NCBI RefSeq assembly: GCF_017349355.1
Contig: NZ_JAFMPM010000006.1
Span: forward strand, 1,488,001-1,552,000
Direction: 5' to 3'
Source of the DNA: Thiothrix fructosivorans
Lineage (GTDB): Bacteria > Pseudomonadota > Gammaproteobacteria > Thiotrichales > Thiotrichaceae
DNA: 64,000 nt
Shown here: positions 1-64,000 of the stretch, in pieces
Layout: every line of letters begins with the position of its first letter
How positions within the stretch are numbered: position 1 is the first letter of the stretch
The notes under the pieces: generated by a model
Database searches by the model: none
Seen by the model: only the letters and a program-made list of their open reading frames with translations
What the model was told of the DNA's origin: nothing
Translations under genes and position numbers: made by a program

Positions 1-2
1 AC

Positions 3-2246
3 GGGGTTGCTAAAGAGGCTGCCGTGGCAGCGGGCAATGCGAAACTGGCTGAAATCGAAAAACAACTCGCTTTGGCGAGCGAATCACTTGCGGCACGTCA
101 GAAAGAAAATGGTGAACTCAAATCGCGTGTGACCGATCTTGAGTCGATGTTGAGCAAGAAAAACCGTTTGCTGGCCTTGCGTGATACCCAGCTTGCTGAG
201 ATTCAAAAGCAGTTAGCAGATAACGGCATCAAGGTAACGCCGGGTGCGGATGCGCTGGGTGCGGCAGCAGGTGCAGATCCACAAGGCAGCCAACCGGTTG
301 CGGTGACACCGGATCAAGGCACAGACATCCAAACACACATGGCGAATGTGGCGGGTCAAGGGCAGAATACAATTTTGCGTACTGATCCACCTGCGCAACC
401 AGCTCAGCCTGCGTCACCGGTCACGAATGCGGCGGTTGAACCACCAGCAGCAACAACGCCTTTGGTGGGCGGCAATCGTCCAACTCCAGCCGGTATGGCG
501 ACGGGCAATACGAATAATATTCCGTTGAAACCTGCCATTGTGCCGGTAACGCCTGCGGCAGATGCGCAACCGAAGAAACCAGCGGTATTCGCCGATCAAA
601 ACGGCGGTGACAATGATTTGCTGGGGCTGTTGACCTCGCCTCTTGCGCTGAAAATTGGTGCTGGCTCGTTAGCCTTGTTGCTGTTGCTGTGGTTGCTGGG
701 ACGTCGCCGCAAACCGGAGGGTGGTGCCAATGCAGTACGTCGTGAAGCCAATTTGGGTGACGATTTTGATACAACGCTACCCGTAGATACGCACGATCAC
801 TTTGACGTAAATTCGCTGGAAAAAGAACTGGAAAAAGCCGATAAGGGACGTATCGAGGACGATCCATTCGGTATCGGTCAGCCCCTTAGTTCGCCTAAAA
901 ATAATGCGTGGGATGATAACGATGGTATTCCGCCTATCGGTGGTTCATCGGCCACTGGCGGCAACGAGTCTGGTGAAGATGATTGCCTGACCGAAGCTAA
1001 CGTTTACATTGCTTACGGTTTGTACCAGCAGGCAGAAAGCGAGCTGAAGAAGTGCATTGAGCGCAATCCTGACAAGCCGGAGTACCGCCATAAATTGTTG
1101 GAGTGCTATTTCGTAGCGAATAACCGCGAAGCCTTCGATAATCACGCGCAGCAATTTGCGGCGATGAACGGCGCGGGCAAAGACAGCTTGTGGAAATCCG
1201 TGGTCGAGTGGGGGCGTAAAATTAGCCCAGACAATAAGTTGTATCAAGGTGATGCTAGCCCAGCAAGCCCTGCTGCTCCTGCGTCTTCGGTTGCTGCTAC
1301 AGTCGCGACGGCATTAGGTGGGATGGCAGCCGCGACAGCGGGTATTGCCTTGGCGAAGGATAACGTTGCAGACGTACCTGCGGCGAAAGCGCTAAGTGTG
1401 CCTGTTGCTGCGCAATCGCCTGTGCCGCCTGCGACGTTGGATTATCCTGAAGATGATTTCGGCGATTTGGATTTGGGTGAGTTGGACTTTGACGACATTG
1501 ATCTCGACAAGTTGCTGCATGATTCTGAAACAACGGATGATGTGCCTGACGTGACGTTGAATGCAGTGGCAGCACCGGTATCTGCACCAGCGGCTGAATT
1601 ACCCGCACTATCCAGTTTTGATTTTGACGAACCGAAACCAGCGGATAAAGCGGTTGCCTCGCCCATTGACGATGAGCCATTTGATTTCGATTTAGACGAT
1701 CTGGATGACACGTTAGATTTTGATCTGGATGACATTGATGCGGTTGTCAAACCTGTACAGGTAACTGCACCAGCCGCACTAGCACAGGAAGAGAGTGCTG
1801 AACATTTGCTGGACTTTGATCTGGATGATTTAGAGGATTTAACGGATACCCCAGCGGTTGCTTCTAACCTGCCTGCCGCTGTGGCAACGGTTGCCGCACC
1901 GGTTGCGGCGATGGCTGCTGCTGGGAGTGCGACCAACTTGAACCTGCATTTGGACAATGATAACGGCATCGGGCGTATTTTGCCGAAAGACACGTTCTAC
2001 GCGCCGATCAGCGATGAAGACAAGGATTGGTTGGGCGATATTGATGATGCACTGTCATTCCTCGATTTCCCCGATGAAGAGATCGACCTGCACGAAGCGC
2101 ACATCAGCACCAAATTAGACTTGGCGCGTGCTTATCTCGACATGGGTGACATTGAAGGAGCGCGTAGCACGCTGGAAGAGGTCATGGTAGAAGGTAACGA
2201 CGACCAGCGCCGCGAGGCGGAAGTACTGTTACACCAGACAGGTTGA
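3..2246 (+). CDS. fimV: FimV-like peptidoglycan-binding/polar hub protein, 5' end outside window
   Basis: The frame is open to the left edge, so the N-terminal LysM part is missing. The visible part begins with a coiled-coil stretch (AKLAEIEKQLA, then repeated E/K/L heptads). A Pro/Ala/Thr-rich linker follows, then one membrane segment near nt 640-705 ending in a GRRRK stop-transfer. A long acidic cytoplasmic region has repeated DFDLDDLDD-type blocks. The C-terminal FimV motif is at about nt 2105-2230 (LDLARAYLDMGDIEGA). FimV proteins organise the cell pole and type IV pilus or twitching functions. The next gene is truA, the usual FimV neighbour in gammaproteobacteria. A hairpin terminator closes the gene. 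The family call is secure; the role in this organism is inferred. Confidence 0.9.
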   Translation, partial: GVAKEAAVAAGNAKLAEIEKQLALASESLAARQKENGELKSRVTDLESMLSKKNRLLALRDTQLAEIQKQLADNGIKVTPGADALGAAAGADPQGSQPVAVTPDQGTDIQTHMANVAGQGQNTILRTDPPAQPAQPASPVTNAAVEPPAATTPLVGGNRPTPAGMATGNTNNIPLKPAIVPVTPAADAQPKKPAVFADQNGGDNDLLGLLTSPLALKIGAGSLALLLLLWLLGRRRKPEGGANAVRREANLGDDFDTTLPVDTHDHFDVNSLEKELEKADKGRIEDDPFGIGQPLSSPKNNAWDDNDGIPPIGGSSATGGNESGEDDCLTEANVYIAYGLYQQAESELKKCIERNPDKPEYRHKLLECYFVANNREAFDNHAQQFAAMNGAGKDSLWKSVVEWGRKISPDNKLYQGDASPASPAAPASSVAATVATALGGMAAATAGIALAKDNVADVPAAKALSVPVAAQSPVPPATLDYPEDDFGDLDLGELDFDDIDLDKLLHDSETTDDVPDVTLNAVAAPVSAPAAELPALSSFDFDEPKPADKAVASPIDDEPFDFDLDDLDDTLDFDLDDIDAVVKPVQVTAPAALAQEESAEHLLDFDLDDLEDLTDTPAVASNLPAAVATVAAPVAAMAAAGSATNLNLHLDNDNGIGRILPKDTFYAPISDEDKDWLGDIDDALSFLDFPDEEIDLHEAHISTKLDLARAYLDMGDIEGARSTLEEVMVEGNDDQRREAEVLLHQTG

Positions 2247-2268
2247 GGAATCTGCACTTTCACGTTAT

Positions 2269-2296
2269 AAAGGTCGGTTAATCCGACCTTTTTTTG
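2269..2296 (+). terminator. Rho-independent terminator after fimV
   Basis: The hairpin arms AAAGGTCGG and CCGACCTTT enclose a TTAAT loop and run into a tract of T residues. It lies 22 bases after the fimV stop and just before truA, so the two genes are probably separate transcripts. Confidence 0.9.
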
Positions 2297-2320
2297 TTTT
2301 GCCCGTGGAAAACCCCGACA

Positions 2321-3103
2321 ATGAAATTTGCAGCGTGTATTGAATATGACGGCAGCCCCTTCTACGGCTGGCAGCGCTTGAGTCATGGCCCCACCGTGCA
2401 AGGTCATGTGGAACAGGCACTTTCCCGCGTGGCAGCGGAAACGGTGAGCGTGGTGTGTGCGGGGCGCACCGATTCGGGCGTGCACGGTATCGGGCAAGTG
2501 ATTCACTTTGAAACCAGTGCGACGCGCCCGTTGCGGGGGTGGCTGTTTGGCACGAATGCACATTTGCCGGATAGCGTGGCAATGCGCTGGATTCAGCCCG
2601 TAGCAGACGATTTTCATGCGCGATTTTCGGCACGGGCGCGGCGTTACCGTTATATTATTTTGAATCGGCAAGCGCGTCCGGCGCTATTGCATCAGCGTGT
2701 GTATTGGCAACACGGTGAGCTGGATACTGAGTCGATGCATCTCGCTGCGCAAGCTTTGTTGGGAGAACAGGATTTTTCCAGCTTTCGGGCAGCGGGCTGT
2801 CAGGCGCGTCATGCAAACCGTGATATGCAGGCTATTACCGTCAGCCGTGAGGGCGATTTCATTTACTTGGATCTGGTGGCGAATGCGTTTTTGCATCACA
2901 TGGTGCGCAATATCGCAGGGTCATTGTTGATGGTTGGGGCGGGGGAACGTCCGGTGGAATGGATCGCGGAATTGCTAGCGCTACGTGATCGTAAGCAGGC
3001 GGGCATGACTGCGCCTGCGTCAGGTTTGTATTTTGTGCATGTGGATTATCCCGAAGTGTTTGGTTTGCCAACAACTTACACCTTGCCTTACTACAACTTT
3101 TAA
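2321..3103 (+). CDS. truA: tRNA pseudouridine(38-40) synthase TruA
   Basis: TruA isomerises uridines 38-40 in the anticodon arm of tRNAs. The 260-residue protein has the usual length. It starts [18 protein letters not shown], the family N-terminus, and carries the catalytic motif [11 protein letters not shown] with the nucleophilic Asp near residue 50. The conserved [14 protein letters not shown] block is in the C-terminal half. The ATG at 2321 is chosen because the family consensus begins there; an upstream ATG at 2294 would add nine atypical residues. It lies directly after fimV, as in many gammaproteobacteria. Confidence 0.95.
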
Positions 3104-3199
3104 CCGATTGCTGAAAAACTAGGATTTCTGCCAGCAAATTTGCGGTGAGCAACTATAATTAAGAACCAGAATATTGCGAGGTGACAAGGAGTGTCATAC

Positions 3200-3481
3200 A
3201 TGAAAGATTATTTACTGCCCAACAGAAATGAATCTAGCCGTAGCAATGTGGGAATGCACTTGCTGGCATTAGCGTTTGATTGGTTGTTGATTACGCTACT
3301 GTTATTACTGGTTGTCTTGTTTGTGTTTGGGCAAACATGGTTGCTTTACCAAGTGTCATACACTAATACCTCGTTGTATTGGGTGGTTTTGACGGTTCCT
3401 ATTGTTTATTTCGTGAGTTTCTGGAGCTTGTGGGGTGCAACGCCCGGCAAATTGCTGCTCTTGCCTTGGTTGGAACGTTAA
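3200..3481 (+). CDS. Small RDD-like membrane protein
   Basis: This 93-residue protein has two strong membrane segments, LLALAFDWLLITLLLLLVVL and WVVLTVPIVYFVSFWSLW. It ends with WGATPGKLLLL, close to the G-x-TPGK signature of RDD-family membrane proteins; the Asp in the first segment also fits. It is shorter than most RDD proteins and lacks the third helix. The AAGGAG at 3186-3191 is well spaced for the ATG at 3200, so that start is preferred to the GTG at 3191. Function is unknown. Confidence 0.6.
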   Translation: MKDYLLPNRNESSRSNVGMHLLALAFDWLLITLLLLLVVLFVFGQTWLLYQVSYTNTSLYWVVLTVPIVYFVSFWSLWGATPGKLLLLPWLER

Positions 3482-3579
3482 CGCCGTGATACGGTAATTT
3501 TTCCGCACCTGTATTTCCTGCGTCTGCTTTGTTGTAGTCTTTGCAACAGGTAACGCTAATCTGAAAAGGGATGTTAGGA

Positions 3580-4749
3580 ATGCAGACGCAATACGATGTC
3601 ATCATTGCTGGTGGCGGTATGGTAGGTTCTACGCTAGCTTGTTTGCTGGGTAATGCCGGTAAACGTGTCGCAGTGTTGGAAGCGCACCCACCGGTTGATT
3701 TTTCCCCCTCTGATCCTTACGACTTGCGGGTATCCGCGATTAGCCGTGCGTCGCAACGTGCTTTGCTAGAAGCGGGCGCGTGGGAGGGTATCGTGGCCCG
3801 CCGTGCTGCGTCTTACGAGGTGATGCAGGTGTGGGATGCGACAGGGGATGGCGAAATCCGTTTCGATGCTGCCGATCTGGGCGAGCCAGACCTTGGGCAT
3901 ATTGTTGAAAACCGTGTGGTACAGCTTGCTTTGCTGGACGCTATTCGTGCACATCCCTCGATTGATTTGCTTTGCCCCGATAAGATTGCGGCGTTTGCAG
4001 CGGATGCGCAGCAGATAACGGTGACGTTGGCGAGCGGTAAAACCGTGCAGGCGCAATTATTGGTGGGCGCGGATGGTGCACAATCCAAAGTACGAGACTT
4101 GGCGGGTATCGCGTTGGAAACCAACGATTACGGACAAAAAGGGCTGGTGTGCGTGGTGCAAACCGCAGCGCCACATCAGGCAACCGCGTGGCAGCGTTTT
4201 ATGCCGACGGGGCCTCTCGCGTTTTTGCCGTTGGGCGATGGCAGCAGTTCGATTGTGTGGACATTGCCTGCGGATCGGGCGGATGCCTTGTTGAATCTGT
4301 CGGCGAGTGATTTCTGTCGCGAATTGGCACAAGCCTTGGATTTCCGTTTGGGTGATGTGACGGCGGTAGGCGAACGTGCCGCATTTTCGTTGCGGGGTCG
4401 TCATGCTGAACCTTACATTCAAGCGCGGTTGGCGTTGGTGGGTGATGCGGCTCACACGATTCACCCGTTGGCGGGGCAGGGCGTGAATCTGGGCATTAAA
4501 GATGCGGTGGAACTTGCCAATCAAATCCGCCAAACGCACGGTGATATTGGTAGCGTGAAAGTGTTACGTGCTTACGAACGAGCGCGGCGTGGTGATAACG
4601 TACTCACCCAAAAAGCGATGGAAGGGTTTCGCTTGTTATTTGGTAACACCTTGATGCCGTGGAAAATCCTGCGCAATTCGGGGTTATCTATCGTGAATCG
4701 CATGAGCTTTTTAAAATACGAAATCGCGAAACGCGCGATGGGCATTTGA
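3580..4749 (+). CDS. ubiI: FAD-dependent ubiquinone biosynthesis hydroxylase, UbiI-like
   Basis: A flavin monooxygenase of the UbiH/UbiF/VisC/COQ6 family, about 389 residues. The N-terminal FAD fold is VIIAGGGMVGSTLAC. The second FAD motif is LVGDAAHTIHPLAGQGVNLG near residue 285. That wording matches UbiI (C5-hydroxylation of the ring) better than UbiH, which usually has GN in place of GD. The C-terminal GFRLLFGN block is also UbiI/UbiF-like. AAAGGG at 3566-3570 is nine bases before the ATG at 3580, which favours this start over 3571. A UbiH-type paralogue lies at 20199. UbiF is the alternative assignment. Confidence 0.85.
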   Translation: MQTQYDVIIAGGGMVGSTLACLLGNAGKRVAVLEAHPPVDFSPSDPYDLRVSAISRASQRALLEAGAWEGIVARRAASYEVMQVWDATGDGEIRFDAADLGEPDLGHIVENRVVQLALLDAIRAHPSIDLLCPDKIAAFAADAQQITVTLASGKTVQAQLLVGADGAQSKVRDLAGIALETNDYGQKGLVCVVQTAAPHQATAWQRFMPTGPLAFLPLGDGSSSIVWTLPADRADALLNLSASDFCRELAQALDFRLGDVTAVGERAAFSLRGRHAEPYIQARLALVGDAAHTIHPLAGQGVNLGIKDAVELANQIRQTHGDIGSVKVLRAYERARRGDNVLTQKAMEGFRLLFGNTLMPWKILRNSGLSIVNRMSFLKYEIAKRAMGI

Positions 4750-4767
4750 ATAACGGAGGAGGATACA

Positions 4768-5673
4768 ATGAGTTTACTAACACGTTTTACCGGTACGGTG
4801 GCGTTTTCGTTGTTGGCTGCGTTTGGCACGCTGCACGCCGAAGAAGTCACTGTGAAGCAAGGCGATCTTACCTTGCGTGGCGAATTGACGTTGGCGGAAG
4901 GTAAAACCGCTAAAGACGGCGTGATCTTAATGCAGCATGGCACGCTGGCGCACAATAAGATGGAAATCATGCAATCTTTAAGCGAGTTGCTGAAGGAAAA
5001 GGGTTACAACACGCTGAACGTGAACCTGAGTTACGCGGTCGACAAACGCCCCTCCGAGATGTTGGATTGCACCATCGAACACAAGCACAAACACGAAGAC
5101 GCGGTAGCCGAACTTGATACGTGGATGAATTGGCTGAAAGAGCAGGGCGCAAGCAAAGTCACGATCTTGGGGCATTCACGCGGTGGCAATCAGGTGACGT
5201 GGTATGCGGCCGAAAAAGATTCTGCCTTACTGGAAAAGGTCGTGGCGATTGCTCCGGCAACGTGGGATGCCGCTAATTCTGCCAAGGAATACGAAGAGCG
5301 TAACAAAAAGCCACTGGCTGACATTATGGCTGAAGCGCAAAAACTGGTGGATGCTGGCAAAGGTGACACCGTGATGGAATTGCCCGGTTTTGTGTACTGC
5401 GAAAAAGCCAAAGCGACCGCCGCTGCGGTGTTGGGTTATTACAAGGATGATGAACGCAAAAACACGCCAACATTATTGCCCAAAATCAAAAAGCCCATGC
5501 TGATCGTGATGGGGTCGGCAGATGAGGTGGTCGCAGATTTACCTGCCAAGCTGGAAAGCGTTAAGCAGGATAACCTGACAGTGGAAACGGTCGACGGAGC
5601 CGACCATTTCTTCATGGATTTGTACGCCGATGAGTTGGCAGACAAGGTTGCTACGTTTGTGGATTGGAAGTGA
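4768..5673 (+). CDS. Exported alpha/beta hydrolase
   Basis: A 301-residue protein with an N-terminal signal peptide (hydrophobic core VAFSLLAAFGTLHA, cleavage probably before EEV). An alpha/beta-hydrolase fold follows. The nucleophile elbow is GHSRGG near residue 133, and probable acid and base residues are in SADEVVADL and GADHFFMDL near the C-terminus. The substrate is unknown; it may act on esters or peptides in the periplasm. A strong GGAGGAGG ribosome site precedes the ATG. It lies 18 bases after ubiI and may be cotranscribed. Its stop abuts the stop of the opposite gene. Confidence 0.85.
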   Translation: MSLLTRFTGTVAFSLLAAFGTLHAEEVTVKQGDLTLRGELTLAEGKTAKDGVILMQHGTLAHNKMEIMQSLSELLKEKGYNTLNVNLSYAVDKRPSEMLDCTIEHKHKHEDAVAELDTWMNWLKEQGASKVTILGHSRGGNQVTWYAAEKDSALLEKVVAIAPATWDAANSAKEYEERNKKPLADIMAEAQKLVDAGKGDTVMELPGFVYCEKAKATAAAVLGYYKDDERKNTPTLLPKIKKPMLIVMGSADEVVADLPAKLESVKQDNLTVETVDGADHFFMDLYADELADKVATFVDWK

Positions 5674-6246
5674 TTACTTGTGGCTTTCCAGCATCCCCAA
5701 ACGGGTTAGGACTTTTTTGTAGGTGCTGAGCACTTCAGGCATCAGGGTGCGCTGGATATAGTCCAGCACCCACTTGCGGTCACGCGGCCCGACGGCTTCG
5801 GCGATGAAGTTTCCGAAAGCTAGCCCCATTGAGAAGCCGGGTTCTTGCCCGACTTTTCCCCACGTTGTGCCTGCATAATCTTCCATGCGCTGGTTTAATT
5901 TGTTGATGAACGGGTTGCGGTAATCACCGGGGCCGCCGAAGTCGCGGGCGTTGTCTTGCACATGATCGGCAATTTTCAGCGCGAACATCGTGATCATGGC
6001 AGCACGGTCTTCATCATTTAGAATATCGTGAGCGATGCGGTCGAGGACGTGGATCATGAATGCCATGATTTCTTCCATGATCATCACGCGCTGCATTTGG
6101 GTATCGGTCTGGAAATTCTCGTTTTCGATTTCCACTAGGGTTTGCATCCCTATCTTCCACGTATTAAACGCCAGTACACTGACAGTATCTTCCAACGAAA
6201 CTTCACGTTCCTGCTTATTCCACTTGGTTTTTAGGCGTATGCGCAC
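5674..6246 (-). CDS. Conserved hypothetical cytoplasmic protein
   Basis: A protein of about 190 residues that I do not recognise. It has no signal peptide or membrane helix and looks mostly helical. Two blocks stand out: a Met-rich helix (MQRVMIMEEIMAFMIHVLDR) and GGPGDYRNPFINKLNQRM. The GTG at 6246 is preferred because AGAGG lies eight bases upstream; a TTG at 6264 would add six residues. The stop codon touches the stop of the convergent hydrolase gene with no gap. Confidence 0.6.
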   Translation of the reverse strand: MRIRLKTKWNKQEREVSLEDTVSVLAFNTWKIGMQTLVEIENENFQTDTQMQRVMIMEEIMAFMIHVLDRIAHDILNDEDRAAMITMFALKIADHVQDNARDFGGPGDYRNPFINKLNQRMEDYAGTTWGKVGQEPGFSMGLAFGNFIAEAVGPRDRKWVLDYIQRTLMPEVLSTYKKVLTRLGMLESHK

Positions 6247-6363
6247 GGGGTTTTCCTCTCTCAAAGCTAAAACAGTGCGGCATTATAGGGGCAGGGGGCG
6301 GGGGAATGCGAATTGTGGGGTGAACCTTGCTATGATCGTGTGAAACGTAAACGAGGTAGGTTT

Positions 6364-7416
6364 ATGCGCACACAGTATCAAGACTTGATCCAAACCATCC
6401 AACGCAATTGCCACATTGCTGACGCACGCCACGCGGGTGATTACACCTTATGCGTATATCTGCTGAAAATGCGCGAATTTTACCGCTGGGAAAAAGGCAT
6501 CCTCCTCAGCGAAGTGGTGACTAGCGACGACGTGGGCGAATGGCTCACCCAACGTGAAGCCGTGTGGGATGCACTAGACGATCAAGATTACGCACCCGTG
6601 CCGCTCAATGGCAGCGGTGAACACGACCCGTTTGCTAACGAAGCCATCAATACCGCGTTGAACAAAGAGGGGCTGGTCTACAGTGCAGGCTACGGTCGGC
6701 GTTGCCGCCCACTGTTTTTCTTGGCGGAACTGGAACAAATCATCGAGCAAGACGATTACACGCTGTTGGTGGCAGGGCGCGAACTGGCGCGTGACGTGGA
6801 AGCCCCGCCCGCCATGAATCAAGGCAAGCACGTCTTTATCCGTCGCGAATCCTTGCGCCGCATGTTGTGGGAAAAGGTCGACGAATGGCGTTGGAGCGGT
6901 TTGGATAACCCAATGGGGCGGGCGCTGGCGCACTACGATTTCGATGCGGATGTGGAGGCGGCGTTAGATGCGATGGCAGCGGCTGAAATCCAAACCGTGA
7001 TTGCGCACGAAATCGGCGAAGTGAAAGCGGGGCAGGTGTTGGGTGACACGGAATGGCAAACCATGCTGTTTGTGCTGCCACCGTCGCACGCCGACATTAT
7101 GTTACGGGCAGTACGCGATTTACTGGCAGATTGCTTGCATACCTTGCCGGAATTGCTGGCACGGGGGAATGCTGCTTCCATCCATTTCTATTTCGGCAAT
7201 CTGTCGGCAATGCGCAAAAAAATCGCGCCGCAGTTGGTAGCGGCGTATCAGCATTGGTATCAAACGGGTGATGTGGAGCAGATGGCGGCGTATGCGGAGT
7301 GGGGGCGTGAACATTGGGCGCAAGTGGGGCGCGAGGCGTTAGTATTGTTCCAAGCCAAGGGCATTGCTGCCTTGCAGGAGATCGAGGTATTGATTGGTGC
7401 AGAACATTCGTTTTAA
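6364..7416 (+). CDS. Conserved hypothetical protein, possibly Sfum_1244 family
   Basis: A soluble 350-residue protein starting MRTQYQDLIQTIQRNCHIAD, followed by DYTLCVYLLKMREFYRWEKG. This N-terminus recalls proteins annotated as the Sfum_1244 family, whose function is unknown; I make that link from memory and it is tentative. The body is rich in acidic residues and helices. GAGGTAGG just upstream supports the ATG at 6364. The 3' end overlaps the convergent phosphatase-like gene by four bases. Confidence 0.6.
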   Translation: MRTQYQDLIQTIQRNCHIADARHAGDYTLCVYLLKMREFYRWEKGILLSEVVTSDDVGEWLTQREAVWDALDDQDYAPVPLNGSGEHDPFANEAINTALNKEGLVYSAGYGRRCRPLFFLAELEQIIEQDDYTLLVAGRELARDVEAPPAMNQGKHVFIRRESLRRMLWEKVDEWRWSGLDNPMGRALAHYDFDADVEAALDAMAAAEIQTVIAHEIGEVKAGQVLGDTEWQTMLFVLPPSHADIMLRAVRDLLADCLHTLPELLARGNAASIHFYFGNLSAMRKKIAPQLVAAYQHWYQTGDVEQMAAYAEWGREHWAQVGREALVLFQAKGIAALQEIEVLIGAEHSF

Positions 7417-7736
7417 CGCAAAAACGCGCTCACTCTGGTTTCCAGCAGCCGAATCAACTCCGGCTGCATGTAGTCATAGTCATCAGGAATCCCCAGACAA
7501 ATAACCCGTTTGCCATTCAGGTGAGCCTTGAACTGTTTCGACAATTTGTTGCGGTGGGCTTTTTCCATCACAAAAATCAGCGTTGCCCACTCGATTTGCT
7601 CAACGGAAAGGTGTACGTCGGCATCATTGCCCAGTCCGGCAGAGTCCGTTTCCACGTTTGTCCAAGTGGAGAAAACTTGTTCTGCGGTAGGGCTACGCAA
7701 GCGGTTTTGCGTGCAAATGAATAGGGCTCGAATCAT
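7413..7736 (-). CDS. Low-molecular-weight phosphotyrosine phosphatase-like protein
   Basis: A 107-residue protein starting MIRALFICTQNRLRSPTAE. The C-x5-R-S loop (Cys8 to Arg14) is the catalytic P-loop pattern of LMW protein tyrosine phosphatases, set in the family's N-terminal position. The protein is shorter than typical LMW-PTPs (about 150 residues), as in a clade of small homologues. A DY pair in GIPDDYDYM may serve as the general-acid region. It lies 15 bases downstream of the J-domain gene on the same strand, so the two are probably one operon. Confidence 0.75.
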   Translation of the reverse strand: MIRALFICTQNRLRSPTAEQVFSTWTNVETDSAGLGNDADVHLSVEQIEWATLIFVMEKAHRNKLSKQFKAHLNGKRVICLGIPDDYDYMQPELIRLLETRVSAFLR

Positions 7737-7751
7737 GTACGGCTCTCACGC

Positions 7752-8888
7752 TTAACGAAACGGCGGGAAGCCGTCAAAAAATGGATCAAAATCTGGCTCT
7801 GGAATCCGATAGCTTTTCAGCCATGCTTTAAGATTTTTCACATCCTGAAACGTCCGCAAGTCGCGTTGGATGCGGGTAATCATGTCCTGCATCGTGCGTA
7901 CATCTTCCCTGACCATCATCACCAAGCGTTTGGGTGAGAGCGTTTCAAACGGTGCAAGGTGCAGCATCATGCGGATTTGATCTTCTTTGAGAAACACTTC
8001 TTCCTGCAATTCGCGTAACTGGTCGTTGAGGATTTTGTTGTAATGCTTGAGGCGGTCAGCAGCAATATTGTTGAGCTTAGTCTGGTCGATTTGCTCAACG
8101 GCAAGCTGCAATTCCAGCAGTTTCAGCAAGTCCTTATTGCCGTAAGCGACAGTGACTTGCTGCATCAATTCGGTCTTGCGTTCGCGTTCTACGGGGTCTT
8201 GCTCACGGTCGGGGTGTAAGGCGCTGGTGAGTTGGCGGTAAACGGCTTGGATGGATTTGCTGACGTTAGCGGCTTCTTCCGCATCTTTGGCTTCTTGCGC
8301 CAGTTGTTTAGCGGTTTTTTTGCGTTGGGGGCGTGCAGCAGACGCGGCTTCTGCCTGTTCTTGCTGTTGTTTGAATTTGGTAAATAAACGTTCTGCACTG
8401 GCTTCGGGGTCGTTGGGGTCGAATTCACCGTCTTCTATCTTGATGCCCAGCTCTCTTTCCATCATCTGTTTGAGGAAATCCGCCGCCATGTCTTGCTCTT
8501 CTTGCGCCTCGGTATCGTAATCGCCGCCGCTGTATTTGTTGTAGAGCGTTTTTAGCTGATCACTGCCATCGGTTTGCAGCAACTCTTCGCAGGTTTCGGT
8601 AATCAGGTGGCTGAGTTTGTCTTGCTGATTGGCGGTGAATTTGTGGCTGGTGAACTGTTGGTCTAGCAGTTTGAGCATTGCCAGTTGTTGTTCTTGTAAG
8701 GTTTTTTTCAACGGTTCTAGCTTGGTCATGGCATCTTGTTGGCAGCGTGAGAAGGTTTCTTGCCATTCCGCCAGCAGTTTTTTTTGTGTGTCGATCTTTT
8801 TGATCAAATTGTTGAATTGCTTTTGAGCCGGTGACAGCGGCGCTTGGGTGGGCGCGGTTTTGATGTGGACAACTTTTTTCGTGGGCAT
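7752..8888 (-). CDS. J-domain protein with coiled coils
   Basis: A 378-residue soluble protein. Its N-terminal half is coiled coil, with many Gln/Lys/Leu heptads. An acidic middle (DGEFDPNDPEASAERLF) follows. A degenerate J domain lies at about residues 215-265 with the HPD tripeptide in LTSALHPDREQDP, which in DnaJ proteins stimulates the Hsp70 ATPase. The J domain is internal and not N-terminal, and no Gly/Phe or zinc-finger region follows. It is therefore not DnaJ itself but a specialised co-chaperone. It shares a transcription unit with the phosphatase-like gene downstream. Confidence 0.75.
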   Translation of the reverse strand: MPTKKVVHIKTAPTQAPLSPAQKQFNNLIKKIDTQKKLLAEWQETFSRCQQDAMTKLEPLKKTLQEQQLAMLKLLDQQFTSHKFTANQQDKLSHLITETCEELLQTDGSDQLKTLYNKYSGGDYDTEAQEEQDMAADFLKQMMERELGIKIEDGEFDPNDPEASAERLFTKFKQQQEQAEAASAARPQRKKTAKQLAQEAKDAEEAANVSKSIQAVYRQLTSALHPDREQDPVERERKTELMQQVTVAYGNKDLLKLLELQLAVEQIDQTKLNNIAADRLKHYNKILNDQLRELQEEVFLKEDQIRMMLHLAPFETLSPKRLVMMVREDVRTMQDMITRIQRDLRTFQDVKNLKAWLKSYRIPEPDFDPFFDGFPPFR

Positions 8889-8975
8889 GAAATCTTCCTG
8901 ACAGGGTTTTGTAGTTAGTGTGGCATCAGGTGCGGCTTTGTTCCAGTATGCTGTGGGGAAATTCAGGAGATTGCC

Positions 8976-10178
8976 ATGATTGAAGCGAATACCCGTGATT
9001 TTCGTGCTGCGACGTTGGCATTGTGCCTTGGTTCAGCGATGATTTTTGCCAACCTGCATGTGGTGCAGTCGTTGTTGCCGACGTTTGCGCAGCAATTTCA
9101 TCTGACGGAATTGGAAGCAAGTTGGAGTTTGACCATTACGATTCTGACGCTCGGCTTGTCGTTGCTGGTGTATGGCCCGTTGTCGGATGCGTTGGGGCGT
9201 AAACCCATTATGGTAGTGACAATGACGGGCGTGGTATTGACCACATTGGCGTTGTCGCAGGTGGAAAGTTATGGCGCATTGCTGTGGTTGCGTGGTTTGC
9301 AGGGCTTGTTTCTCGGCGGCTTGCCTGCGATTGCGATTGCGTACATGGGGGATGAATTTACCCGCAAAGCGGTGGTGGTGGCGGTCGGGGTGTACATCAG
9401 TGCGAATAGTCTTGGCGGAGTAACGGGGCGCATGGTGGGCGGCTTCGTGGGGGAGCATTTCGGTTGGGCGGCAGCGTTTGGGGCAATGGGTGTGCTCAGT
9501 GCGGTGCTTTTGGTGGTGTTTGTGTGGCTGTTGCCGAAATCGCAGAATTTCCATGCTAAACCGTTGCACCCTCGTCACATTGTGCAGGATATGCACGGGC
9601 ATTTGCGTAATCCAGTGTTGCTGGCGGCTTATTTGATTGCTGGCGGTAATTTCATGATTTTCCTGAATCAGTACAGTTACATTACCTTTGTGTTGGCGGC
9701 TGCGCCGTATCATTTGTCACCGCACGCGCTGGGTTTGCTGTTTTTGACGTATTTGAGCGGCACGCTGGCAGCAGCGTTTTCGGGGCGTATCACGCAGTAT
9801 TTTTCTGCGCCCGTGGGAATGGCAGTGGGGATTTTGTTGTTGATGGGCGGTTCGCTGCTGACCTTGATTCCAAATTTATACGCGATTGTGTGGGGGTTTA
9901 TGGTGAGCAGCTTAGGCTTTTTCCTGACGCATTCGTTGGCGAGTAGTTGGGTAAGCCATCATGCTTTGAGGGCGCGGGCGAGTGCGTCATCACTGTATCT
10001 GGTGTTTTATTACATGGGGGCGAGTGTGGGCGGGTTTGTGCTCGCGCCATTTTGGGCGTGGGCAGGCTGGTTGGGGGTCGTGGTTGGCTCGTTACTGGTG
10101 TATAGCCTGACATTGGGGTGCAGTGTGTGGTTATCTGTAAAATTTACCGCAACAAGAGACGTGGGAAATAAGGCATAA
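8976..10178 (+). CDS. MFS transporter, YnfM-like
   Basis: A 400-residue inner-membrane protein with about 12 hydrophobic segments. The MFS motif between helices 2 and 3 reads GPLSDALGRKPIM. The start MIEANTRDFRAATLALCLGSAMIFANLHVVQSLLP resembles YnfM/arabinose-efflux-type carriers. The substrate cannot be told from sequence. A LysR-type regulator starts seven bases downstream on the same strand, suggesting joint expression. Confidence 0.85.
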   Translation: MIEANTRDFRAATLALCLGSAMIFANLHVVQSLLPTFAQQFHLTELEASWSLTITILTLGLSLLVYGPLSDALGRKPIMVVTMTGVVLTTLALSQVESYGALLWLRGLQGLFLGGLPAIAIAYMGDEFTRKAVVVAVGVYISANSLGGVTGRMVGGFVGEHFGWAAAFGAMGVLSAVLLVVFVWLLPKSQNFHAKPLHPRHIVQDMHGHLRNPVLLAAYLIAGGNFMIFLNQYSYITFVLAAAPYHLSPHALGLLFLTYLSGTLAAAFSGRITQYFSAPVGMAVGILLLMGGSLLTLIPNLYAIVWGFMVSSLGFFLTHSLASSWVSHHALRARASASSLYLVFYYMGASVGGFVLAPFWAWAGWLGVVVGSLLVYSLTLGCSVWLSVKFTATRDVGNKA

Positions 10179-10185
10179 TCACGCG

Positions 10186-11148
10186 ATGTCTCAACAACTC
10201 CCCCCCCTGAATGCCTTGCGTGCCTTTGAGGCTGTTGCTCGCCACTTAAGTTTTACGAAAGCGGCGGTCGAACTCAATGTGACCCGCGCCGCGATTAGTC
10301 ACCAGATTAAATTTCTGGAGGATTACCTTGGCTTTACCTTGTTGGAACGTAAAAATCGCACGATTACCCTCAGTCAAGGCGCAGAAGAGGCGTTGCCCAA
10401 ATTACGCGAAGGTTTTGATAATCTCGCGGAAGCCGTACACTTGATGCGCAGCGAAAAGCATCGGCAAAGCATTACAGTGTTCACCACCCCGTCGTTTGCG
10501 TCCAAGTGGCTGATTCCGCGTCTGCATCGCTTTTCACTCAAACACCCCGATATTGATATGCAAATCAATAGCAACGTTCATCTGATGGCGGCGGATTTGC
10601 AGGGGGATGGCGGCGGTATGGATACCTTTTTCCGCCAGAATCATGTGGATGTGGTGATTGGCTTTGGAGCAGGGCAGTTAGCGGGGGCAGAAAAGTTGTT
10701 TGCGGTGTCGGCTGTGCCAGTGTGTAGCCCGACGTTGGTTAGCAAGACTCACCATCACCCTTTGAAACAGCCTGAAGATTTGGCGTTTCACACCTTGTTG
10801 CATGATGAATCCGATTATATTGGGCATCCGAGTTGGATAACCTGGCTGAAACGCCAAGGTGTGCAGGGGGTAAATGTTAATCGTGGCTTGCATTTTAACC
10901 ACGTTTCCTTGGCATTGGATGCCGCTGTGGATGGGCAAGGGGTGCTATTAGCCATAAAACCATTGGCACAATCCGATATTGACGCGGGGCGATTGTGTAT
11001 ACCGTTCAATTTACCTATCCAATTAGAACATGCTTACTTTATTTTTCGTCAGAAAAAAAACAATAATAATCAAGTGGGTACAAACGTTTTTGTTGAGTGG
11101 CTGCGCGAAGAAGCTCAGTTACAAAGCCGCGAAGCCTCGAAAGGTTAG
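10186..11148 (+). CDS. LysR-family transcriptional regulator, GcvA-like
   Basis: A 320-residue regulator. The N-terminal winged helix-turn-helix reads PPLNALRAFEAVARHLSFTK, then AAVELNVTRAAISHQIKFLE. The wording PLNALRAFEAAARHLSFT is characteristic of the GcvA branch. The effector-binding domain follows from about residue 95 (SITVFTTPSFASKWLIPRL). GcvA itself controls glycine cleavage; here the neighbour is a transporter, which may be its target. A small hairpin (GGTTAG/CTAACC at 11143-11159) overlaps the stop codon. Confidence 0.85.
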   Translation: MSQQLPPLNALRAFEAVARHLSFTKAAVELNVTRAAISHQIKFLEDYLGFTLLERKNRTITLSQGAEEALPKLREGFDNLAEAVHLMRSEKHRQSITVFTTPSFASKWLIPRLHRFSLKHPDIDMQINSNVHLMAADLQGDGGGMDTFFRQNHVDVVIGFGAGQLAGAEKLFAVSAVPVCSPTLVSKTHHHPLKQPEDLAFHTLLHDESDYIGHPSWITWLKRQGVQGVNVNRGLHFNHVSLALDAAVDGQGVLLAIKPLAQSDIDAGRLCIPFNLPIQLEHAYFIFRQKKNNNNQVGTNVFVEWLREEAQLQSREASKG

Positions 11149-11215
11149 CTTTTCTAACCAATGAGTTTAGAAATTGTAGCTTGTCTGCCTAACCTGAAAT
11201 CCATAATAATTGCTG

Positions 11216-11360
11216 CATTGCAGAAAACGAGTGATTCCGGCTTTCTCTCCTCCTCCTAGCGGCGGAATCATTTGCAAGCGCCCACAGCGCATGGACATAG
11301 AGGGTTTCTCTCCTCCTCCTCTCTATCCTCGTGTTCTTGCTGTGGGCGTACTCTTTCTAA
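11216..11360 (+). ncRNA. Candidate small RNA with two anti-Shine-Dalgarno loops
   Basis: No gene fits this gap. Hairpin 1 has arms at 11233-11242 and 11258-11269 (GATTCCG/CGGAATC plus GCT/AGC). Hairpin 2 has an outer stem 11279-11288/11339-11348 (CGCCCACAGC/GCTGTGGGCG) and an inner stem ATAGAG/CTCTAT. Both loops carry the identical 16 bases TTTCTCTCCTCCTCCT although the stems differ. That loop is complementary to AGGAGG. On the opposite strand the loops read AGGAGGAGGAGAG, the GGA-in-loop pattern bound by CsrA. A weak promoter (CATAAT at 11202-11207) supports the + strand. Strand, ends and existence are inferred. Confidence 0.45.
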
Positions 11361-11365
11361 ACTGT

Positions 11366-11956
11366 CTATTGCAGACAAGCCAATAAAGCCAGCGTAATTC
11401 GCGCTGTTGCTCCCCACAGTATTTCCCCGTCATATTCCTGAAAGTAAACCACCGGTATGGGTTGTGCTACATCGTCTAATTGTCGATAGCGTATTTCGTG
11501 GTGTTGTGGTTGGGCTAGCCAGTGCAAGGGAATCGTGAAAGCGCGTGCCACTTCTTGTTCGCTGAGAGTCAGCGGGTAAGGCCACGGCACGGTGGCAACA
11601 ATCGGCGCAATACGGAAGCGGCTAATGCTGTGGTGTGGGCTGAGTTGCCCTAGCACTTGCACATCTGCTGGCAAGATACCGATTTCCTCATGTGCTTCGC
11701 GCAATGCCGTGGCGGTCAGGCTGACATCTTCTGGGTCACGCTTGCCACCGGCAAAAGCCACTTGCCCACTGTGATAATCCCGTACCGAGGTCGGGCGGCG
11801 AATAAACAGCAAATGCCACGCATGTTCGACACGTACAAAGGGTACTAAGACCCCCGCTTCACGGCACGCATCCAGTGCCACGTCGTGCGTAGGGGCGCAT
11901 TCCACCCGTAGGCACTGGCTAATCTCCGTTGCTGTCAATTGATCAATGTTGTGCAT
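11366..11956 (-). CDS. nudL: Nudix hydrolase, CoA pyrophosphatase (NudL) type
   Basis: A 196-residue protein. The Nudix box is complete at about residues 70-92: GGKRDPEDVSL, then TALREAHEEIGI (G-x5-E-x7-REUXEEXGU). The preceding GQVAFAGGK is the block typical of the NudL/YeaB CoA pyrophosphatases, which split CoA into 3',5'-ADP and 4'-phosphopantetheine. The family usually has F-P-G-G; here the proline is alanine. The gene starts three bases after the upstream desaturase gene ends, so the two are one operon. Confidence 0.85.
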   Translation of the reverse strand: MHNIDQLTATEISQCLRVECAPTHDVALDACREAGVLVPFVRVEHAWHLLFIRRPTSVRDYHSGQVAFAGGKRDPEDVSLTATALREAHEEIGILPADVQVLGQLSPHHSISRFRIAPIVATVPWPYPLTLSEQEVARAFTIPLHWLAQPQHHEIRYRQLDDVAQPIPVVYFQEYDGEILWGATARITLALLACLQ

Positions 11957-11959
11957 GAT

Positions 11960-13036
11960 TTAAGTCACTATTGAATACCCACGTAAGCGTTGGGCAAATT
12001 GTTCCAGTGCGGCAACACCGGTTTTCTCGGCATTGCTGATCCACTCTTGTACCGCTTCCAGTCGTGCTTCTTGGCTGACGGTGGTGCGTTCCCATAATTG
12101 ATGCAGGCGTTGCTGATACAGGTAAACGGTTTGCAAGGCTTGGCTTTCGGCGAGTATCGCTTGGTGGCGCAATTCCGCTTTGGTGACGGGTTTGACGACT
12201 TGTTGGGCGAAGTTGGAAAGCACTTGCAAACGGTTGCCGAGTACGGCGGTGACGGTATCAACGTCCACGGTCAGTTTTTGCGGGTTGATACGCAGACGTG
12301 GGGCAAGTTTGCGTACTTTCGCCATGCCGAGCATTTCCAGCAAGCGAATGTAAAACCAGCCAATGTCAAATTCATACCAGCGACTGGAAAGGCGTGCAGA
12401 AGCGGCAAACGCATGGTGATTATTATGCAGCTCTTCGCCACCAATCAGGATGCCGATGGGGGAAATGTTGGTGGAAGCGTCGGTGGTATTCCAATTGCGA
12501 TAGCCCCAGAAATGTGCCAGCCCATTGATAACACCCGCCGCCCAGAACGGAATCCACAGCATTTGTACCAGCCAGACCAGTAAACCGGGTAGCCCGAATA
12601 ACACCACATCAATGACCAACATGAGCACAATCCCCAGCCACGAGTGCGGGCTGTAAAGATGCCGCTCTAGCCAATCATCGGGTGTGCCTTTGCCGTATTT
12701 TTCGAGGGTTTCCTGATTTTTGGCTTCTTGTTTGTACAGCAGTGCGCCTTTCCACAATACGGTGTTGATACCACGGGTTTGCGGGCTGTGTGGGTCTTCA
12801 GGCGTTTCGCATTTAGCGTGGTGTTTGCGGTGAATAGCAACCCATTCGCGAGTAACAGTGCCAGTGGTTAGCCATAACCAAAAGCGGAAAAAGTGGGAGG
12901 GTATGCGCCCCAAATCTAATGCACGGTGTGCTTGGGTGCGGTGTAGAAAAATAGTGACCGCTGCGATGGTAATATGCGTTAAGCCTAGTGTGACCAGCAC
13001 CAATTGCCATCCGCTCAGTTCCGACAGTAAACCCAT
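11960..13036 (-). CDS. Acyl-CoA/fatty acid delta-9-type desaturase
   Basis: A 358-residue integral membrane di-iron desaturase. The three histidine boxes are present: HRTQAH near residue 28, HRKHH near residue 66 and HNNHH near residue 208. Hydrophobic hairpins lie between them. This layout is that of acyl-CoA desaturases (DesC/OLE1 type) that introduce a cis double bond into saturated acyl chains. The C-terminal 90 residues form an extra helical extension. It is the first gene of an operon with the Nudix hydrolase, and divergent from cbiX. Confidence 0.9.
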   Translation of the reverse strand: MGLLSELSGWQLVLVTLGLTHITIAAVTIFLHRTQAHRALDLGRIPSHFFRFWLWLTTGTVTREWVAIHRKHHAKCETPEDPHSPQTRGINTVLWKGALLYKQEAKNQETLEKYGKGTPDDWLERHLYSPHSWLGIVLMLVIDVVLFGLPGLLVWLVQMLWIPFWAAGVINGLAHFWGYRNWNTTDASTNISPIGILIGGEELHNNHHAFAASARLSSRWYEFDIGWFYIRLLEMLGMAKVRKLAPRLRINPQKLTVDVDTVTAVLGNRLQVLSNFAQQVVKPVTKAELRHQAILAESQALQTVYLYQQRLHQLWERTTVSQEARLEAVQEWISNAEKTGVAALEQFAQRLRGYSIVT

Positions 13037-13121
13037 ACGATTTATCCCTCCTCTGTTGTAATAAAGAATACTCTACTACATTCGCTCCTATTTGATACAC
13101 GTTTTGATACAAGGATTCTCC

Positions 13122-13538
13122 ATGCAAGCGCTTCTTATTGTGGCTCACGGTAGCCGCCGTACTCAATCTAACGACGAAATCCGCGCCCTCGCGCTTAAGG
13201 TAAGGGAACAGTCAGGTGAAACCTACGCTTACGTCAGCAGTGCGTTTTTGGAATTGGCTGAACCGTCCATCCCTGATGGCATCCAGCAGTGCATTGATCA
13301 AGGCGCTACCGATGTCACCATTATGCCGTTTTTCCTCTCGGCGGGGCGGCATGTGGTCAATGATGTACCGGAATTAGTGCGTACCAAACAGCAAGCAAAT
13401 CCTCAAGTGCGGGTGCGTATTGCCCCTTACCTTGGCGTATCAGATTTGATGCCCAGTTTGATTTTGCAAGCCGCCCAGACAGCCTGTGACTGCAAGGGCG
13501 GCACGGATTGTACCTATCCCGCTTGCCTTACGGGCTGA
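13122..13538 (+). CDS. cbiX: CbiX/SirB-type sirohydrochlorin chelatase
   Basis: A short single-domain chelatase of 138 residues, the CbiX-small form. The catalytic His is in MQALLIVAHGSRR (residue 9) and the second His in FFLSAGRHVVND. Such enzymes insert Fe2+ or Co2+ into sirohydrochlorin for siroheme or cobalamin. A Cys-rich tail (CDCKGGTDCTYPAC) ends the protein and may bind metal. The ATG at 13122 fits the family start; an earlier ATG at 13092 would add unconserved residues. The 3' end overlaps the convergent DsrE-like gene by 11 bases. Confidence 0.85.
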   Translation: MQALLIVAHGSRRTQSNDEIRALALKVREQSGETYAYVSSAFLELAEPSIPDGIQQCIDQGATDVTIMPFFLSAGRHVVNDVPELVRTKQQANPQVRVRIAPYLGVSDLMPSLILQAAQTACDCKGGTDCTYPACLTG

Positions 13539-14004
13539 GGTAGCTCCAACCTTCTTCTTGCAGGGTAATGATACGCACAATGCCGGTTTGGGTTTCTTCG
13601 ATGCCATCGATAAGGGTAGGGCGTGTGCCGCTGCTGGCTTCGACGGTATCCAGCGTGTTGCCGCAGGCGGTGAAGGTGACGTTTTGCAGCATCAGGCTTT
13701 CGACGCGCTTGATGAATTTACTTTTGTCGGTGACTAGCCAGATACCTGGGCCATAGGCGACGACTTCCATTTCAATATCATCCATGCCGTAATGTTTTTG
13801 CAAATTAACGATATTGGATAAAACGTGATCTTGGAATTCCTCATCCCGCTTATTCATTTGAATGACGAGCCGGTGCGGCTGTGCCGTGGCTGTTGCGGTA
13901 ACAGCGGGGGTTTGGGCAGGTTCTTCCGCAGACGCCGCAGGCAGACTGGCAGATAACAAGATAGCAGCTAAAAATGTGGCAGATAAATGTGGGACTAATG
14001 ACAT
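13528..14004 (-). CDS. Exported DsrE-like family protein
   Basis: A 158-residue protein with a signal peptide (core FLAAILLSASLPAASA). The body has the DsrE/DsrF-like fold pattern: a strand LVIQMNK, a helix, a strand MEVVAYGPGIWLV, and V.FTACGNTL with a single Cys. DsrE-like proteins carry sulfur or act in sulfur relay, but many exported members are uncharacterised. Its position directly after the 6S RNA gene is where enterobacteria have fau. The upstream TCCTCC on the plus strand gives it a strong AGGAGG ribosome site. Confidence 0.75.
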   Translation of the reverse strand: MSLVPHLSATFLAAILLSASLPAASAEEPAQTPAVTATATAQPHRLVIQMNKRDEEFQDHVLSNIVNLQKHYGMDDIEMEVVAYGPGIWLVTDKSKFIKRVESLMLQNVTFTACGNTLDTVEASSGTRPTLIDGIEETQTGIVRIITLQEEGWSYLSP

Positions 14005-14057
14005 AATTTAATTTCCTCCTAACAGTGTTCTCAACTATAGCAGGGAGGAAAGGAAGG

Positions 14058-14243
14058 GGACACACTCCAAGAAATCGTGGAAGACTTCGACCTTGAACCA
14101 GGGGTTCAAGTGGGTGCGGCGAATGGCTTTCAGGCTTACCGTCGAGCGGTCATGCACACCAAGCCATTACGACCACTCCCGGGGTAAGAAATTAGGCTCA
14201 AGGATAATACCCATCCTCTCACGCGTTCCCCAGAAATGTGTCC
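14058..14243 (-). ncRNA. ssrS: 6S RNA
   Basis: 6S RNA mimics an open promoter and sequesters sigma-70 RNA polymerase. Read on the minus strand, the region follows E. coli 6S block by block: TCCTTGAGCCTAATTTCTTACC (5' side of the bubble), GGTGTGCATGACCG (apical part), GTAAGCCTGAAAGCC, then CTTGAACC...GGTTCAAG near the 3' end. The two ends form an 11-bp closing stem (GGACACATTTC with GGAGTGTGTCC). The 186-nt span equals the usual size. It lies downstream of zapA on the same strand, its standard location. Exact ends are set by the closing stem. Confidence 0.92.
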
Positions 14244-14294
14244 GTGAAGCCATACTATTACAATTCTCTTGCGGGGGGAAGAATTGACAAATGC

Positions 14295-14609
14295 TTAGGA
14301 TTTGTGCTTATCCAACACAGCATCCATACGTTGCTGCAATTGTAGCAATTGTTCGGCAAATTGATGGGTTGGTTGTGTCGCCGCTTGCTGCTGTTGTTTA
14401 CCCTGCATGAGTTCATGGGCAAGGTTGAGTGCTACCATGACTGCAATGCGATCACTGCCTAACACCTTGCCTGAATCGCGGATGCGGCGCATTTCTTTAT
14501 CGACGCGGCGGGCGGATGCCAGCAAGGCTTCTTGCTCGCCTTGTGGGCAAGCGACCATGTAATCTTTATCGAGAATGCGCACACCGACGGGCTTTATCTC
14601 TTTTTCCAT
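14295..14609 (-). CDS. zapA: Cell division protein ZapA
   Basis: A 104-residue protein of the normal ZapA length. The N-terminal half is the globular domain (PVGVRILDKDYMVACPQGEQ, ALLASARRVDKEMRRIRDSG) and the C-terminal half is a coiled coil (QFAEQLLQLQQRMDAVLDK). ZapA binds FtsZ and bundles protofilaments at the division ring. It lies five bases after the TIGR02449-type gene and upstream of 6S RNA, as in other gammaproteobacteria. Confidence 0.93.
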   Translation of the reverse strand: MEKEIKPVGVRILDKDYMVACPQGEQEALLASARRVDKEMRRIRDSGKVLGSDRIAVMVALNLAHELMQGKQQQQAATQPTHQFAEQLLQLQQRMDAVLDKHKS

Positions 14610-14614
14610 TGTAT

Positions 14615-14854
14615 TTACGCCCCGCTGGTGGTTGGCTGATGTTTGAGACGTTGGATCATGGTTTCGAGCTGGCTACTGGCTTTGTCATGGCGGCTGCGCA
14701 AGTCTTGGCATTCTTGCACAAGGGATTTTTCCTGCTTTCTCAAATCAGCATTTTCCGTGGCGAGTTTTTCAACTAAGCCAAGTAGCCGCTCCACGCGATT
14801 CTCGATGGTGCTGAATTGAATGGGCAATGTCAGATTAGGGGTTTGTGTATTCAT
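14615..14854 (-). CDS. TIGR02449-type small coiled-coil protein
   Basis: A 79-residue protein with the heptad pattern IENRVERLLGLVEKLATENADL continuing to residue 70. It matches the small coiled-coil proteins named TIGR02449 that sit directly upstream of zapA in many gammaproteobacteria; they look like ZapB, though function is unproven. The ATG at 14854 begins the conserved part; an alternative start at 14890 would add 12 residues. Confidence 0.75.
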   Translation of the reverse strand: MNTQTPNLTLPIQFSTIENRVERLLGLVEKLATENADLRKQEKSLVQECQDLRSRHDKASSQLETMIQRLKHQPTTSGA

Positions 14855-14928
14855 ACGATTATGGTAGTAAAGAGTGCGAAACGAGGTCAATCATCTCATA
14901 ATAGCGCTTTGCCAGGGAGAACATAATT

Positions 14929-15486
14929 TTGAACGAAGAATTACCCAGTTACGTGGGCATGGAACGCGCACTTGGACGTGCCAATGTCGATTTTTCCGGT
15001 GCAGAGATTCACGGTGTCGCGTGCGGCATGTTGGTGGTGGATCAGGCTTTCCGGCAGGATGCGTGGTTAGCGCACGTCTTGGAAGGTGGTAATCCGCAAG
15101 ATTTTCATGTGCAGGAAGTGCGGACGTTGTTACGCGAATTATTTACTGCTACACGTCTGCAATTAAATGATGCAGGCATGGCATTTGAGCTATTTTTGCC
15201 CGAAGACGATGCGCTGGAAACACGGGTGGAAGCGATGCAGGATTGGTGTCAAGGTTTCAGCTTCGGGCTAGCAATGGCAGGCGTGAAAGACATGCGCAAG
15301 TTGCCGGACGATTCCCGCGAATGGGCGGAAGACGTGGTACGCATTGGCAGCTCCGGCGAGTTGGAAATGGACGACGAGGAAGAAGGTGAAAATGCCTTGG
15401 CGGAAATTATCGAATACTTGCGGGTTGGCGTGCTGATGATGAACGAAGAAATGCAGCCGATGCAAGCGGCATCACACATTCATTGA
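14929..15486 (+). CDS. ygfB: YgfB/UPF0149 family protein
   Basis: A 185-residue all-alpha protein with the family motifs AEIHGVACGMLV near residue 27 and WCQGFSFGL near residue 106. An acidic DDEEEGE stretch precedes the C-terminal helix. The start codon is TTG at 14929, supported by GGGAGA nine bases upstream and by family alignment. It lies between zapA (divergent) and pepP, as in E. coli. Its molecular role is not well established. Confidence 0.88.
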   Translation: MNEELPSYVGMERALGRANVDFSGAEIHGVACGMLVVDQAFRQDAWLAHVLEGGNPQDFHVQEVRTLLRELFTATRLQLNDAGMAFELFLPEDDALETRVEAMQDWCQGFSFGLAMAGVKDMRKLPDDSREWAEDVVRIGSSGELEMDDEEEGENALAEIIEYLRVGVLMMNEEMQPMQAASHIH

Positions 15487-15496
15487 GGTAACACAC

Positions 15497-16846
15497 ATGA
15501 CGATACCCAGCATACCCAAAGAAGAATTTGCTGTTCGCCGCCGCCGCTTGCTGGAACGCTTGGGTAAGGATGCGATGGCGATTGTGCCTTCGGGTGGTTT
15601 GAAGGTGCGCAATCGCGATGCGGAATACCCGTTTCGCCAAGACAGCGATTTCCATTACTTGACGGGTTTCAACGAGCCGGAAGCGGTAGCGGTGTTTGTG
15701 CCGGGGCGCGAAGAAGGCGAATACGTGTTGTTTTGCCGCGAAAAAAATGAATTGGCAGAACGCTGGTCGGGAACTCGCGCAGGTTTGGAAGGGGCAAAGC
15801 ATTGGCATGGCGCGGATGATGCACATGCCATCGGCGACCTCGATAAGTTGATGCTGGAATTACTCACCGGGCGCGATCAAGTGCATTACGACTTGGGTGT
15901 GAATGCGGATTTTGACGTGAGCGTGATTCGCTGGATCAACCATTTGCGTGCTAAAGCGCGGGCTGGGGTACGTGCGCCGCACAGCATTGTGATGCTGGAT
16001 CGGCTTTTGCACGAAATGCGCCTGTTCAAGTCCGAGGCGGAAGTAGCGGTAATGCGTTACGCGGCACAAACGTCGGCGCGGGCGCATACGCGTGCTATGC
16101 AGGTGTGTCAACCGGGTAAGTTTGAATACGAAGTCGAAGCCGAGTTGTTGCACGAATTCCGTCAGAGGGGGATGGAAGTTGCTTACATGTCCATCGTGGG
16201 CGGCGGCAAGAATGCTTGTATCCTACACTACATTGAAAACCGCAATACCTTACGCGAGGGTGATTTGCTGTTGATTGACGCGGGGGCGGAACATGAGTGT
16301 TATGCCAGTGATATTACCCGCACCTTTCCCGTCAATGGCAAATTCAGCCCTGAACAGCGGGCGTTGTATCAGTTGGTCTTGGATGCGCAATACGCCGCGA
16401 TTGCTGAGGCTATGCCCGGTAAAACATGGGATGACCCGCATCAAGCCGCCGTGAAGGTGTTAGCGCAAGGCTTGCTGGATTTGGGGATTTTAAGTGGCAC
16501 GTTGGAAGAGGCGTTGCAAAAGCCTGAAGCCGTCGATGGCGAACCCGCCAAGGAAGAGCCTTATCGCCAATTCTACATGCACAAAACCGGACACTGGTTG
16601 GGCATGGATGTGCATGACGTGGGTGATTACAAAATCGGCGATGAATGGCGCACGCTGCAAGCGGGGATGGTGCTAACGGTCGAGCCGGGGTTGTACATTT
16701 CCCCCACCGATAGCGTTGACCCGAAGTGGTGGAATATTGGCATTCGGATTGAAGATGACGTGCTGATCACCGCCGATGGTAACGAGATACTATCGGCGGC
16801 GGTCGTTAAAGAGATTGTGGATATTGAGGCATTGATGCGCGGTTGA
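15497..16846 (+). CDS. pepP: Xaa-Pro aminopeptidase PepP
   Basis: A 449-residue M24B peptidase that removes N-terminal residues before proline. The N-terminal domain carries RDAEYPFRQDSDFHYLTGF. The pita-bread domain supplies the metal ligands: Asp in LLIDAGAEH, Asp in YASDITRTFP, His in GHWLGMDVHDVG, Glu in TVEPGLY and Glu in RIEDDVLI. It starts ten bases after ygfB in one operon. In E. coli ubiH follows; here two opposite-strand genes separate pepP from ubiH. Confidence 0.95.
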   Translation: MTIPSIPKEEFAVRRRRLLERLGKDAMAIVPSGGLKVRNRDAEYPFRQDSDFHYLTGFNEPEAVAVFVPGREEGEYVLFCREKNELAERWSGTRAGLEGAKHWHGADDAHAIGDLDKLMLELLTGRDQVHYDLGVNADFDVSVIRWINHLRAKARAGVRAPHSIVMLDRLLHEMRLFKSEAEVAVMRYAAQTSARAHTRAMQVCQPGKFEYEVEAELLHEFRQRGMEVAYMSIVGGGKNACILHYIENRNTLREGDLLLIDAGAEHECYASDITRTFPVNGKFSPEQRALYQLVLDAQYAAIAEAMPGKTWDDPHQAAVKVLAQGLLDLGILSGTLEEALQKPEAVDGEPAKEEPYRQFYMHKTGHWLGMDVHDVGDYKIGDEWRTLQAGMVLTVEPGLYISPTDSVDPKWWNIGIRIEDDVLITADGNEILSAAVVKEIVDIEALMRG

Positions 16847-16847
16847 A

Positions 16848-18116
16848 TCAGCGTAGCAGCCACGTTTGTACGGCCGTTTCGAGCACGTTGTCGGTACTAG
16901 GTTGGGCGTTAGCGGTAAGAATAACGCCCGGCTTATGCAACTGCTCGCTAAAGTGTTGCAGGGCGCGGGTTTCGCGCTGGAGTGTTTTAGCCTCTTCCAG
17001 TGAATAGCACACTTGGTACAGCATTTCCCCATCGAAAAAATCGACCTCAACGGTTTCGCGGCAATATGTCAGATTGCGCGTGCGTTGCTTCAAGGCAGTA
17101 AATACTAAATTTTCCAAGGCTTGCCCAAGGTTGCGACTCGGTTTGGTGGCGGTTTGCAAGAAACCGTTATCGAGCGCGTACAGTTTCTTTTGGGATTTGA
17201 TACGTTCTTTGGGTTTGTAATGAAAACGGTCAATGCGTTTCAGCAGAAACGTTTCCTCAAAATAGCCCAGATAGTCGCGAATGGTTTTGTCACTGATGCC
17301 AAAGGTTTGGCTTAACGTGGTGTAGTTCACTTCGCGGGTGGCGTTGGTCATCAGGTAAAAAAATAGGTGTTCCAAGGTGGCGGCGTTGCGTATTTGGTGA
17401 CGCGGCACAATGTCTTGATAGATGATATTTTGCGCATAACTCAGTAATAGGGCTTGCCGAATCGCAGGTGTGGGAGCGGTGAACACTTCGTAAAACCCAC
17501 CCCATTGCAGGTAGGTGTCGAAGGCACGGTTAATGTCGATACGATTTTTACTCAGACTGAGTTCGTCGGCATGGTCGATACCGAGATAGTTTAAATATTC
17601 GTGGAATGAAAATGTATCGAGATGAATATTGAGGCTACGCCCACTCAACAGCGTGTTTAAGTCGTTGGATAGCAGCGAGGAATTCGAGCCAGTAAGGACA
17701 AACTTGATGCCAGTCTTTTCGTATTGGCTTTTCACAAACACTTGCCAGTTGGTAAAAAACTGTACTTCGTCGAGGAAGACGTACACCTTGCCTTGAGGGT
17801 TTGCTAATTGCAGGTAGGTGTCATACAGCGTGTTCAAGTAAGCCGCATGATGACGGTGTTCAATAAACCACGGCTGCTCAAGGTTCAGAAACAGGATGTT
17901 AGTGGGCGGGACTCCCGTCTCCAACAAGTGCTGAATGCCTTGTTTGGCGAGCACGCTTTTCCCACAGCGGCGGATGCCACTGATGGTAATAATCTGGCGT
18001 AACGGCAAGTAAGCGATCAGCGTTTCGCGTTGTGTTCTCAGTACGGCACGGTAGGTTTCGCCATACCAATGCGGGTTTTGGTCGCTGAGAATCGCTTTTA
18101 TGGTATCTGTACTCAT
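16848..18116 (-). CDS. AAA_14/DUF4143 ATP-binding protein
   Basis: A 422-residue P-loop ATPase. Walker A is SGIRRCGKSVL near residue 47 and Walker B is VYVFLDEVQFF near residue 115. VLTGSNSSLLS is the sensor-like block. The C-terminal DUF4143 domain has the nuclease-like EVDFFDGEMLYQVCYSLEE. Proteins of this kind are widespread in archaea and mobile bacterial DNA, with no fixed function. It is convergent with pepP, one base apart, and looks inserted into the pepP-ubiH operon. Confidence 0.85.
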   Translation of the reverse strand: MSTDTIKAILSDQNPHWYGETYRAVLRTQRETLIAYLPLRQIITISGIRRCGKSVLAKQGIQHLLETGVPPTNILFLNLEQPWFIEHRHHAAYLNTLYDTYLQLANPQGKVYVFLDEVQFFTNWQVFVKSQYEKTGIKFVLTGSNSSLLSNDLNTLLSGRSLNIHLDTFSFHEYLNYLGIDHADELSLSKNRIDINRAFDTYLQWGGFYEVFTAPTPAIRQALLLSYAQNIIYQDIVPRHQIRNAATLEHLFFYLMTNATREVNYTTLSQTFGISDKTIRDYLGYFEETFLLKRIDRFHYKPKERIKSQKKLYALDNGFLQTATKPSRNLGQALENLVFTALKQRTRNLTYCRETVEVDFFDGEMLYQVCYSLEEAKTLQRETRALQHFSEQLHKPGVILTANAQPSTDNVLETAVQTWLLR

Positions 18117-18119
18117 GAG

Positions 18120-18165
18120 AAACAGCCTACTATCAAGAAGTATAATTCCAAATAATAGGCTGTTT
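18120..18165 (-). terminator. Inverted repeat, possible terminator of the metallopeptidase gene
   Basis: The arms AAACAGCCTA and TAGGCTGTTT are ten bases long, perfect, and separated by 26 bases. On the minus strand the hairpin lies after the metallopeptidase stop and ends in GTTTCT just before the ATPase start codon. The T tract is weak and the loop is long, so it may instead be an operator for the ATPase gene. Confidence 0.4.
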
Positions 18166-18193
18166 TACCTAAATAGCAAGCATCTGGTCGCTA

Positions 18194-20026
18194 TTAATCC
18201 AGCTTAAACGGGAAGCCGCCGTGTTTGCCAGCGACCCCAGGCAGGTGCTCTTTTAGGTTGCAACGGTGACGCACGGGGCGCGTAGCACCACTGGATTGTT
18301 TCACGATCTTGAACGGTAGCGCATGTTCCCCGCTCGGTAAGTGACCATTCGCATCAACTAAGCCATCGCGGAAGGCGCGTAATGAGCGGTGATGAATACG
18401 GGTGAAACGTTCCTTTGCCAGCCGTACTATACGTGCGCCTGCGGGTTCGCCGCTCTCGCTGACTTGCTCAACAGGCGTGATGAGCGTGTCGGGGTCGGTG
18501 GCTAGTTGCAAGTCATTCCAATTTTCATCCATGACCAGTGTGCCGCCCTTGGCGATGAGGATAAAGAAGCCTAAGCCCGGGCAGAGGTCGATCATCATTT
18601 CATAGCTGTAATACAAGTAACGTTCGGTCATGGTTTTCGTGCCGCTGCCGCGTTGTTCTAGCCCTGCATCCACGGTGCGGGTGACGGTGCTCACGCGGGC
18701 ATTGAGGATGCGTGCGCCTTCGCTCATCGGAATGCGCAGTGCCTCGGCGTTTTCGTAAACAGCTCGCATCAGAGCGGTATTGCCAGCGAAGGAGGCTTCT
18801 TCAAAACGTGTGCCGATGCCGGGGGCGCTTAGGTCGATGTCCTCGTTCCACAACATGCGCCGTTGAAAGACTTCTTTCGCCAGTTCACGCGGGTGCGGGT
18901 CAGCGGGGAATAAGCGTGCATCGGCGTTATACAAGACGCGAGCCAAGGTGGGAAAGGTTACGCCCGTCGGTGGGATGTCCTGAAGTGCCCGTAACATCAT
19001 GCCCTTCACGCGTTCGCTAGCGGCGATGATGGCACTGAAGAAGGCATCAAGGTCACATTGGTTATCGCCTTGCGCGTAGTAGTCCTCGAAAGCCATTTGT
19101 TGTTGTGGGTTAGACTGTTGCATTATGTTGCGCCGTGGCTTGCTTTGGCTAAACGTGGGGGCATTTTGTAGGGTAGCCTTGGCAGTCGGCGGTATTGCTT
19201 CGGCAACGAGTTTGGCGAGAATTTCGTAAATGGCGGCTGTCCACACCGTGGAGCGGTCATGGATTTCCCCCGGTGCGACGTCATAATTCACGCCATTCAA
19301 GGCGGAGCGCAGGAAGGGGAAACTCACGCCCCACAGACCAATCCCAAATTCTTCCGCCAACCCACTGGCTAAGCTCGGATTCATCATGTCGCCGCCGGAT
19401 TCACGGAACAAGCGTTCCACCACGGGGCGGTGGCTGAGGGCGGTGAACATCGACATCATGTCGCCGACAGATTCGTGCAGTGCGCCCGTGTCAATTTCTT
19501 CCGAATACACGTATTGGGGGCGGAAAGAGTCGAGGATGGCATGACCGAGTTCATGCGACACGATGTCGTGGGATAAGCACGTCCAGATTGGGGTGCGTCG
19601 GAACGGTGAGGTAAAAGAACCAAAGTTGAGTGAGGGTGATTCTACGTCATAGTAAGCATTGGCTTCGTCAAATGCGTGCGGACGCAACACCAGAGGGGCA
19701 TTGTGCTTCCACTTCATTTCCCGCCCGATGGCGTTTTCCACTAAATCAAGCGTGTATGCTGCCACTGCAAACGTATTGACTTGATGAAATTGGGGATTGT
19801 CGATGAAATTACCGTTTTTGTTCAGCGTGTCGAACGACAGGTCAGCCGTCGCCCAATCCAGCCCTTGGTAACGCAGATCGCCAAACTCGCCGGTATCTTG
19901 CAAGGTCAGTTTGCTGGAACTCATGCCCGTCAGAAAGTCGCTCTCTATGGGAAATTGATAGTCTTGGAATAGCTCAGGTACGGATGGGTCTTGCAATAAC
20001 ATGCCCATTGATTTGGTATTACTCAT
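18194..20026 (-). CDS. M4/M36-like zinc metallopeptidase (HELGH)
   Basis: A protein of about 610 residues. The zinc site is HDIVSHELGHAILDSF, with the probable third ligand Glu in GALHESVGDMMSMF about 30 residues on, the arrangement of gluzincins such as thermolysin. No signal peptide is seen, unlike secreted M4 enzymes. The ATG at 20026 is preferred because GAGGG lies ten bases upstream; a start at 20131 would add 35 atypical residues. The C-terminal third has no recognisable domain. It lies between the pepP and ubiH halves of a conserved operon. Confidence 0.75.
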   Translation of the reverse strand: MSNTKSMGMLLQDPSVPELFQDYQFPIESDFLTGMSSSKLTLQDTGEFGDLRYQGLDWATADLSFDTLNKNGNFIDNPQFHQVNTFAVAAYTLDLVENAIGREMKWKHNAPLVLRPHAFDEANAYYDVESPSLNFGSFTSPFRRTPIWTCLSHDIVSHELGHAILDSFRPQYVYSEEIDTGALHESVGDMMSMFTALSHRPVVERLFRESGGDMMNPSLASGLAEEFGIGLWGVSFPFLRSALNGVNYDVAPGEIHDRSTVWTAAIYEILAKLVAEAIPPTAKATLQNAPTFSQSKPRRNIMQQSNPQQQMAFEDYYAQGDNQCDLDAFFSAIIAASERVKGMMLRALQDIPPTGVTFPTLARVLYNADARLFPADPHPRELAKEVFQRRMLWNEDIDLSAPGIGTRFEEASFAGNTALMRAVYENAEALRIPMSEGARILNARVSTVTRTVDAGLEQRGSGTKTMTERYLYYSYEMMIDLCPGLGFFILIAKGGTLVMDENWNDLQLATDPDTLITPVEQVSESGEPAGARIVRLAKERFTRIHHRSLRAFRDGLVDANGHLPSGEHALPFKIVKQSSGATRPVRHRCNLKEHLPGVAGKHGGFPFKLD

Positions 20027-20198
20027 GGTGCTCGCCCTCGTGCAGTTTAGGTGGAAAAGTGCTCTATGCTTGGACATTACGCGGTATACAGTGGGTAGGT
20101 AATCACCAGAACAAGGTATTTTGTGCGGCACTACTCGATGCTTGACACCTCGGCTGGTTTATTCAAGGATGCAGGATGATTCTGAGTGAGGACGCGCA

Positions 20199-21416
20199 AT
20201 GTTTGATGTGTTAATTGTCGGTGGTGGCATGGTGGGCGCAAGCCTCGCAGTGGCACTCAAGCCCTTGAAGCTGAAAATCGGTTTGATCGAAGCTTTCAAC
20301 TTCGGCGTGGCGGAACAGCCGAGTTACGACGACCGTTCCATTGCGCTGTCCTACGGTTCGAGCCGCATTTATCAGGGCATGGGGTTGTGGCATAAGCTGA
20401 AAAACGGTGTGGAAAATATCCAGTATATCCACATCTCTGATCGTGGGCATTTTGGCGCAACCCGTTTGGCGGCGACGCAGGAACATGTTCCTGCTTTGGG
20501 TTACGTGGTGGAAAGTCGCGTGTTGGGTAAATTGCTCTACGACGAACTCAGCGCTGACAACACCATCGAATTGCTCGTTCCAGCGAAAGTGTTTGGGGTG
20601 GAGCAAACCGCTGATTATGCGCAGGTGAGCCTCGAACGTGCTGGCGTGGTGGATACGGTGCAAACCCGCTTGCTGGTGGTGTCGGATGGGGTGAATTCCA
20701 CAGTGCGCGATTTGCTGGGGATTGCCACGACGCGCCGCGAATACCACCAAACGGCGTTGATTGCGAATGTCACCACCGCAGAACAGCACCGTCACACGGC
20801 TTATGAACGCTTTACCCCTAATGGCCCGCTGGCGCTATTGCCGTTGACTGAAGGGCGCTATTCGCTGGTGTGGACGCATCGGGATGAAGAGGTTGCGGCA
20901 ACAATGGCGTTGGATGATGCCGCGTTTTTACGCAAGTTGCAGGCGGAATTTGGCTATCGGCAAGGCGTATTTACCAAAGTCGGGCAACGCGCCACTTACC
21001 CGCTGGTTTTGCAGAAGTCGGTGGGGGAAGTGGCAGGACGGGCGGTGGTGATCGGCAATTCGTCGCACGCGCTGCATCCGGTGGCGGGGCAGGGCTTGAA
21101 TCTGGGCTTGCGGGATGTGGCAACGCTGGCGGATTTGTTAGCGGATGCGGCACGCACGGGTGCGGATTGTGGTGATGCGGATTTGTTGGCGGATTATGCG
21201 CAACGTCGCCAGCCAGATTATGCAGCGGTGCTGCAATACACCGATACGCTGGTGCGGATTTTTTCCAATGATTTTGCGCCCTTGGGTCATGCGCGGGCGG
21301 GGGGCTTGCTGGCGGTGGATCGTGTGCCGTGGTTGCGGCATTGGATTACGCGTCAAAGCATGGGCTTGCGGCATCGCCAAGCGCGTTTATCCAGAGGCTT
21401 GGGGCTGGCAGTATGA
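20199..21416 (+). CDS. ubiH: 2-octaprenyl-6-methoxyphenol hydroxylase UbiH
   Basis: A 405-residue flavin monooxygenase. The FAD fold is VLIVGGGMVGASLAVAL. The second FAD block reads VIGNSSHALHPVAGQGLNLGLRDV; GN in place of GD is typical of UbiH. The C-terminal FAPLGHARAGGLLAVDR also matches UbiH. It hydroxylates the ring of the ubiquinone precursor. Its stop overlaps the next gene by four bases (ATGA). In E. coli it follows pepP directly. Confidence 0.9.
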   Translation: MFDVLIVGGGMVGASLAVALKPLKLKIGLIEAFNFGVAEQPSYDDRSIALSYGSSRIYQGMGLWHKLKNGVENIQYIHISDRGHFGATRLAATQEHVPALGYVVESRVLGKLLYDELSADNTIELLVPAKVFGVEQTADYAQVSLERAGVVDTVQTRLLVVSDGVNSTVRDLLGIATTRREYHQTALIANVTTAEQHRHTAYERFTPNGPLALLPLTEGRYSLVWTHRDEEVAATMALDDAAFLRKLQAEFGYRQGVFTKVGQRATYPLVLQKSVGEVAGRAVVIGNSSHALHPVAGQGLNLGLRDVATLADLLADAARTGADCGDADLLADYAQRRQPDYAAVLQYTDTLVRIFSNDFAPLGHARAGGLLAVDRVPWLRHWITRQSMGLRHRQARLSRGLGLAV

Positions 21417-22012
21417 TGGATACGGTGATTGATACCTTAGCCGAGCGCGGCTGGTTAGTGCTGCCTGACTTTTTAGCGCCGGAACAAGTGGCGGAATTAC
21501 GCGAACAGGCGCAGGCGCAATGGGCGGCGGGTGAATTTCACGCGGCAGGTGTCGGGCGAGCGCACGAGCTGAACGTGAATGAATCTATTCGTGGTGATCA
21601 GGTGCAATGGTTAGAACCCGCAGAACAGGGCGTGTTAGCCGATTACCAAGCCTTTATGGACGATTTGCGGGTGAATCTGAACCGTGCGCTGTATTTGGGT
21701 TTGTTTGAATTTGAAGCGCATTTTGCGGTGTATCCACCGGGCGCGTTTTATCGGCGGCATCTGGATAATTTTAGGGGTACGTCGGCGCGGATTATCACTG
21801 CCGTCTTGTATTTGAATGAGGGGTGGGATGAGGCGGATTGCGGGCAGTTGCGCTTGTATACCACGGGGGAAGAGGGCGGCGACTACGTGGATATTTTCCC
21901 AGAGGCGGGGCAATTGGTGCTGTTTCGTAGTGCGAAATTTTGGCATGAAGTGCTGCCAGCCCGTCGGGAACGTTTCAGTTTGACGGGCTGGCTGCGGACG
22001 CGTGCCCATTAA
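21413..22012 (+). CDS. 2OG-Fe(II) oxygenase, prolyl-4-hydroxylase type
   Basis: A 199-residue double-stranded beta-helix dioxygenase. Iron ligands are His and Asp in YRRHLDNF and the distal His in FWHEVLPARRERFSL, whose Arg binds 2-oxoglutarate. FPEAGQLVLFRS precedes the distal His, as in P4H and SM-20-like enzymes. The substrate is unknown and could be a protein residue. The ATG at 21413 overlaps the ubiH stop, so translation is coupled. A second ATG follows at 21416. The 3' end overlaps the convergent transglycosylase gene by four bases. Confidence 0.85.
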   Translation: MMDTVIDTLAERGWLVLPDFLAPEQVAELREQAQAQWAAGEFHAAGVGRAHELNVNESIRGDQVQWLEPAEQGVLADYQAFMDDLRVNLNRALYLGLFEFEAHFAVYPPGAFYRRHLDNFRGTSARIITAVLYLNEGWDEADCGQLRLYTTGEEGGDYVDIFPEAGQLVLFRSAKFWHEVLPARRERFSLTGWLRTRAH

Positions 22013-22650
22013 TCGCTGGCGAATTCATCCCATTGGAAACGGGGTTCGGGCTTCGGCGCGGGTTTGCGGTAAGCGACCAGTACCGGACGTACTGTTCTCG
22101 CTTGGTTATTATTATAGCTAGCGCGGCGTGCGGGTATATTGCGCCCGTTGCTGGCGAGCTTGCTGTAGGCATTTAAGACGCGGCGGGTGTACACGGCAGT
22201 TTCTTGAATGGGTACAGCCGCGCCGTAATAATCGACGCGCCCTTCGCCTGCATTATAAGCAGCGATGGCGTGCGGTAGGCTGCCGCCGTAACGGTTGAGC
22301 AACCAGCGTAAATAGCGTGTGCCCCCGTCGATGTTTTGGTAGGGGTCAAAGCGGTCGTACACACCGAAACGGCGGGCGGTGGCAGGCATTAATTGCATCA
22401 AACCGCCCGCACCTTTGTTGGAACTCGCTTGATTTTTAAAGCAACTTTCAGCGGTAATCACTGCTTTGATCAACGCGGGATTGATGCGGTATCGCATGGC
22501 AGCGGCGGCAATCGCATCGTTGTAAACATAGGCTTTTTGGTGCAACACATTCACATGTTGTTGGTCACACGAAGCGGCGAAACTGCTGAACGATATACTC
22601 AGCAGCGCAACAACTCCGAGGAGTTGCTTGATAATCTTCGGTTTTTTCAT
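22009..22650 (-). CDS. Lytic transglycosylase, SLT family
   Basis: A 213-residue exported protein. The signal peptide core is LLGVVALLSISFSSFA. The SLT goose-lysozyme fold has the catalytic Glu in AVITAESCFKN, then GAGGLMQLMPATARRFG and AIAAYNAGEGRVDYYG. It cleaves peptidoglycan to 1,6-anhydro products in the periplasm. A basic C-terminal tail (YRKPAPKPEPR) follows the domain. Confidence 0.9.
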   Translation of the reverse strand: MKKPKIIKQLLGVVALLSISFSSFAASCDQQHVNVLHQKAYVYNDAIAAAAMRYRINPALIKAVITAESCFKNQASSNKGAGGLMQLMPATARRFGVYDRFDPYQNIDGGTRYLRWLLNRYGGSLPHAIAAYNAGEGRVDYYGAAVPIQETAVYTRRVLNAYSKLASNGRNIPARRASYNNNQARTVRPVLVAYRKPAPKPEPRFQWDEFASD

Positions 22651-22841
22651 AGGTAACGATACGACACTACATGTAAAAATTAGGGCAAACGGTATTCTAG
22701 CCCATAACTTTTAGGACTCATAGGCTTTGGGCGAATTGTTGTCGGTCATCGTTGCGCTTATGTGGGTTGTGAAGTCGCGCTTAGGTACGATTTGCTGCCA
22801 TGCTATCATTGGAGCGTTGCTAAAGTTGGTAGGGAATGTGG

Positions 22842-22916
22842 ATGATGAAAACTGATCATGAAGTGCGTACTTTCCTTTTTACCCTCACGTTAAACAAGGA
22901 TGATGATCGTGAATAA
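22842..22916 (+). pseudogene. 25-codon remnant resembling the mcrC 3' end
   Basis: A short reading frame ends FLFTLTLNKDDDRE and stops. The last residues of mcrC in this window (nt 27020-27066) read FFLSTLTLTKDDNRE. The DNA of the last 40 bases differs at only a few positions and includes the ribosome site of the following DUF1016 gene. I read it as the leftover tail of a second mcrC copy. The 190 bases upstream of it show no gene. Confidence 0.6.
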
Positions 22917-24021
22917 TAATTTGCAATTTGATCAGTTGGTTGAACTGTTCCGCCTAACGCATCAGGAAACCCAATACCGAGCCAGCCGCACAGTTGATAC
23001 ATACTTGGTTGTACGCAATTGGTTGTTTGGTTGGTATATCGTCGAGTTTGAGAACGGCAATGCGGGTCATGCAGAACTGTATGGGCAAGCATTAATGATG
23101 AAGTTGGCAAAGGAACTCGGAAACCCGCAGATCAAGGGCATTTCGATAACCAGCCTAAAACAATGTCGCCGATTCTATAGTGCTTATAAATTAGTTGATA
23201 AAACAGCATCAATAATGACTTTTGAGGAGGAAAAGATGCGGCAGGCACTGTCTGCCTCATCTTCTCTGACGACGCCATTTAATGCTATGCAAGAATTTAT
23301 TACACAGTTAATGCCCTGTTTTACGTTAGGCTGGTCGCACTATGTCACATTGCTAACCATTGACAACTCAAGCGAGAGGCGTTTTTACGAGATCGAAGCG
23401 ACGGCAAACAGTTGGAGTGTGCGCGAGTTAGAGCGGCAAATTGCCAGTTCCTTGTATGAACGTTTGGCTCTGAGCCGTAACAAGGATGAAATTCGCCAAT
23501 TGGCAGAACAGGGGTTGGTTATTGAGAAAGCCGCAGACATCATCAAAAATCCATTCGTGTTGGAGTTTCTGGGGTTGGAAGAGAGAGCTGGCTATTCCGA
23601 ATATGAGTTAGAAGCAGCCATCATCAACAAGATTGAACATTTCTTGCTGGAACTTGGCAAAGGCTTTTTATTTGAAGCACGGCAGAAACGTTTTACCTTT
23701 GATAATGATCACTTTTATGTTGACCTCGTTTTTTACAACCGCCTGTTACGCTGTTATGTGTTGATTGACCTCAAACGTGACAAACTGACCCATCAGGATT
23801 TGGGGCAAATGCAGATGTACGTCAACTATTTTGACCGTTACGTTAAAACTGATGATGAGCTGCCGACAGTGGGAATTGTGTTGTGCCATCGCAAGAATGA
23901 CGCGTTAGTAGAACTGACATTGCCAAAAGATGCGAATATCTTTGCTTCCAAATATCAACTGTATTTGCCATCGAAAGAAGAATTAAAATATCAGTTAGAA
24001 ACAATTGAGATCGATTTGTAG
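22909..24021 (+). CDS. DUF1016/YhcG-type PDDEXK nuclease
   Basis: A protein of about 370 residues with the N-terminal DUF1016 helical domain and a C-terminal PD-(D/E)xK domain. The active-site pattern is FYVDLVFYN followed by CYVLIDLKRDKL at about residues 270-290. FVLEFLGLEE precedes the nuclease domain as in YhcG proteins, which are linked to mobile DNA and restriction loci. AAGGA eight bases upstream favours the GTG at 22909 over the ATGs at 22900 and 22903. mcrB follows after 19 bases. DNA cleavage is inferred from the motif. Confidence 0.8.
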   Translation: MNNNLQFDQLVELFRLTHQETQYRASRTVDTYLVVRNWLFGWYIVEFENGNAGHAELYGQALMMKLAKELGNPQIKGISITSLKQCRRFYSAYKLVDKTASIMTFEEEKMRQALSASSSLTTPFNAMQEFITQLMPCFTLGWSHYVTLLTIDNSSERRFYEIEATANSWSVRELERQIASSLYERLALSRNKDEIRQLAEQGLVIEKAADIIKNPFVLEFLGLEERAGYSEYELEAAIINKIEHFLLELGKGFLFEARQKRFTFDNDHFYVDLVFYNRLLRCYVLIDLKRDKLTHQDLGQMQMYVNYFDRYVKTDDELPTVGIVLCHRKNDALVELTLPKDANIFASKYQLYLPSKEELKYQLETIEIDL

Positions 24022-24040
24022 TTTTTTATTATGGGGATTT

Positions 24041-25801
24041 ATGGGTTTTGAAGATTATGCAAGTGAGAGTGTTAAAAAACTGTTTGATAGTTTTAACACG
24101 GATGAAGATCGCAAGTGGGCTTGGATGGTTATAAAAAAGCTTAAAGAATATTTTCCAAAAGCAGACCATCATCTCTTTTTTGAGCAATCTAAAAGCTATA
24201 ATGATCGTTGGACTATTAGGATTGGAGTGAAACCGAAAAATCAGACAAGAGGGTATTATTCTTTTATCCTTGCAAAAGATAAAAAAGAACATGATGCTTC
24301 TATATGGGCACATAGTGCTGGATATGATCAAGGGCGATTTGTAAAATTGTTAAAAGAAGAAGGGAAAGAAAAATATTATGTAAGTTCTTCAATGCATCGC
24401 GAGGAGAAGGATGTATTGGAATGGCTTGAACTTTGTAAAAAAGTTTCAGAAAAAATAGGGGTTCGATTTGATGGTAATGGTTATATGCCAAAAGACTACG
24501 ACAAGAAACAAGAGAAAGGTACTATTATTATGAAAAATTTATCATTAAATACTATTCTTTATGGATCGCCAGGTACAGGAAAAACCTATCACACTATCAA
24601 TAAATCACTCGAAATTCTTGATAAACCATTTCTTGATGCGAATATTAAAGACAGGGAAAAGCTGAAGAAGCGGTTTGATGAGTTACGCAAAGAGGAAAAA
24701 ATTGCCTTCACAACTTTTCATCAAAGTTTCAGTTACGAAGACTTTATTGAGGGAATTCGTGCTAATGCTATCGATGGAAAAATTGAGTATAAAGTTGAAG
24801 ACGGTATTTTCAAAAAAATTGCAATAGCAGCCAGCCTACAAACAAAATCAAATTTTGATGAAGTATATGAGAAGCTATGTGATGAGATAGAAGAAAAAGG
24901 TCTTGTTTTGAGAACGTTAGCCCACGATAGACCGTTTGATGTTAGAATCTCCGGTACTGGAAATTTGTCAGCAATCCCACAAACGGGCAATGGCAATACC
25001 ATGTCAATTACCAAGGAAAATTTACGCAAGTTTCTCTTGGAAGATAAAAAGATTGATTGGATTATTTATGCTCGTAGTATCAAAAAACATATCGAAACGA
25101 CATACGGTTTCAGAAAAAATGAAGAAAAATCCAATTATGTCTTGATTATTGATGAAATCAACCGTGGCAACATCGCCAACATCTTCGGCGAGCTAATCAC
25201 GCTAATTGAACCTTCCAAAAGGGCAGGCGCACCAGAAGCTTTATCTGTCACACTACCTTATTCCAATGCTTATTCCAAAGAGGAATTTTCCGTACCGGAT
25301 AATCTCTACATCATTGGCACAATGAACACGGCTGATCGTTCGCTGGCGTTGATGGACACTGCATTACGTCGTCGTTTCCACTTTGAAGAGATGATGCCGA
25401 AGCCGGAGCTTTTGCGCGGTATTATCGTTGATGGTGTGAATATCGAGTTATTATTGGCACGAATGAATAAAAGAATCACTGCCTTGTATGATCGTGATCA
25501 CACATTAGGTCATGCGTTTTTTATGTCACTAACCAATGAGTCACCATTAGCGAAATTGCGCGAGGTGTTTGAGCGACAAATTTTACCTTTGCTGCAAGAA
25601 TATTTCTTTGAGGATTGGAATAAAATTCGGTTGGTTGTTGGTAATGCGCTAATTGTTACAGAAAACGTAGAAGCTGATTTATTTGAAAGTAGTCCAGAGG
25701 GTTTGGTTAACTCGAAAATTTATCGTATTAATCTTGATGCGTTAGATGATCCAAAAACCTATATGCGTATTTATGATAAAGCGATGAAGCCCAGTGTATG
25801 A
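24041..25801 (+). CDS. mcrB: McrB-type restriction AAA+ GTPase
   Basis: A 586-residue protein. Residues 1-160 form an unfamiliar N-terminal domain, probably the DNA-recognition part. The motor has Walker A GSPGTGKT at 175-182, Walker B VLIIDEINRG near 368 and the McrB signature MNTADRS near 429, followed by LRRRFHF. McrB hydrolyses GTP and translocates DNA to drive McrC cleavage of modified DNA. The gene is visibly more AT-rich than its flanks, consistent with transfer. Its last four bases overlap mcrC. Confidence 0.92.
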   Translation: MGFEDYASESVKKLFDSFNTDEDRKWAWMVIKKLKEYFPKADHHLFFEQSKSYNDRWTIRIGVKPKNQTRGYYSFILAKDKKEHDASIWAHSAGYDQGRFVKLLKEEGKEKYYVSSSMHREEKDVLEWLELCKKVSEKIGVRFDGNGYMPKDYDKKQEKGTIIMKNLSLNTILYGSPGTGKTYHTINKSLEILDKPFLDANIKDREKLKKRFDELRKEEKIAFTTFHQSFSYEDFIEGIRANAIDGKIEYKVEDGIFKKIAIAASLQTKSNFDEVYEKLCDEIEEKGLVLRTLAHDRPFDVRISGTGNLSAIPQTGNGNTMSITKENLRKFLLEDKKIDWIIYARSIKKHIETTYGFRKNEEKSNYVLIIDEINRGNIANIFGELITLIEPSKRAGAPEALSVTLPYSNAYSKEEFSVPDNLYIIGTMNTADRSLALMDTALRRRFHFEEMMPKPELLRGIIVDGVNIELLLARMNKRITALYDRDHTLGHAFFMSLTNESPLAKLREVFERQILPLLQEYFFEDWNKIRLVVGNALIVTENVEADLFESSPEGLVNSKIYRINLDALDDPKTYMRIYDKAMKPSV

Positions 25802-27066
25802 CTACTTTATGCTTGCGTGAATACGCGCATATTCGCCGCACTGCTATTCCCTCTTCAGCCTTTACGTGGTTAGAGACGTTGGCAAGTCAACGAAAAAAAG
25901 GCGAAGCGGAATTCTTGCGCCATTACGGACAATCATTGCAGGTCAGGAATTTTGTCGGTGTTTTGGAAACACCGTGCGGTACGGTTATTGAAATTTTACC
26001 AAAAATAGCAGACACAGATAATCCTGAAGCAGACCGCGCCTTGCTTTTAAAAATGCTGAATGTCGTGTACAAATTGAAGCCCCGCGAATCTACTGAAGCA
26101 TCGCTTGCAACACGGCAAGGTTCATTGCTGGAAATTCTAATTACGCGATTCCTGCAAGAAGTATCACGCATTGTACATTGTGGTATCCGTTCGGATTATG
26201 TGCGTATCAAGGAAGAAGCGGCTTTCATCAAAGGACGTTTGCGCATTGCTCAACAAATTCGTCAGCCGATTTCACGCCAGCATTATTTTCAGATTGAATA
26301 CGATAAATTCTTGCCAGATCGTGCTGAAAATCGCTTGATTAAAGCTGCATTACGCGTGGTTAGCAAGTCCAGTCAGCAAATGGAAAACCAGCGGTTGGCG
26401 CGTGAATTACTGTTTGTATTTGATGCCATTCCTTGCGCTACGCAGATTAACCGTGATTTTTCACGTTGGAGTGCGCAGCGTGATATGGTGCATTACCGTC
26501 CCGTAAAGCCGTGGGTGGAATTGATTTTAATGCGTGAAACACCGTGGTTTCTACAAGGTAAGTGGCAAGGTATTTCATTACTATTTCCGATGGAAAAATT
26601 GTTTGAAAGCTATCTTGAAATTCTCTTAAGAAGGCAATTGTTACCTACGTATGAATTGATTCCACAATCAACCTTGCATTCGTTAGTACAGCATAATGAT
26701 AAGGCGTTGTTTCAACTGAAGCCCGATATGTGTATTCGCCAAGGTCGCGATACCAAACTTGTGTTGGATGCCAAATGGAAACGCTTGGAAAATGGCACAG
26801 ATAAATACGGTTTGAGTCAGGCTGATTTTTATCAGCTATTTGCCTACGGTCAGAAATACCTGTCGGGTGTGGGTGAAATGTTGCTGATTTACCCGAAAAC
26901 GTCACAATTCGAGACAATGCTAGCACCGTTTCATTTCGATGATAAATTGACAGTTTGGGCTGTGCCGTTTTGCCTTGAACGGGATGAATTGTTGTGTCCT
27001 GATGACATGTTACCGCGTTTTTTTCTTTCTACACTCACGTTAACCAAGGATGATAATCGTGAATAA
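25798..27066 (+). CDS. mcrC: McrC-type restriction endonuclease subunit
   Basis: A 422-residue partner of McrB. The N-terminal McrC domain includes GVLETPCGTVIEILPKI. The PD-(D/E)xK active site is LKPDMCIRQ (Asp310) with LVLDAKWK (Asp324, Lys326). The ATG overlaps the mcrB stop (ATGA), so the two are translationally coupled. The 3' end overlaps the following DUF1016 gene by eight bases. Confidence 0.92.
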   Translation: MTTLCLREYAHIRRTAIPSSAFTWLETLASQRKKGEAEFLRHYGQSLQVRNFVGVLETPCGTVIEILPKIADTDNPEADRALLLKMLNVVYKLKPRESTEASLATRQGSLLEILITRFLQEVSRIVHCGIRSDYVRIKEEAAFIKGRLRIAQQIRQPISRQHYFQIEYDKFLPDRAENRLIKAALRVVSKSSQQMENQRLARELLFVFDAIPCATQINRDFSRWSAQRDMVHYRPVKPWVELILMRETPWFLQGKWQGISLLFPMEKLFESYLEILLRRQLLPTYELIPQSTLHSLVQHNDKALFQLKPDMCIRQGRDTKLVLDAKWKRLENGTDKYGLSQADFYQLFAYGQKYLSGVGEMLLIYPKTSQFETMLAPFHFDDKLTVWAVPFCLERDELLCPDDMLPRFFLSTLTLTKDDNRE

Positions 27067-27580
27067 TATTTTATCCCAACAACCTTACGATACGCTAATA
27101 GCCACGATTGCCAGCACCTACGATCAAGGGCGTTTGCGAGCGGTACAAGCTGTCAACGTACAATTACTGGAAACGTATTGGCAAATTGGTCAGCATATCG
27201 TTGAGTTTGAACAAGGTGGAAGTAGCAAAGCCGACTACGGAAAGTCGCTTATTAAACAGCTATCTACAGATTTAACCTTACGTTTTGGTAAAGGTTTCAG
27301 TCGTAGTAATCTGATTCGTATTCGTCAATTTTATCTACTTTACCCAAAAGGTGCGACACTGTCGCACTTTTTCAGTTGGTCTCATGTAGTGGAATTGCTC
27401 AAGATTGATGATCCACTAGAACGAGGATTTTATGAGCAGCAATGCACGCGTGACCGTTGGACAGTTCGAGAGTTACGTCGGCAAAAAGACAGTGCCTTGT
27501 TCCTACGTCTTGCCGCCAGCACTGACAAAGAAGGCATTTTACGTTTATTGGAACTGACATTGCAGGAGGCAGAAGAATGA
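27059..27580 (+). CDS. Truncated DUF1016 N-terminal-domain protein
   Basis: A protein of about 173 residues containing only the DUF1016 N-terminal domain (TYWQIGQHIVEFEQGG, FSRSNLIRIRQFY, WSHVVELLKIDDPLERGFYEQQC, WTVRELRRQ). The PDDEXK nuclease domain expected after residue 170 is absent. AAGGA eight bases before the GTG at 27059 sets the start, in a leader nearly identical to that of the first DUF1016 gene. It ends by overlapping the bioA start codon. It may be a broken gene or a stand-alone regulatory domain. Confidence 0.7.
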   Translation: MNNILSQQPYDTLIATIASTYDQGRLRAVQAVNVQLLETYWQIGQHIVEFEQGGSSKADYGKSLIKQLSTDLTLRFGKGFSRSNLIRIRQFYLLYPKGATLSHFFSWSHVVELLKIDDPLERGFYEQQCTRDRWTVRELRRQKDSALFLRLAASTDKEGILRLLELTLQEAEE

Positions 27581-28884
27581 CAATCACCGACCTCGACCGC
27601 TGCCACGTCTGGCATCCCTTCACCCAAGCCCAGACCGCGCCCGATGCTATCCCGATCCGCTCCGCTAAAGGCATTCGCCTCTATGCCGAAGATGGACGCG
27701 AATTCCTAGACTTGATTTCTTCATGGTGGGTGAACATCCACGGACACGCGCACCCGACCATTGCCGCCGCCATTGCCCACCAAGCGCACACCTTGGAGCA
27801 AGTGATTTTCGCTGGATTCACCCACCAACCCGCCGCACAATTAGCGCACGAATTGGTACAACGCTTACCCGCAGGCTTAACCCGCGTGTTCTTCAGCGAC
27901 GACGGCTCCACGGCGGTAGAGGTCGCCCTGAAAATGGCGCTGCAATACTGGCGCAACCACGGCGAAGGGCAACGCACCCGCTTTCTCGCGTTTGAAGGTG
28001 GCTACCACGGTGACACCGTAGGCGCGATGTCCGCCGGAAAAGGTTGTGGATTTTTCGATACTTACGGCAGCTTGCTGTTTGAAGTCGGCTTATTGCCATA
28101 CCCCGCCACATGGGACGGCGACACCGAGGTCGAAGCCAAAGAACAAGCCGCCCTCGCATGGTTAGATACCTACCTCGCTGATCACGGTGACACGCTCGCC
28201 GCCGTCATCCTCGAACCGCTGATCCAAGGTTCGGCGGGGATGCGCATGTGTCGCCCCGCATTTCTGCAAGCCCTCGCCGCTCGCCTACGCGCCGCTGGTA
28301 TCTTATTGATTTTCGATGAAGTCATGACTGGGTTTGGGCGGACTGGCGCGATGTTTGCCAGCCTCAAAGCGCAAGTCACCCCCGATATTATTTGCCTCTC
28401 GAAAGGGCTGACGGCGGGTTTTTTGCCCATGTCGGTGACGGTGGCGAGTGAAACGATTTATGCCGCATTTTTGGGTGACTCGTTTGATAAATCGCTGGTG
28501 CATGGGCATTCTTTCACCGCCAATCCGCTGGGTTGCGCTGCCGCCTTAGCCTCGCTGCAAGTGTTTGAAGATGAGCAAACCCTCGCGAAATTGCCGCACA
28601 TCGAAGCATGGCATCGGCAAGGGTTGGCGACATTAGCGGCACATCCCTTAGTGCAACGGGTGCGCGTGATGGGCACAATTGCCGCCTTTGATGTGGTGGC
28701 AGCGGATACGGGTTATACCTCGCCAATCGGGGCACAACTGAAGGCGTTTTTCCACGCACACGGTTTATTGCTGCGTCCGCTCGGCAATGTGGTGTACTTA
28801 TTGCCACCGTATTGCGTGAGCGAAGCTGAGCTTGCTCATGCGTATGCCACGATTGCCATTGCGTTAAATACCCTCTGTGATTAA
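27577..28884 (+). CDS. bioA: Adenosylmethionine-8-amino-7-oxononanoate aminotransferase
   Basis: A 435-residue PLP enzyme of biotin synthesis that converts KAPA to DAPA with S-adenosylmethionine as amino donor. HVWHPFTQAQ at the N-terminus and LISSWWVNIHGH are BioA signatures that separate it from other class III aminotransferases. The PLP Asp is in LIFDEVMTGFGRTG and the PLP lysine in ICLSKGLTAGFLPMS. Its ATG overlaps the stop of the truncated DUF1016 gene. A hairpin follows the stop. Confidence 0.95.
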   Translation: MTITDLDRCHVWHPFTQAQTAPDAIPIRSAKGIRLYAEDGREFLDLISSWWVNIHGHAHPTIAAAIAHQAHTLEQVIFAGFTHQPAAQLAHELVQRLPAGLTRVFFSDDGSTAVEVALKMALQYWRNHGEGQRTRFLAFEGGYHGDTVGAMSAGKGCGFFDTYGSLLFEVGLLPYPATWDGDTEVEAKEQAALAWLDTYLADHGDTLAAVILEPLIQGSAGMRMCRPAFLQALAARLRAAGILLIFDEVMTGFGRTGAMFASLKAQVTPDIICLSKGLTAGFLPMSVTVASETIYAAFLGDSFDKSLVHGHSFTANPLGCAAALASLQVFEDEQTLAKLPHIEAWHRQGLATLAAHPLVQRVRVMGTIAAFDVVAADTGYTSPIGAQLKAFFHAHGLLLRPLGNVVYLLPPYCVSEAELAHAYATIAIALNTLCD

Positions 28885-28894
28885 TTTTACTGTT

Positions 28895-28921
28895 ATCCCT
28901 TATGTCAGTGAGCTAAGGGAT
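28895..28921 (+). terminator. Possible terminator after bioA
   Basis: The arms ATCCCTTA and TAAGGGAT enclose an 11-base loop. A short T/A-rich stretch follows, but there is no good run of T, so termination is only likely. Confidence 0.5.
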
Positions 28922-28979
28922 TATAAGATGCCGCAATGATGCGATTCTTTTAAAAGCGCTTCTCAGTAACAATGCACAC

Positions 28980-30619
28980 GTAACTGAACAGTCCCCCCTT
29001 ACCCAAACGCACTAAATTTGCGACACTCCCCCGATGACCCAACAACTGAAAGACCACAGCCTCAAACAGCTTAACAGCCAGTACCTTGCCAAGCTCACGC
29101 CGGAGGAACTGCTGCACCTGTCGACCAAGTTGTTGCATGACCTGAAAGAAGCGCGGGAACAGATCAACCAAAACTCCAACAACTCCTCCAAACCACCCAG
29201 CAGCGGTTTCCCGTGGGAAACGTCACCCAAAACGGTGGCTTTGCCCGAAACAGAAGGGGTGGGTGCAGCCAGAGGAAAGCCAACCCCGGAACCAGAAGCT
29301 GTGGCGGGCACAAAGCCAGCCCAACCAGCCAAACGCAAAGCGGGTAAACAACCCGGCGCACCGGGTTATGGTCGGGTATGGCATCCGCCCATCAATGCAG
29401 ACGAACACCATTACCCCAGCCGATGTGAAGCCTGTGGCAGGTCCCTGGATGCGGCTGTCTCCCGTATTTATACCGCCTATGACAGTGTGGACATCCAGTT
29501 TGGCACGGATGGGAACCCCGGACTGACCGTCATCACCACCCGCCACCACCTTCACGATAGCGTATGCACCTGCGGTCATGTGAGCCGCCATATCCCGCAT
29601 CGCCAAGCTCCCGACCCGTTATACCCGGAGGTTGATGTGGGCGAGTGGCGGCTGATTGGGGGCAATCTGGCGGCACTTATTGTCCACCTACGGCTGCGCT
29701 CACGCTTGTCACTGCGTGGCACACAAGAACTGTTGCGGGAGGTGTTGGGCATTCCCCTAAGTGTCGGGGTGTTGCAGCAATGTTTTGAGGAAGCAGCCGC
29801 GAGTGCTTCTCCATTGGAAGATGCCTTGGTGGAAGGGCTGTTGGCAGAAGCCACCGCTGACGGCGGGGTGCTGTATATTGATGAAACCTCTTGGAAAGAG
29901 CGTGGCGAAGCCCTGTGGCTATGGACATTCGTCACCACCCTCAGCGTTTGTTTCTACGTAGGGCAGCGCACCATTGAAATGCTCGACAACGTGATTAGCC
30001 CCCACTTTGGGGGCTGGCTGATGAGTGATGGCTATGCCGCTTACCGCCACCACCCCAAACGCTTGCGTTGCTGGGCGCACCTGATCCGCAAAGCCCGTGG
30101 GCTGGCAGAATCACTGGACAAAGACGGGCGGACGTTTGGCAACTTCACCCTCGCTTGGCTGAGGGTATTACAGGACGACATTTACGCTTGGCGGGCAGCA
30201 GGCGGCACGGTGGGGACGCAAACCGACGTGATCCGTCAACGCCATCAGGCAAAACTCCTGGAATTCAGGGCATTATGCTTGATCCATGCCGTATCTGCCC
30301 ATGACAAGACGGCGGCACTGGCGAAAGAGTTCATCAATGATTGGGATGCCATTTTCCGAATCCTTGACCACCCGTGGCTTCCCTTGACCAATAATGAGGC
30401 TGAGCGGGCGTTGCGCCATTGGGTGATCCTGCGCAAAACCAACCATGGCACAAAGAGTGCTACGGGGAGCCGTGCGTTTGCCATGCTGGCCAGCATCATC
30501 GGTACTTGCCGCAAACGTGGACAGTCTGCCTTGGCTTATCTTGCCAGTGTTATTACCGCTGCCCGCGCTGGCTTTGCCCTGCCCGCTTTACCGCAAGGGG
30601 TGGGGATGTGATCAATTAC
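28980..30619 (+). mobile_element. IS66-family insertion sequence, copy 1
   Basis: The element is 1640 bp and begins GTAACTGAAC and ends GATCAATTAC, giving imperfect terminal repeats. It is flanked by a perfect 8-bp direct repeat, ATGCACAC, at 28972-28979 and 30620-30627. Eight bases is the known IS66 target duplication. It carries a single transposase gene. It lies between bioA and the secreted-protein cluster without breaking a recognisable gene. Confidence 0.95.
29034..30611 (+). CDS. IS66-family transposase (copy 1)
   Basis: A 525-residue DDE transposase of the single-gene IS66 type. It has an N-terminal helical region with a QNSNNSSKPPSS stretch and a zinc-binding pair (CEACGRS and CTCGHVSRH). 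The catalytic core is Asp283 (LYIDETSW), Asp332 (MSDGYAAYRH) and Glu455 (TNNEAERALRHWV). No tnpA or tnpB accessory genes are present. The protein is identical in all three copies in this window and appears intact. Confidence 0.95.
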   Translation: MTQQLKDHSLKQLNSQYLAKLTPEELLHLSTKLLHDLKEAREQINQNSNNSSKPPSSGFPWETSPKTVALPETEGVGAARGKPTPEPEAVAGTKPAQPAKRKAGKQPGAPGYGRVWHPPINADEHHYPSRCEACGRSLDAAVSRIYTAYDSVDIQFGTDGNPGLTVITTRHHLHDSVCTCGHVSRHIPHRQAPDPLYPEVDVGEWRLIGGNLAALIVHLRLRSRLSLRGTQELLREVLGIPLSVGVLQQCFEEAAASASPLEDALVEGLLAEATADGGVLYIDETSWKERGEALWLWTFVTTLSVCFYVGQRTIEMLDNVISPHFGGWLMSDGYAAYRHHPKRLRCWAHLIRKARGLAESLDKDGRTFGNFTLAWLRVLQDDIYAWRAAGGTVGTQTDVIRQRHQAKLLEFRALCLIHAVSAHDKTAALAKEFINDWDAIFRILDHPWLPLTNNEAERALRHWVILRKTNHGTKSATGSRAFAMLASIIGTCRKRGQSALAYLASVITAARAGFALPALPQGVGM

Positions 30620-30698
30620 ATGCACACCATGAACTGCAATAAAGCAACGGTTCATAAACAACAAACTTTACTGACTGCACTTGAAAAGGAATCAACTC

Positions 30699-31016
30699 AT
30701 GAAAACGTCTAAAACACTGGCTGGCATTATTGCTACTTCTTTGCTGCTGTTGGCTTCTGCGAGCCAAGCGGATTTTGACAATAATAGCTATAACGATAAT
30801 AGCTACAATTGGTCAGCTAATAACAGCACCAATAGCACGACTGATGGTAGCTACCAAGATTATAGCACCAATGATAATCGTGTTTACGACCACAGCGTCA
30901 ATGACAATAGCTACCATGATTCAGGTACGCATGTTACCAATAACGCAGTAAGCGGCGATATTGCTATCGGCAACGGCTCTCATAACGCCAGCTCAACCAC
31001 GACGGTTAACCAATAA
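30699..31016 (+). CDS. Secreted Asn/Ser-rich protein, paralogue 1
   Basis: A 105-residue protein with a clear signal peptide (LAGIIATSLLLLASASQA) and a mature part of about 80 residues. The mature part is almost entirely Asn, Asp, Ser, Thr and Tyr, with the repeated motif NDNSY or NDNR. It shares the block NSYHDSGTHV...GDIAIGN with the next gene. GGAATC precedes the ATG at 30699; an ATG at 30681 is less likely. I do not recognise the family. The repeats could form a beta-helix or an amyloid-like strand. First of three tandem paralogues. Confidence 0.75.
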   Translation: MKTSKTLAGIIATSLLLLASASQADFDNNSYNDNSYNWSANNSTNSTTDGSYQDYSTNDNRVYDHSVNDNSYHDSGTHVTNNAVSGDIAIGNGSHNASSTTTVNQ

Positions 31017-31056
31017 TACCCACTGTTACTTTATCTGATTGAACGAGGAATACCCC

Positions 31057-31374
31057 ATGAAAACCTTCAAATTGATTGCCACCACGCTGGCTACTGCACT
31101 GTTAATGGTTGCCAATGTTAGCCATGCTGACTTTGATGATAATAGCTCAAACAATAACAGCACCAATGTGAGCACGGATAATAGCTGGAATACGTATTCC
31201 GACTACAGCTCTACCTCGGCGGGGACTAATGACAACCGTTATTATAACCACAGCACGAATAACAACAGCTACCATGATTCAGGTACGCATGTTTCCGATA
31301 ACAGCGTCACTGGCAATATCGCGATTGGGAATAGCTCTGGTAATACCAGCAGCACCACCACGATTAACCAGTAA
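31057..31374 (+). CDS. Secreted Asn/Ser-rich protein, paralogue 2
   Basis: A 105-residue paralogue of the previous gene, 40 bases downstream. The signal peptide is LIATTLATALLMVANVSHA, and mature proteins 1 and 2 both start ADFD. The mature chains share NDNRYYNHS, NNNSYHDSGTHV, GNIAIGN and a TTTINQ end. GAGGAA precedes the ATG at 31057. The two genes appear to be a tandem duplication. Function is unknown. Confidence 0.75.
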   Translation: MKTFKLIATTLATALLMVANVSHADFDDNSSNNNSTNVSTDNSWNTYSDYSSTSAGTNDNRYYNHSTNNNSYHDSGTHVSDNSVTGNIAIGNSSGNTSSTTTINQ

Positions 31375-31448
31375 TCATGCCGCTTCCTTTGGGTAGCCAA
31401 ACCTGCTTGGCTACCTCCTTTCTACTCGATTGATCGGAGCAATAGACC

Positions 31449-31784
31449 ATGAACGCACAAAAATCTTTTGTTATGAGCACCCTACTGTTATTGCTGCTCG
31501 GCACAAGCCCCCTGAGTATGGCAAATGGCGATGCTGATTTTGGTGAAGATAATAAAGGCTTAAACAGCTTCAATGATTATCAACAGCCAGTTGGTACAGT
31601 CAATGCCATTATTCATGATAACCGTATCAATGATAACAGCGTCAATGACAATCGTACTTTCGATTCTAGTGTAAACTTGAATGATAATGTTATTGGAGGC
31701 AATGTGGAAATTGGCAATAATTCGCATAACACCACCATTAATAATATCAGTGTCAAGCAAAGTGCAAAGCAAGGTAAATCATAA
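31449..31784 (+). CDS. Secreted Asn-rich protein, diverged paralogue 3
   Basis: A 111-residue protein with a signal peptide (STLLLLLLGTSPLSMA). Its mature part is less Ser-rich but keeps the pattern NDNSVNDNRTFDSS and GGNVEIGNNSHNTTIN, lined up with GNIAIGN in paralogues 1 and 2. It has a Lys-rich tail (QSAKQGKS) in place of the TTTINQ end. GATCGGAG upstream supports the start. It lies 74 bases after paralogue 2 and is probably cotranscribed. Confidence 0.7.
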   Translation: MNAQKSFVMSTLLLLLLGTSPLSMANGDADFGEDNKGLNSFNDYQQPVGTVNAIIHDNRINDNSVNDNRTFDSSVNLNDNVIGGNVEIGNNSHNTTINNISVKQSAKQGKS

Positions 31785-31931
31785 TGCCATTAAATGATTA
31801 ATTTAAACAATGCGCCCATAATTAAATAGAATAATGTTTGCGGTATTGCTCTGTATTTTTTTGCTACGCATTAGGTTTATAATGATTTTGATTAATTTTA
31901 TTAACTTAATAATGATAGAGGGAGATTTTTT

Positions 31932-33179
31932 ATGTCTATGGCAAGTCATTTGATTAAATTTAATAATAGATTGGCATTGAAGAAAATCAGTGTTGTCGTT
32001 GCTACCGTGATACTTCCTTCTTTATTAGGTGCTTGTAGTAGCAATAATGGTGGGTCTGAAGCTGCTGCCAGTGACACCACCGGTACGACCCCTGCCAGTA
32101 CGTTAGTTGTTAGCCCTAGCACAACGGGCACAGGCACAACCGACACAGGCACAACGGGCACCGGCACAACCGGCACAGGCACAACGGGCACAGGCACAAC
32201 GGGCACAGGCACAACGGGCACAGGCACAACGGGCACAGGCACAACCGGCACAGGCACAACCGGCACAGGCACAACGGGCACCGGCACAACCGGCACCGGC
32301 ACAACCGGCACAGGCACAACCGGCACAGGCACAACCGGCACAGGCACAACCGGCACAGGCACAACCGGCACAGGCACAACCGGCACAGGCACAACCGGCA
32401 CAGGCACAACGGGCACCGGCACAACCGGCACAACCGGCACCGGCACAACCGGCACCGGCACAACCGGCACAGGCACAACCGGCACAGGCACAACCGGCAC
32501 AGGCACAACCGGCACAGGCACAACCGGCACAGGCACAACCGGCACAGGCACAACCGGCACAGGCACAACCGGCACAGGCACAACCGGCACAGGCACAACC
32601 GGCACAGGCACAACCGGCACAGGCACAACCGGCACAGGCACAACCGCTGCATCTTTCCCGTCATATTTTACGAAATTGGGTGATGACGGCTCAACCTTGC
32701 CAGCCGACGCGGATGTATGGAGTTGTTTGCTGGATACCAGAACGGGATTGATTTGGGAAGTGAAAACTGATGATGGCGGTTTGCGTGACAAAGATTGGCG
32801 CTACCGTTATAACGGTTCTGCTGGTTTATCACCGGCTGGTACGGATTATCCCTGCGTTGGAGTGTCTGCTTGCAACCCGATGTCTTATATCGAAGCCTTG
32901 AATGCCTATGGTGTCTGTGGTAAGAGAGATTGGCATCTGCCTACGGCTAGTGATATGGCAGGGATTGCAGAACCGCATAATGCACCACCACACATCAATT
33001 TAGCCGCTTTCGCGGTGAATACAGATTTGCCTTATTGTATTGCTAAAGTAGAACCGGGTCATTATCAGGGAATGCATTTTGGGTTGGAATTACCTGCTGG
33101 TGCTAACGTGCAGGATGCTTTGCGTGTCGATATGCAAGATTATGATTTTGAATGTCGGGCTTTGATGCTGAGCTATTAA
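31932..33179 (+). CDS. Repeat-rich lipoprotein with a C-terminal DUF1566 domain
   Basis: A 415-residue protein. A lipoprotein signal (VVVATVILPSLLGAC) puts Cys35 at the N-terminus of the mature chain. Residues 64-236 are 34 copies of the pentapeptide TTGTG plus a partial copy. The C-terminal 180 residues form a DUF1566 (Lcl-like) domain: CLLDTRTGLIWEVKT, CGKRDWHLPTASDM and FECRALM, with several Cys. The TG-rich part probably acts as a flexible stalk holding the domain off the outer membrane. GAGGGAG precedes the ATG. A related domain occurs in the 48562-50181 protein. Confidence 0.8.
   Translation: MSMASHLIKFNNRLALKKISVVVATVILPSLLGACSSNNGGSEAAASDTTGTTPASTLVVSPSTTGTGTTDTGTTGTGTTGTGTTGTGTTGTGTTGTGTTGTGTTGTGTTGTGTTGTGTTGTGTTGTGTTGTGTTGTGTTGTGTTGTGTTGTGTTGTGTTGTGTTGTTGTGTTGTGTTGTGTTGTGTTGTGTTGTGTTGTGTTGTGTTGTGTTGTGTTGTGTTGTGTTGTGTTGTGTTAASFPSYFTKLGDDGSTLPADADVWSCLLDTRTGLIWEVKTDDGGLRDKDWRYRYNGSAGLSPAGTDYPCVGVSACNPMSYIEALNAYGVCGKRDWHLPTASDMAGIAEPHNAPPHINLAAFAVNTDLPYCIAKVEPGHYQGMHFGLELPAGANVQDALRVDMQDYDFECRALMLSY
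32121..32639 (+). repeat. 15-bp tandem repeat, 34 units plus a 9-bp partial unit
   Basis: The unit is ACAACCGGCACAGGC, with single-base variants (CG for CC, CCG for CAG) and one 9-base unit inside. Period and partial unit are multiples of three, so copy-number change does not shift the reading frame. All lie inside the lipoprotein gene. Assembly collapse or expansion is possible in such a run. Confidence 0.97.
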
Positions 33180-33206
33180 TAAAAATAAGTCATTGGTGTT
33201 ATATTA

Positions 33207-33246
33207 AATAACAGGGTTAATGAGTCGATTCATTAGCCCTGTTATT
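33207..33246 (+). terminator. Strong hairpin after the repeat lipoprotein gene
   Basis: AATAACAGGG pairs with CCCTGTTATT, and inner TTAATGA/TCATTAG bases extend the stem. Only a short GATTTT tail follows. It lies 28 bases past the stop and probably ends the secreted-protein transcript. Confidence 0.65.
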
Positions 33247-33393
33247 GATTTTGGCTATCATTATGCGTTTTTCCCAGACTATAAATTAAATCAAAGGTAA
33301 ATGTTTTTAATCTGTTGCCTATGATATTCATAAACTATGCTATAAATAAAGTGCGAGGTTTGTGTTTTATTTATCAATAAGGATAGTTGGTCT

Positions 33394-34173
33394 ATGCATA
33401 ATAAAAAGTGTCAGTTGATTAAGCGTGTTGCTGTTGTATTTATTACCAGCTTATCAGGTATGACAGGGTGTTCTACCCTCAATCACATGGATGCCTTGAA
33501 TGGTGGTTCAGATGCCAATATGAATTCTGAGGATGTTGCAGCTTATGCAGCGAATCAAGATGCTGTCTATCAGTCGTTATTGACATTAGCGGGTTTACCG
33601 GATCAGCCTGCGAGTACTGACGATTGGAATCAGGTGATTATGGCTGGCGTACAGTACTCTAATCAGAAATGCGAAAACTATTTGGATGCGATGAATTGGT
33701 CGAAGCAAGGTCGCCAGCGTGATAGCAGCTTACTGGGACAATCCGGTTCATTTACCAATGGCGTGATGGGCATTGCCAAAGCCAGTGCGCGTGAGTTGGC
33801 GTTGACGGCAGCCGCTTTTGGGTATGCACGCGCCGGTTTTGATACTTTGAATGAGGATGCTTTGGCAGGGTTGGAAGCCTCTTCAGTACGCAATTTGGTG
33901 CATACCATGCAGCAGCAGTACGTTGAACGTCTCCATGCCAACCAGTACACCAATCGGGTAGGGGCTTTCAATGCTTTACAGGGCTACATTCGGTTGTGTA
34001 TGCCGGGTAATATTGCTGCTGAAGCGAATCAGGCAGTGCGTAGTGCCAAAGCCACTGATCAGTCCACGGTAAGTAGTAATATTAATATTGCGCCCACGAT
34101 TTCACTCGCTGCGCCACCGTCCGCTGCGCCTGTTGCCAGTGAGTCGCTGCTGATTGCTCCTACCTTACCGTAA
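33394..34173 (+). CDS. Hypothetical lipoprotein
   Basis: A 259-residue protein with a lipoprotein signal (VVFITSLSGMTGC, mature Cys26). The mature part is mostly helical with Ala-rich stretches (ASARELALTAAAFGYARAGF) and ends in a Pro/Ala/Ser tail. I do not recognise the family. It follows the DUF1566 lipoprotein on the same strand after a terminator-like hairpin and is likely a separate transcript. Its stop overlaps the tail of a decayed kinase fragment on the other strand by nine bases. Confidence 0.7.
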   Translation: MHNKKCQLIKRVAVVFITSLSGMTGCSTLNHMDALNGGSDANMNSEDVAAYAANQDAVYQSLLTLAGLPDQPASTDDWNQVIMAGVQYSNQKCENYLDAMNWSKQGRQRDSSLLGQSGSFTNGVMGIAKASARELALTAAAFGYARAGFDTLNEDALAGLEASSVRNLVHTMQQQYVERLHANQYTNRVGAFNALQGYIRLCMPGNIAAEANQAVRSAKATDQSTVSSNINIAPTISLAAPPSAAPVASESLLIAPTLP

Positions 34174-34373
34174 AGTGATGCGCACTTGCGTTCCCGTGTC
34201 CGATAAATGGTGAGCGATGTCGATGGTGGCATTAATCGTTGTGGCGCGTTTCCGCATACTTGCCAGCCCTTTGCCGGGTTGGTAAGTCTCTGGCATTCCA
34301 ACACCATTATCGGCAATTTGCACAAAACCGTGTTCACTCGCCGCATCCGTACTGACAGTGATGATAACCAGTC
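34165..34373 (-). pseudogene. Histidine kinase C-terminal fragment
   Basis: About 70 codons read ITVSTDAASEHGFVQIADNG, then VGMPETYQPGKGLASMRKRA, and end at a stop at 34165. This is the ATP-binding C-terminus of a NarL-type sensor kinase and closely matches the end of the complete kinase at 40062-41846. The dimerisation and sensor parts are missing and the fragment is fused out of frame to membrane-protein sequence. It cannot be a working kinase. Confidence 0.8.
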
Positions 34374-35608
34374 TTGGCTCACACAAGCCAAGACGTTATT
34401 GGTACACCATGCGTTTTTGGGAAAATAGTAAGCGATAAGTGCTGGAATTAATCCCACTAACATGGCAATAAAGAGCACGCCTGTTAGTGAAGCATAATTC
34501 AAACGCGCCAACCAATTCACCAGTGGAAGAAGCACTAACAGACCGAGCAGTGTTAGGGGAATCAACAAAATAGCAAAGTACATGCTTTGATATACCCCAT
34601 TTTCCATACTCGTGTTTCCAAAGAGGACGGCGACTAGCCCGACCAAGTAACAAAGTAGCAGGCAAGCCAATACTGCCCCACCCGTTCCTAATGCGATTCG
34701 GCGTATGCTGAGTGTTTCAAATGAACGTGACAATGGAAGCCACGGTTTTCCGCATCTCCTTATACACAAATCAATCCATTCCCAACTCACTAGCCATCTG
34801 AATGCCATAAATGAGTCCAGCACTCGTGAATAGCCTAACCAGATACTTTTAGCCCCCGGTTCGCCGTCGGATTTTCTGCCCAGAAAGCCCCCCAGTTCTG
34901 CCAGATTGCGGATCACTTGATGGAGGGTCGGTATGCCATCGGGTAGTGCTTTTTTGCCGAGCCGGAAGGATACTTTCCATTCCAGCGGGTCAAACACCCG
35001 ATTAGCTGGGAGTTCTGGGCAGGTACGCCCCAGCCGCATCAGAAACATAATCCGCCATGCCACCATGATGTAGAGCGCGAGGGCTTTTTCGATGCGCTCT
35101 TTGGTCTCCAGTTGCAGTTTTTCGACGCGGCAGCCGACTTTCAGGACATCAAAAAACATCTCGATTTCCCAACGCGCTCGATACCAGTCGATAAGTTCAC
35201 AGGCAGCATCGGCTGTTTCCACACAACGGTTGGTGACTAAACGCCAAATAAGGGGCGATTTTCCGGCGGGTGGGTTGATTTCTTTGGCTTGAACCAAGGT
35301 CAATAGCATCGGATGCTGACTCTTGGGACGCAAGGTATAACGTAACACCTTGATTTCTTGTACCACTTTGCGGGGCTTTTCACCCTGCTTGCGTGGTTTG
35401 GTAAAGGTGATACGGGTCAACGCCTGTTGTTGCTCAATGGCATCCCACAGCTTTAGGTCATCTCCTAAGGCACGGTTATGTTGCGCCCGTATCAGCAGGT
35501 CAGCCGGGTAATTCAAGGCTTGCGCCCGTTGGAGCAAGTTGACGAATTCGGTACTCTGTCGCTTCAAAGTGGGATGCCATCAAAGCCTCATGGCTCACCG
35601 CTTCATTC

Positions 35609-37248
35609 GTAACTGAACAGTCCCCCCTTACCCAAACGCACTAAATTTGCGACACTCCCCCGATGACCCAACAACTGAAAGACCACAGCCTCAAACAGCT
35701 TAACAGCCAGTACCTTGCCAAGCTCACGCCGGAGGAACTGCTGCACCTGTCGACCAAGTTGTTGCATGACCTGAAAGAAGCGCGGGAACAGATCAACCAA
35801 AACTCCAACAACTCCTCCAAACCACCCAGCAGCGGTTTCCCGTGGGAAACGTCACCCAAAACGGTGGCTTTGCCCGAAACAGAAGGGGTGGGTGCAGCCA
35901 GAGGAAAGCCAACCCCGGAACCAGAAGCTGTGGCGGGCACAAAGCCAGCCCAACCAGCCAAACGCAAAGCGGGTAAACAACCCGGCGCACCGGGTTATGG
36001 TCGGGTATGGCATCCGCCCATCAATGCAGACGAACACCATTACCCCAGCCGATGTGAAGCCTGTGGCAGGTCCCTGGATGCGGCTGTCTCCCGTATTTAT
36101 ACCGCCTATGACAGTGTGGACATCCAGTTTGGCACGGATGGGAACCCCGGACTGACCGTCATCACCACCCGCCACCACCTTCACGATAGCGTATGCACCT
36201 GCGGTCATGTGAGCCGCCATATCCCGCATCGCCAAGCTCCCGACCCGTTATACCCGGAGGTTGATGTGGGCGAGTGGCGGCTGATTGGGGGCAATCTGGC
36301 GGCACTTATTGTCCACCTACGGCTGCGCTCACGCTTGTCACTGCGTGGCACACAAGAACTGTTGCGGGAGGTGTTGGGCATTCCCCTAAGTGTCGGGGTG
36401 TTGCAGCAATGTTTTGAGGAAGCAGCCGCGAGTGCTTCTCCATTGGAAGATGCCTTGGTGGAAGGGCTGTTGGCAGAAGCCACCGCTGACGGCGGGGTGC
36501 TGTATATTGATGAAACCTCTTGGAAAGAGCGTGGCGAAGCCCTGTGGCTATGGACATTCGTCACCACCCTCAGCGTTTGTTTCTACGTAGGGCAGCGCAC
36601 CATTGAAATGCTCGACAACGTGATTAGCCCCCACTTTGGGGGCTGGCTGATGAGTGATGGCTATGCCGCTTACCGCCACCACCCCAAACGCTTGCGTTGC
36701 TGGGCGCACCTGATCCGCAAAGCCCGTGGGCTGGCAGAATCACTGGACAAAGACGGGCGGACGTTTGGCAACTTCACCCTCGCTTGGCTGAGGGTATTAC
36801 AGGACGACATTTACGCTTGGCGGGCAGCAGGCGGCACGGTGGGGACGCAAACCGACGTGATCCGTCAACGCCATCAGGCAAAACTCCTGGAATTCAGGGC
36901 ATTATGCTTGATCCATGCCGTATCTGCCCATGACAAGACGGCGGCACTGGCGAAAGAGTTCATCAATGATTGGGATGCCATTTTCCGAATCCTTGACCAC
37001 CCGTGGCTTCCCTTGACCAATAATGAGGCTGAGCGGGCGTTGCGCCATTGGGTGATCCTGCGCAAAACCAACCATGGCACAAAGAGTGCTACGGGGAGCC
37101 GTGCGTTTGCCATGCTGGCCAGCATCATCGGTACTTGCCGCAAACGTGGACAGTCTGCCTTGGCTTATCTTGCCAGTGTTATTACCGCTGCCCGCGCTGG
37201 CTTTGCCCTGCCCGCTTTACCGCAAGGGGTGGGGATGTGATCAATTAC
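35609..37248 (+). mobile_element. IS66-family insertion sequence, copy 2
   Basis: The same 1640-bp element as copy 1, with the same terminal bases. The 8-bp repeat CTTCATTC flanks it at 35601-35608 and 37249-37256. It is inserted in the N-terminal part of the IS50-like transposase gene, so it arrived after that element. Confidence 0.95.
35663..37240 (+). CDS. IS66-family transposase (copy 2)
   Basis: A 525-residue transposase identical in translation to copy 1, with Asp283, Asp332 and Glu455 intact. The lack of any amino-acid change between copies points to recent movement. Confidence 0.95.
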   Translation: MTQQLKDHSLKQLNSQYLAKLTPEELLHLSTKLLHDLKEAREQINQNSNNSSKPPSSGFPWETSPKTVALPETEGVGAARGKPTPEPEAVAGTKPAQPAKRKAGKQPGAPGYGRVWHPPINADEHHYPSRCEACGRSLDAAVSRIYTAYDSVDIQFGTDGNPGLTVITTRHHLHDSVCTCGHVSRHIPHRQAPDPLYPEVDVGEWRLIGGNLAALIVHLRLRSRLSLRGTQELLREVLGIPLSVGVLQQCFEEAAASASPLEDALVEGLLAEATADGGVLYIDETSWKERGEALWLWTFVTTLSVCFYVGQRTIEMLDNVISPHFGGWLMSDGYAAYRHHPKRLRCWAHLIRKARGLAESLDKDGRTFGNFTLAWLRVLQDDIYAWRAAGGTVGTQTDVIRQRHQAKLLEFRALCLIHAVSAHDKTAALAKEFINDWDAIFRILDHPWLPLTNNEAERALRHWVILRKTNHGTKSATGSRAFAMLASIIGTCRKRGQSALAYLASVITAARAGFALPALPQGVGM

Positions 37249-37653
37249 CTTCATTCCAGAAGAAACGGTACGTCGCCAAGGTGCTTGACCAACTCTGGCA
37301 AGCCCTAGGGATGCTGGACTGGGGGGCTTTCAGCATAGCGTTGAGAATATGGACAGCGCGTGTTTCGAGGCGCTTGTCTCCCAAATCAAGATCGGTGAGT
37401 TCGCTAGATGACCCGTTCATGGGTGAAAATTGCTTATCTTACATCAGCTTGGGGACTTGTGTATAAGGAGATGGGTTTTCCGATGGAGCTACAACTAACA
37501 AGTATTGCAATAATTGTTAGCAAAACGGGGAGGCGGAGAGTAAGCGCAAAACCATCTAGACCCATAGCAATATATACTCACTTTTCACGCATGTAATCAA
37601 AAGATTTTACCAATGCCTTTAAATTTTCTTCAAATAAATTTTTTGATATGTTC

Positions 37654-38025
37654 TCATGGCTTATTTATTTCGTTAATCAAGTAATTAATATCTTTTTTTG
37701 AAAATAAAAAAGGTCTTATAAAATCTTTTATAGCATTGTTTTTAAAAATTATTCTTGTTTTGTATTTTGAATTTTCCATAAGGTTTATTTTTCGCATATA
37801 TTTTATCTCAGAAATTTTTATTGTTTCATTGTGAAAATAATAGGCTATATTTAGAGTGCCATTATCTATTGAAATTGATCGAGTACTTGTTAGCTCACCA
37901 ACTAGAAACATAATAATAATAATAATTAAGGCAACAATACTACCGGAATTGTATATAACTACCATAGCTCCAGTAAATGCTATTCTAGTAATAATAATTT
38001 TTTTTAAATCTGGAAAAATTATCAT
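37654..38025 (-). CDS. Small two-helix membrane protein, candidate immunity protein
   Basis: A 123-residue protein. Two membrane segments (IIITRIAFTGAMVVIYN and SIVALIIIIIMFLVGEL) are followed by a strand-rich cytoplasmic tail (SISIDNGTLNIAYYFH, TIKISEIKYMRKI) like a small PH-type domain. The ATG at 38025 begins one base after the stop of the toxin-like gene (TAG C ATG), with GGATGG as ribosome site, so translation is coupled. An upstream ATG at 38049 is possible. The gene is strikingly AT-rich against its neighbour. The immunity role is inferred from position and shape. Confidence 0.6.
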   Translation of the reverse strand: MIIFPDLKKIIITRIAFTGAMVVIYNSGSIVALIIIIIMFLVGELTSTRSISIDNGTLNIAYYFHNETIKISEIKYMRKINLMENSKYKTRIIFKNNAIKDFIRPFLFSKKDINYLINEINKP

Positions 38026-38026
38026 G

Positions 38027-39931
38027 CTACCATCCGATAGGGCTAACATGGTTCTGAAATAGAGTATAGCTTGCGGCAGCAACCCCACCCCAATAGCCGT
38101 ATTGTACCCCCATTGCTCCGACGACCGCGCCATCCCAATCCTCTGTTTGTGCAGACCAACCAGCTCCCATGTAACTCAACGCTGGGCTGCGTATTCCAGC
38201 GACTCCGAGAAAACTATTCAGAATGATTAGGTCGCGCTGACCTGCATCAGTCTTTACATAATCTGCAATATCACGATAATCGTTATTTGGTGCTTCCCAC
38301 CAAGGTTGATTAAAGCCTCCTGAAACCCCACCATAGTTTTTTTGATTCTCCATCCATTGATTGCTTATTTTGCTTTGAGCATGGTGAGACACAACACTCG
38401 GAACTCTTGGGTCGCTATGGTCTCTTGTAACCCAGCCATCCTCATTATCAAAATATGTCATTTCATCATTAAATACATGGGTAATCGCCGCCGCTCTTGC
38501 TCCATCCTGAAAATCACCGCCACTGATTTCAGCAGCCAAGCCTCCTATTAAGCCTGATAGTGCTGTGCGTTGGGCAATACCTGACATTGTGTTCACATTT
38601 GCACCTAGTTCTGCTGCGACTGCTCCCGTAAAGCCGGAGACAAATTCACCACCCCGGGCTTCTTGGAATACGCCTTGAGCAATACCGTGTGCTATTGGTT
38701 TTGCATTACCAAAGGGCGAATTACCATTATCGCCATGCCCAATATAGTTGGCTACCTTAGCACTTGTAATATCCAGCATGGCATTTTTGGGGTCATTAAT
38801 GACTGTCGCTACCGTTGCTATATCACGTAGAGCGCTGGCAGTGTTCGCTATATTGGTTGAGCCAGTGAGTTTACCTGTCCCTGTTACTGCTCCAGCAGCA
38901 CTTGCTAAGGCTTTAGTGATGTTGCCATCTTCAGCCGCCTGAATGGTGTCATGTGCCGCCGCCACAGTATTAAAAATAGTCGCGACAGGCGTAAGAGGGG
39001 TAAACTGCGCGATTTGTGCAACCGTGCGAATAACTGGGTTGTCAATGACGTTTTCAATGAATCCATTAACGAAACCGCTTAAACCATGACGATCTTTGGT
39101 TGGGTCAAATGCCCCATTTTTATTGTTATCCGCTCCTGCTGTATGCCCATGCTGGGTGTTTTCCGCAATGGCAGCCAACAGTTCCCCACCTGCAACGTAA
39201 TGACCGCCTTGTGGTGAAGAGATTTTAATATCCTTGCTGACTTCTGCTTTGAATGCTTCCTGCGACGTTTCAAAACGGTAATTGAGTCGTTGATCGGCAT
39301 AAGTCACGGATATGCCAGACTCTGACCATTCTTCCTTGGCGTATTGATGATTGTAGGCTTCTCGGTACGGATTCAGTTTTTGGTTAATCTCATCAAGACG
39401 CGCTTTGACGGTTGGATTTTGATATTGTGGTTGTAATTGGGCGTATTCCTCTATGAGAGCTTTCATGTCAGCAACGTTCAATTGCTGCCCAGTGGCAGGA
39501 ATTAACGCACGATAATAATCATCGGGGAGTTGCTTCAGGAATTGCTGCTCATCGTATTCAGGCGTTGCGCCTGCGTAACTATAAAATGCCATGCTATTGT
39601 TATAAGCATCCTGCACTGCCATTGCCGCGTGGTCAACGCCAGTCATGGAGTAGGTTTCACTATTGGTTTTCTGATTGAGATTGGTGACAGTTTGTGCTGC
39701 TAATGCCTGATAGTCCTTGTTATCCAGTGCAGTTTTGCCGGTAGTTTGTAAGCATTTTTCGCGCCATTGAGTGAACCCTTGCGGTGTATTGAGATCGGGC
39801 AGATTGGATGGCGGTGGGGCTGAAAGTACTTGCGTGAATTGCATCACACTGTGGTTATCAAGTGCTGTAGACGTTGCTACAGACGTATTGGTTGATAACG
39901 AACGAGAAAAATTTCTAACACTGTCTACCAT
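38027..39931 (-). CDS. Polymorphic toxin-like protein with a pretoxin motif
   Basis: A 634-residue protein with no signal peptide. Residues 1-280 are helical and unfamiliar. Residues 430-490 carry the pre-toxin repeat seen before C-terminal toxins of CdiA/FHA and RHS proteins: GFTGAVAAELGANVN, SGLIGGLAAEISGGDFQDGA and RAAAITHVFNDE. The last 145 residues after HVFND form a variable Gly/Trp/Tyr-rich tail with hydrophobic helices (LIILNSFLGVAGI, GAVVGAMGVQYGYWGGVAAA), possibly membrane-active. GGAG nine bases upstream fixes the ATG at 39931. A candidate immunity gene follows after one base. No secretion partner is visible nearby. Confidence 0.65.
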   Translation of the reverse strand: MVDSVRNFSRSLSTNTSVATSTALDNHSVMQFTQVLSAPPPSNLPDLNTPQGFTQWREKCLQTTGKTALDNKDYQALAAQTVTNLNQKTNSETYSMTGVDHAAMAVQDAYNNSMAFYSYAGATPEYDEQQFLKQLPDDYYRALIPATGQQLNVADMKALIEEYAQLQPQYQNPTVKARLDEINQKLNPYREAYNHQYAKEEWSESGISVTYADQRLNYRFETSQEAFKAEVSKDIKISSPQGGHYVAGGELLAAIAENTQHGHTAGADNNKNGAFDPTKDRHGLSGFVNGFIENVIDNPVIRTVAQIAQFTPLTPVATIFNTVAAAHDTIQAAEDGNITKALASAAGAVTGTGKLTGSTNIANTASALRDIATVATVINDPKNAMLDITSAKVANYIGHGDNGNSPFGNAKPIAHGIAQGVFQEARGGEFVSGFTGAVAAELGANVNTMSGIAQRTALSGLIGGLAAEISGGDFQDGARAAAITHVFNDEMTYFDNEDGWVTRDHSDPRVPSVVSHHAQSKISNQWMENQKNYGGVSGGFNQPWWEAPNNDYRDIADYVKTDAGQRDLIILNSFLGVAGIRSPALSYMGAGWSAQTEDWDGAVVGAMGVQYGYWGGVAAASYTLFQNHVSPIGW

Positions 39932-40061
39932 GACTTTAAGCTCCACCAGCAATTCAAACTATTAGCAATGGCATCAATAATACACGGGGCGGTAAATCCC
40001 ATAGCGAATGCCATAGACCGTCAATCTGCTTTAGCGGATAAACGGAGTGAATTTAGCGCAA

Positions 40062-41846
40062 TCAATGCAAAATAATCCGTATGCTTAAACCGCTGCCATT
40101 ATCCGCCGCTCCAAACGCTAATTGCGCCCCAATGGTGGCAGCGCGTTTGCGCATACTCGCCAGCCCTTTGCCCGGTTGGTAAGTGGCAGGCATCCCCATG
40201 CCATTATCGGCAATTTGCACAAAGCCGTGCTCACTCGCCGCATCCGTGCCCGTGCTGACAGTGATAGTATTGCCGCCGCTGTGTTTGATGGCGTTAGTAA
40301 TCGCTTCTTGCACGATGCGTAACAGTTGCAAGGTTTTTTCTGCGCCAAAACCTGCGGGTGTGGCAATGTCTTCCACTGCCCAGCGCAGTTCAAAACCTGC
40401 TTGCTTGATCTTGCGGCTGTTACGACTGCGGAACATGCCGAGGGCGGTGGTGATGTCTTGCGAGTCAAAATCCAGTGAATCAATCACCAGCCGCAAATCG
40501 TTTAACGCGTCTTGAATGTTTTCTTTGATGACAGAAATCCGTGCATCCGGGCGTTCCAGCATGGCTAAGGTGGAAATCAAATCTCCGCCAAAACCATCAT
40601 GAATGTCACGCATAATGCGTTCGCGTTCATCGACCACGGCTTTTTCTTGCTCCATGCCGCGAATTTTTTGGTAATTAGCTTCCAATTCTTGCTCACGCGC
40701 TGCGACGATGCTTTCCAGATTGTTGGCGTAATATTGTGTTTCACGCAAGCTGCTCACAAAACGCCGCACCAACAGCACATACTGAGTGAGCAAGGTGAAC
40801 ATCGCCGCAAAATGCAGCAGGTAAGGGCGGGTCGAATGCCGCTCGATAATCACCTCGGTGTCATGCAGCCCGAACACCAGCATGGCGAAACCGCACAGCA
40901 CAAACAGCAAGCGTTTCGCGGTTTGGTCTTGCCAATAGAGTTGCACCACATACGCCAGCACCAGCGAAAACAGCAAGGCGAGCAAACTGTACCAAACGAT
41001 ATGGTAGTTTGCCTGTGCTCCAGACGCATACGGCAAGATAAACAGCGGCAGTGCCAACACCAGCACGGTTGCCCACAAATAAAACAGCGGATGGGTGTAA
41101 CGTCGCGGTGGTAGGTGAGTGCGGGGAACGTAGTAATACACCATTGTGACTAGCGCCAACACGCTCAACCCAATCGTAAACGGCACAGAAGCTGCCCACA
41201 GCGCATCATTCACCGGAATATCGCGGATCACCAAGTTGCTGCTGTGAATTCCCCATAATGCCGTACCAATCGCATACCACAGGTATTCCTTGCGAGCGGG
41301 GTAAAACAGCCAGATACCGCCGATCAACAACGCCGCCAGCAAGAGCGTGGTCAGCAGCACTTTCACACTGTCTTGGCGTAGCAGATTGTTGAGGTAGTAA
41401 GCCTTTTCGAGGGTTGCGCTTGCACCGAGATACACATTAGTCAGCATCAAGGTATTCGGGCGGGTCGAGGCTAATTCAAAGCGCAATACGCCGCCGGGTG
41501 TCAGCGCGGGTTTGTACAGCGGCAGCAACAGCGGGCGGTGTTTATTGCGGGCAATCGGTGCGGTCATGCTACCGCCATCGCCCGCGAGTGTGCCGTCAGG
41601 GTAATACACGGCAATATTTTGGTTGAGATTGAAGATCAGCAACGCGGGTTGTTCAATCGTATTGAGATTGGCAGGAATACGAATCGTACCCGTGCTGCGA
41701 GTAGCGTTGGGGCTATCTAACGTCACCTTGGCTTGCGGTTGCTCCGGCGCAAAGGTCAGGTGATCCAATTGTTGTGCTAGCAAATACAACGCCAGCAAGT
41801 ACAACGGTAACCACCAAAAGACGCGTATTCCCCCCAAAACCTTCAT
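40062..41846 (-). CDS. NarL-type sensor histidine kinase with a 7TM sensor region
   Basis: A 594-residue kinase. An N-terminal membrane anchor, a periplasmic beta-rich part (residues 35-155) and about seven helices (160-370) resemble the 7TMR-DISM sensor layout. A coiled coil leads to the HisKA_3 site DERERIMRDIHDGFGGD with the phospho-His near residue 415. The HATPase domain has NAIKHSGGN and ADNGMGMP. The ligand is unknown; DISM sensors often detect carbohydrates or small molecules. It overlaps the upstream response regulator gene by four bases. A fragment of a close relative lies at 34165. Confidence 0.88.
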   Translation of the reverse strand: MKVLGGIRVFWWLPLYLLALYLLAQQLDHLTFAPEQPQAKVTLDSPNATRSTGTIRIPANLNTIEQPALLIFNLNQNIAVYYPDGTLAGDGGSMTAPIARNKHRPLLLPLYKPALTPGGVLRFELASTRPNTLMLTNVYLGASATLEKAYYLNNLLRQDSVKVLLTTLLLAALLIGGIWLFYPARKEYLWYAIGTALWGIHSSNLVIRDIPVNDALWAASVPFTIGLSVLALVTMVYYYVPRTHLPPRRYTHPLFYLWATVLVLALPLFILPYASGAQANYHIVWYSLLALLFSLVLAYVVQLYWQDQTAKRLLFVLCGFAMLVFGLHDTEVIIERHSTRPYLLHFAAMFTLLTQYVLLVRRFVSSLRETQYYANNLESIVAAREQELEANYQKIRGMEQEKAVVDERERIMRDIHDGFGGDLISTLAMLERPDARISVIKENIQDALNDLRLVIDSLDFDSQDITTALGMFRSRNSRKIKQAGFELRWAVEDIATPAGFGAEKTLQLLRIVQEAITNAIKHSGGNTITVSTGTDAASEHGFVQIADNGMGMPATYQPGKGLASMRKRAATIGAQLAFGAADNGSGLSIRIILH

Positions 41847-42472
41847 AGCAGATGCCGTTTGACGGCTTCGTGTACCGCTTCGGCGCGGGTGCTGATGTGC
41901 AATTTACGGTAAATGCTTTTGATGTGCGAGGTAACGGTGTGGTAGGAAATGTGTTTGAGATCCGCCGCTTCTTGCGCGGTGTAGCCTTTGGCGATGAAGC
42001 GCAGAATTTCCAACTCGGCTTTGGTGAGCTTGATTTCGTCGGCTTCGGGGCGCAGGCGTTTCAGTAAGTGGCTGGCAACGGCGGGGCTGATCGGTGAGCC
42101 GCCTGCGCACAGTTGCACAATCGCTTGTTCCACTTCCATCGACTCGTCGTCTTTGAGGATATAGCCAGTTGCGCCTGCTTCGATAGCGGTGATGACGTGC
42201 TTTTCATCGCCAAATACGCTGATCACCATGATATGTGTGTCGGGGTGTTGTTCGGTGCATTGGCGGATCAAGTCCAGCCCGTTGCCGTCGGGCAAACCGA
42301 GGTCGGTTAACAAGACATCGGCGTGGCTCGCGTTAATGACGCTGTGGGCAGTAGTGGCATTGCTGCACGCGGCAACCAGCGTGAAGCGTGGGTTGCTGGT
42401 GAACATAGTCATGAAACGGTGCAAGACGATGGGATCATCTTCCACAACAATAATGCTGATGGGGGTATTCAT
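41843..42472 (-). CDS. LuxR-family response regulator
   Basis: A regulator of about 209 residues. The receiver domain has the acidic pair VVEDDP, the phospho-acceptor Asp in VLLTDLGLPDG and the Lys in YILKDDE. The LuxR/NarL helix-turn-helix reads LTKAELEILRFIAKGYTAQE then SYHTVTSHIKSIYRKL. The gene precedes the sensor kinase and overlaps it by four bases, so the two are a cognate pair. The ATG at 42472 begins at the receiver domain; a start at 42505 would add 11 residues. Confidence 0.88.
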   Translation of the reverse strand: MNTPISIIVVEDDPIVLHRFMTMFTSNPRFTLVAACSNATTAHSVINASHADVLLTDLGLPDGNGLDLIRQCTEQHPDTHIMVISVFGDEKHVITAIEAGATGYILKDDESMEVEQAIVQLCAGGSPISPAVASHLLKRLRPEADEIKLTKAELEILRFIAKGYTAQEAADLKHISYHTVTSHIKSIYRKLHISTRAEAVHEAVKRHLL

Positions 42473-42652
42473 GGCGGGGCTACCATTGGTTGTGGGAACG
42501 GGCATTTATGCACAAGTATAGACCTTCATTTCAGCATCGGGTAATCCCCTGTTCTGGGGATTAATTGCGTAAAATTCACACGTTTGTGGGATTAAATAAT
42601 CATCAACTTGCGTGTTAAGGTAGCGCCATCAGCAAAGCGAGGGAGAGTGGGC

Positions 42653-43666
42653 ATGGCAAAGCGTTTGATGGTGTGTTGTGACGGGACCTGGCAAAGCCCG
42701 GATAATGATTGCCCAACCAATATTGTGAAATTGGTGCAGGCGCTCAAAGACGTTGGCGATGACGGTTTGCATCAGGTGATTTATTACGATGAAGGTGTGG
42801 GTGCGGATAGTCATGGTATTGCGCACTACCTCAGCGGCGCGTTTGGGATTGGGCTGGATAAAAATATTCTGGATGCATACCGTTTCCTGTGCCTGAATTA
42901 CGCGCCGGGGGATAAAATTTGCCTGTTTGGGTTCAGCCGTGGGGCTTACACGGTGCGCAGTTTGGCAGGTTTGTTGTATTCCTGCGGGGTGTTGGAACGG
43001 CGTTGGATTGCGCTGTCCGGTGAGGCGTATCGTTTGTACCGTGACCGTAATATTCGCCCTGAAACCTCGATTGCGGCAGCGTTTCGCAAGGAGTTAGCAC
43101 ATCCGGTTGAAGTCGATTTCATGGGCTGTTGGGATACGGTGGGTGCGTTGGGAATTCCCGATGTATTGCCGTATTTTCCGCTGGATAATTTGCTGAATCG
43201 CAAGTACGAATTCCACGACACCAAACTCAGCCCGATTGTGCGCAAGGCGCGTCATGCGATTGCGCTGGATGAAACCCGCAATATTTACAATGTCACCCAC
43301 ATGGAATTATCCAACAAGGCTCAACAGGCGGGGGTAGATGTGCAAGAACGTTGGTTTGTGGGGCATCACGGTGCAGTCGGCGGCGGCAAACACGAGAATC
43401 GCGGGCTTGCCGATATTACCCTGACGTGGATGTTGGAGGAGGCGATGAGTACTGGGGTAGGGGTGGATGTCGAGAAAATTCCTGACGCATTAATACCGGA
43501 TGCGTGCTGCACGTTTACCAGCAAGCTCTATCAGGTATTCGCGTTGGGGTCGGGTTTTCGGCGGGCGTTTCGTGGGGATAAAGACTGTATTCACCCCAGC
43601 GTGTTTGAGCGGGTTAAAGCGGTGCCGGATTACCGACCGCGTAATATTGAGGGGTTTCTCGACTGA
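42653..43666 (+). CDS. DUF2235 alpha/beta hydrolase (Tle1-like family)
   Basis: A 337-residue protein. The N-terminus MAKRLMVCCDGTWQSPDND is typical of DUF2235. The nucleophile motif is GFSRGAYTVRSLAGLL near residue 97. FMGCWDTVGALGIP and FVGHHGAVGGG are further family blocks. Some DUF2235 proteins are type VI secretion phospholipases; many others are housekeeping-like and unassigned. No secretion gene is near, so no effector role is claimed. GGGAGAG before the ATG at 42653 supports the start. Confidence 0.85.
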   Translation: MAKRLMVCCDGTWQSPDNDCPTNIVKLVQALKDVGDDGLHQVIYYDEGVGADSHGIAHYLSGAFGIGLDKNILDAYRFLCLNYAPGDKICLFGFSRGAYTVRSLAGLLYSCGVLERRWIALSGEAYRLYRDRNIRPETSIAAAFRKELAHPVEVDFMGCWDTVGALGIPDVLPYFPLDNLLNRKYEFHDTKLSPIVRKARHAIALDETRNIYNVTHMELSNKAQQAGVDVQERWFVGHHGAVGGGKHENRGLADITLTWMLEEAMSTGVGVDVEKIPDALIPDACCTFTSKLYQVFALGSGFRRAFRGDKDCIHPSVFERVKAVPDYRPRNIEGFLD

Positions 43667-43692
43667 GGTTTCACGCTCTTGGTCTGCACTTT

Positions 43693-43729
43693 GCCGCGTG
43701 GGGGACACACCTCCACGCGGCTGTTTTGC
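43693..43729 (+). terminator. Rho-independent terminator after the DUF2235 gene
   Basis: GCCGCGTGG pairs with CCACGCGGC, the loop is about 11 bases, and TGTTTTGCT follows. It ends next to the stop of the convergent gene. Confidence 0.85.
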
Positions 43730-44419
43730 TTAAACGTTGCCGAACACTTCGCGCTGCAAACCGTTCAATTGCACCAGCCGTGCGTTCAAATTCAGCTCAA
43801 TACCACGCCACAGGGAGGCTTGCCCTTCGCGGGTTTCCAGATGCGGCATAATAGCTTCTTCCACAATGTGGGAATGGTGGATGTCTAGTTCAATATGCCC
43901 GACAAACAATTCCAGTGCATCTTCGGTAATCCCCGGCACAGTACGCAAGCCCGTGAGCAACATGCGGTAATAGGGTGGAATCGGCCATTCGCCTGCAATG
44001 CCTGCCACACCAACGGCGGCGAGCCAATCCGTGCCTTGGGTCACGCGCATCATGGTGTCGATGTAGCCTTGCTGTTCGGGCGTAATCGGCGCATTTGCCA
44101 TTTCTGCTTCACTGAAATCCAGCGCCCGTAGCAGTTTGCGATACACCTCCATGTGCGAATTTGCGGGATTACCGTTGCCGTATTCGTCGTACAAAATATC
44201 GGCTAATACTGCTTGAATACGTTCGTCTGGCGTGACTCCCAGCGCATTGGCTTGGTACAAACGCGTGCGCAAAATGTGCGGGTAATACAGCAGCGCAAAG
44301 GTACGCGCTTGGGCAAACGTCAGTGGCTGCGTCGAAAATTGTTGCAGGAATGGATGGCGCAAGAAAGGGTGATTATTCACGCGTTCTTTGAGTTCTTGCA
44401 GGAAAGCAGGTGCATTCAT
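43730..44419 (-). CDS. Haem-oxygenase-like diiron (iron-containing redox) protein
   Basis: A 229-residue all-helical protein of the TenA/PqqC/haem-oxygenase-like fold. Candidate metal ligands are in DILYDEYGNGNPANSHMEVY and in HIELDIHHSHIVEEAIMPH, the E...H and D/H-x-x-H pattern of haem-oxygenase-like diiron oxidases. Members cut or oxidise amino acids or fatty acids, but the substrate cannot be predicted here. It is convergent with the DUF2235 gene and shares its terminator region. Confidence 0.7.
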   Translation of the reverse strand: MNAPAFLQELKERVNNHPFLRHPFLQQFSTQPLTFAQARTFALLYYPHILRTRLYQANALGVTPDERIQAVLADILYDEYGNGNPANSHMEVYRKLLRALDFSEAEMANAPITPEQQGYIDTMMRVTQGTDWLAAVGVAGIAGEWPIPPYYRMLLTGLRTVPGITEDALELFVGHIELDIHHSHIVEEAIMPHLETREGQASLWRGIELNLNARLVQLNGLQREVFGNV

Positions 44420-44628
44420 GTGGTGTCATCTCCAAAAGTGTCATGGTGGCAATATATCAGGGATGTTGAGCTGGCTCGAATTATCCATAAGTTTTTGCTG
44501 ATATGCTTGGTATCTCGCGCTGAAAAATAGACTTAATCCCTGTCTGCTTGATGTGTGTCATCTTAACGGAATAAAAGCTCATCAATAATATGCCTAACTA
44601 ATGCCCTATAAGATGAGGATGTGTTTTT

Positions 44629-45456
44629 ATGCAGCAGTTCCGTACACTCTTTCACCCAACTGATCTCTCTGCCGCCAGTGAAGTGGCGTTCTTGCACGCG
44701 TTGAAATTAGCCGTGATGAACAAAAGCAGTTTGACGCTCTTGCATGTGGCGGGTAAACACGAACATGTACACAGCAACCACTTTCCTAGTGTGCGTGCAA
44801 CCTTGGAGGGCTGGGGAGAGATTCCGTCACACAGTGATAAAGCGGCTGTTTTTGCCTTGGGCGTGACAATCCACAAGGTGGTATCCAAACCGGAAGACCC
44901 AGTACGCGCCTGCCAACGCTATTTGGAATCACACAGCATTGATTTGGTGATTTTGGCGGTGCATCAACACAACAGCCGGATGGGTTGGTTATATGCTTCT
45001 ATCGGGCAACCTATTGTGCGGAATACTGGCGAAACCGCGCTCATGTTGCCCCACGGGGTCAGCGGTTTTGTGGATCGTCAGGCGGGGAGCTTGTCGCTCA
45101 GGAATATCCTGATTCCGATTAGCACACAGCCGAATCCGCAACGGGTGGTGGATACTGTGCAGGCATTGTTGGCGACATTGCAGTTGACGGAAGGGCGGGT
45201 CATTTTGTTATACGTTGGGCAAGCCAGCGATGCGCCGCGTGTCTCTTTGCCTGCGGAGAGTGGGTGGGTGTGGGAACAGCAAGTTGCTTCTGGTGATGTG
45301 GTGGATACCATTCTGCAAGTCGCTACGGATTCGAGCTGTGACCTCGTGGCAATGGCAACAGAAGGGCGGCACGGTTTCTTTGATGCGTTGCGGGGTAGCA
45401 CGACGGAACAGGTGTTGCGTCGTTTGAATTGTCCGTTGTTGGCTGTGCCTGCGTAA
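44629..45456 (+). CDS. Tandem universal stress protein (UspA)
   Basis: A 275-residue protein with two UspA domains. Domain 1 starts FRTLFHPTDLSAASEVAFLHAL and domain 2 starts LRNILIPISTQPNPQRVVDTV. The second ends with the nucleotide-loop-like MATEGRHGFFDALRGSTTEQVLRRLNCPLLAVP (G-x-x-G-x9-G-S/T region). Such proteins respond to starvation and membrane stress. The 209 bases upstream hold its promoter region; no other gene is seen there. Confidence 0.88.
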   Translation: MQQFRTLFHPTDLSAASEVAFLHALKLAVMNKSSLTLLHVAGKHEHVHSNHFPSVRATLEGWGEIPSHSDKAAVFALGVTIHKVVSKPEDPVRACQRYLESHSIDLVILAVHQHNSRMGWLYASIGQPIVRNTGETALMLPHGVSGFVDRQAGSLSLRNILIPISTQPNPQRVVDTVQALLATLQLTEGRVILLYVGQASDAPRVSLPAESGWVWEQQVASGDVVDTILQVATDSSCDLVAMATEGRHGFFDALRGSTTEQVLRRLNCPLLAVPA

Positions 45457-45519
45457 AGCTGGTATTTTTGTGGTGTAATCCTTACAAAGCTTGGATGGAA
45501 GATTAGATGGGAATTCCCT

Positions 45520-45561
45520 CGCTCCCCAAATCAGCGCATTTTTGTTGACAAATGGGGAGCG
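45520..45561. promoter_or_regulatory. 9-bp perfect inverted repeat between usp and the broken OMP gene
   Basis: CGCTCCCCA and TGGGGAGCG flank 24 bases. No T run follows on either strand, so it may be a bidirectional terminator-like structure or a protein site. Confidence 0.3.
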
Positions 45562-46035
45562 GGTAAGAAAAATATGACTGTTTTACAGTGCTATGATCTA
45601 TCGGGATTTGACAAATTTAAAATCCATAAGAAATACCTATTGATGCAACAGGCCAATATTTTATTGAATCTATATCATTACGTATATTGTCAATTTCTTT
45701 ATTAATGTCAGTTTGTGAGACTAAGTTCTGTGGCGATACTTGCAGACTAACTTTTGGACTTCCTTGGTATAAAATACCTAGCTCTGAGGTGAGGCTAAGT
45801 CCTTTGTTACTTGCAATCGGTTGACGATAGCCAATGCCAATATAGGGACTTGCACCATCGAAACTGATAGTTGAGTCAACTTTACCGGTATTGACTATGG
45901 TATCGCCAATATTGACACTTTTGTTACTGGTTGCAGTCGCTGACAAATCTAGTTTGTTATTGTTAACCATCATGCCACCACTAACAAAAAAGCTATTGTT
46001 TACGGGATGCCAGTCCGCCAATACACTGATTGTTT

Positions 46036-47675
46036 GTAATTGATCACATCCCCACCCCTTGCGGTAAAGCGGGCAGGGCAAAGCCAGCGCGGGCAGCGGT
46101 AATAACACTGGCAAGATAAGCCAAGGCAGACTGTCCACGTTTGCGGCAAGTACCGATGATGCTGGCCAGCATGGCAAACGCACGGCTCCCCGTAGCACTC
46201 TTTGTGCCATGGTTGGTTTTGCGCAGGATCACCCAATGGCGCAACGCCCGCTCAGCCTCATTATTGGTCAAGGGAAGCCACGGGTGGTCAAGGATTCGGA
46301 AAATGGCATCCCAATCATTGATGAACTCTTTCGCCAGTGCCGCCGTCTTGTCATGGGCAGATACGGCATGGATCAAGCATAATGCCCTGAATTCCAGGAG
46401 TTTTGCCTGATGGCGTTGACGGATCACGTCGGTTTGCGTCCCCACCGTGCCGCCTGCTGCCCGCCAAGCGTAAATGTCGTCCTGTAATACCCTCAGCCAA
46501 GCGAGGGTGAAGTTGCCAAACGTCCGCCCGTCTTTGTCCAGTGATTCTGCCAGCCCACGGGCTTTGCGGATCAGGTGCGCCCAGCAACGCAAGCGTTTGG
46601 GGTGGTGGCGGTAAGCGGCATAGCCATCACTCATCAGCCAGCCCCCAAAGTGGGGGCTAATCACGTTGTCGAGCATTTCAATGGTGCGCTGCCCTACGTA
46701 GAAACAAACGCTGAGGGTGGTGACGAATGTCCATAGCCACAGGGCTTCGCCACGCTCTTTCCAAGAGGTTTCATCAATATACAGCACCCCGCCGTCAGCG
46801 GTGGCTTCTGCCAACAGCCCTTCCACCAAGGCATCTTCCAATGGAGAAGCACTCGCGGCTGCTTCCTCAAAACATTGCTGCAACACCCCGACACTTAGGG
46901 GAATGCCCAACACCTCCCGCAACAGTTCTTGTGTGCCACGCAGTGACAAGCGTGAGCGCAGCCGTAGGTGGACAATAAGTGCCGCCAGATTGCCCCCAAT
47001 CAGCCGCCACTCGCCCACATCAACCTCCGGGTATAACGGGTCGGGAGCTTGGCGATGCGGGATATGGCGGCTCACATGACCGCAGGTGCATACGCTATCG
47101 TGAAGGTGGTGGCGGGTGGTGATGACGGTCAGTCCGGGGTTCCCATCCGTGCCAAACTGGATGTCCACACTGTCATAGGCGGTATAAATACGGGAGACAG
47201 CCGCATCCAGGGACCTGCCACAGGCTTCACATCGGCTGGGGTAATGGTGTTCGTCTGCATTGATGGGCGGATGCCATACCCGACCATAACCCGGTGCGCC
47301 GGGTTGTTTACCCGCTTTGCGTTTGGCTGGTTGGGCTGGCTTTGTGCCCGCCACAGCTTCTGGTTCCGGGGTTGGCTTTCCTCTGGCTGCACCCACCCCT
47401 TCTGTTTCGGGCAAAGCCACCGTTTTGGGTGACGTTTCCCACGGGAAACCGCTGCTGGGTGGTTTGGAGGAGTTGTTGGAGTTTTGGTTGATCTGTTCCC
47501 GCGCTTCTTTCAGGTCATGCAACAACTTGGTCGACAGGTGCAGCAGTTCCTCCGGCGTGAGCTTGGCAAGGTACTGGCTGTTAAGCTGTTTGAGGCTGTG
47601 GTCTTTCAGTTGTTGGGTCATCGGGGGAGTGTCGCAAATTTAGTGCGTTTGGGTAAGGGGGGACTGTTCAGTTAC
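46036..47675 (-). mobile_element. IS66-family insertion sequence, copy 3
   Basis: The same 1640-bp element in inverse orientation. The 8-bp repeat GATTGTTT flanks it at 46028-46035 and 47676-47683. It interrupts an outer-membrane protein gene. Confidence 0.95.
46044..47621 (-). CDS. IS66-family transposase (copy 3)
   Basis: A 525-residue transposase identical in translation to copies 1 and 2, with all catalytic residues (Asp283, Asp332, Glu455) intact. It reads in the same direction as the gene it interrupts. Confidence 0.95.
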   Translation of the reverse strand: MTQQLKDHSLKQLNSQYLAKLTPEELLHLSTKLLHDLKEAREQINQNSNNSSKPPSSGFPWETSPKTVALPETEGVGAARGKPTPEPEAVAGTKPAQPAKRKAGKQPGAPGYGRVWHPPINADEHHYPSRCEACGRSLDAAVSRIYTAYDSVDIQFGTDGNPGLTVITTRHHLHDSVCTCGHVSRHIPHRQAPDPLYPEVDVGEWRLIGGNLAALIVHLRLRSRLSLRGTQELLREVLGIPLSVGVLQQCFEEAAASASPLEDALVEGLLAEATADGGVLYIDETSWKERGEALWLWTFVTTLSVCFYVGQRTIEMLDNVISPHFGGWLMSDGYAAYRHHPKRLRCWAHLIRKARGLAESLDKDGRTFGNFTLAWLRVLQDDIYAWRAAGGTVGTQTDVIRQRHQAKLLEFRALCLIHAVSAHDKTAALAKEFINDWDAIFRILDHPWLPLTNNEAERALRHWVILRKTNHGTKSATGSRAFAMLASIIGTCRKRGQSALAYLASVITAARAGFALPALPQGVGM

Positions 47676-47980
47676 GATTGTTTGCGCATTAAGATCAGCA
47701 CTATAATCAATATTGTCGATAGTTTTATCACTACCATAACTCGCTTCGTTTATTCCTACACGAAAGTCGATAGAGTTAACAGGTTTAATAGCCTCTACAC
47801 CTAATCCTAATGTACTGGTTTTTACACCAATAGCTATATCCGTTATAGCGGTTTCATCCGCCATAACGTTGGTGGTTAGTAACAATAAACTAATCATTGA
47901 TGCCATAACATTCGTCATAATAATATGTTCTCACTAATATTAAAAATATAAAAAAGAGAGCTGATCTAAATTAATGCTAA

Positions 47981-48529
47981 TTATTCTCCACGAACCAACC
48001 TAATATGAAAAAGTTCTTGTTCGTATGTCCAATCCTCGAATCCTGACTGAAATTCATTAAAATTACCATCAAAGTTAGCAAACCATATACCATCGCGTCC
48101 AAGAATTGAGTGACCTAAAGGAGATGAAGACCAATATTTGGAGGGGGGATTTGGAAATATAAATAAATTAATTGATGGTTCATAACATTGATATTCTATT
48201 ATGGAGTTTAACTCTGAAATATTAGGTATTCTCCAGTCTTTATAATCCATAAATCCACCATTATTATTCATTGTTTTTGCTTGCGCTAATGCTTTATTCC
48301 AATTATATTCATTGCCATCTCCATCACAATTGCTGGTGATGTCGTTCCATTGTTGACCCTCAGCACATCTTTTCCACATTAAACCAGTTTTATTATCTAT
48401 TGTTATTGCTCCTTCATTGCTAAAGCGATTGTTTGGTGTCGTTGCAGAAATGTTATTAATTTGACATATTTGAGCGTAACTGGCTTTAGATAATAATAAA
48501 AAAATCATTGCGCGAATTAATTTTGACAT
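47981..48529 (-). CDS. Exported DUF1566-domain protein
   Basis: A 182-residue protein with a signal peptide (AMIFLLLSKASYA). Almost the whole mature chain is one DUF1566 (Lcl C-terminal-like) domain: TIDNKTGLMWKRCAEGQ, YKDWRIPNISELNSI, SKYWSSSP and a final FHIRLVRGE. DUF1566 domains occur in exported surface proteins of many bacteria; their ligand is unknown. It follows the larger DUF1566 protein gene by 32 bases on the same strand and is AT-rich like it. Confidence 0.8.
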   Translation of the reverse strand: MSKLIRAMIFLLLSKASYAQICQINNISATTPNNRFSNEGAITIDNKTGLMWKRCAEGQQWNDITSNCDGDGNEYNWNKALAQAKTMNNNGGFMDYKDWRIPNISELNSIIEYQCYEPSINLFIFPNPPSKYWSSSPLGHSILGRDGIWFANFDGNFNEFQSGFEDWTYEQELFHIRLVRGE

Positions 48530-48561
48530 TGATTTTTACTCCGGTTTACTGATGAAATCTA

Positions 48562-50181
48562 TTATTGGTCACGAACTAATTGAACATGTAAAGAATATTC
48601 TTTGTTAATTATATATTGAACTCCATATACATAATTGCTTTTACTGGCATCTGTCGATGAAGACCAACTTCCTGCATACGCATTATTGAAGAAATCATCT
48701 TGAATATATTGATGATCATATGATATGGATTTTAATTCTTCCCTAGTTGGCATACGCCAATTATGAGCACCACACAAGCCTTCTGTGTTTACTGCTTGTA
48801 CATATCCATAGGTATCGCACTGAATTAAATTATTACAGTCACCACCGTTTCTTTTTCCTGAATAGCCACCATTGATGTTATCATTTGGTTCATACCACGA
48901 ATAAGTCCATAATAAATCATGTAATCCGCCATCATTAGTCTTTACCTCCCATATTAGACCAGTCACATTATCTTTGATACATGCCCATTCATTAGAATTA
49001 ATAGGTAGTGAATATCCGTTGCTACTGATCTTTGTAAAACTAAATCCTGCATGACCATCATAATCATTGTTAGTAACCTGATTAGCATCTCGACCATATT
49101 CAGCATCTTGCATTGGATAATCTGATTGTGGGCAAGTAAGTTGACGAAAACATGTAGTAATACCCGTGTCGTTAAGTTTACCAGTTGGTGTGGGCTGAAC
49201 AATTATATTATTGATGTTTTTAACTAATATGTTGACTGAGTCCTTTGCTACTGCACTTTTGTCATCTTTGACAGTTAATTCAAATGTTAATATTTCATCT
49301 TTAACGACATCAGGAGCCGTAAAAGTCGGTTTGGCAGAGGTTGTACTTGCCAAAGTAACAGTCGTACCTGCTGTTTGTTTCCATGCATAACTATCAATTG
49401 AGCCATCAGTATCTTTGCTGGCACTGCCATCCAAAGTTACAAGCGTTTGCTCATTGATATTTTGATCTGCACCTGCATTAGCTATAGGGGGTAAGTTCTG
49501 TGGTTTAGCAGTAACGGTTATGCTGACAGTCGCTGTTTTGGATTTCCCCTTTTTATTGTCTTGTACGGTAAAGGTAAAACTATCTGAGCCTACATAACCT
49601 AATTTTGGCGTATAAGTGACAATATTACCCGTTTTCCAGATGACTGTTCCGCCTTTTTTTGTTTTCTTGGTGGGTAGATACGTTAAAATATCTCCATCTA
49701 CATCACTGGCAGATAAAGTAATATCTGTAGCTGTATTTTGTATAACAGACGCTATACTATTTTGTGCTACTGGCGGGTCATTGACGGCGGTCACTACTAC
49801 GCTGATAGTTGCAGGAGTGGAATTCTGTGTGCCATCATTGACTTTGAACATAAAACCATCTGGAGAAGATGTTGTATTGAAATAATTAGCTGCTGGTAAA
49901 TAGGTTGCTTTGCCGCCTGCTAAGGTAACTGTTCCATATTGCGGTTGGCTGACAATAGCATACGTTAGTTTTTTCTTTTCTGGATCTGTGCCTTTGAGAA
50001 TGACAGACGTTTTGCTATCTTCCTTTGTCGTGATGAGTAACGCGGTCGCCGTTGGTATTTGGTTTGCAGAGACTTGAGAAATCCATCCTAATAATAATAG
50101 ACAGGTCAACCTACTCTTATAATATCTTAGCGTTTTGCGCCTAGCTGTTGGCGGCTCAATAGTGTTTCGTAAGACAAACAT
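48562..50181 (-). CDS. Exported multidomain protein: cadherin-like, PKD and DUF1566
   Basis: A 539-residue protein with a signal peptide near residues 25-40 (CLLLLGWISQVSA). Two tandem Ig/cadherin-like repeats follow (YAIVSQPQYGTVTL to TISVVVTAVNDPP; DITLSASDVDGD to TVSITVTA). A PKD-like domain comes next (PIANAGADQNINEQTLVTLDGSASKDTDG). The last 200 residues are DUF1566 (VTGLIWEVKTNDGGLHD, CGAHNWRMPTREEL, YSLHVQLVRDQ). The domain order fits a surface adhesin or binding protein. EVKTNDGGLHD is nearly the same as in the repeat lipoprotein at 31932. Confidence 0.82.
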   Translation of the reverse strand: MFVLRNTIEPPTARRKTLRYYKSRLTCLLLLGWISQVSANQIPTATALLITTKEDSKTSVILKGTDPEKKKLTYAIVSQPQYGTVTLAGGKATYLPAANYFNTTSSPDGFMFKVNDGTQNSTPATISVVVTAVNDPPVAQNSIASVIQNTATDITLSASDVDGDILTYLPTKKTKKGGTVIWKTGNIVTYTPKLGYVGSDSFTFTVQDNKKGKSKTATVSITVTAKPQNLPPIANAGADQNINEQTLVTLDGSASKDTDGSIDSYAWKQTAGTTVTLASTTSAKPTFTAPDVVKDEILTFELTVKDDKSAVAKDSVNILVKNINNIIVQPTPTGKLNDTGITTCFRQLTCPQSDYPMQDAEYGRDANQVTNNDYDGHAGFSFTKISSNGYSLPINSNEWACIKDNVTGLIWEVKTNDGGLHDLLWTYSWYEPNDNINGGYSGKRNGGDCNNLIQCDTYGYVQAVNTEGLCGAHNWRMPTREELKSISYDHQYIQDDFFNNAYAGSWSSSTDASKSNYVYGVQYIINKEYSLHVQLVRDQ

Positions 50182-50342
50182 TGCATAGTCCCCATTCTAT
50201 TCAATAATGTCAGAATATTCTGATCAAATGCTAAAGTGAAAATGAATTTACACTGAAGGTAGCCGTAGTATCTATTTATAATTTAAATCTATCAATTATT
50301 AATTGGTTATATTTTTATGACTAAGGTAACTAATTTATAACT

Positions 50343-52121
50343 TTAGTTATAATTATCCATAAGTTTTTTAAGTTCTATTGGGCTGATTGGTTTATAGTTG
50401 ACTGGAATATTCGACTTTTCCAATTGCTCTATTAATAAAGGTGAGGTATTACCTGTTATCAGTAAAGCAGGAATGGTTTTCTTAAGGGCTTCTCTAAGTT
50501 GCTGGATGATTTCCATACCATTGACCCCAGCTCCTAGCTGATAGTCACTGATGATGAATGCAATGTCAGGATGCAGCGCAATAATGCTTGCTGGATCAGG
50601 TTCAAAAGCGGTTACAACAGTATATCCCCAAAGATGGAGTAGGGTATGCAATGACTCCAACACATCTCTATCGTCTTCGATCACCAACACTTTGCCACGA
50701 GGGGGCGAGGTGGATCTGTTTTGGGAAGGCATGATGATAGAATTTGTTTGCTGTACAGCCATAGGAACAGTGACCGAAAACACACAGCCTTTACCGGGTC
50801 GGGATTGCAGCCCAATGTCATGCTCCAATGCAGCGGCGATACGCTTGATAATGGAAAGCCCTAATCCGACCCCACGGCTGCGTTTGCGTTCCGGGTTATG
50901 CAATTGGTAGAACTCGCGGAAAATACTGTCCTGTTCTTGTAGTGGAATCCCCACACCGTTATCCCACACTTCGATGCGCAGGCGTTGCCCCTGCCGTCGC
51001 CCACCCAACAGAATGCGCCCCTGTTTCCCCATGTGTTTAATAGCGTTTTCCACCAGATTACGCAAAATGCGTTCCAATTGGGTCGGGTCAGATTCGACAT
51101 GCAAGCTGGTGTCAACATAGCGCAATGTTAAGCCAGCTTCAGCGGCAATCGGTTCATATTGCTGATAAAGGCGTTTAAACAACACATTCAGCGGGAAAGT
51201 TTGGTGTTGAATGGGCAACGTGCCTGCATCGATCCGTGAAATATCCAGCATGGCATTCAACAAACCGTTGAGTGCGGTGATCGATGCCTCCATATTGCCT
51301 AGGATACGTTGTTGTTCCGTAACATTGCCCTGTTCAATCAGCACTTCCAAACTCTGTTGGAAAAAATGCAAAGCCTGCAAGGGTTGGCGCAAATCGTGAC
51401 TGGCAGCCGCGAGAAAGCGCGTTTTATCGTGACTTATTTGTTCGACACGCTGTTTTTCTTCTGCCAATTGTTGTGCGAGCAAGGCTTTCTCTTCACGTTG
51501 TTCCAAGGTATCCATCAGAAAGGTATGAAGGTTTAAGGCAAAAGCGGTCGTCGCGATCATGTAAATCACAGAACCTGCACCAAACCAAATATAGAACATA
51601 CCGGGGTTAATGAAGCTACTGATGAGCGGTGGCATAAACGAACATAGCGTAAATGACAACAACGATGGCAAGTGAAAAATCGTTGCGAAGACACCGCCAG
51701 TAAACACACCACACAAAATAATACTGAACATAACGGCTAACTGTACGTGTGTGCTATCAGTATTGCCGACAAATAACACCCAGCCAGCCCCCCACATAAA
51801 GCCATAGAACGAGCAAACAATGGTCGACAGATAAGGCCACCAACGACGCGTGCGTGGGGTGCGGTGTTGCGCGTGTTGTGCAATAAACCCCAGCCAGAAT
51901 ACACCGACCACAAGTTGTAATAGCAACCAACCACTGATGTAGTGTGCTTGTGGAGCATCTTTGGGAAAAATGAGATAGACAAACAGGGCAATCAGCATCA
52001 CGCCGCTAGCACCAATAGCCGTGCTGATACTTTCATGACGGATGCGTTCATCTAATACGTCGGCCGCACTCAATTTGCGACGCGGATGCAGCAGCAAGCG
52101 TTTTAACCAAGTGGTTAGCAA
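50343..52121 (-). CDS. Hybrid sensor histidine kinase with six-helix membrane domain
   Basis: A 592-residue protein. About six membrane helices (residues 30-200) and a short coiled coil precede the HisKA site [22 protein letters not shown] with the phospho-His near 242. The HATPase domain has [18 protein letters not shown] and [12 protein letters not shown] receiver domain from about 475 has VIEDDRD and [24 protein letters not shown] is typical of hybrid kinases that pair with LuxR regulators. It overlaps the regulator gene upstream by seven bases. The signal is unknown. Confidence 0.88.
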
Positions 52122-52735
52122 ATGATGCCCCGCATTTTGGCAACTTGTACCGCTTTAGTGCGATTTTTTACTTCTAGCTTTTTGCAGACGGCATACACAT
52201 GTTGTTTGATCGTACCTTCTTCCAAACTGAGGTCGCTTGCAATTTGTTTATTACTCCAGCCATTTGCCATGCCCGATAACACCTTCATCTGTTGTGCGGA
52301 TAAATGCGTTTCAGTGTTGAGCGTGCGCACGGAGCTAGGTTTTAAGTAGGCGGTTGGAATGTAAAAGCCAATATCTAGCAAGCGTTTTACCGCAATAATC
52401 ACTTCATCGGGTGAAGCACTTTTAGGAATAAAGCCTGCTACACCTGCTTCTAGTGCTTCCTGAATGTGCTGATGCGATTCTGATGCTGAAATAATCGCAA
52501 TGCGTAATGTTGGAAAGTCTTTCAGAAAGTCAGGTACATGACTAAGACCGTCTGTACCCGGTAGTGTACGATCCAATAGCATCAATGTGATAGCCGGGTG
52601 ACGCCGCAGACAGGTTCTAGCAGTTTCAATATGATCGGTCTGAAAAATCTCCCAAGCAGGGCAATGTTGTTTTAACGTGGTTTCCAGTCCCTTTGCATAC
52701 AAAGGGTGGTCATCTGTGATTAAGACACTCGTCAT
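52115..52735 (-). CDS. LuxR-family response regulator
   Basis: A 206-residue regulator. The receiver has [11 protein letters not shown] and the phospho-acceptor Asp in [12 protein letters not shown], and the LuxR HTH is [20 protein letters not shown] then [16 protein letters not shown]. The ATG at 52735 starts the receiver domain. It precedes the hybrid kinase gene and overlaps it by seven bases, so it is the likely output partner. Confidence 0.85.
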
Positions 52736-52840
52736 AAAGCCCGCCCTGCGCACTGTTGAATTCAGTGTACAGTTTCTCGGAATTTGTCGGTAAATCCAAC
52801 TGTAAATTTTCAGTAACGCACATAATCTTGATACGTATCA

Positions 52841-53992
52841 CTAGCGCAAGCCCGCCAAATCAAACAACTGCCCATACTCCCGCATCGCATACCGATCGGT
52901 CATTCCCGCAATAAAATCGGCAATCGCCCGCGCCCGCCCCGCCTCACCATTCTCCGCCTCGTAACGTTTGGCGAAGGCTTGGTATTTTGGGGTGAGCAAG
53001 CGCGTATCCTGCATATAGGCTTCAAACAACGCTCGTACCACTTTCTGCGCCCGCCAGGTCATGCGGTACACTGTCGGGTGGAAGTACAGGTTTTCGCGCA
53101 AAAACGTTTTCAGCACATTTTTCTGCTGGCGCATGGTGTCGCTGTAACGCATCAGGGCAACAGGTTGTGCCCGCACCTCTGCCAGTGTTTGCACGCCGGA
53201 TGCACTAATGGCAGCGCGGCTGCTTTCGATCAAATCCACCACCATGCAACCAATCACGCGCCGCAAGGTTTCGCGAATCAGCCGTCGCCCTTGCAAATCG
53301 GGGTATTGCTGACGCACCGCTTGGTATTCCACCGCAAACACTGGCACGTCCTGCAACTGCTCCAGCGTGATCAATCCAGAGCGCAAACCGTCTTCAATGT
53401 CGTGATTGTTGTAAGCAATTTCATCGGCAAGGTTGGTGAGTTGCGCTTCCAAGGTTGGCTGCGTTTTATTGAGGAATCGTGTGCCAACATCGCCCAAGGC
53501 GGTTGCATGTTTCAACGCGCAATGTTTGAGGATGCCTTCGCGGGTTTCAAAGGTGAGATTGATGCCGGGGAAGTCGGCATAACTGTCTTCCAACACATCC
53601 ACCACACGTAGCGATTGCAGGTTGTGTTCAAAGCCGCCGGAGGCTTTCATGCAGGCATTGAGTTCATCCTGCCCCGCGTGTCCGAACGGCGTATGCCCCA
53701 AATCGTGCGAAAGCGCAATCGCTTCGGTGAGGTCTTCGTTTAAGCCCATGCTGCGGGCAACGGTGCGGGCAATTTGCGCCACTTCCAGCGAATGCGTCAG
53801 GCGGGTACGGTACAAATCGCCTTCGTGGTTGACGAACACCTGCGTCTTGTATTCCAAACGGCGGAAGGCTTTGGCATGAATCACGCGGTCACGGTCACGC
53901 TGAAACTCTGTCCGATACGTCGGCGCAGGTTCGGGGTAACGTCGCCCTATACTGTGGGCGGGGTCGGCTGCGTAAGGGGCAATGTTGTTCAT
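52841..53992 (-). CDS. dgt: dGTP triphosphohydrolase-like protein
   Basis: A 383-residue HD-domain enzyme that releases triphosphate from dGTP or related dNTPs. It begins with the family block RTEFQRDRDRVIHAKAFRRLEYKTQVF. Metal ligands are His67 (RLTHSLEVAQIAR), His96-Asp97 (ALSHDLGHTPFGHAG) and Asp in LADEIAYNNHDIEDG. It is the type-2 form, shorter than E. coli Dgt. It lies 18 bases after the OmpA-like gene on the same strand. Confidence 0.92.
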   Translation of the reverse strand: MNNIAPYAADPAHSIGRRYPEPAPTYRTEFQRDRDRVIHAKAFRRLEYKTQVFVNHEGDLYRTRLTHSLEVAQIARTVARSMGLNEDLTEAIALSHDLGHTPFGHAGQDELNACMKASGGFEHNLQSLRVVDVLEDSYADFPGINLTFETREGILKHCALKHATALGDVGTRFLNKTQPTLEAQLTNLADEIAYNNHDIEDGLRSGLITLEQLQDVPVFAVEYQAVRQQYPDLQGRRLIRETLRRVIGCMVVDLIESSRAAISASGVQTLAEVRAQPVALMRYSDTMRQQKNVLKTFLRENLYFHPTVYRMTWRAQKVVRALFEAYMQDTRLLTPKYQAFAKRYEAENGEAGRARAIADFIAGMTDRYAMREYGQLFDLAGLR

Positions 53993-54010
53993 GATGCCGT
54001 TTCCTTGTGC

Positions 54011-55129
54011 TTACTTGGGTTTGAGCGGTGTGATCATCACGCGGCGATTGGCTGCCCATGCTTCTTCGGTATCACCTTCGACTAGCGGTTTGCGTTCGCC
54101 GTAAAAGCGCAGGTCGAATTGCTCTTCGTTCACGCCATGTTCCACCAAATAGTTGCGGATGGCAACGGCACGACGCGCCGACAACACGTCGTTGGCTTCG
54201 TCGCTGTCACGTTGGTCGGAATGGGTTTCGACGCGGTAACGGTATTGCGGGCACGCTTTCATATTATCCGCAACCTTGCCCAAAATCCCGCTTTTCGCAC
54301 GGCTGATGGTGGCGGACGCGGTGGGGAAGATTTCGGCATACAGCAAAATAGCGGTGTCACATTCCAATTTTTGTGTGTCCACGGGGTCGCGGATTTCGAC
54401 GGGTTTAGCCGTTGCTTCAGGTGCAGATTCGGCGGGTTTGGCTTCGGCAGTGGGTTCTGGTTTAGCGGCTGTTTTTTCGGCTGTCTTGGCTTCGGGCTTG
54501 CCTTGTTTTTTCTGCCATGCTTGGTAGTCGACATCGGCTTTTTGTTTGGCAACGATGAAATCATCGACGGTTTTTAACACGACTTCGCTTAACCATTTGC
54601 CGACATCGCTGCAATCGGTGGTGTTGTGACCTTCGCCCCACGTACCGAGTTTGTGGTGGAGTGCGGGGTCACGCAAGGTGGCTGCACCTTGGGTGAACGA
54701 TGTCCAGATACCGGCGGTGCAGCATTGTGCGTTGTATTCGATGCGCGGTTCGCCCGCTTTGAATGGCCCCAAATGCTTGGGGAAGCTGGGGAACATGCTC
54801 ATTTCGGGTTGTCCGGCGGCTTTTTCCAAGGCTTCTTTGCTTAACAGTTGGATGCCTGCCGTTTTGAGGCGTTTGATCACCGCTTCTTTCAAGTCTTTTT
54901 GCAGTTTGACGTTTTTGGGTTTGGCGCTGCTGATTACATCGTCGATATTGATGTAGACCTCGGTTAAATCATGCAGGGCAAGGCTGCTGGGTTGGTAATC
55001 TTCTTTGCCAACTTGCACGGGTTGTTCAGGGCAGGCGGGGTAAACGGCGGGTTTATCATCTGCTTGGAGAGTGGTTGCCGCCAGTCCGATAAGGGCGAAT
55101 ACGGTGGCGCGTAGCGTTGTCGGGAACAT
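54011..55129 (-). CDS. Exported OmpA-domain protein
   Basis: A protein of about 372 residues with a signal peptide (ATVFALIGLAATTLQA). The N-terminal region (residues 40-180) is unfamiliar. A Lys/Pro/Ala/Glu linker at about 190-250 follows. The C-terminal OmpA domain includes YRVETHSDQRDSDEANDVLSARRAVAIRNYL and FYGERKPL...NRRV, and should bind peptidoglycan. The glycine of the usual G-H-T/S-D is Thr here (ETHSD). The ATG at 55129 is preferred to 55141. It lies upstream of dgt in one operon. Confidence 0.8.
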   Translation of the reverse strand: MFPTTLRATVFALIGLAATTLQADDKPAVYPACPEQPVQVGKEDYQPSSLALHDLTEVYINIDDVISSAKPKNVKLQKDLKEAVIKRLKTAGIQLLSKEALEKAAGQPEMSMFPSFPKHLGPFKAGEPRIEYNAQCCTAGIWTSFTQGAATLRDPALHHKLGTWGEGHNTTDCSDVGKWLSEVVLKTVDDFIVAKQKADVDYQAWQKKQGKPEAKTAEKTAAKPEPTAEAKPAESAPEATAKPVEIRDPVDTQKLECDTAILLYAEIFPTASATISRAKSGILGKVADNMKACPQYRYRVETHSDQRDSDEANDVLSARRAVAIRNYLVEHGVNEEQFDLRFYGERKPLVEGDTEEAWAANRRVMITPLKPK

Positions 55130-55268
55130 TGGATCACCCATCGTTGTTATGATTGGTTATTGTGATTGTATGTCTGCATGGTACTAGCGCGTTTGTCAGA
55201 CCGCAATTGACTTCCGACGACTGCACCGTTAAGAATCAAAGCCCCCAAGTGCAGGAATAACAACAACC

Positions 55269-56645
55269 ATGCGACTGCCTAGACGTACCCCTATTTCCCT
55301 AATCCTCATGGTATCCAGCGGTTTGTGGTTAAACGCGGCGCTGGCTGAATCCGCCCCCGCGAAGCCGCAATATTGCCCCGCCCGTACCGCTGAATTGAAT
55401 GAACGTGACAAAGAAATTGCCAAAGTGGCGTGGCAATATTTCGAGAACAATATCCAGCCCGACACAGGTTTGGTGAATGCGGTGGATAATTACCCTTCTA
55501 CCACCATGTGGGATGTGGGTTCGACTTTGGCGGCGTTTATTGCTGCCGAAAAGCTGGGGTTCATACCGCGTGACCGCTTCGACCGCATGACTGGCCACCT
55601 GCTGGATACTTTGCAACATCTCGATTTGTTCAACGGCGAAGCACCCAACAAAGTCTACAATACCAAAACCGCGCAAAAGGTCGATTACCGCAATACGCCT
55701 TCCGCCCACGGCATTGGCGTTTCCACGCTGGATTTGGGGCGGTTGGTGTCGTGGTTGAATATCCTTTCTTGCCTGCATCCGCAGCACCAAGACAAGGCGC
55801 AGCAAGTGTTGGAAAGCTGGAATTTCTGCCGTTTGATGGAGCACGACCAAATGTACGGTCTGACCTTCAAAGACGAGTCCGGCACGGTAGAAGTGCAGCA
55901 AGAAGGTCGCCTCGGTTACGAGCAATACGCGGGTAAAGCTTTCCAACGGCTGGGTTTCGGTATGAACCTATCGGCGCGTTACCACAATCAATACGCCACG
56001 ACTACCGAGGTATCGGGGATGGAATTACTGGTGGATTCTCGCGATGCGTCCACGTTGGGTGCGCACAATTACGTGGTGTCGGAGTCCTACGCGATGGATG
56101 CGCTGGAGCACGGTCTAAACGACGAAAACAAACCATTGCTGGATAATATTTACAAGATACAGCAACGCCGTTGGGAACAATCCGGCAAGGTCACGGCGAT
56201 TTCTGAAGACAATCTCGACCGTAAACCGTACTTCGTTTACAACACGATTTTCAGTGATGACATGCCGTGGGCAGCGATTACGGATAAGGGTGAGGATATG
56301 TCGGAGATGCGCAGTTTGTCGGTGAAAGCGGCATTTTCAATGGCGTATTTGTTCCCTGAACGTGAATACAGCAAGGTGCTGCGTGAAGCGGTTAAGGATG
56401 CGCGTAGCCCCAAAGGGGGTTGGTATTCCGGTATTTACGAAGACCCCGCGAAAGGCTTCAATAAGGCAGTGACCGCGAATACCAACGGGGTGATTTTGTC
56501 GGTATTCCTGCACAAGCTGTACGGTGCGTTGAACCAGCAGTGTGATAACTGCGGCAAGGGCGCGAAGTTGGGTGAGGATTTTTTGCAGCGCAATAAAGAC
56601 AAACAGCAGTGTCTAGGAAAGCTTAAAACTGCCAGCCCTTACTGA
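55269..56645 (+). CDS. Exported DUF3131 protein, paralogue A
   Basis: A 458-residue protein with a signal peptide (ISLILMVSSGLWLNAALA). Nearly the whole mature chain is DUF3131: VAWQYFENNIQPDTGLVNA, YPSTTMWDVGSTLAAF, GRLGYEQYAGKAFQ, GAHNYVVSESYAMDALEHG and AVTANTNGVILSVFLHKLYG. The domain looks like an all-helical (alpha/alpha) barrel of glycosidase type; activity is unproven. A CDNC pair near the C-terminus may bind metal. The 3' end overlaps the convergent barrel gene by 23 bases. It is about half identical by eye to the second DUF3131 protein. Confidence 0.85.
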   Translation: MRLPRRTPISLILMVSSGLWLNAALAESAPAKPQYCPARTAELNERDKEIAKVAWQYFENNIQPDTGLVNAVDNYPSTTMWDVGSTLAAFIAAEKLGFIPRDRFDRMTGHLLDTLQHLDLFNGEAPNKVYNTKTAQKVDYRNTPSAHGIGVSTLDLGRLVSWLNILSCLHPQHQDKAQQVLESWNFCRLMEHDQMYGLTFKDESGTVEVQQEGRLGYEQYAGKAFQRLGFGMNLSARYHNQYATTTEVSGMELLVDSRDASTLGAHNYVVSESYAMDALEHGLNDENKPLLDNIYKIQQRRWEQSGKVTAISEDNLDRKPYFVYNTIFSDDMPWAAITDKGEDMSEMRSLSVKAAFSMAYLFPEREYSKVLREAVKDARSPKGGWYSGIYEDPAKGFNKAVTANTNGVILSVFLHKLYGALNQQCDNCGKGAKLGEDFLQRNKDKQQCLGKLKTASPY

Positions 56646-58404
56646 CCGTAATCGCGCCATCCTTAAGGTTATCGCCGGGGAAGTCGTTATTGCCGTAGTT
56701 GGAATATTCTACCCGTACCCCGCCTTTTTTCGGGCTGGAATAGCCTGCGGAATAGCTCCAACTCGGTTTGCCGCCCTCAACCGGTACAGTGGCGGTGGTG
56801 CGTACATTCACATTGGGTTTGGGATTCCATTGCATGGTGGCGCTGGCTTTTGCTTTGCCCTTGGCGGAAATATTGACGCTGCCAGACGCGCTGATTTTGC
56901 GTTTGGCGAGCTTTGCTGAGTTCACTTTATAGCCAATGCTGGCACTGGCATTTTTCACGTCCAGCCCCTGTCCGGCTTTGATAGGGCCGTTATGCCCCAC
57001 TTGTACGGATACCGTACCAGATTTGGGGTTGGCGTAACCGACATTCCAAGCGTAACCCGCTTCACCGTCTTTCACCGACGCGCTGCCATTCACGAACCAG
57101 TCTTTTTTCGGCGACCACGACGCACTCACGGCGACGTTATTGCTGCCATCTTTGAGTGAAACGGTATCGGCTACTGTTACCGCTATCCGGCGTTTTTTCT
57201 TTTTAGCGTCGATAATCCCCGTGGTGCTGTGGGCTTGCGGTTTGGGTGCATCCTCAAAGTAAATCGGAATATCACCGCCAGCGGTGGTGCTCACAATCGT
57301 GGGCAAAATGACTTCACCTTTGGCGGTTGTATACGCTTTGTGTGTGATGGGTTGTGGCTCACGTTTAGGCGTAACCGTTGGTTTTTGGGCGGCAACAGCG
57401 GTTCTGGGCGCAAGTTTGGCGGATGGAGTGACTACCTTAGCGGGGTGCGTTGCCGCCTTAGTTGGCTGGGCTAGTTTGGGTGGGGTGACGTTGACTTTGC
57501 CCACTGAGCCGCTGATACCTTGAGCACGCGGGGCAAGCACGCGTTGTTGTTGATGTTGTTGCCGCGCTTCTTGGCGTGCCTCCCGCTGCTGTTTGCGTTC
57601 GGTTTTGTTGGTGATAAGCGTGGATTTGCTGGTTTTTTGAGTGACTTTCGGAATATTGACCGTTTTTACGGCGACCTTGGCTGCGACTGGATGGCTAATC
57701 TGACACGCTGGATTCCATTTGAAAGGGTAGGGTTGCGCCTTGGCTTCAGTGACCATTTGAAACGGCAGCGCTTGATTGGCAACGGCAGCCGGTGGCGTTT
57801 CAGCTTCACGCACCACCTGACCGGTTTCGGGGTGTGGAAAGCACCGTTCGCGGTAGGCTTGATGTAAAAATAAGTGGTAAGCATTCGGTGCAATCCGAAT
57901 CTCGTCCAATAATTTGGGTACGAAACGGTCGGCAGGGTCAGGGGTCAAAAAGCCCCATTCCTTGAAGCCTTGCCATTTTAAAGGCGCATCCTCACCCGTT
58001 AATTGCTTGTGCAGTTTTTGTTGCCGCAAAATCAAGTTATGAAAATTCTGATTTTCCATGACTTCGCAGTAATCCCATTGCAAGGCAATGCGTTCGGCTT
58101 CTTCACGTAAGTCGGGGAAGCGTTCGGCGGTGGTTTTTAGGGTGTGTAAGGCGATGTCGAGTAGGCCCGCGTGCAGTGAAGCTTCGGGTTTTTGCCCCAG
58201 CCACTCATCCGGCCATTGCTGACCGGGTGCGTTGATGTGGTGCAGTTCGCTCAAGATTTTTTTAGCCACCTTGGCATTAGTCGCACAGTGCAAGGCTTCC
58301 AATTTTTGTTGCAAGGGGGGCGGGTCGTTCGCCATCACCGGCGCGACCAAGACTCCCCCGCCAAGGGAGAGCAATAAAAATTTATTCAGCGGTGCAGACA
58401 TCAC
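56623..58404 (-). CDS. Exported protein with a C-terminal outer-membrane barrel-like region
   Basis: A 593-residue protein with a signal peptide (FLLLSLGGGVLVAPVMA). Residues 25-210 are helical with paired Cys. Residues 210-390 are a basic, Thr/Pro/Gln-rich linker (REARQEARQQHQQQ). The last 190 residues are alternating strands (VAVSASWSPKKDWFVNGSA, YAWNVGYANPKSGTVSVQV, ASATMQWNPKPNVNVRTTA) and end VSKGWQF, the terminal aromatic signal for outer-membrane insertion. No family recognised. It overlaps the upstream DUF3131 gene by 23 bases in one operon. Confidence 0.65.
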   Translation of the reverse strand: MMSAPLNKFLLLSLGGGVLVAPVMANDPPPLQQKLEALHCATNAKVAKKILSELHHINAPGQQWPDEWLGQKPEASLHAGLLDIALHTLKTTAERFPDLREEAERIALQWDYCEVMENQNFHNLILRQQKLHKQLTGEDAPLKWQGFKEWGFLTPDPADRFVPKLLDEIRIAPNAYHLFLHQAYRERCFPHPETGQVVREAETPPAAVANQALPFQMVTEAKAQPYPFKWNPACQISHPVAAKVAVKTVNIPKVTQKTSKSTLITNKTERKQQREARQEARQQHQQQRVLAPRAQGISGSVGKVNVTPPKLAQPTKAATHPAKVVTPSAKLAPRTAVAAQKPTVTPKREPQPITHKAYTTAKGEVILPTIVSTTAGGDIPIYFEDAPKPQAHSTTGIIDAKKKKRRIAVTVADTVSLKDGSNNVAVSASWSPKKDWFVNGSASVKDGEAGYAWNVGYANPKSGTVSVQVGHNGPIKAGQGLDVKNASASIGYKVNSAKLAKRKISASGSVNISAKGKAKASATMQWNPKPNVNVRTTATVPVEGGKPSWSYSAGYSSPKKGGVRVEYSNYGNNDFPGDNLKDGAITVSKGWQF

Positions 58405-59839
58405 ACGTTTTAGCGGTCAGCAATTTGGGTTTGATGCCGCGTTCGCAACGCTTGCACATGGGGTAAAATTCGCCGTATTTCTTGTGCAGCAATAGGCTTA
58501 ACACAATGCCGTTGGTATTGGCGGTAATGGCTTTATTGTAGCCGCCACCGCTTTCGTAAATCCCTGAATACCAGCCGCGTTCGGGGTCATAGGCGGAACT
58601 GACGTTGTATGCCAGCTCTTTGCTGTAGGGGTCTTCGGGGTAGAGGATGGCGAGCGATAACGCCGCTTTTACCGAAACCGTTTTAAGATTGTCATAGCGC
58701 ACGCCTTTGTCGGTGGTGGTGTTCCACGGCAAGCCTGCGGTGAAAATGGTGTTGTAAAGGAAGTACGGTTTTTGGTCGATATTGTCTTCGGACACGGCGG
58801 TGAGAATGCCAGTTTTTTCCCAACGGCGTTTTTGTACGAGGTAAATATTGTCGAGCAGCGGGCGATTTTCTGCATCAATGCCGTTTTCGACAGCATCCAT
58901 CGCATACGATTCGGTGACGACGTAATTGTATGCGCCTAAATCACGCGGGTCGCGGCGGTCATACGCAATCGGTACGTCGTAGATATTGATGGTTTCGCGA
59001 AATTCGTTGTTATACGTGGCAGCAATGTGTTGGTCGTAGCCCAGTTCGCGGAAGATTTTCCCACCGTATTGTTCGTAGCCTAAGCGCCCTTCTTGCGCGA
59101 CGACTAATTCTTTGGACGTGGGGTCACGGTATAGCCCGAACATTTGCCCGTCTTTGATCAGGCGTTTGAGATCCCAACGTTCTATCGCTTTTTGCGCGGG
59201 ATACGCGTATTGCGGGTGCATACAGCTTAGTGTGTTCAACCACGAAATAATCCGTGCAAGGTCGAGTGCCGAAACACCAATCCCCTCTGGGGCAGGTTGG
59301 TTGCGGTAATCCACCATAGCGCCGCTTATGGTGTGGTAGACCTTGTTGGGGGCTTCTTTGTTAAACAGCTCCATATTACTCAAGGTCTTGAACATGCTGC
59401 GAATGCGGTCATCGAATACTTTGTCGTCAATGATGCCGAAATCATGCGCGGAAATGGTCGCGGCTAACGCTGAACCCGTATCCCACATGGTGGTCGAGGG
59501 GTATTTGTCGGCAGCGTTGTACAAGCCTGTTTCAGGGTTATAGTTGTTTTCAAAGTATTTCCACGCAATCTGTGCCATTTCCAGATCGGTGGCGCATAAG
59601 GCTTGCGGTGAACCCAAACAACTGTTGTCGGGGCCGCTGGTGAGGGCGCAAAAGGTGTCATTGCGTCCTGATGTTGAGCCGCTTTTCAGCATTTGCAACA
59701 AGCTGGGTGAATCCGCTGCCAAAGCTTTGGTGGTTGGGGCGGGGCTTGGGCTGCTGCTGTTGATGAGTAGGATGAGAATGCCCGCGAGGATTAAGCCTGC
59801 CAGCCAAGCGAGTCCTACGTGGATATTATTTTTGTTCAT
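58382..59839 (-). CDS. Membrane-anchored DUF3131 protein, paralogue B
   Basis: A 485-residue protein with one N-terminal membrane anchor (VGLAWLAGLILAGILILLI) and no clear cleavage site. The DUF3131 domain covers residues 85-460: IAWKYFENNYNPETGLYNA, YPSTTMWDTGSALAAT, GRLGYEQYGGKIFR, GAYNYVVTESYAMDAVENG and AITANTNGIVLSLLLHKKYG. The C-terminus has two CxxC pairs (CKRC and CDVC) that may form a zinc knuckle or disulfides. The gene overlaps both neighbours (14 and 23 bases), so the three form a tight operon. Confidence 0.85.
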   Translation of the reverse strand: MNKNNIHVGLAWLAGLILAGILILLINSSSPSPAPTTKALAADSPSLLQMLKSGSTSGRNDTFCALTSGPDNSCLGSPQALCATDLEMAQIAWKYFENNYNPETGLYNAADKYPSTTMWDTGSALAATISAHDFGIIDDKVFDDRIRSMFKTLSNMELFNKEAPNKVYHTISGAMVDYRNQPAPEGIGVSALDLARIISWLNTLSCMHPQYAYPAQKAIERWDLKRLIKDGQMFGLYRDPTSKELVVAQEGRLGYEQYGGKIFRELGYDQHIAATYNNEFRETINIYDVPIAYDRRDPRDLGAYNYVVTESYAMDAVENGIDAENRPLLDNIYLVQKRRWEKTGILTAVSEDNIDQKPYFLYNTIFTAGLPWNTTTDKGVRYDNLKTVSVKAALSLAILYPEDPYSKELAYNVSSAYDPERGWYSGIYESGGGYNKAITANTNGIVLSLLLHKKYGEFYPMCKRCERGIKPKLLTAKTCDVCTAE

Positions 59840-60353
59840 TGCCCAGTTCCCCTAGGACGGCTTCAAGGACTTTGCTGACGGCATCCGGTGCTGTGCTGGT
59901 GTCGCCGCTTTTCCATGCGGCGATGAGTTTGTCGAGCGTCCCCATCAGTCCTTGCAATTTGGCTTTATGGGCGGCGAAGGTTTCACCTGCTTGCCAGATG
60001 GGCTTTTTGGTACTGGCGAGCTTTTCGGCGGCTTCTGCACCTTTACTTGCTGCACGTAATTGGTTGGCTTGGTTGAGCGTGCCGATCAGTTTGTACAGGT
60101 CGAGGCGCTGTTGCAGAGCGGTGAGTTTTTGATTGCTGGCAGCATCGGCTTCTTTGCCTATTTTGCTGGTGACAGTATTGATGGCATCAATTTTGGTGGC
60201 GATAGGCGTGAGTGTTTCCGCCAGTACGCTAGCAGAACCTTGTTGTAAGGTGGTGAGTGTTTGTACGTCGACGCGCAATTGCTGATGTTGAAACGCGAGG
60301 TAGCCTGTCAGCACAAGCAAGGTGCTGAGGAGTACGTGTTGCAGATGATGCAT
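59826..60353 (-). CDS. Hypothetical single-helix membrane protein
   Basis: A 175-residue protein with an N-terminal helix (VLLSTLLVLTGYLAF) and a helical periplasmic part rich in Ala, Lys and Gln (SNQKLTALQQRLDLYKLIG). I do not recognise a family. It heads the operon with DUF3131 paralogue B and the barrel-like protein and overlaps the former by 14 bases, so it may be an assembly or anchoring partner. Confidence 0.6.
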   Translation of the reverse strand: MHHLQHVLLSTLLVLTGYLAFQHQQLRVDVQTLTTLQQGSASVLAETLTPIATKIDAINTVTSKIGKEADAASNQKLTALQQRLDLYKLIGTLNQANQLRAASKGAEAAEKLASTKKPIWQAGETFAAHKAKLQGLMGTLDKLIAAWKSGDTSTAPDAVSKVLEAVLGELGNEQK

Positions 60354-60393
60354 GGCGGTATTACCCCCTTATTATTGTATTTGGGTGTTTGGG

Positions 60394-61725
60394 TTATGCC
60401 GTGACTAAACACCACTCCTCAAGTGTGGTTGCTAGGGTGTCAATTTGAATGGGTTTGGTTAGGCAGGCATCCATACCCGCGTTTAAATACGTTTGTTCGT
60501 CGCCTTTCATGGCATTGGCGGTGAGGGCAATGATCGGTAGGAGGCGTTCTGGGAATTCGGCGCGGAATTTTTCGGTGGTTTCAATGCCACTCATGCCGGG
60601 CATTTGGATGTCCATTAGCACTAAGGCGAAATCTTCGCTGCGTAGGAAGTCGAGAGCCTCAAAACCATTTTCGGCGAGGGTGACATGATAGCCGAGTTTC
60701 GCCAGCATTCCTCTGGCAACCATTTGGTTCACTTTGTGATCCTCCACGACCAGAATGCGCCGGTTTGCGCCGTCACTGATGGTGGTTTTTAGCGCAGGCT
60801 GGTGCAGAATCACCGTGCTAGGGTGCGGTTGTTCTGCAATGATGGGCAATTCAAACCAGAAGGTGCTGCCGACGCCTTCGGTACTATTGACGCCGATTGA
60901 GCCACCCATCAGGTGTGTCAATTTGCGGCTAATCGCTAGCCCCAAGCCAGCCCCACCGTTATTGTGTTGGTCGTAGCGGTTAATCTGGCTAAACGCATGG
61001 AATAAATGCGTCAGCTTTTCTGCTGAAATACCTACACCGCTGTCTTGCACTTCAAAGCGTAGCGTGGTGGGATTGGCGGTTACACGGGCAACGCGCACGG
61101 TGACTTGCCCAGCAGTAGTGAATTTGAGGGCATTGCTGATTAAATTGAGCAATATCTGGCGTAAGCGCAGTGGGTCGCCCCGCAAGTGTTTGGGAATGTT
61201 GTCGCGCACATCCAGCACCAGTACGAGGTTTTTCTGTACTGCTACCGTGTGCATGGTGTCAATAATATTGGGCAGAATGTCACAGAGGTAGAAGTTTTCT
61301 GTCATTACCTCTAACTTGCCTGCTTCGAGACGCGAAATATCGAGAATATCATTGATAATGCCCAGCAGTGCTTGCGCCGATTGCAACACGGTATCGAGTT
61401 GCTGGATTTGCGCGGGGTTGAGGGCGGTATCTTGCAACAGCGTTGCCATGCCAATGATACCATTCATTGGCGTGCGGATTTCGTGGCTCATGGCGGCGAG
61501 AAACGCGCTTTTGGAGCGGCTCGCAGCAAGTGCTTGGTCGCGTGCTTCGATCAACTCATGAGTGCGTTCTGTGATGGTGTGTTCGAGAGAATCCGCAACG
61601 GCTCGTAATGCTTGATTGGCTTGATACAGTTCCAAACTTTTACTTTCGAGCAACTGCTCCGCCTGTTTACGCGCTTGTCGTTCGCGGTGCAGACGGCATT
61701 GTAGGCGGCTTAACTCATCGATCAT
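60394..61725 (-). CDS. Hybrid histidine kinase partnered with H-NOX
   Basis: A 443-residue cytoplasmic kinase without its own sensor domain. A coiled coil (residues 1-70) leads to His[22 protein letters not shown] with His81. The HATPase domain has [20 protein letters not shown] and [13 protein letters not shown]. The receiver domain from about 320 has VVEDHKVN and the phospho-acceptor in [14 protein letters not shown]. Its start overlaps the H-NOX stop by one base; H-NOX proteins commonly inhibit such kinases when NO is bound. The Hpt protein upstream is the likely phosphotransfer partner. Confidence 0.88.
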
Positions 61726-62273
61726 TACACTGTCACCCGCGTGATGTGGAATTCAACGTGTGTCCCTTGACCAGCGGAACGATCCACCGGCACGATGTTC
61801 GCATTCACTTGATAATGTGCTAAACAGCCCTCAATCAACCCTTCTGCAAGGGAGGCAAATGGGTGTTGGGAGCGGTAAATCATGATGAGTTTTTGTGTAC
61901 CCTCACGGAGGGTGTCGAAGGTGGGTAATTCCGCATCAGGGTAGAGTTTGCGCACTTCAACATGGACATGCTTTTCAATCGAGTCCAAAAAATCGAACGC
62001 ATCAGGGCTGTTGGTGAAGAACCGAGGGTACAGCACGACAAACCGCTCAAACAGGTAATGCCCAAAGGTTTTAATCAAGTCGGGAACACTTATGCCAGTT
62101 TGTTTTGAGAGATTCTTTACCAGCGTGACCATTTCGGCATGTGGGTAAGTGCCGACCGAAGTATACGCGCCGCCGGAGGCTAGATCCGCTGCGTCGATAA
62201 TGTCATCAACCGTATCGGCGGAAAAAGTGTGTTCGACCATTTCCAAGAACTCAGTAAACACTAAACCTTTCAT
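61725..62273 (-). CDS. H-NOX haem nitric oxide/oxygen-binding sensor
   Basis: A 182-residue haem protein starting [15 protein letters not shown]. The proximal haem ligand is His104 in [14 protein letters not shown], seven residues before the conserved Tyr-Pro as in guanylate cyclase. The propionate-binding Y-x-S-x-R motif reads YRSQH (Tyr133, Ser135), with His137 in place of Arg. [11 protein letters not shown] follows as usual. H-NOX proteins sense NO and control a partner kinase or cyclase. It overlaps the hybrid kinase gene by one base. Confidence 0.88.
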
Positions 62274-62314
62274 AGGTATTCCCGTTGTTATTATTGTTAA
62301 GGCGTATTGTTTAA

Positions 62315-62671
62315 TTAGGCGGTGGCAGTGTGTTGGTTAAGCCAGTCGAGAACTTGGGTAAATTCCACCTGCAATTGGCTTAAATGTTGGGCGGCGGCGG
62401 CTTGGTCATGATTTTCACGGTATTCTTCGAGTGAGTGCGCAAATTCTGCCAAGGCAAATGCACCAATCAGTTTGCAACTGGATTTTAACTTGTGGCAAAT
62501 AGCACCAACCTGCTCGCTGTCTTGGGTCGTCAGGCAGTGTTGCAACGTGATCAGGCATTGCTGGGTATCGGTGATGAAAAACTCGATCAGTTCCGCGAAT
62601 TCATCCGCCATGATGTCCTGTAACTCGGTGTACGTTGCGGTGTCGACGGGGTGGGGTATCATCGTGGTCAT
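62315..62671 (-). CDS. Hpt-domain phosphotransfer protein
   Basis: A 118-residue four-helix protein. The phospho-His is His60 in GAICHKLKSSCKLIGA, the Hpt H-x-L-K-S-S pattern. DEFAELIEFFITDTQQCL is the first long helix. It should shuttle phosphate from the hybrid kinase receiver to a separate response regulator. It lies 41 bases upstream of the H-NOX gene on the same strand, and the divergent REC-PP2C gene is a candidate acceptor. Confidence 0.85.
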   Translation of the reverse strand: MTTMIPHPVDTATYTELQDIMADEFAELIEFFITDTQQCLITLQHCLTTQDSEQVGAICHKLKSSCKLIGAFALAEFAHSLEEYRENHDQAAAAQHLSQLQVEFTQVLDWLNQHTATA

Positions 62672-62835
62672 CGGTATGTCCCGTTAATGTTATTGACCCA
62701 ACAGTAGCGAATCATGCCACTTGCCGGAATTGTATTTTTTATAATTTATATCTATATCTACAGTTTATATTTTGATGGTAGCATACAACTATTCGAGTGT
62801 TAATAACATCATAAAAACAAGACAAGATATGCACA

Positions 62836-64000
62836 ATGAACATCCTAATTGTCGATGATGCCAGAGATATGCAGTTGATTCTGCGCCGTATCTTAACCCT
62901 AATGGGTCATCAGGTCATGCTGGCTGACCACGGTCAACAGGCATGGAATCTGATCCAGCAACACAACTTTCAAGTGGTGATCTGTGATTGGGTAATGCCC
63001 GTCATGGATGGCCCCACCCTGTGCCGTACTATTCGTGATGCGGACTTACCCCATTACGTTTACATCATTTTGTTAACGGGGATGTCGGGTAAGCAAAATC
63101 TGATTCTGGGTATGGATGCGGGGGCTGATGATTTTGCCACCAAACCCATCGTGCGCGAAGAATTGGAAGTACGCATCCGCGCCGCTCAGCGGGTCTTGAA
63201 CCTAGAGCACACGTTGGAAGAAAAACACCGTAATCTGGAAAGCGTCAACCAATCCCTATCAGCCGCACAAGCGTTGATCCAGAGTGATTTGAAGCGGGCG
63301 GCGACTTTGCAAACCGGCGTGTTACCTGTGCAGAAAATGTTTGGGCGTTTGTGTGTGGACTGGTTCTTTCAGCCTGCCCAGTACATCGGTGGTGATACCT
63401 TCAATTATTTTCCGATTAACGATGAGTTGCTGTTTTTCTATTCGATAGACGTGTCGGGGCATGGGATCTCGTCGGCGTTGCTGTCGATGTGTTTGCAAAC
63501 GCTACTGAGTTCTACGGGGGAATTGTATTGCGTGGATGAGCTGACACGGACGAATGCTGCCCGCTTTCCATCACGCTTGGCAGAACGTTTGAATTACCAC
63601 CTCAATCATACCCTCGATACGGGTGACCATTATTTGACGCTGATTATGGGCGTGGTGGATACGGTGGATGAACGTTTGTATTTCGTGCAAGCCGGACATC
63701 CGCAACCGTTTCTGTATAACCCTATCACCCAGCGCGTTGAGCGTGTCGACTGCACGGGCTTTCCGATTGGGCTATTGCCCGATATGGAGTATGAAACCAT
63801 TGATCTGCCATTTCCGCCCGGTAGTCGGTTTATTTTGTACTCTGACGGCATTCTGGAATTGCAGCACGCGTCCGGCGCACCGATGACGGAAGATGACTTG
63901 CAGGAACGTTTACAAGCATTGAGTGCGCTGCCAGCACGGTTATTGGTTTCCAAACTCGGCGAACAACTGGGCCTAGGCAGGGCAGGTGAGGACAAACCGG
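62836..64000 (+). CDS. REC-PP2C (RsbU/SpoIIE-type) response regulator phosphatase, 3' end outside window
   Basis: The open frame runs off the window after 388 codons. The receiver domain starts MNILIVDDARDMQLILRRIL with the phospho-acceptor in VVICDWVMPVMDG and Lys in FATKPIVREE. A coiled coil (LEHTLEEKHRNLESVNQSL) follows. The PP2C-type domain has GGDTFNYFPI, DVSGHGISSALLSM, VQAGHPQPFLYNP and LYSDGILELQ, with the metal Asp residues present. Such proteins dephosphorylate anti-sigma-factor antagonists. It is divergent from the Hpt gene across an AT-rich 164-base gap that should hold both promoters. Confidence 0.9.
   Translation, partial: MNILIVDDARDMQLILRRILTLMGHQVMLADHGQQAWNLIQQHNFQVVICDWVMPVMDGPTLCRTIRDADLPHYVYIILLTGMSGKQNLILGMDAGADDFATKPIVREELEVRIRAAQRVLNLEHTLEEKHRNLESVNQSLSAAQALIQSDLKRAATLQTGVLPVQKMFGRLCVDWFFQPAQYIGGDTFNYFPINDELLFFYSIDVSGHGISSALLSMCLQTLLSSTGELYCVDELTRTNAARFPSRLAERLNYHLNHTLDTGDHYLTLIMGVVDTVDERLYFVQAGHPQPFLYNPITQRVERVDCTGFPIGLLPDMEYETIDLPFPPGSRFILYSDGILELQHASGAPMTEDDLQERLQALSALPARLLVSKLGEQLGLGRAGEDKP

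Follow-up and report, generated by a model that had tools for sequence, protein, structure and literature searches.

Between a LysR-type regulator gene (10186–11148, plus strand) and a Nudix-type gene (11366–11956, minus strand), the 64-kb window of the Thiothrix fructosivorans genome that we analyzed contains an intergenic element that very probably gives rise to a functional RNA on the plus strand. Two hairpins with unrelated stems present the same pyrimidine-rich loop, the complement of extended Shine-Dalgarno sequences. This arrangement suggests a stand-alone sRNA whose redundant anti-Shine-Dalgarno loops probably block the translation of mRNAs by Shine-Dalgarno pairing. The conserved structure, the constraint on the loops, the favored strand and a sibling hairpin in another transcript were computed from the genomes compared below. 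For transcription, seed pairing, targets and regulator we infer the following from sequence: Positions 11216–11358 would be transcribed from an own promoter into an RNA of about 140 nt, in which both hairpins would present redundant anti-Shine-Dalgarno seeds UCUCCUCCUCCU and hairpin 2 would also act as terminator. By pairing with AGGAGG-type ribosome-binding sites the seeds would block the translation of a set of mRNAs, like NfeR1 (ar14) in Sinorhizobium. A phasin mRNA probably holds a sibling, a hairpin in its 3’ UTR that would either be processed from the mRNA or act in place. Expression would probably proceed via an upstream dyad, possibly bound by the GcvA-like LysR-type regulator.

The original prediction of tandem hairpins that expose identical 16-base loops on unrelated stems was confirmed. 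The sequence TTTCTCTCCTCCTCCT is present in two exact copies on the plus strand, at 11242–11257 and 11305–11320. With up to 2 mismatches no other copy was found in the window, and 0 copies are expected from 100 dinucleotide shuffles. Searching the 4.36-Mb genome for the first 15 bases with up to 1 mismatch gave no additional match. The reversed control of this 15-base pattern also matched the genome twice, hence CU-rich words of such length are not unique per se. The plus strand between 11200 and 11370 folds with -56.8 kcal/mol, compared to -38.6 ± 4.0 kcal/mol for shuffled sequences (z -4.6, 0 of 200 as low). Hairpin 1 (11228–11274) carries the loop motif UUUCUCUCCUCCUCCU at 11242–11257 and hairpin 2 (11278–11349), which probably doubles as intrinsic terminator, carries it at 11305–11320; both are stable. 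The bases of both motif copies are unpaired with a probability above 0.9; exceptions are the initial base in either copy (0.48) and the final three bases of copy 2 (0.56–0.78). The ends of the sRNA gene (11216–11358) are placed according to promoter spacing and the terminator-like hairpin, and its 5’ end is the invariant CATTGCA. A mobile element or repeat found no support: the element occupies a single genomic locus, and neither 72,556 plasmid records nor 50,697 phage records contained a match at E 1e-5. As to the surroundings, the protein of the Nudix-type gene scored 129.9 bits with a CoA pyrophosphatase model, slightly below the cut-off of 134. A DesA-type fatty acid desaturase with a DesA/ISL3 alpha-bundle tail domain is encoded at 11960–13036 (minus strand). 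The window also contains a 6S RNA at 14061–14239 (minus strand; RF00013, 80.2 bits), beside which a short frame (14295–14609) by eye resembles zapA.

A DNA search of 57 genomes detected the sRNA in 15 of the 16 Thiothrix genomes and in none of the 41 others. We then used a covariance model, which was built from these 15 transcripts of one genus. It matched 15/16 Thiothrix genomes and 6 of 9 genomes of g5, a second Thiotrichaceae genus (E 3.9e-6 to 0.0055, two of these matches being weak with E 0.0014 and 0.0055), but none of the 38 others of the order. With laxer filters the g5 genome G019 was matched as well (E 2.6e-4), bringing the count in g5 to 7/9, and G077 gave a weak match (E 0.35); G008 and G030 had no sRNA match with this model even then. 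G008 is the only one of the 16 Thiothrix genomes without the sRNA in both the DNA and the covariance model searches. In another genome (G003) a second match of the model falls in the phasin 3’ UTR. Among 369 genomes sampled across the class and searched with strict filters, only the genome itself and one weak match (G148, E 0.003) came up; since these strict filters missed G019, absence elsewhere in the class is provisional. G148 lies outside the family and was rejected as a member: the word CUCCUCCUCC is located directly before a terminator, yet folding gave no clear hairpin around it. The matches in g5 are diverged and partly weak. Their stems are unlike the Thiothrix stems, but CUCCUCC-type loops on terminator-like hairpins recur, with two hairpins in three loci (L034–L036).

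Conservation of the structure was assessed in an alignment of the 15 Thiothrix loci. Of 360 pair cells, 96.9% hold standard pairs; when the partners are shifted by 1–3 columns, pairing falls to 30–56%. Double changes occur in 15 of 24 pairs (6 of 9 consensus pairs in hairpin 1, 9 of 11 in hairpin 2), compared to 6.8 ± 1.6 in shuffles. Of five measures compared with shuffles, one showed no excess, namely further pair types (27 versus 25.4, 139 of 500 shuffles as high). Because all 15 loci come from one genus, the shuffle controls overstate significance. The outer helix (UUGC with GCAA) is short and almost invariant and is therefore neither supported nor refuted by covariation. CUCCUCC is kept in loops 1 and 2 of all 15 loci, with runs of 2 to 8 CCU units. 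The suggestion that selection acts on the loop is supported by a constant CUCCUCC on covarying stems. Loss of the loops in close relatives, which would have spoken against it, was looked for, and the loops were kept wherever the element is present (15/16 genomes). The covariance search that had been proposed for related genomes extended the matches to g5. Read on the plus strand, the alignment holds 27 G-U cells, 2 A-C cells and 9 other non-pairs, and the excess of G-U over A-C favors the plus strand as the folded RNA.

The region upstream of hairpin 1 contains promoter-like elements. A putative -35 hexamer TTGTCT is located at 11181–11186 and a putative -10 hexamer TAATAA, which reads TATTAT in several relatives, at 11204–11209 (both plus strand). 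TTGT is invariant, and the 17 nt between TTGTNN and the TAATAA/TATTAT-like hexamer are maintained in 14 of 15 loci; the alignment shows TATGAT in L009. Neither TAGCTTGT nor CATTGCA varies across the 15 loci, and TAGCTTGT was found again in the g5 loci L034–L036. A loose promoter-consensus scan called one overlapping site without excess over shuffles (1 versus 0.8), and a promoter-pattern scan of the genome contigs returned at least 118 stretches, judged by organism to be mostly chance. Further upstream a dyad, GGTTAG-N5-CTAACC, is located at 11143–11159, its left arm overlapping the LysR stop codon in this genome and its center lying 65 bp upstream of CATTGCA. This dyad fits a LysR-type T-N11-A box. 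The arms are fully complementary (6/6) in 10 of the 15 loci and 5/6 in four, and in these 14 the center is 64–65 bp upstream of CATTGCA. In the fifteenth locus (L013) the dyad is degenerate and the aligned sequence is CGTTAGTTTTTCTAATC. For comparison, 2000 random stretches searched over an equal range gave a 6-of-6 dyad in 72 cases and at best a 5-of-6 dyad in 393, at no fixed place. Dyad-like sites were also found in the g5 loci L035, L036, L038 and L182 and by eye in L034, but none was seen in L033 and L037. A wider regulon of this dyad was not supported by the genome search, which gave 1 exact match and 4 places when one mismatch was allowed, against 10 for the reversed control. At the 3’ end a pyrimidine-rich tail (11350–11359, plus strand) adjoins hairpin 2; it is weak in this genome, and two relatives (G011, G015) have a run of 7 U. 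A terminator scan called no terminator on the plus strand at the sRNA, the scan allowing loops of 3–8 nt only. Together, promoter-like elements, dyad spacing, pyrimidine-rich tail and G-U/A-C ratio favor a putative sRNA on the plus strand.

The gene upstream of the dyad encodes a LysR-type regulator (10186–11148) that matches the NCBIfam model NF008352, “transcriptional regulator GcvA”, with 298.5 bits (cut-off 288); it is a possible regulator of the sRNA. In 12 of 15 Thiothrix loci it immediately precedes the sRNA. That it accompanies all 15 was wrong, as the remaining loci (L005–L007) have an upstream frame that by eye resembles an ABC transporter ATPase. Since the dyad is perfect in L005–L007 with this other gene upstream, it is probably part of the sRNA promoter. 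At E 1e-60 neither G008 nor G079 gave a match for LysR; G008 also lacks the sRNA, and G079 has a weak match to it. In g5 a LysR orthologue is present in 8 of 9 genomes; no such sRNA was found beside it, and in 5 of these 8 loci there are single CTCCTC words within about 1.5 kb that are located outside hairpins of this kind. Adjacency in 12/15 loci and joint absence from G008 suggest a link from which g5 and G079 deviate, so we consider control of the sRNA by the GcvA-like regulator plausible, if not quite probable.

The same loop was found on an unrelated transcript. The word CTCCTCCTC has 20 sites in the genome, all of which we folded, and three belong to the sRNA; the reversed control is the same word backwards and hence uninformative. 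A phasin gene (TIGR01841, 41.7 bits, cut-off 30.2) carries two overlapping sites in its 3’ UTR, both within the loop of one hairpin that has the orientation of the phasin mRNA and is located directly before a separate terminator (positions 2002–2116 of L184, near 1356296 on contig C6). Both the phasin gene and this hairpin are conserved in all 16 Thiothrix genomes, including G008, which lacks the sRNA, and CUCCUCC is kept in 15. Hairpin and terminator covary, with double changes in 12 of 20 pairs (8 of 11 for the hairpin alone); the alignment omits two of the three pieces into which the phasin frame of G005 is broken in the assembly (L199, L202) and represents this genome by the third (L201). 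The motif is lost in G004 only (L187), where the loop reads CUCCUUCUUG. As a single case, G004 also has the longest CCU run in loop 1 of its sRNA (L008). G014 carries tandem phasin genes on its contig C5 (L193, L200), each with its own CUCCUC-bearing 3’-UTR hairpin, the one of the second copy containing UCCUCC only. Pairing of the 3’-UTR motif with the phasin ribosome-binding site itself was not supported: with the sRNA loops substituted for the phasin loop we obtained -10.5 kcal/mol, a value reached by 200 of 500 shuffled loops.

The assumption that the phasin hairpin is the only other such hairpin in the genome was wrong. At L167 (about 1456–1560, near 705363 on the same contig) a strong hairpin carries CUCCUCCUCCC in its loop and folds with -44.7 kcal/mol (200 mononucleotide shuffles: mean -31.3, lowest -40.4). 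This word codes for Leu-Leu-Leu in the first codons of a lipoprotein-like frame (1486–2058 of L167), and for this reason the hairpin may have arisen by chance. In G077 (L183) a gene for another protein, rich in Ala and Pro, is followed by a hairpin with CUCCUCCUCCUCC and a terminator, which hints at additional 3’-UTR members.

We weighed three other explanations of the element against these data. Read on the opposite strand, the loop AGGAGGAGGAGAGAAA has three GGA triplets, and the original prediction had considered that it would suit CsrA; a minus-strand RNA could then titrate this protein in the manner of CsrB/RsmZ. The minus strand of the sRNA region indeed forms a somewhat more stable fold than shuffled sequences (z -1.8, 9 of 200 as low). 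However, on this strand the 27 G-U cells turn into A-C mismatches, and the promoter-like elements, the dyad spacing and the tail all belong to the plus strand. Moreover, the phasin mRNA carries this loop in its 3’ UTR in sense orientation. Structure and flanking signals thus argue for the plus strand, leaving the CsrA reading unsupported and very improbable. On the plus strand the element might instead be a cis-acting 3’ UTR and terminator of the gene upstream, here LysR, and no separate sRNA. CATTGCA shares the strand of LysR and starts 67 nt past its stop codon, and the element ends with a terminator-like hairpin. This arrangement does not account for the conserved -35/-10-like elements and the dyad between stop codon and hairpin 1, nor for the 3 of 15 loci in which the upstream gene is a different one, yet dyad, promoter-like elements and RNA persist. 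We regard such a cis-acting element as improbable.

A separate plus-strand RNA could also act on something other than mRNA ribosome-binding sites, if its pyrimidine loops bound a protein or the ribosome and titrated a CU-binding factor. Low-complexity loops of variable repeat number (up to 8 CCU units in loop 1 of G004) would suit multivalent binding, and Hfq, which also agrees with the sRNA reading, is encoded in all 16 Thiothrix genomes. The constant core CUCCUCC, on the other hand, complements Shine-Dalgarno sequences, and NfeR1 and the NmsR RNAs are reported to act through such seeds, so that titration appears unlikely, though less so than the two explanations above. Covarying stems that enclose a constant loop, promoter- and terminator-like sequence on the plus strand and the unrelated phasin hairpin all support the anti-Shine-Dalgarno sRNA that had been proposed from the loops; pairing with mRNAs would follow from complementarity.

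Candidate targets of the putative sRNA were sought among genes with GAGGAGGAG before the start codon. For four such genes the predicted pairing with the loops amounts to -19.1 to -28.9 kcal/mol, which 0 to 3 of 46 window genes match; the four were chosen for having the motif, and GGAGGAG by itself makes a strong ribosome-binding site. One of them is propionate--CoA-ligase-like (prpE; best model NF007815, 611.9 bits on a partial protein, cut-off 955). GGAGGAG before the prpE-like start is kept in 16 of 16 Thiothrix genomes with differing flanks, G008 without the sRNA included. As a potential target the prpE-like gene is suggestive only.

Known systems that invite comparison include the CcsR RNAs, which have CU-rich loops, and sX13 of Xanthomonas, a gammaproteobacterium. 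We compare them here by their published descriptions. CcsR1-4 of Rhodobacter are co-transcribed with ccaF1 and cut from the precursor by RNase E (PMC10253847). The phasin 3’-UTR hairpin is comparably placed after a protein gene, with putative processing in Thiothrix; the gene is a phasin gene instead of the DUF1127 gene in Rhodobacter. By description, NmsRA/NmsRB of Neisseria share two UC-rich anti-Shine-Dalgarno stretches with the Thiothrix RNA, but have three predicted stem-loops and one of the stretches is single-stranded between two of them; their putative interactions include the PrpB and PrpC mRNAs (PMC5362039). In a likeness to the proposed action of the Thiothrix RNA, sX13 has stem-loops whose C-rich loops bring about the repression of mRNAs that carry G-rich motifs in their ribosome-binding sites, and it is described as acting without Hfq (PMC3771888). 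By description it differs in its CCCC or CCCCC loops, its three stems and its gene position, which is always downstream of polA (PMC3771888).

The closest likeness is found in the ar14 or “cuckoo” RNAs (NfeR1, RF02344), in which consecutive hairpins vary in their stems and repeat an anti-Shine-Dalgarno motif in unpaired regions. They present CCUCCUCCC as redundant seeds in three hairpins (PMC10746234, PMC3927594), and the likeness to alphaproteobacterial RNAs that had been drawn from the sequence alone was in this respect apt. The Thiothrix core CCUCCUCCU differs from CCUCCUCCC in the last base alone, and it is likewise held constant on variable, covarying stems. In contrast to ar14, the Thiothrix sRNA has two hairpins and belongs to another bacterial class. 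It scored 17.8 bits (E 0.21) with the ar14 model, below the Rfam gathering threshold of 58.8; no ar14 match up to E 2 was found in 20 related loci, and the best phasin 3’ UTR reached 29.9 bits. Two phasin 3’ UTRs also matched RF02631 (Hrs13) weakly, with 25.5 and 21.5 bits versus a threshold of 52. Membership in a known Rfam family was therefore rejected. Because Rfam score and hairpin number both differ from ar14, we class the sRNA as working like ar14 and not as an ar14 member; common descent is unsupported by this comparison, which suggests a likeness of design only. NfeR1 is described as Hfq-independent and is activated by a LysR-type regulator from a T-N11-A box around -72 to -57 (PMC10746234); the Thiothrix dyad is located at -73 to -57 from the putative start.

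We found no description of the Thiothrix RNA in the literature searched, subscription papers falling mostly outside its range. A group of gammaproteobacterial sulfur bacteria gains a well-defined RNA family that stays below every Rfam 15 threshold and follows the ar14/cuckoo principle, a double-loop anti-Shine-Dalgarno design known mainly from a distant bacterial group. As the loops stay and the stems drift in two unrelated settings, a stand-alone gene and a phasin 3’ UTR, the repeated evolution of generic ribosome-site mimics becomes testable, as does the question how such mimics acquire target specificity. It is a tentative and rather doubtful idea that the Thiotrichaceae independently evolved a “cuckoo”-like network, in which a LysR-controlled sRNA and its phasin-mRNA sibling would tune propionyl-CoA and storage-polymer metabolism. 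If true, the resemblance to NfeR1, which extends to a LysR-type box at nearly equal distance from the start, would represent convergence of a whole circuit.
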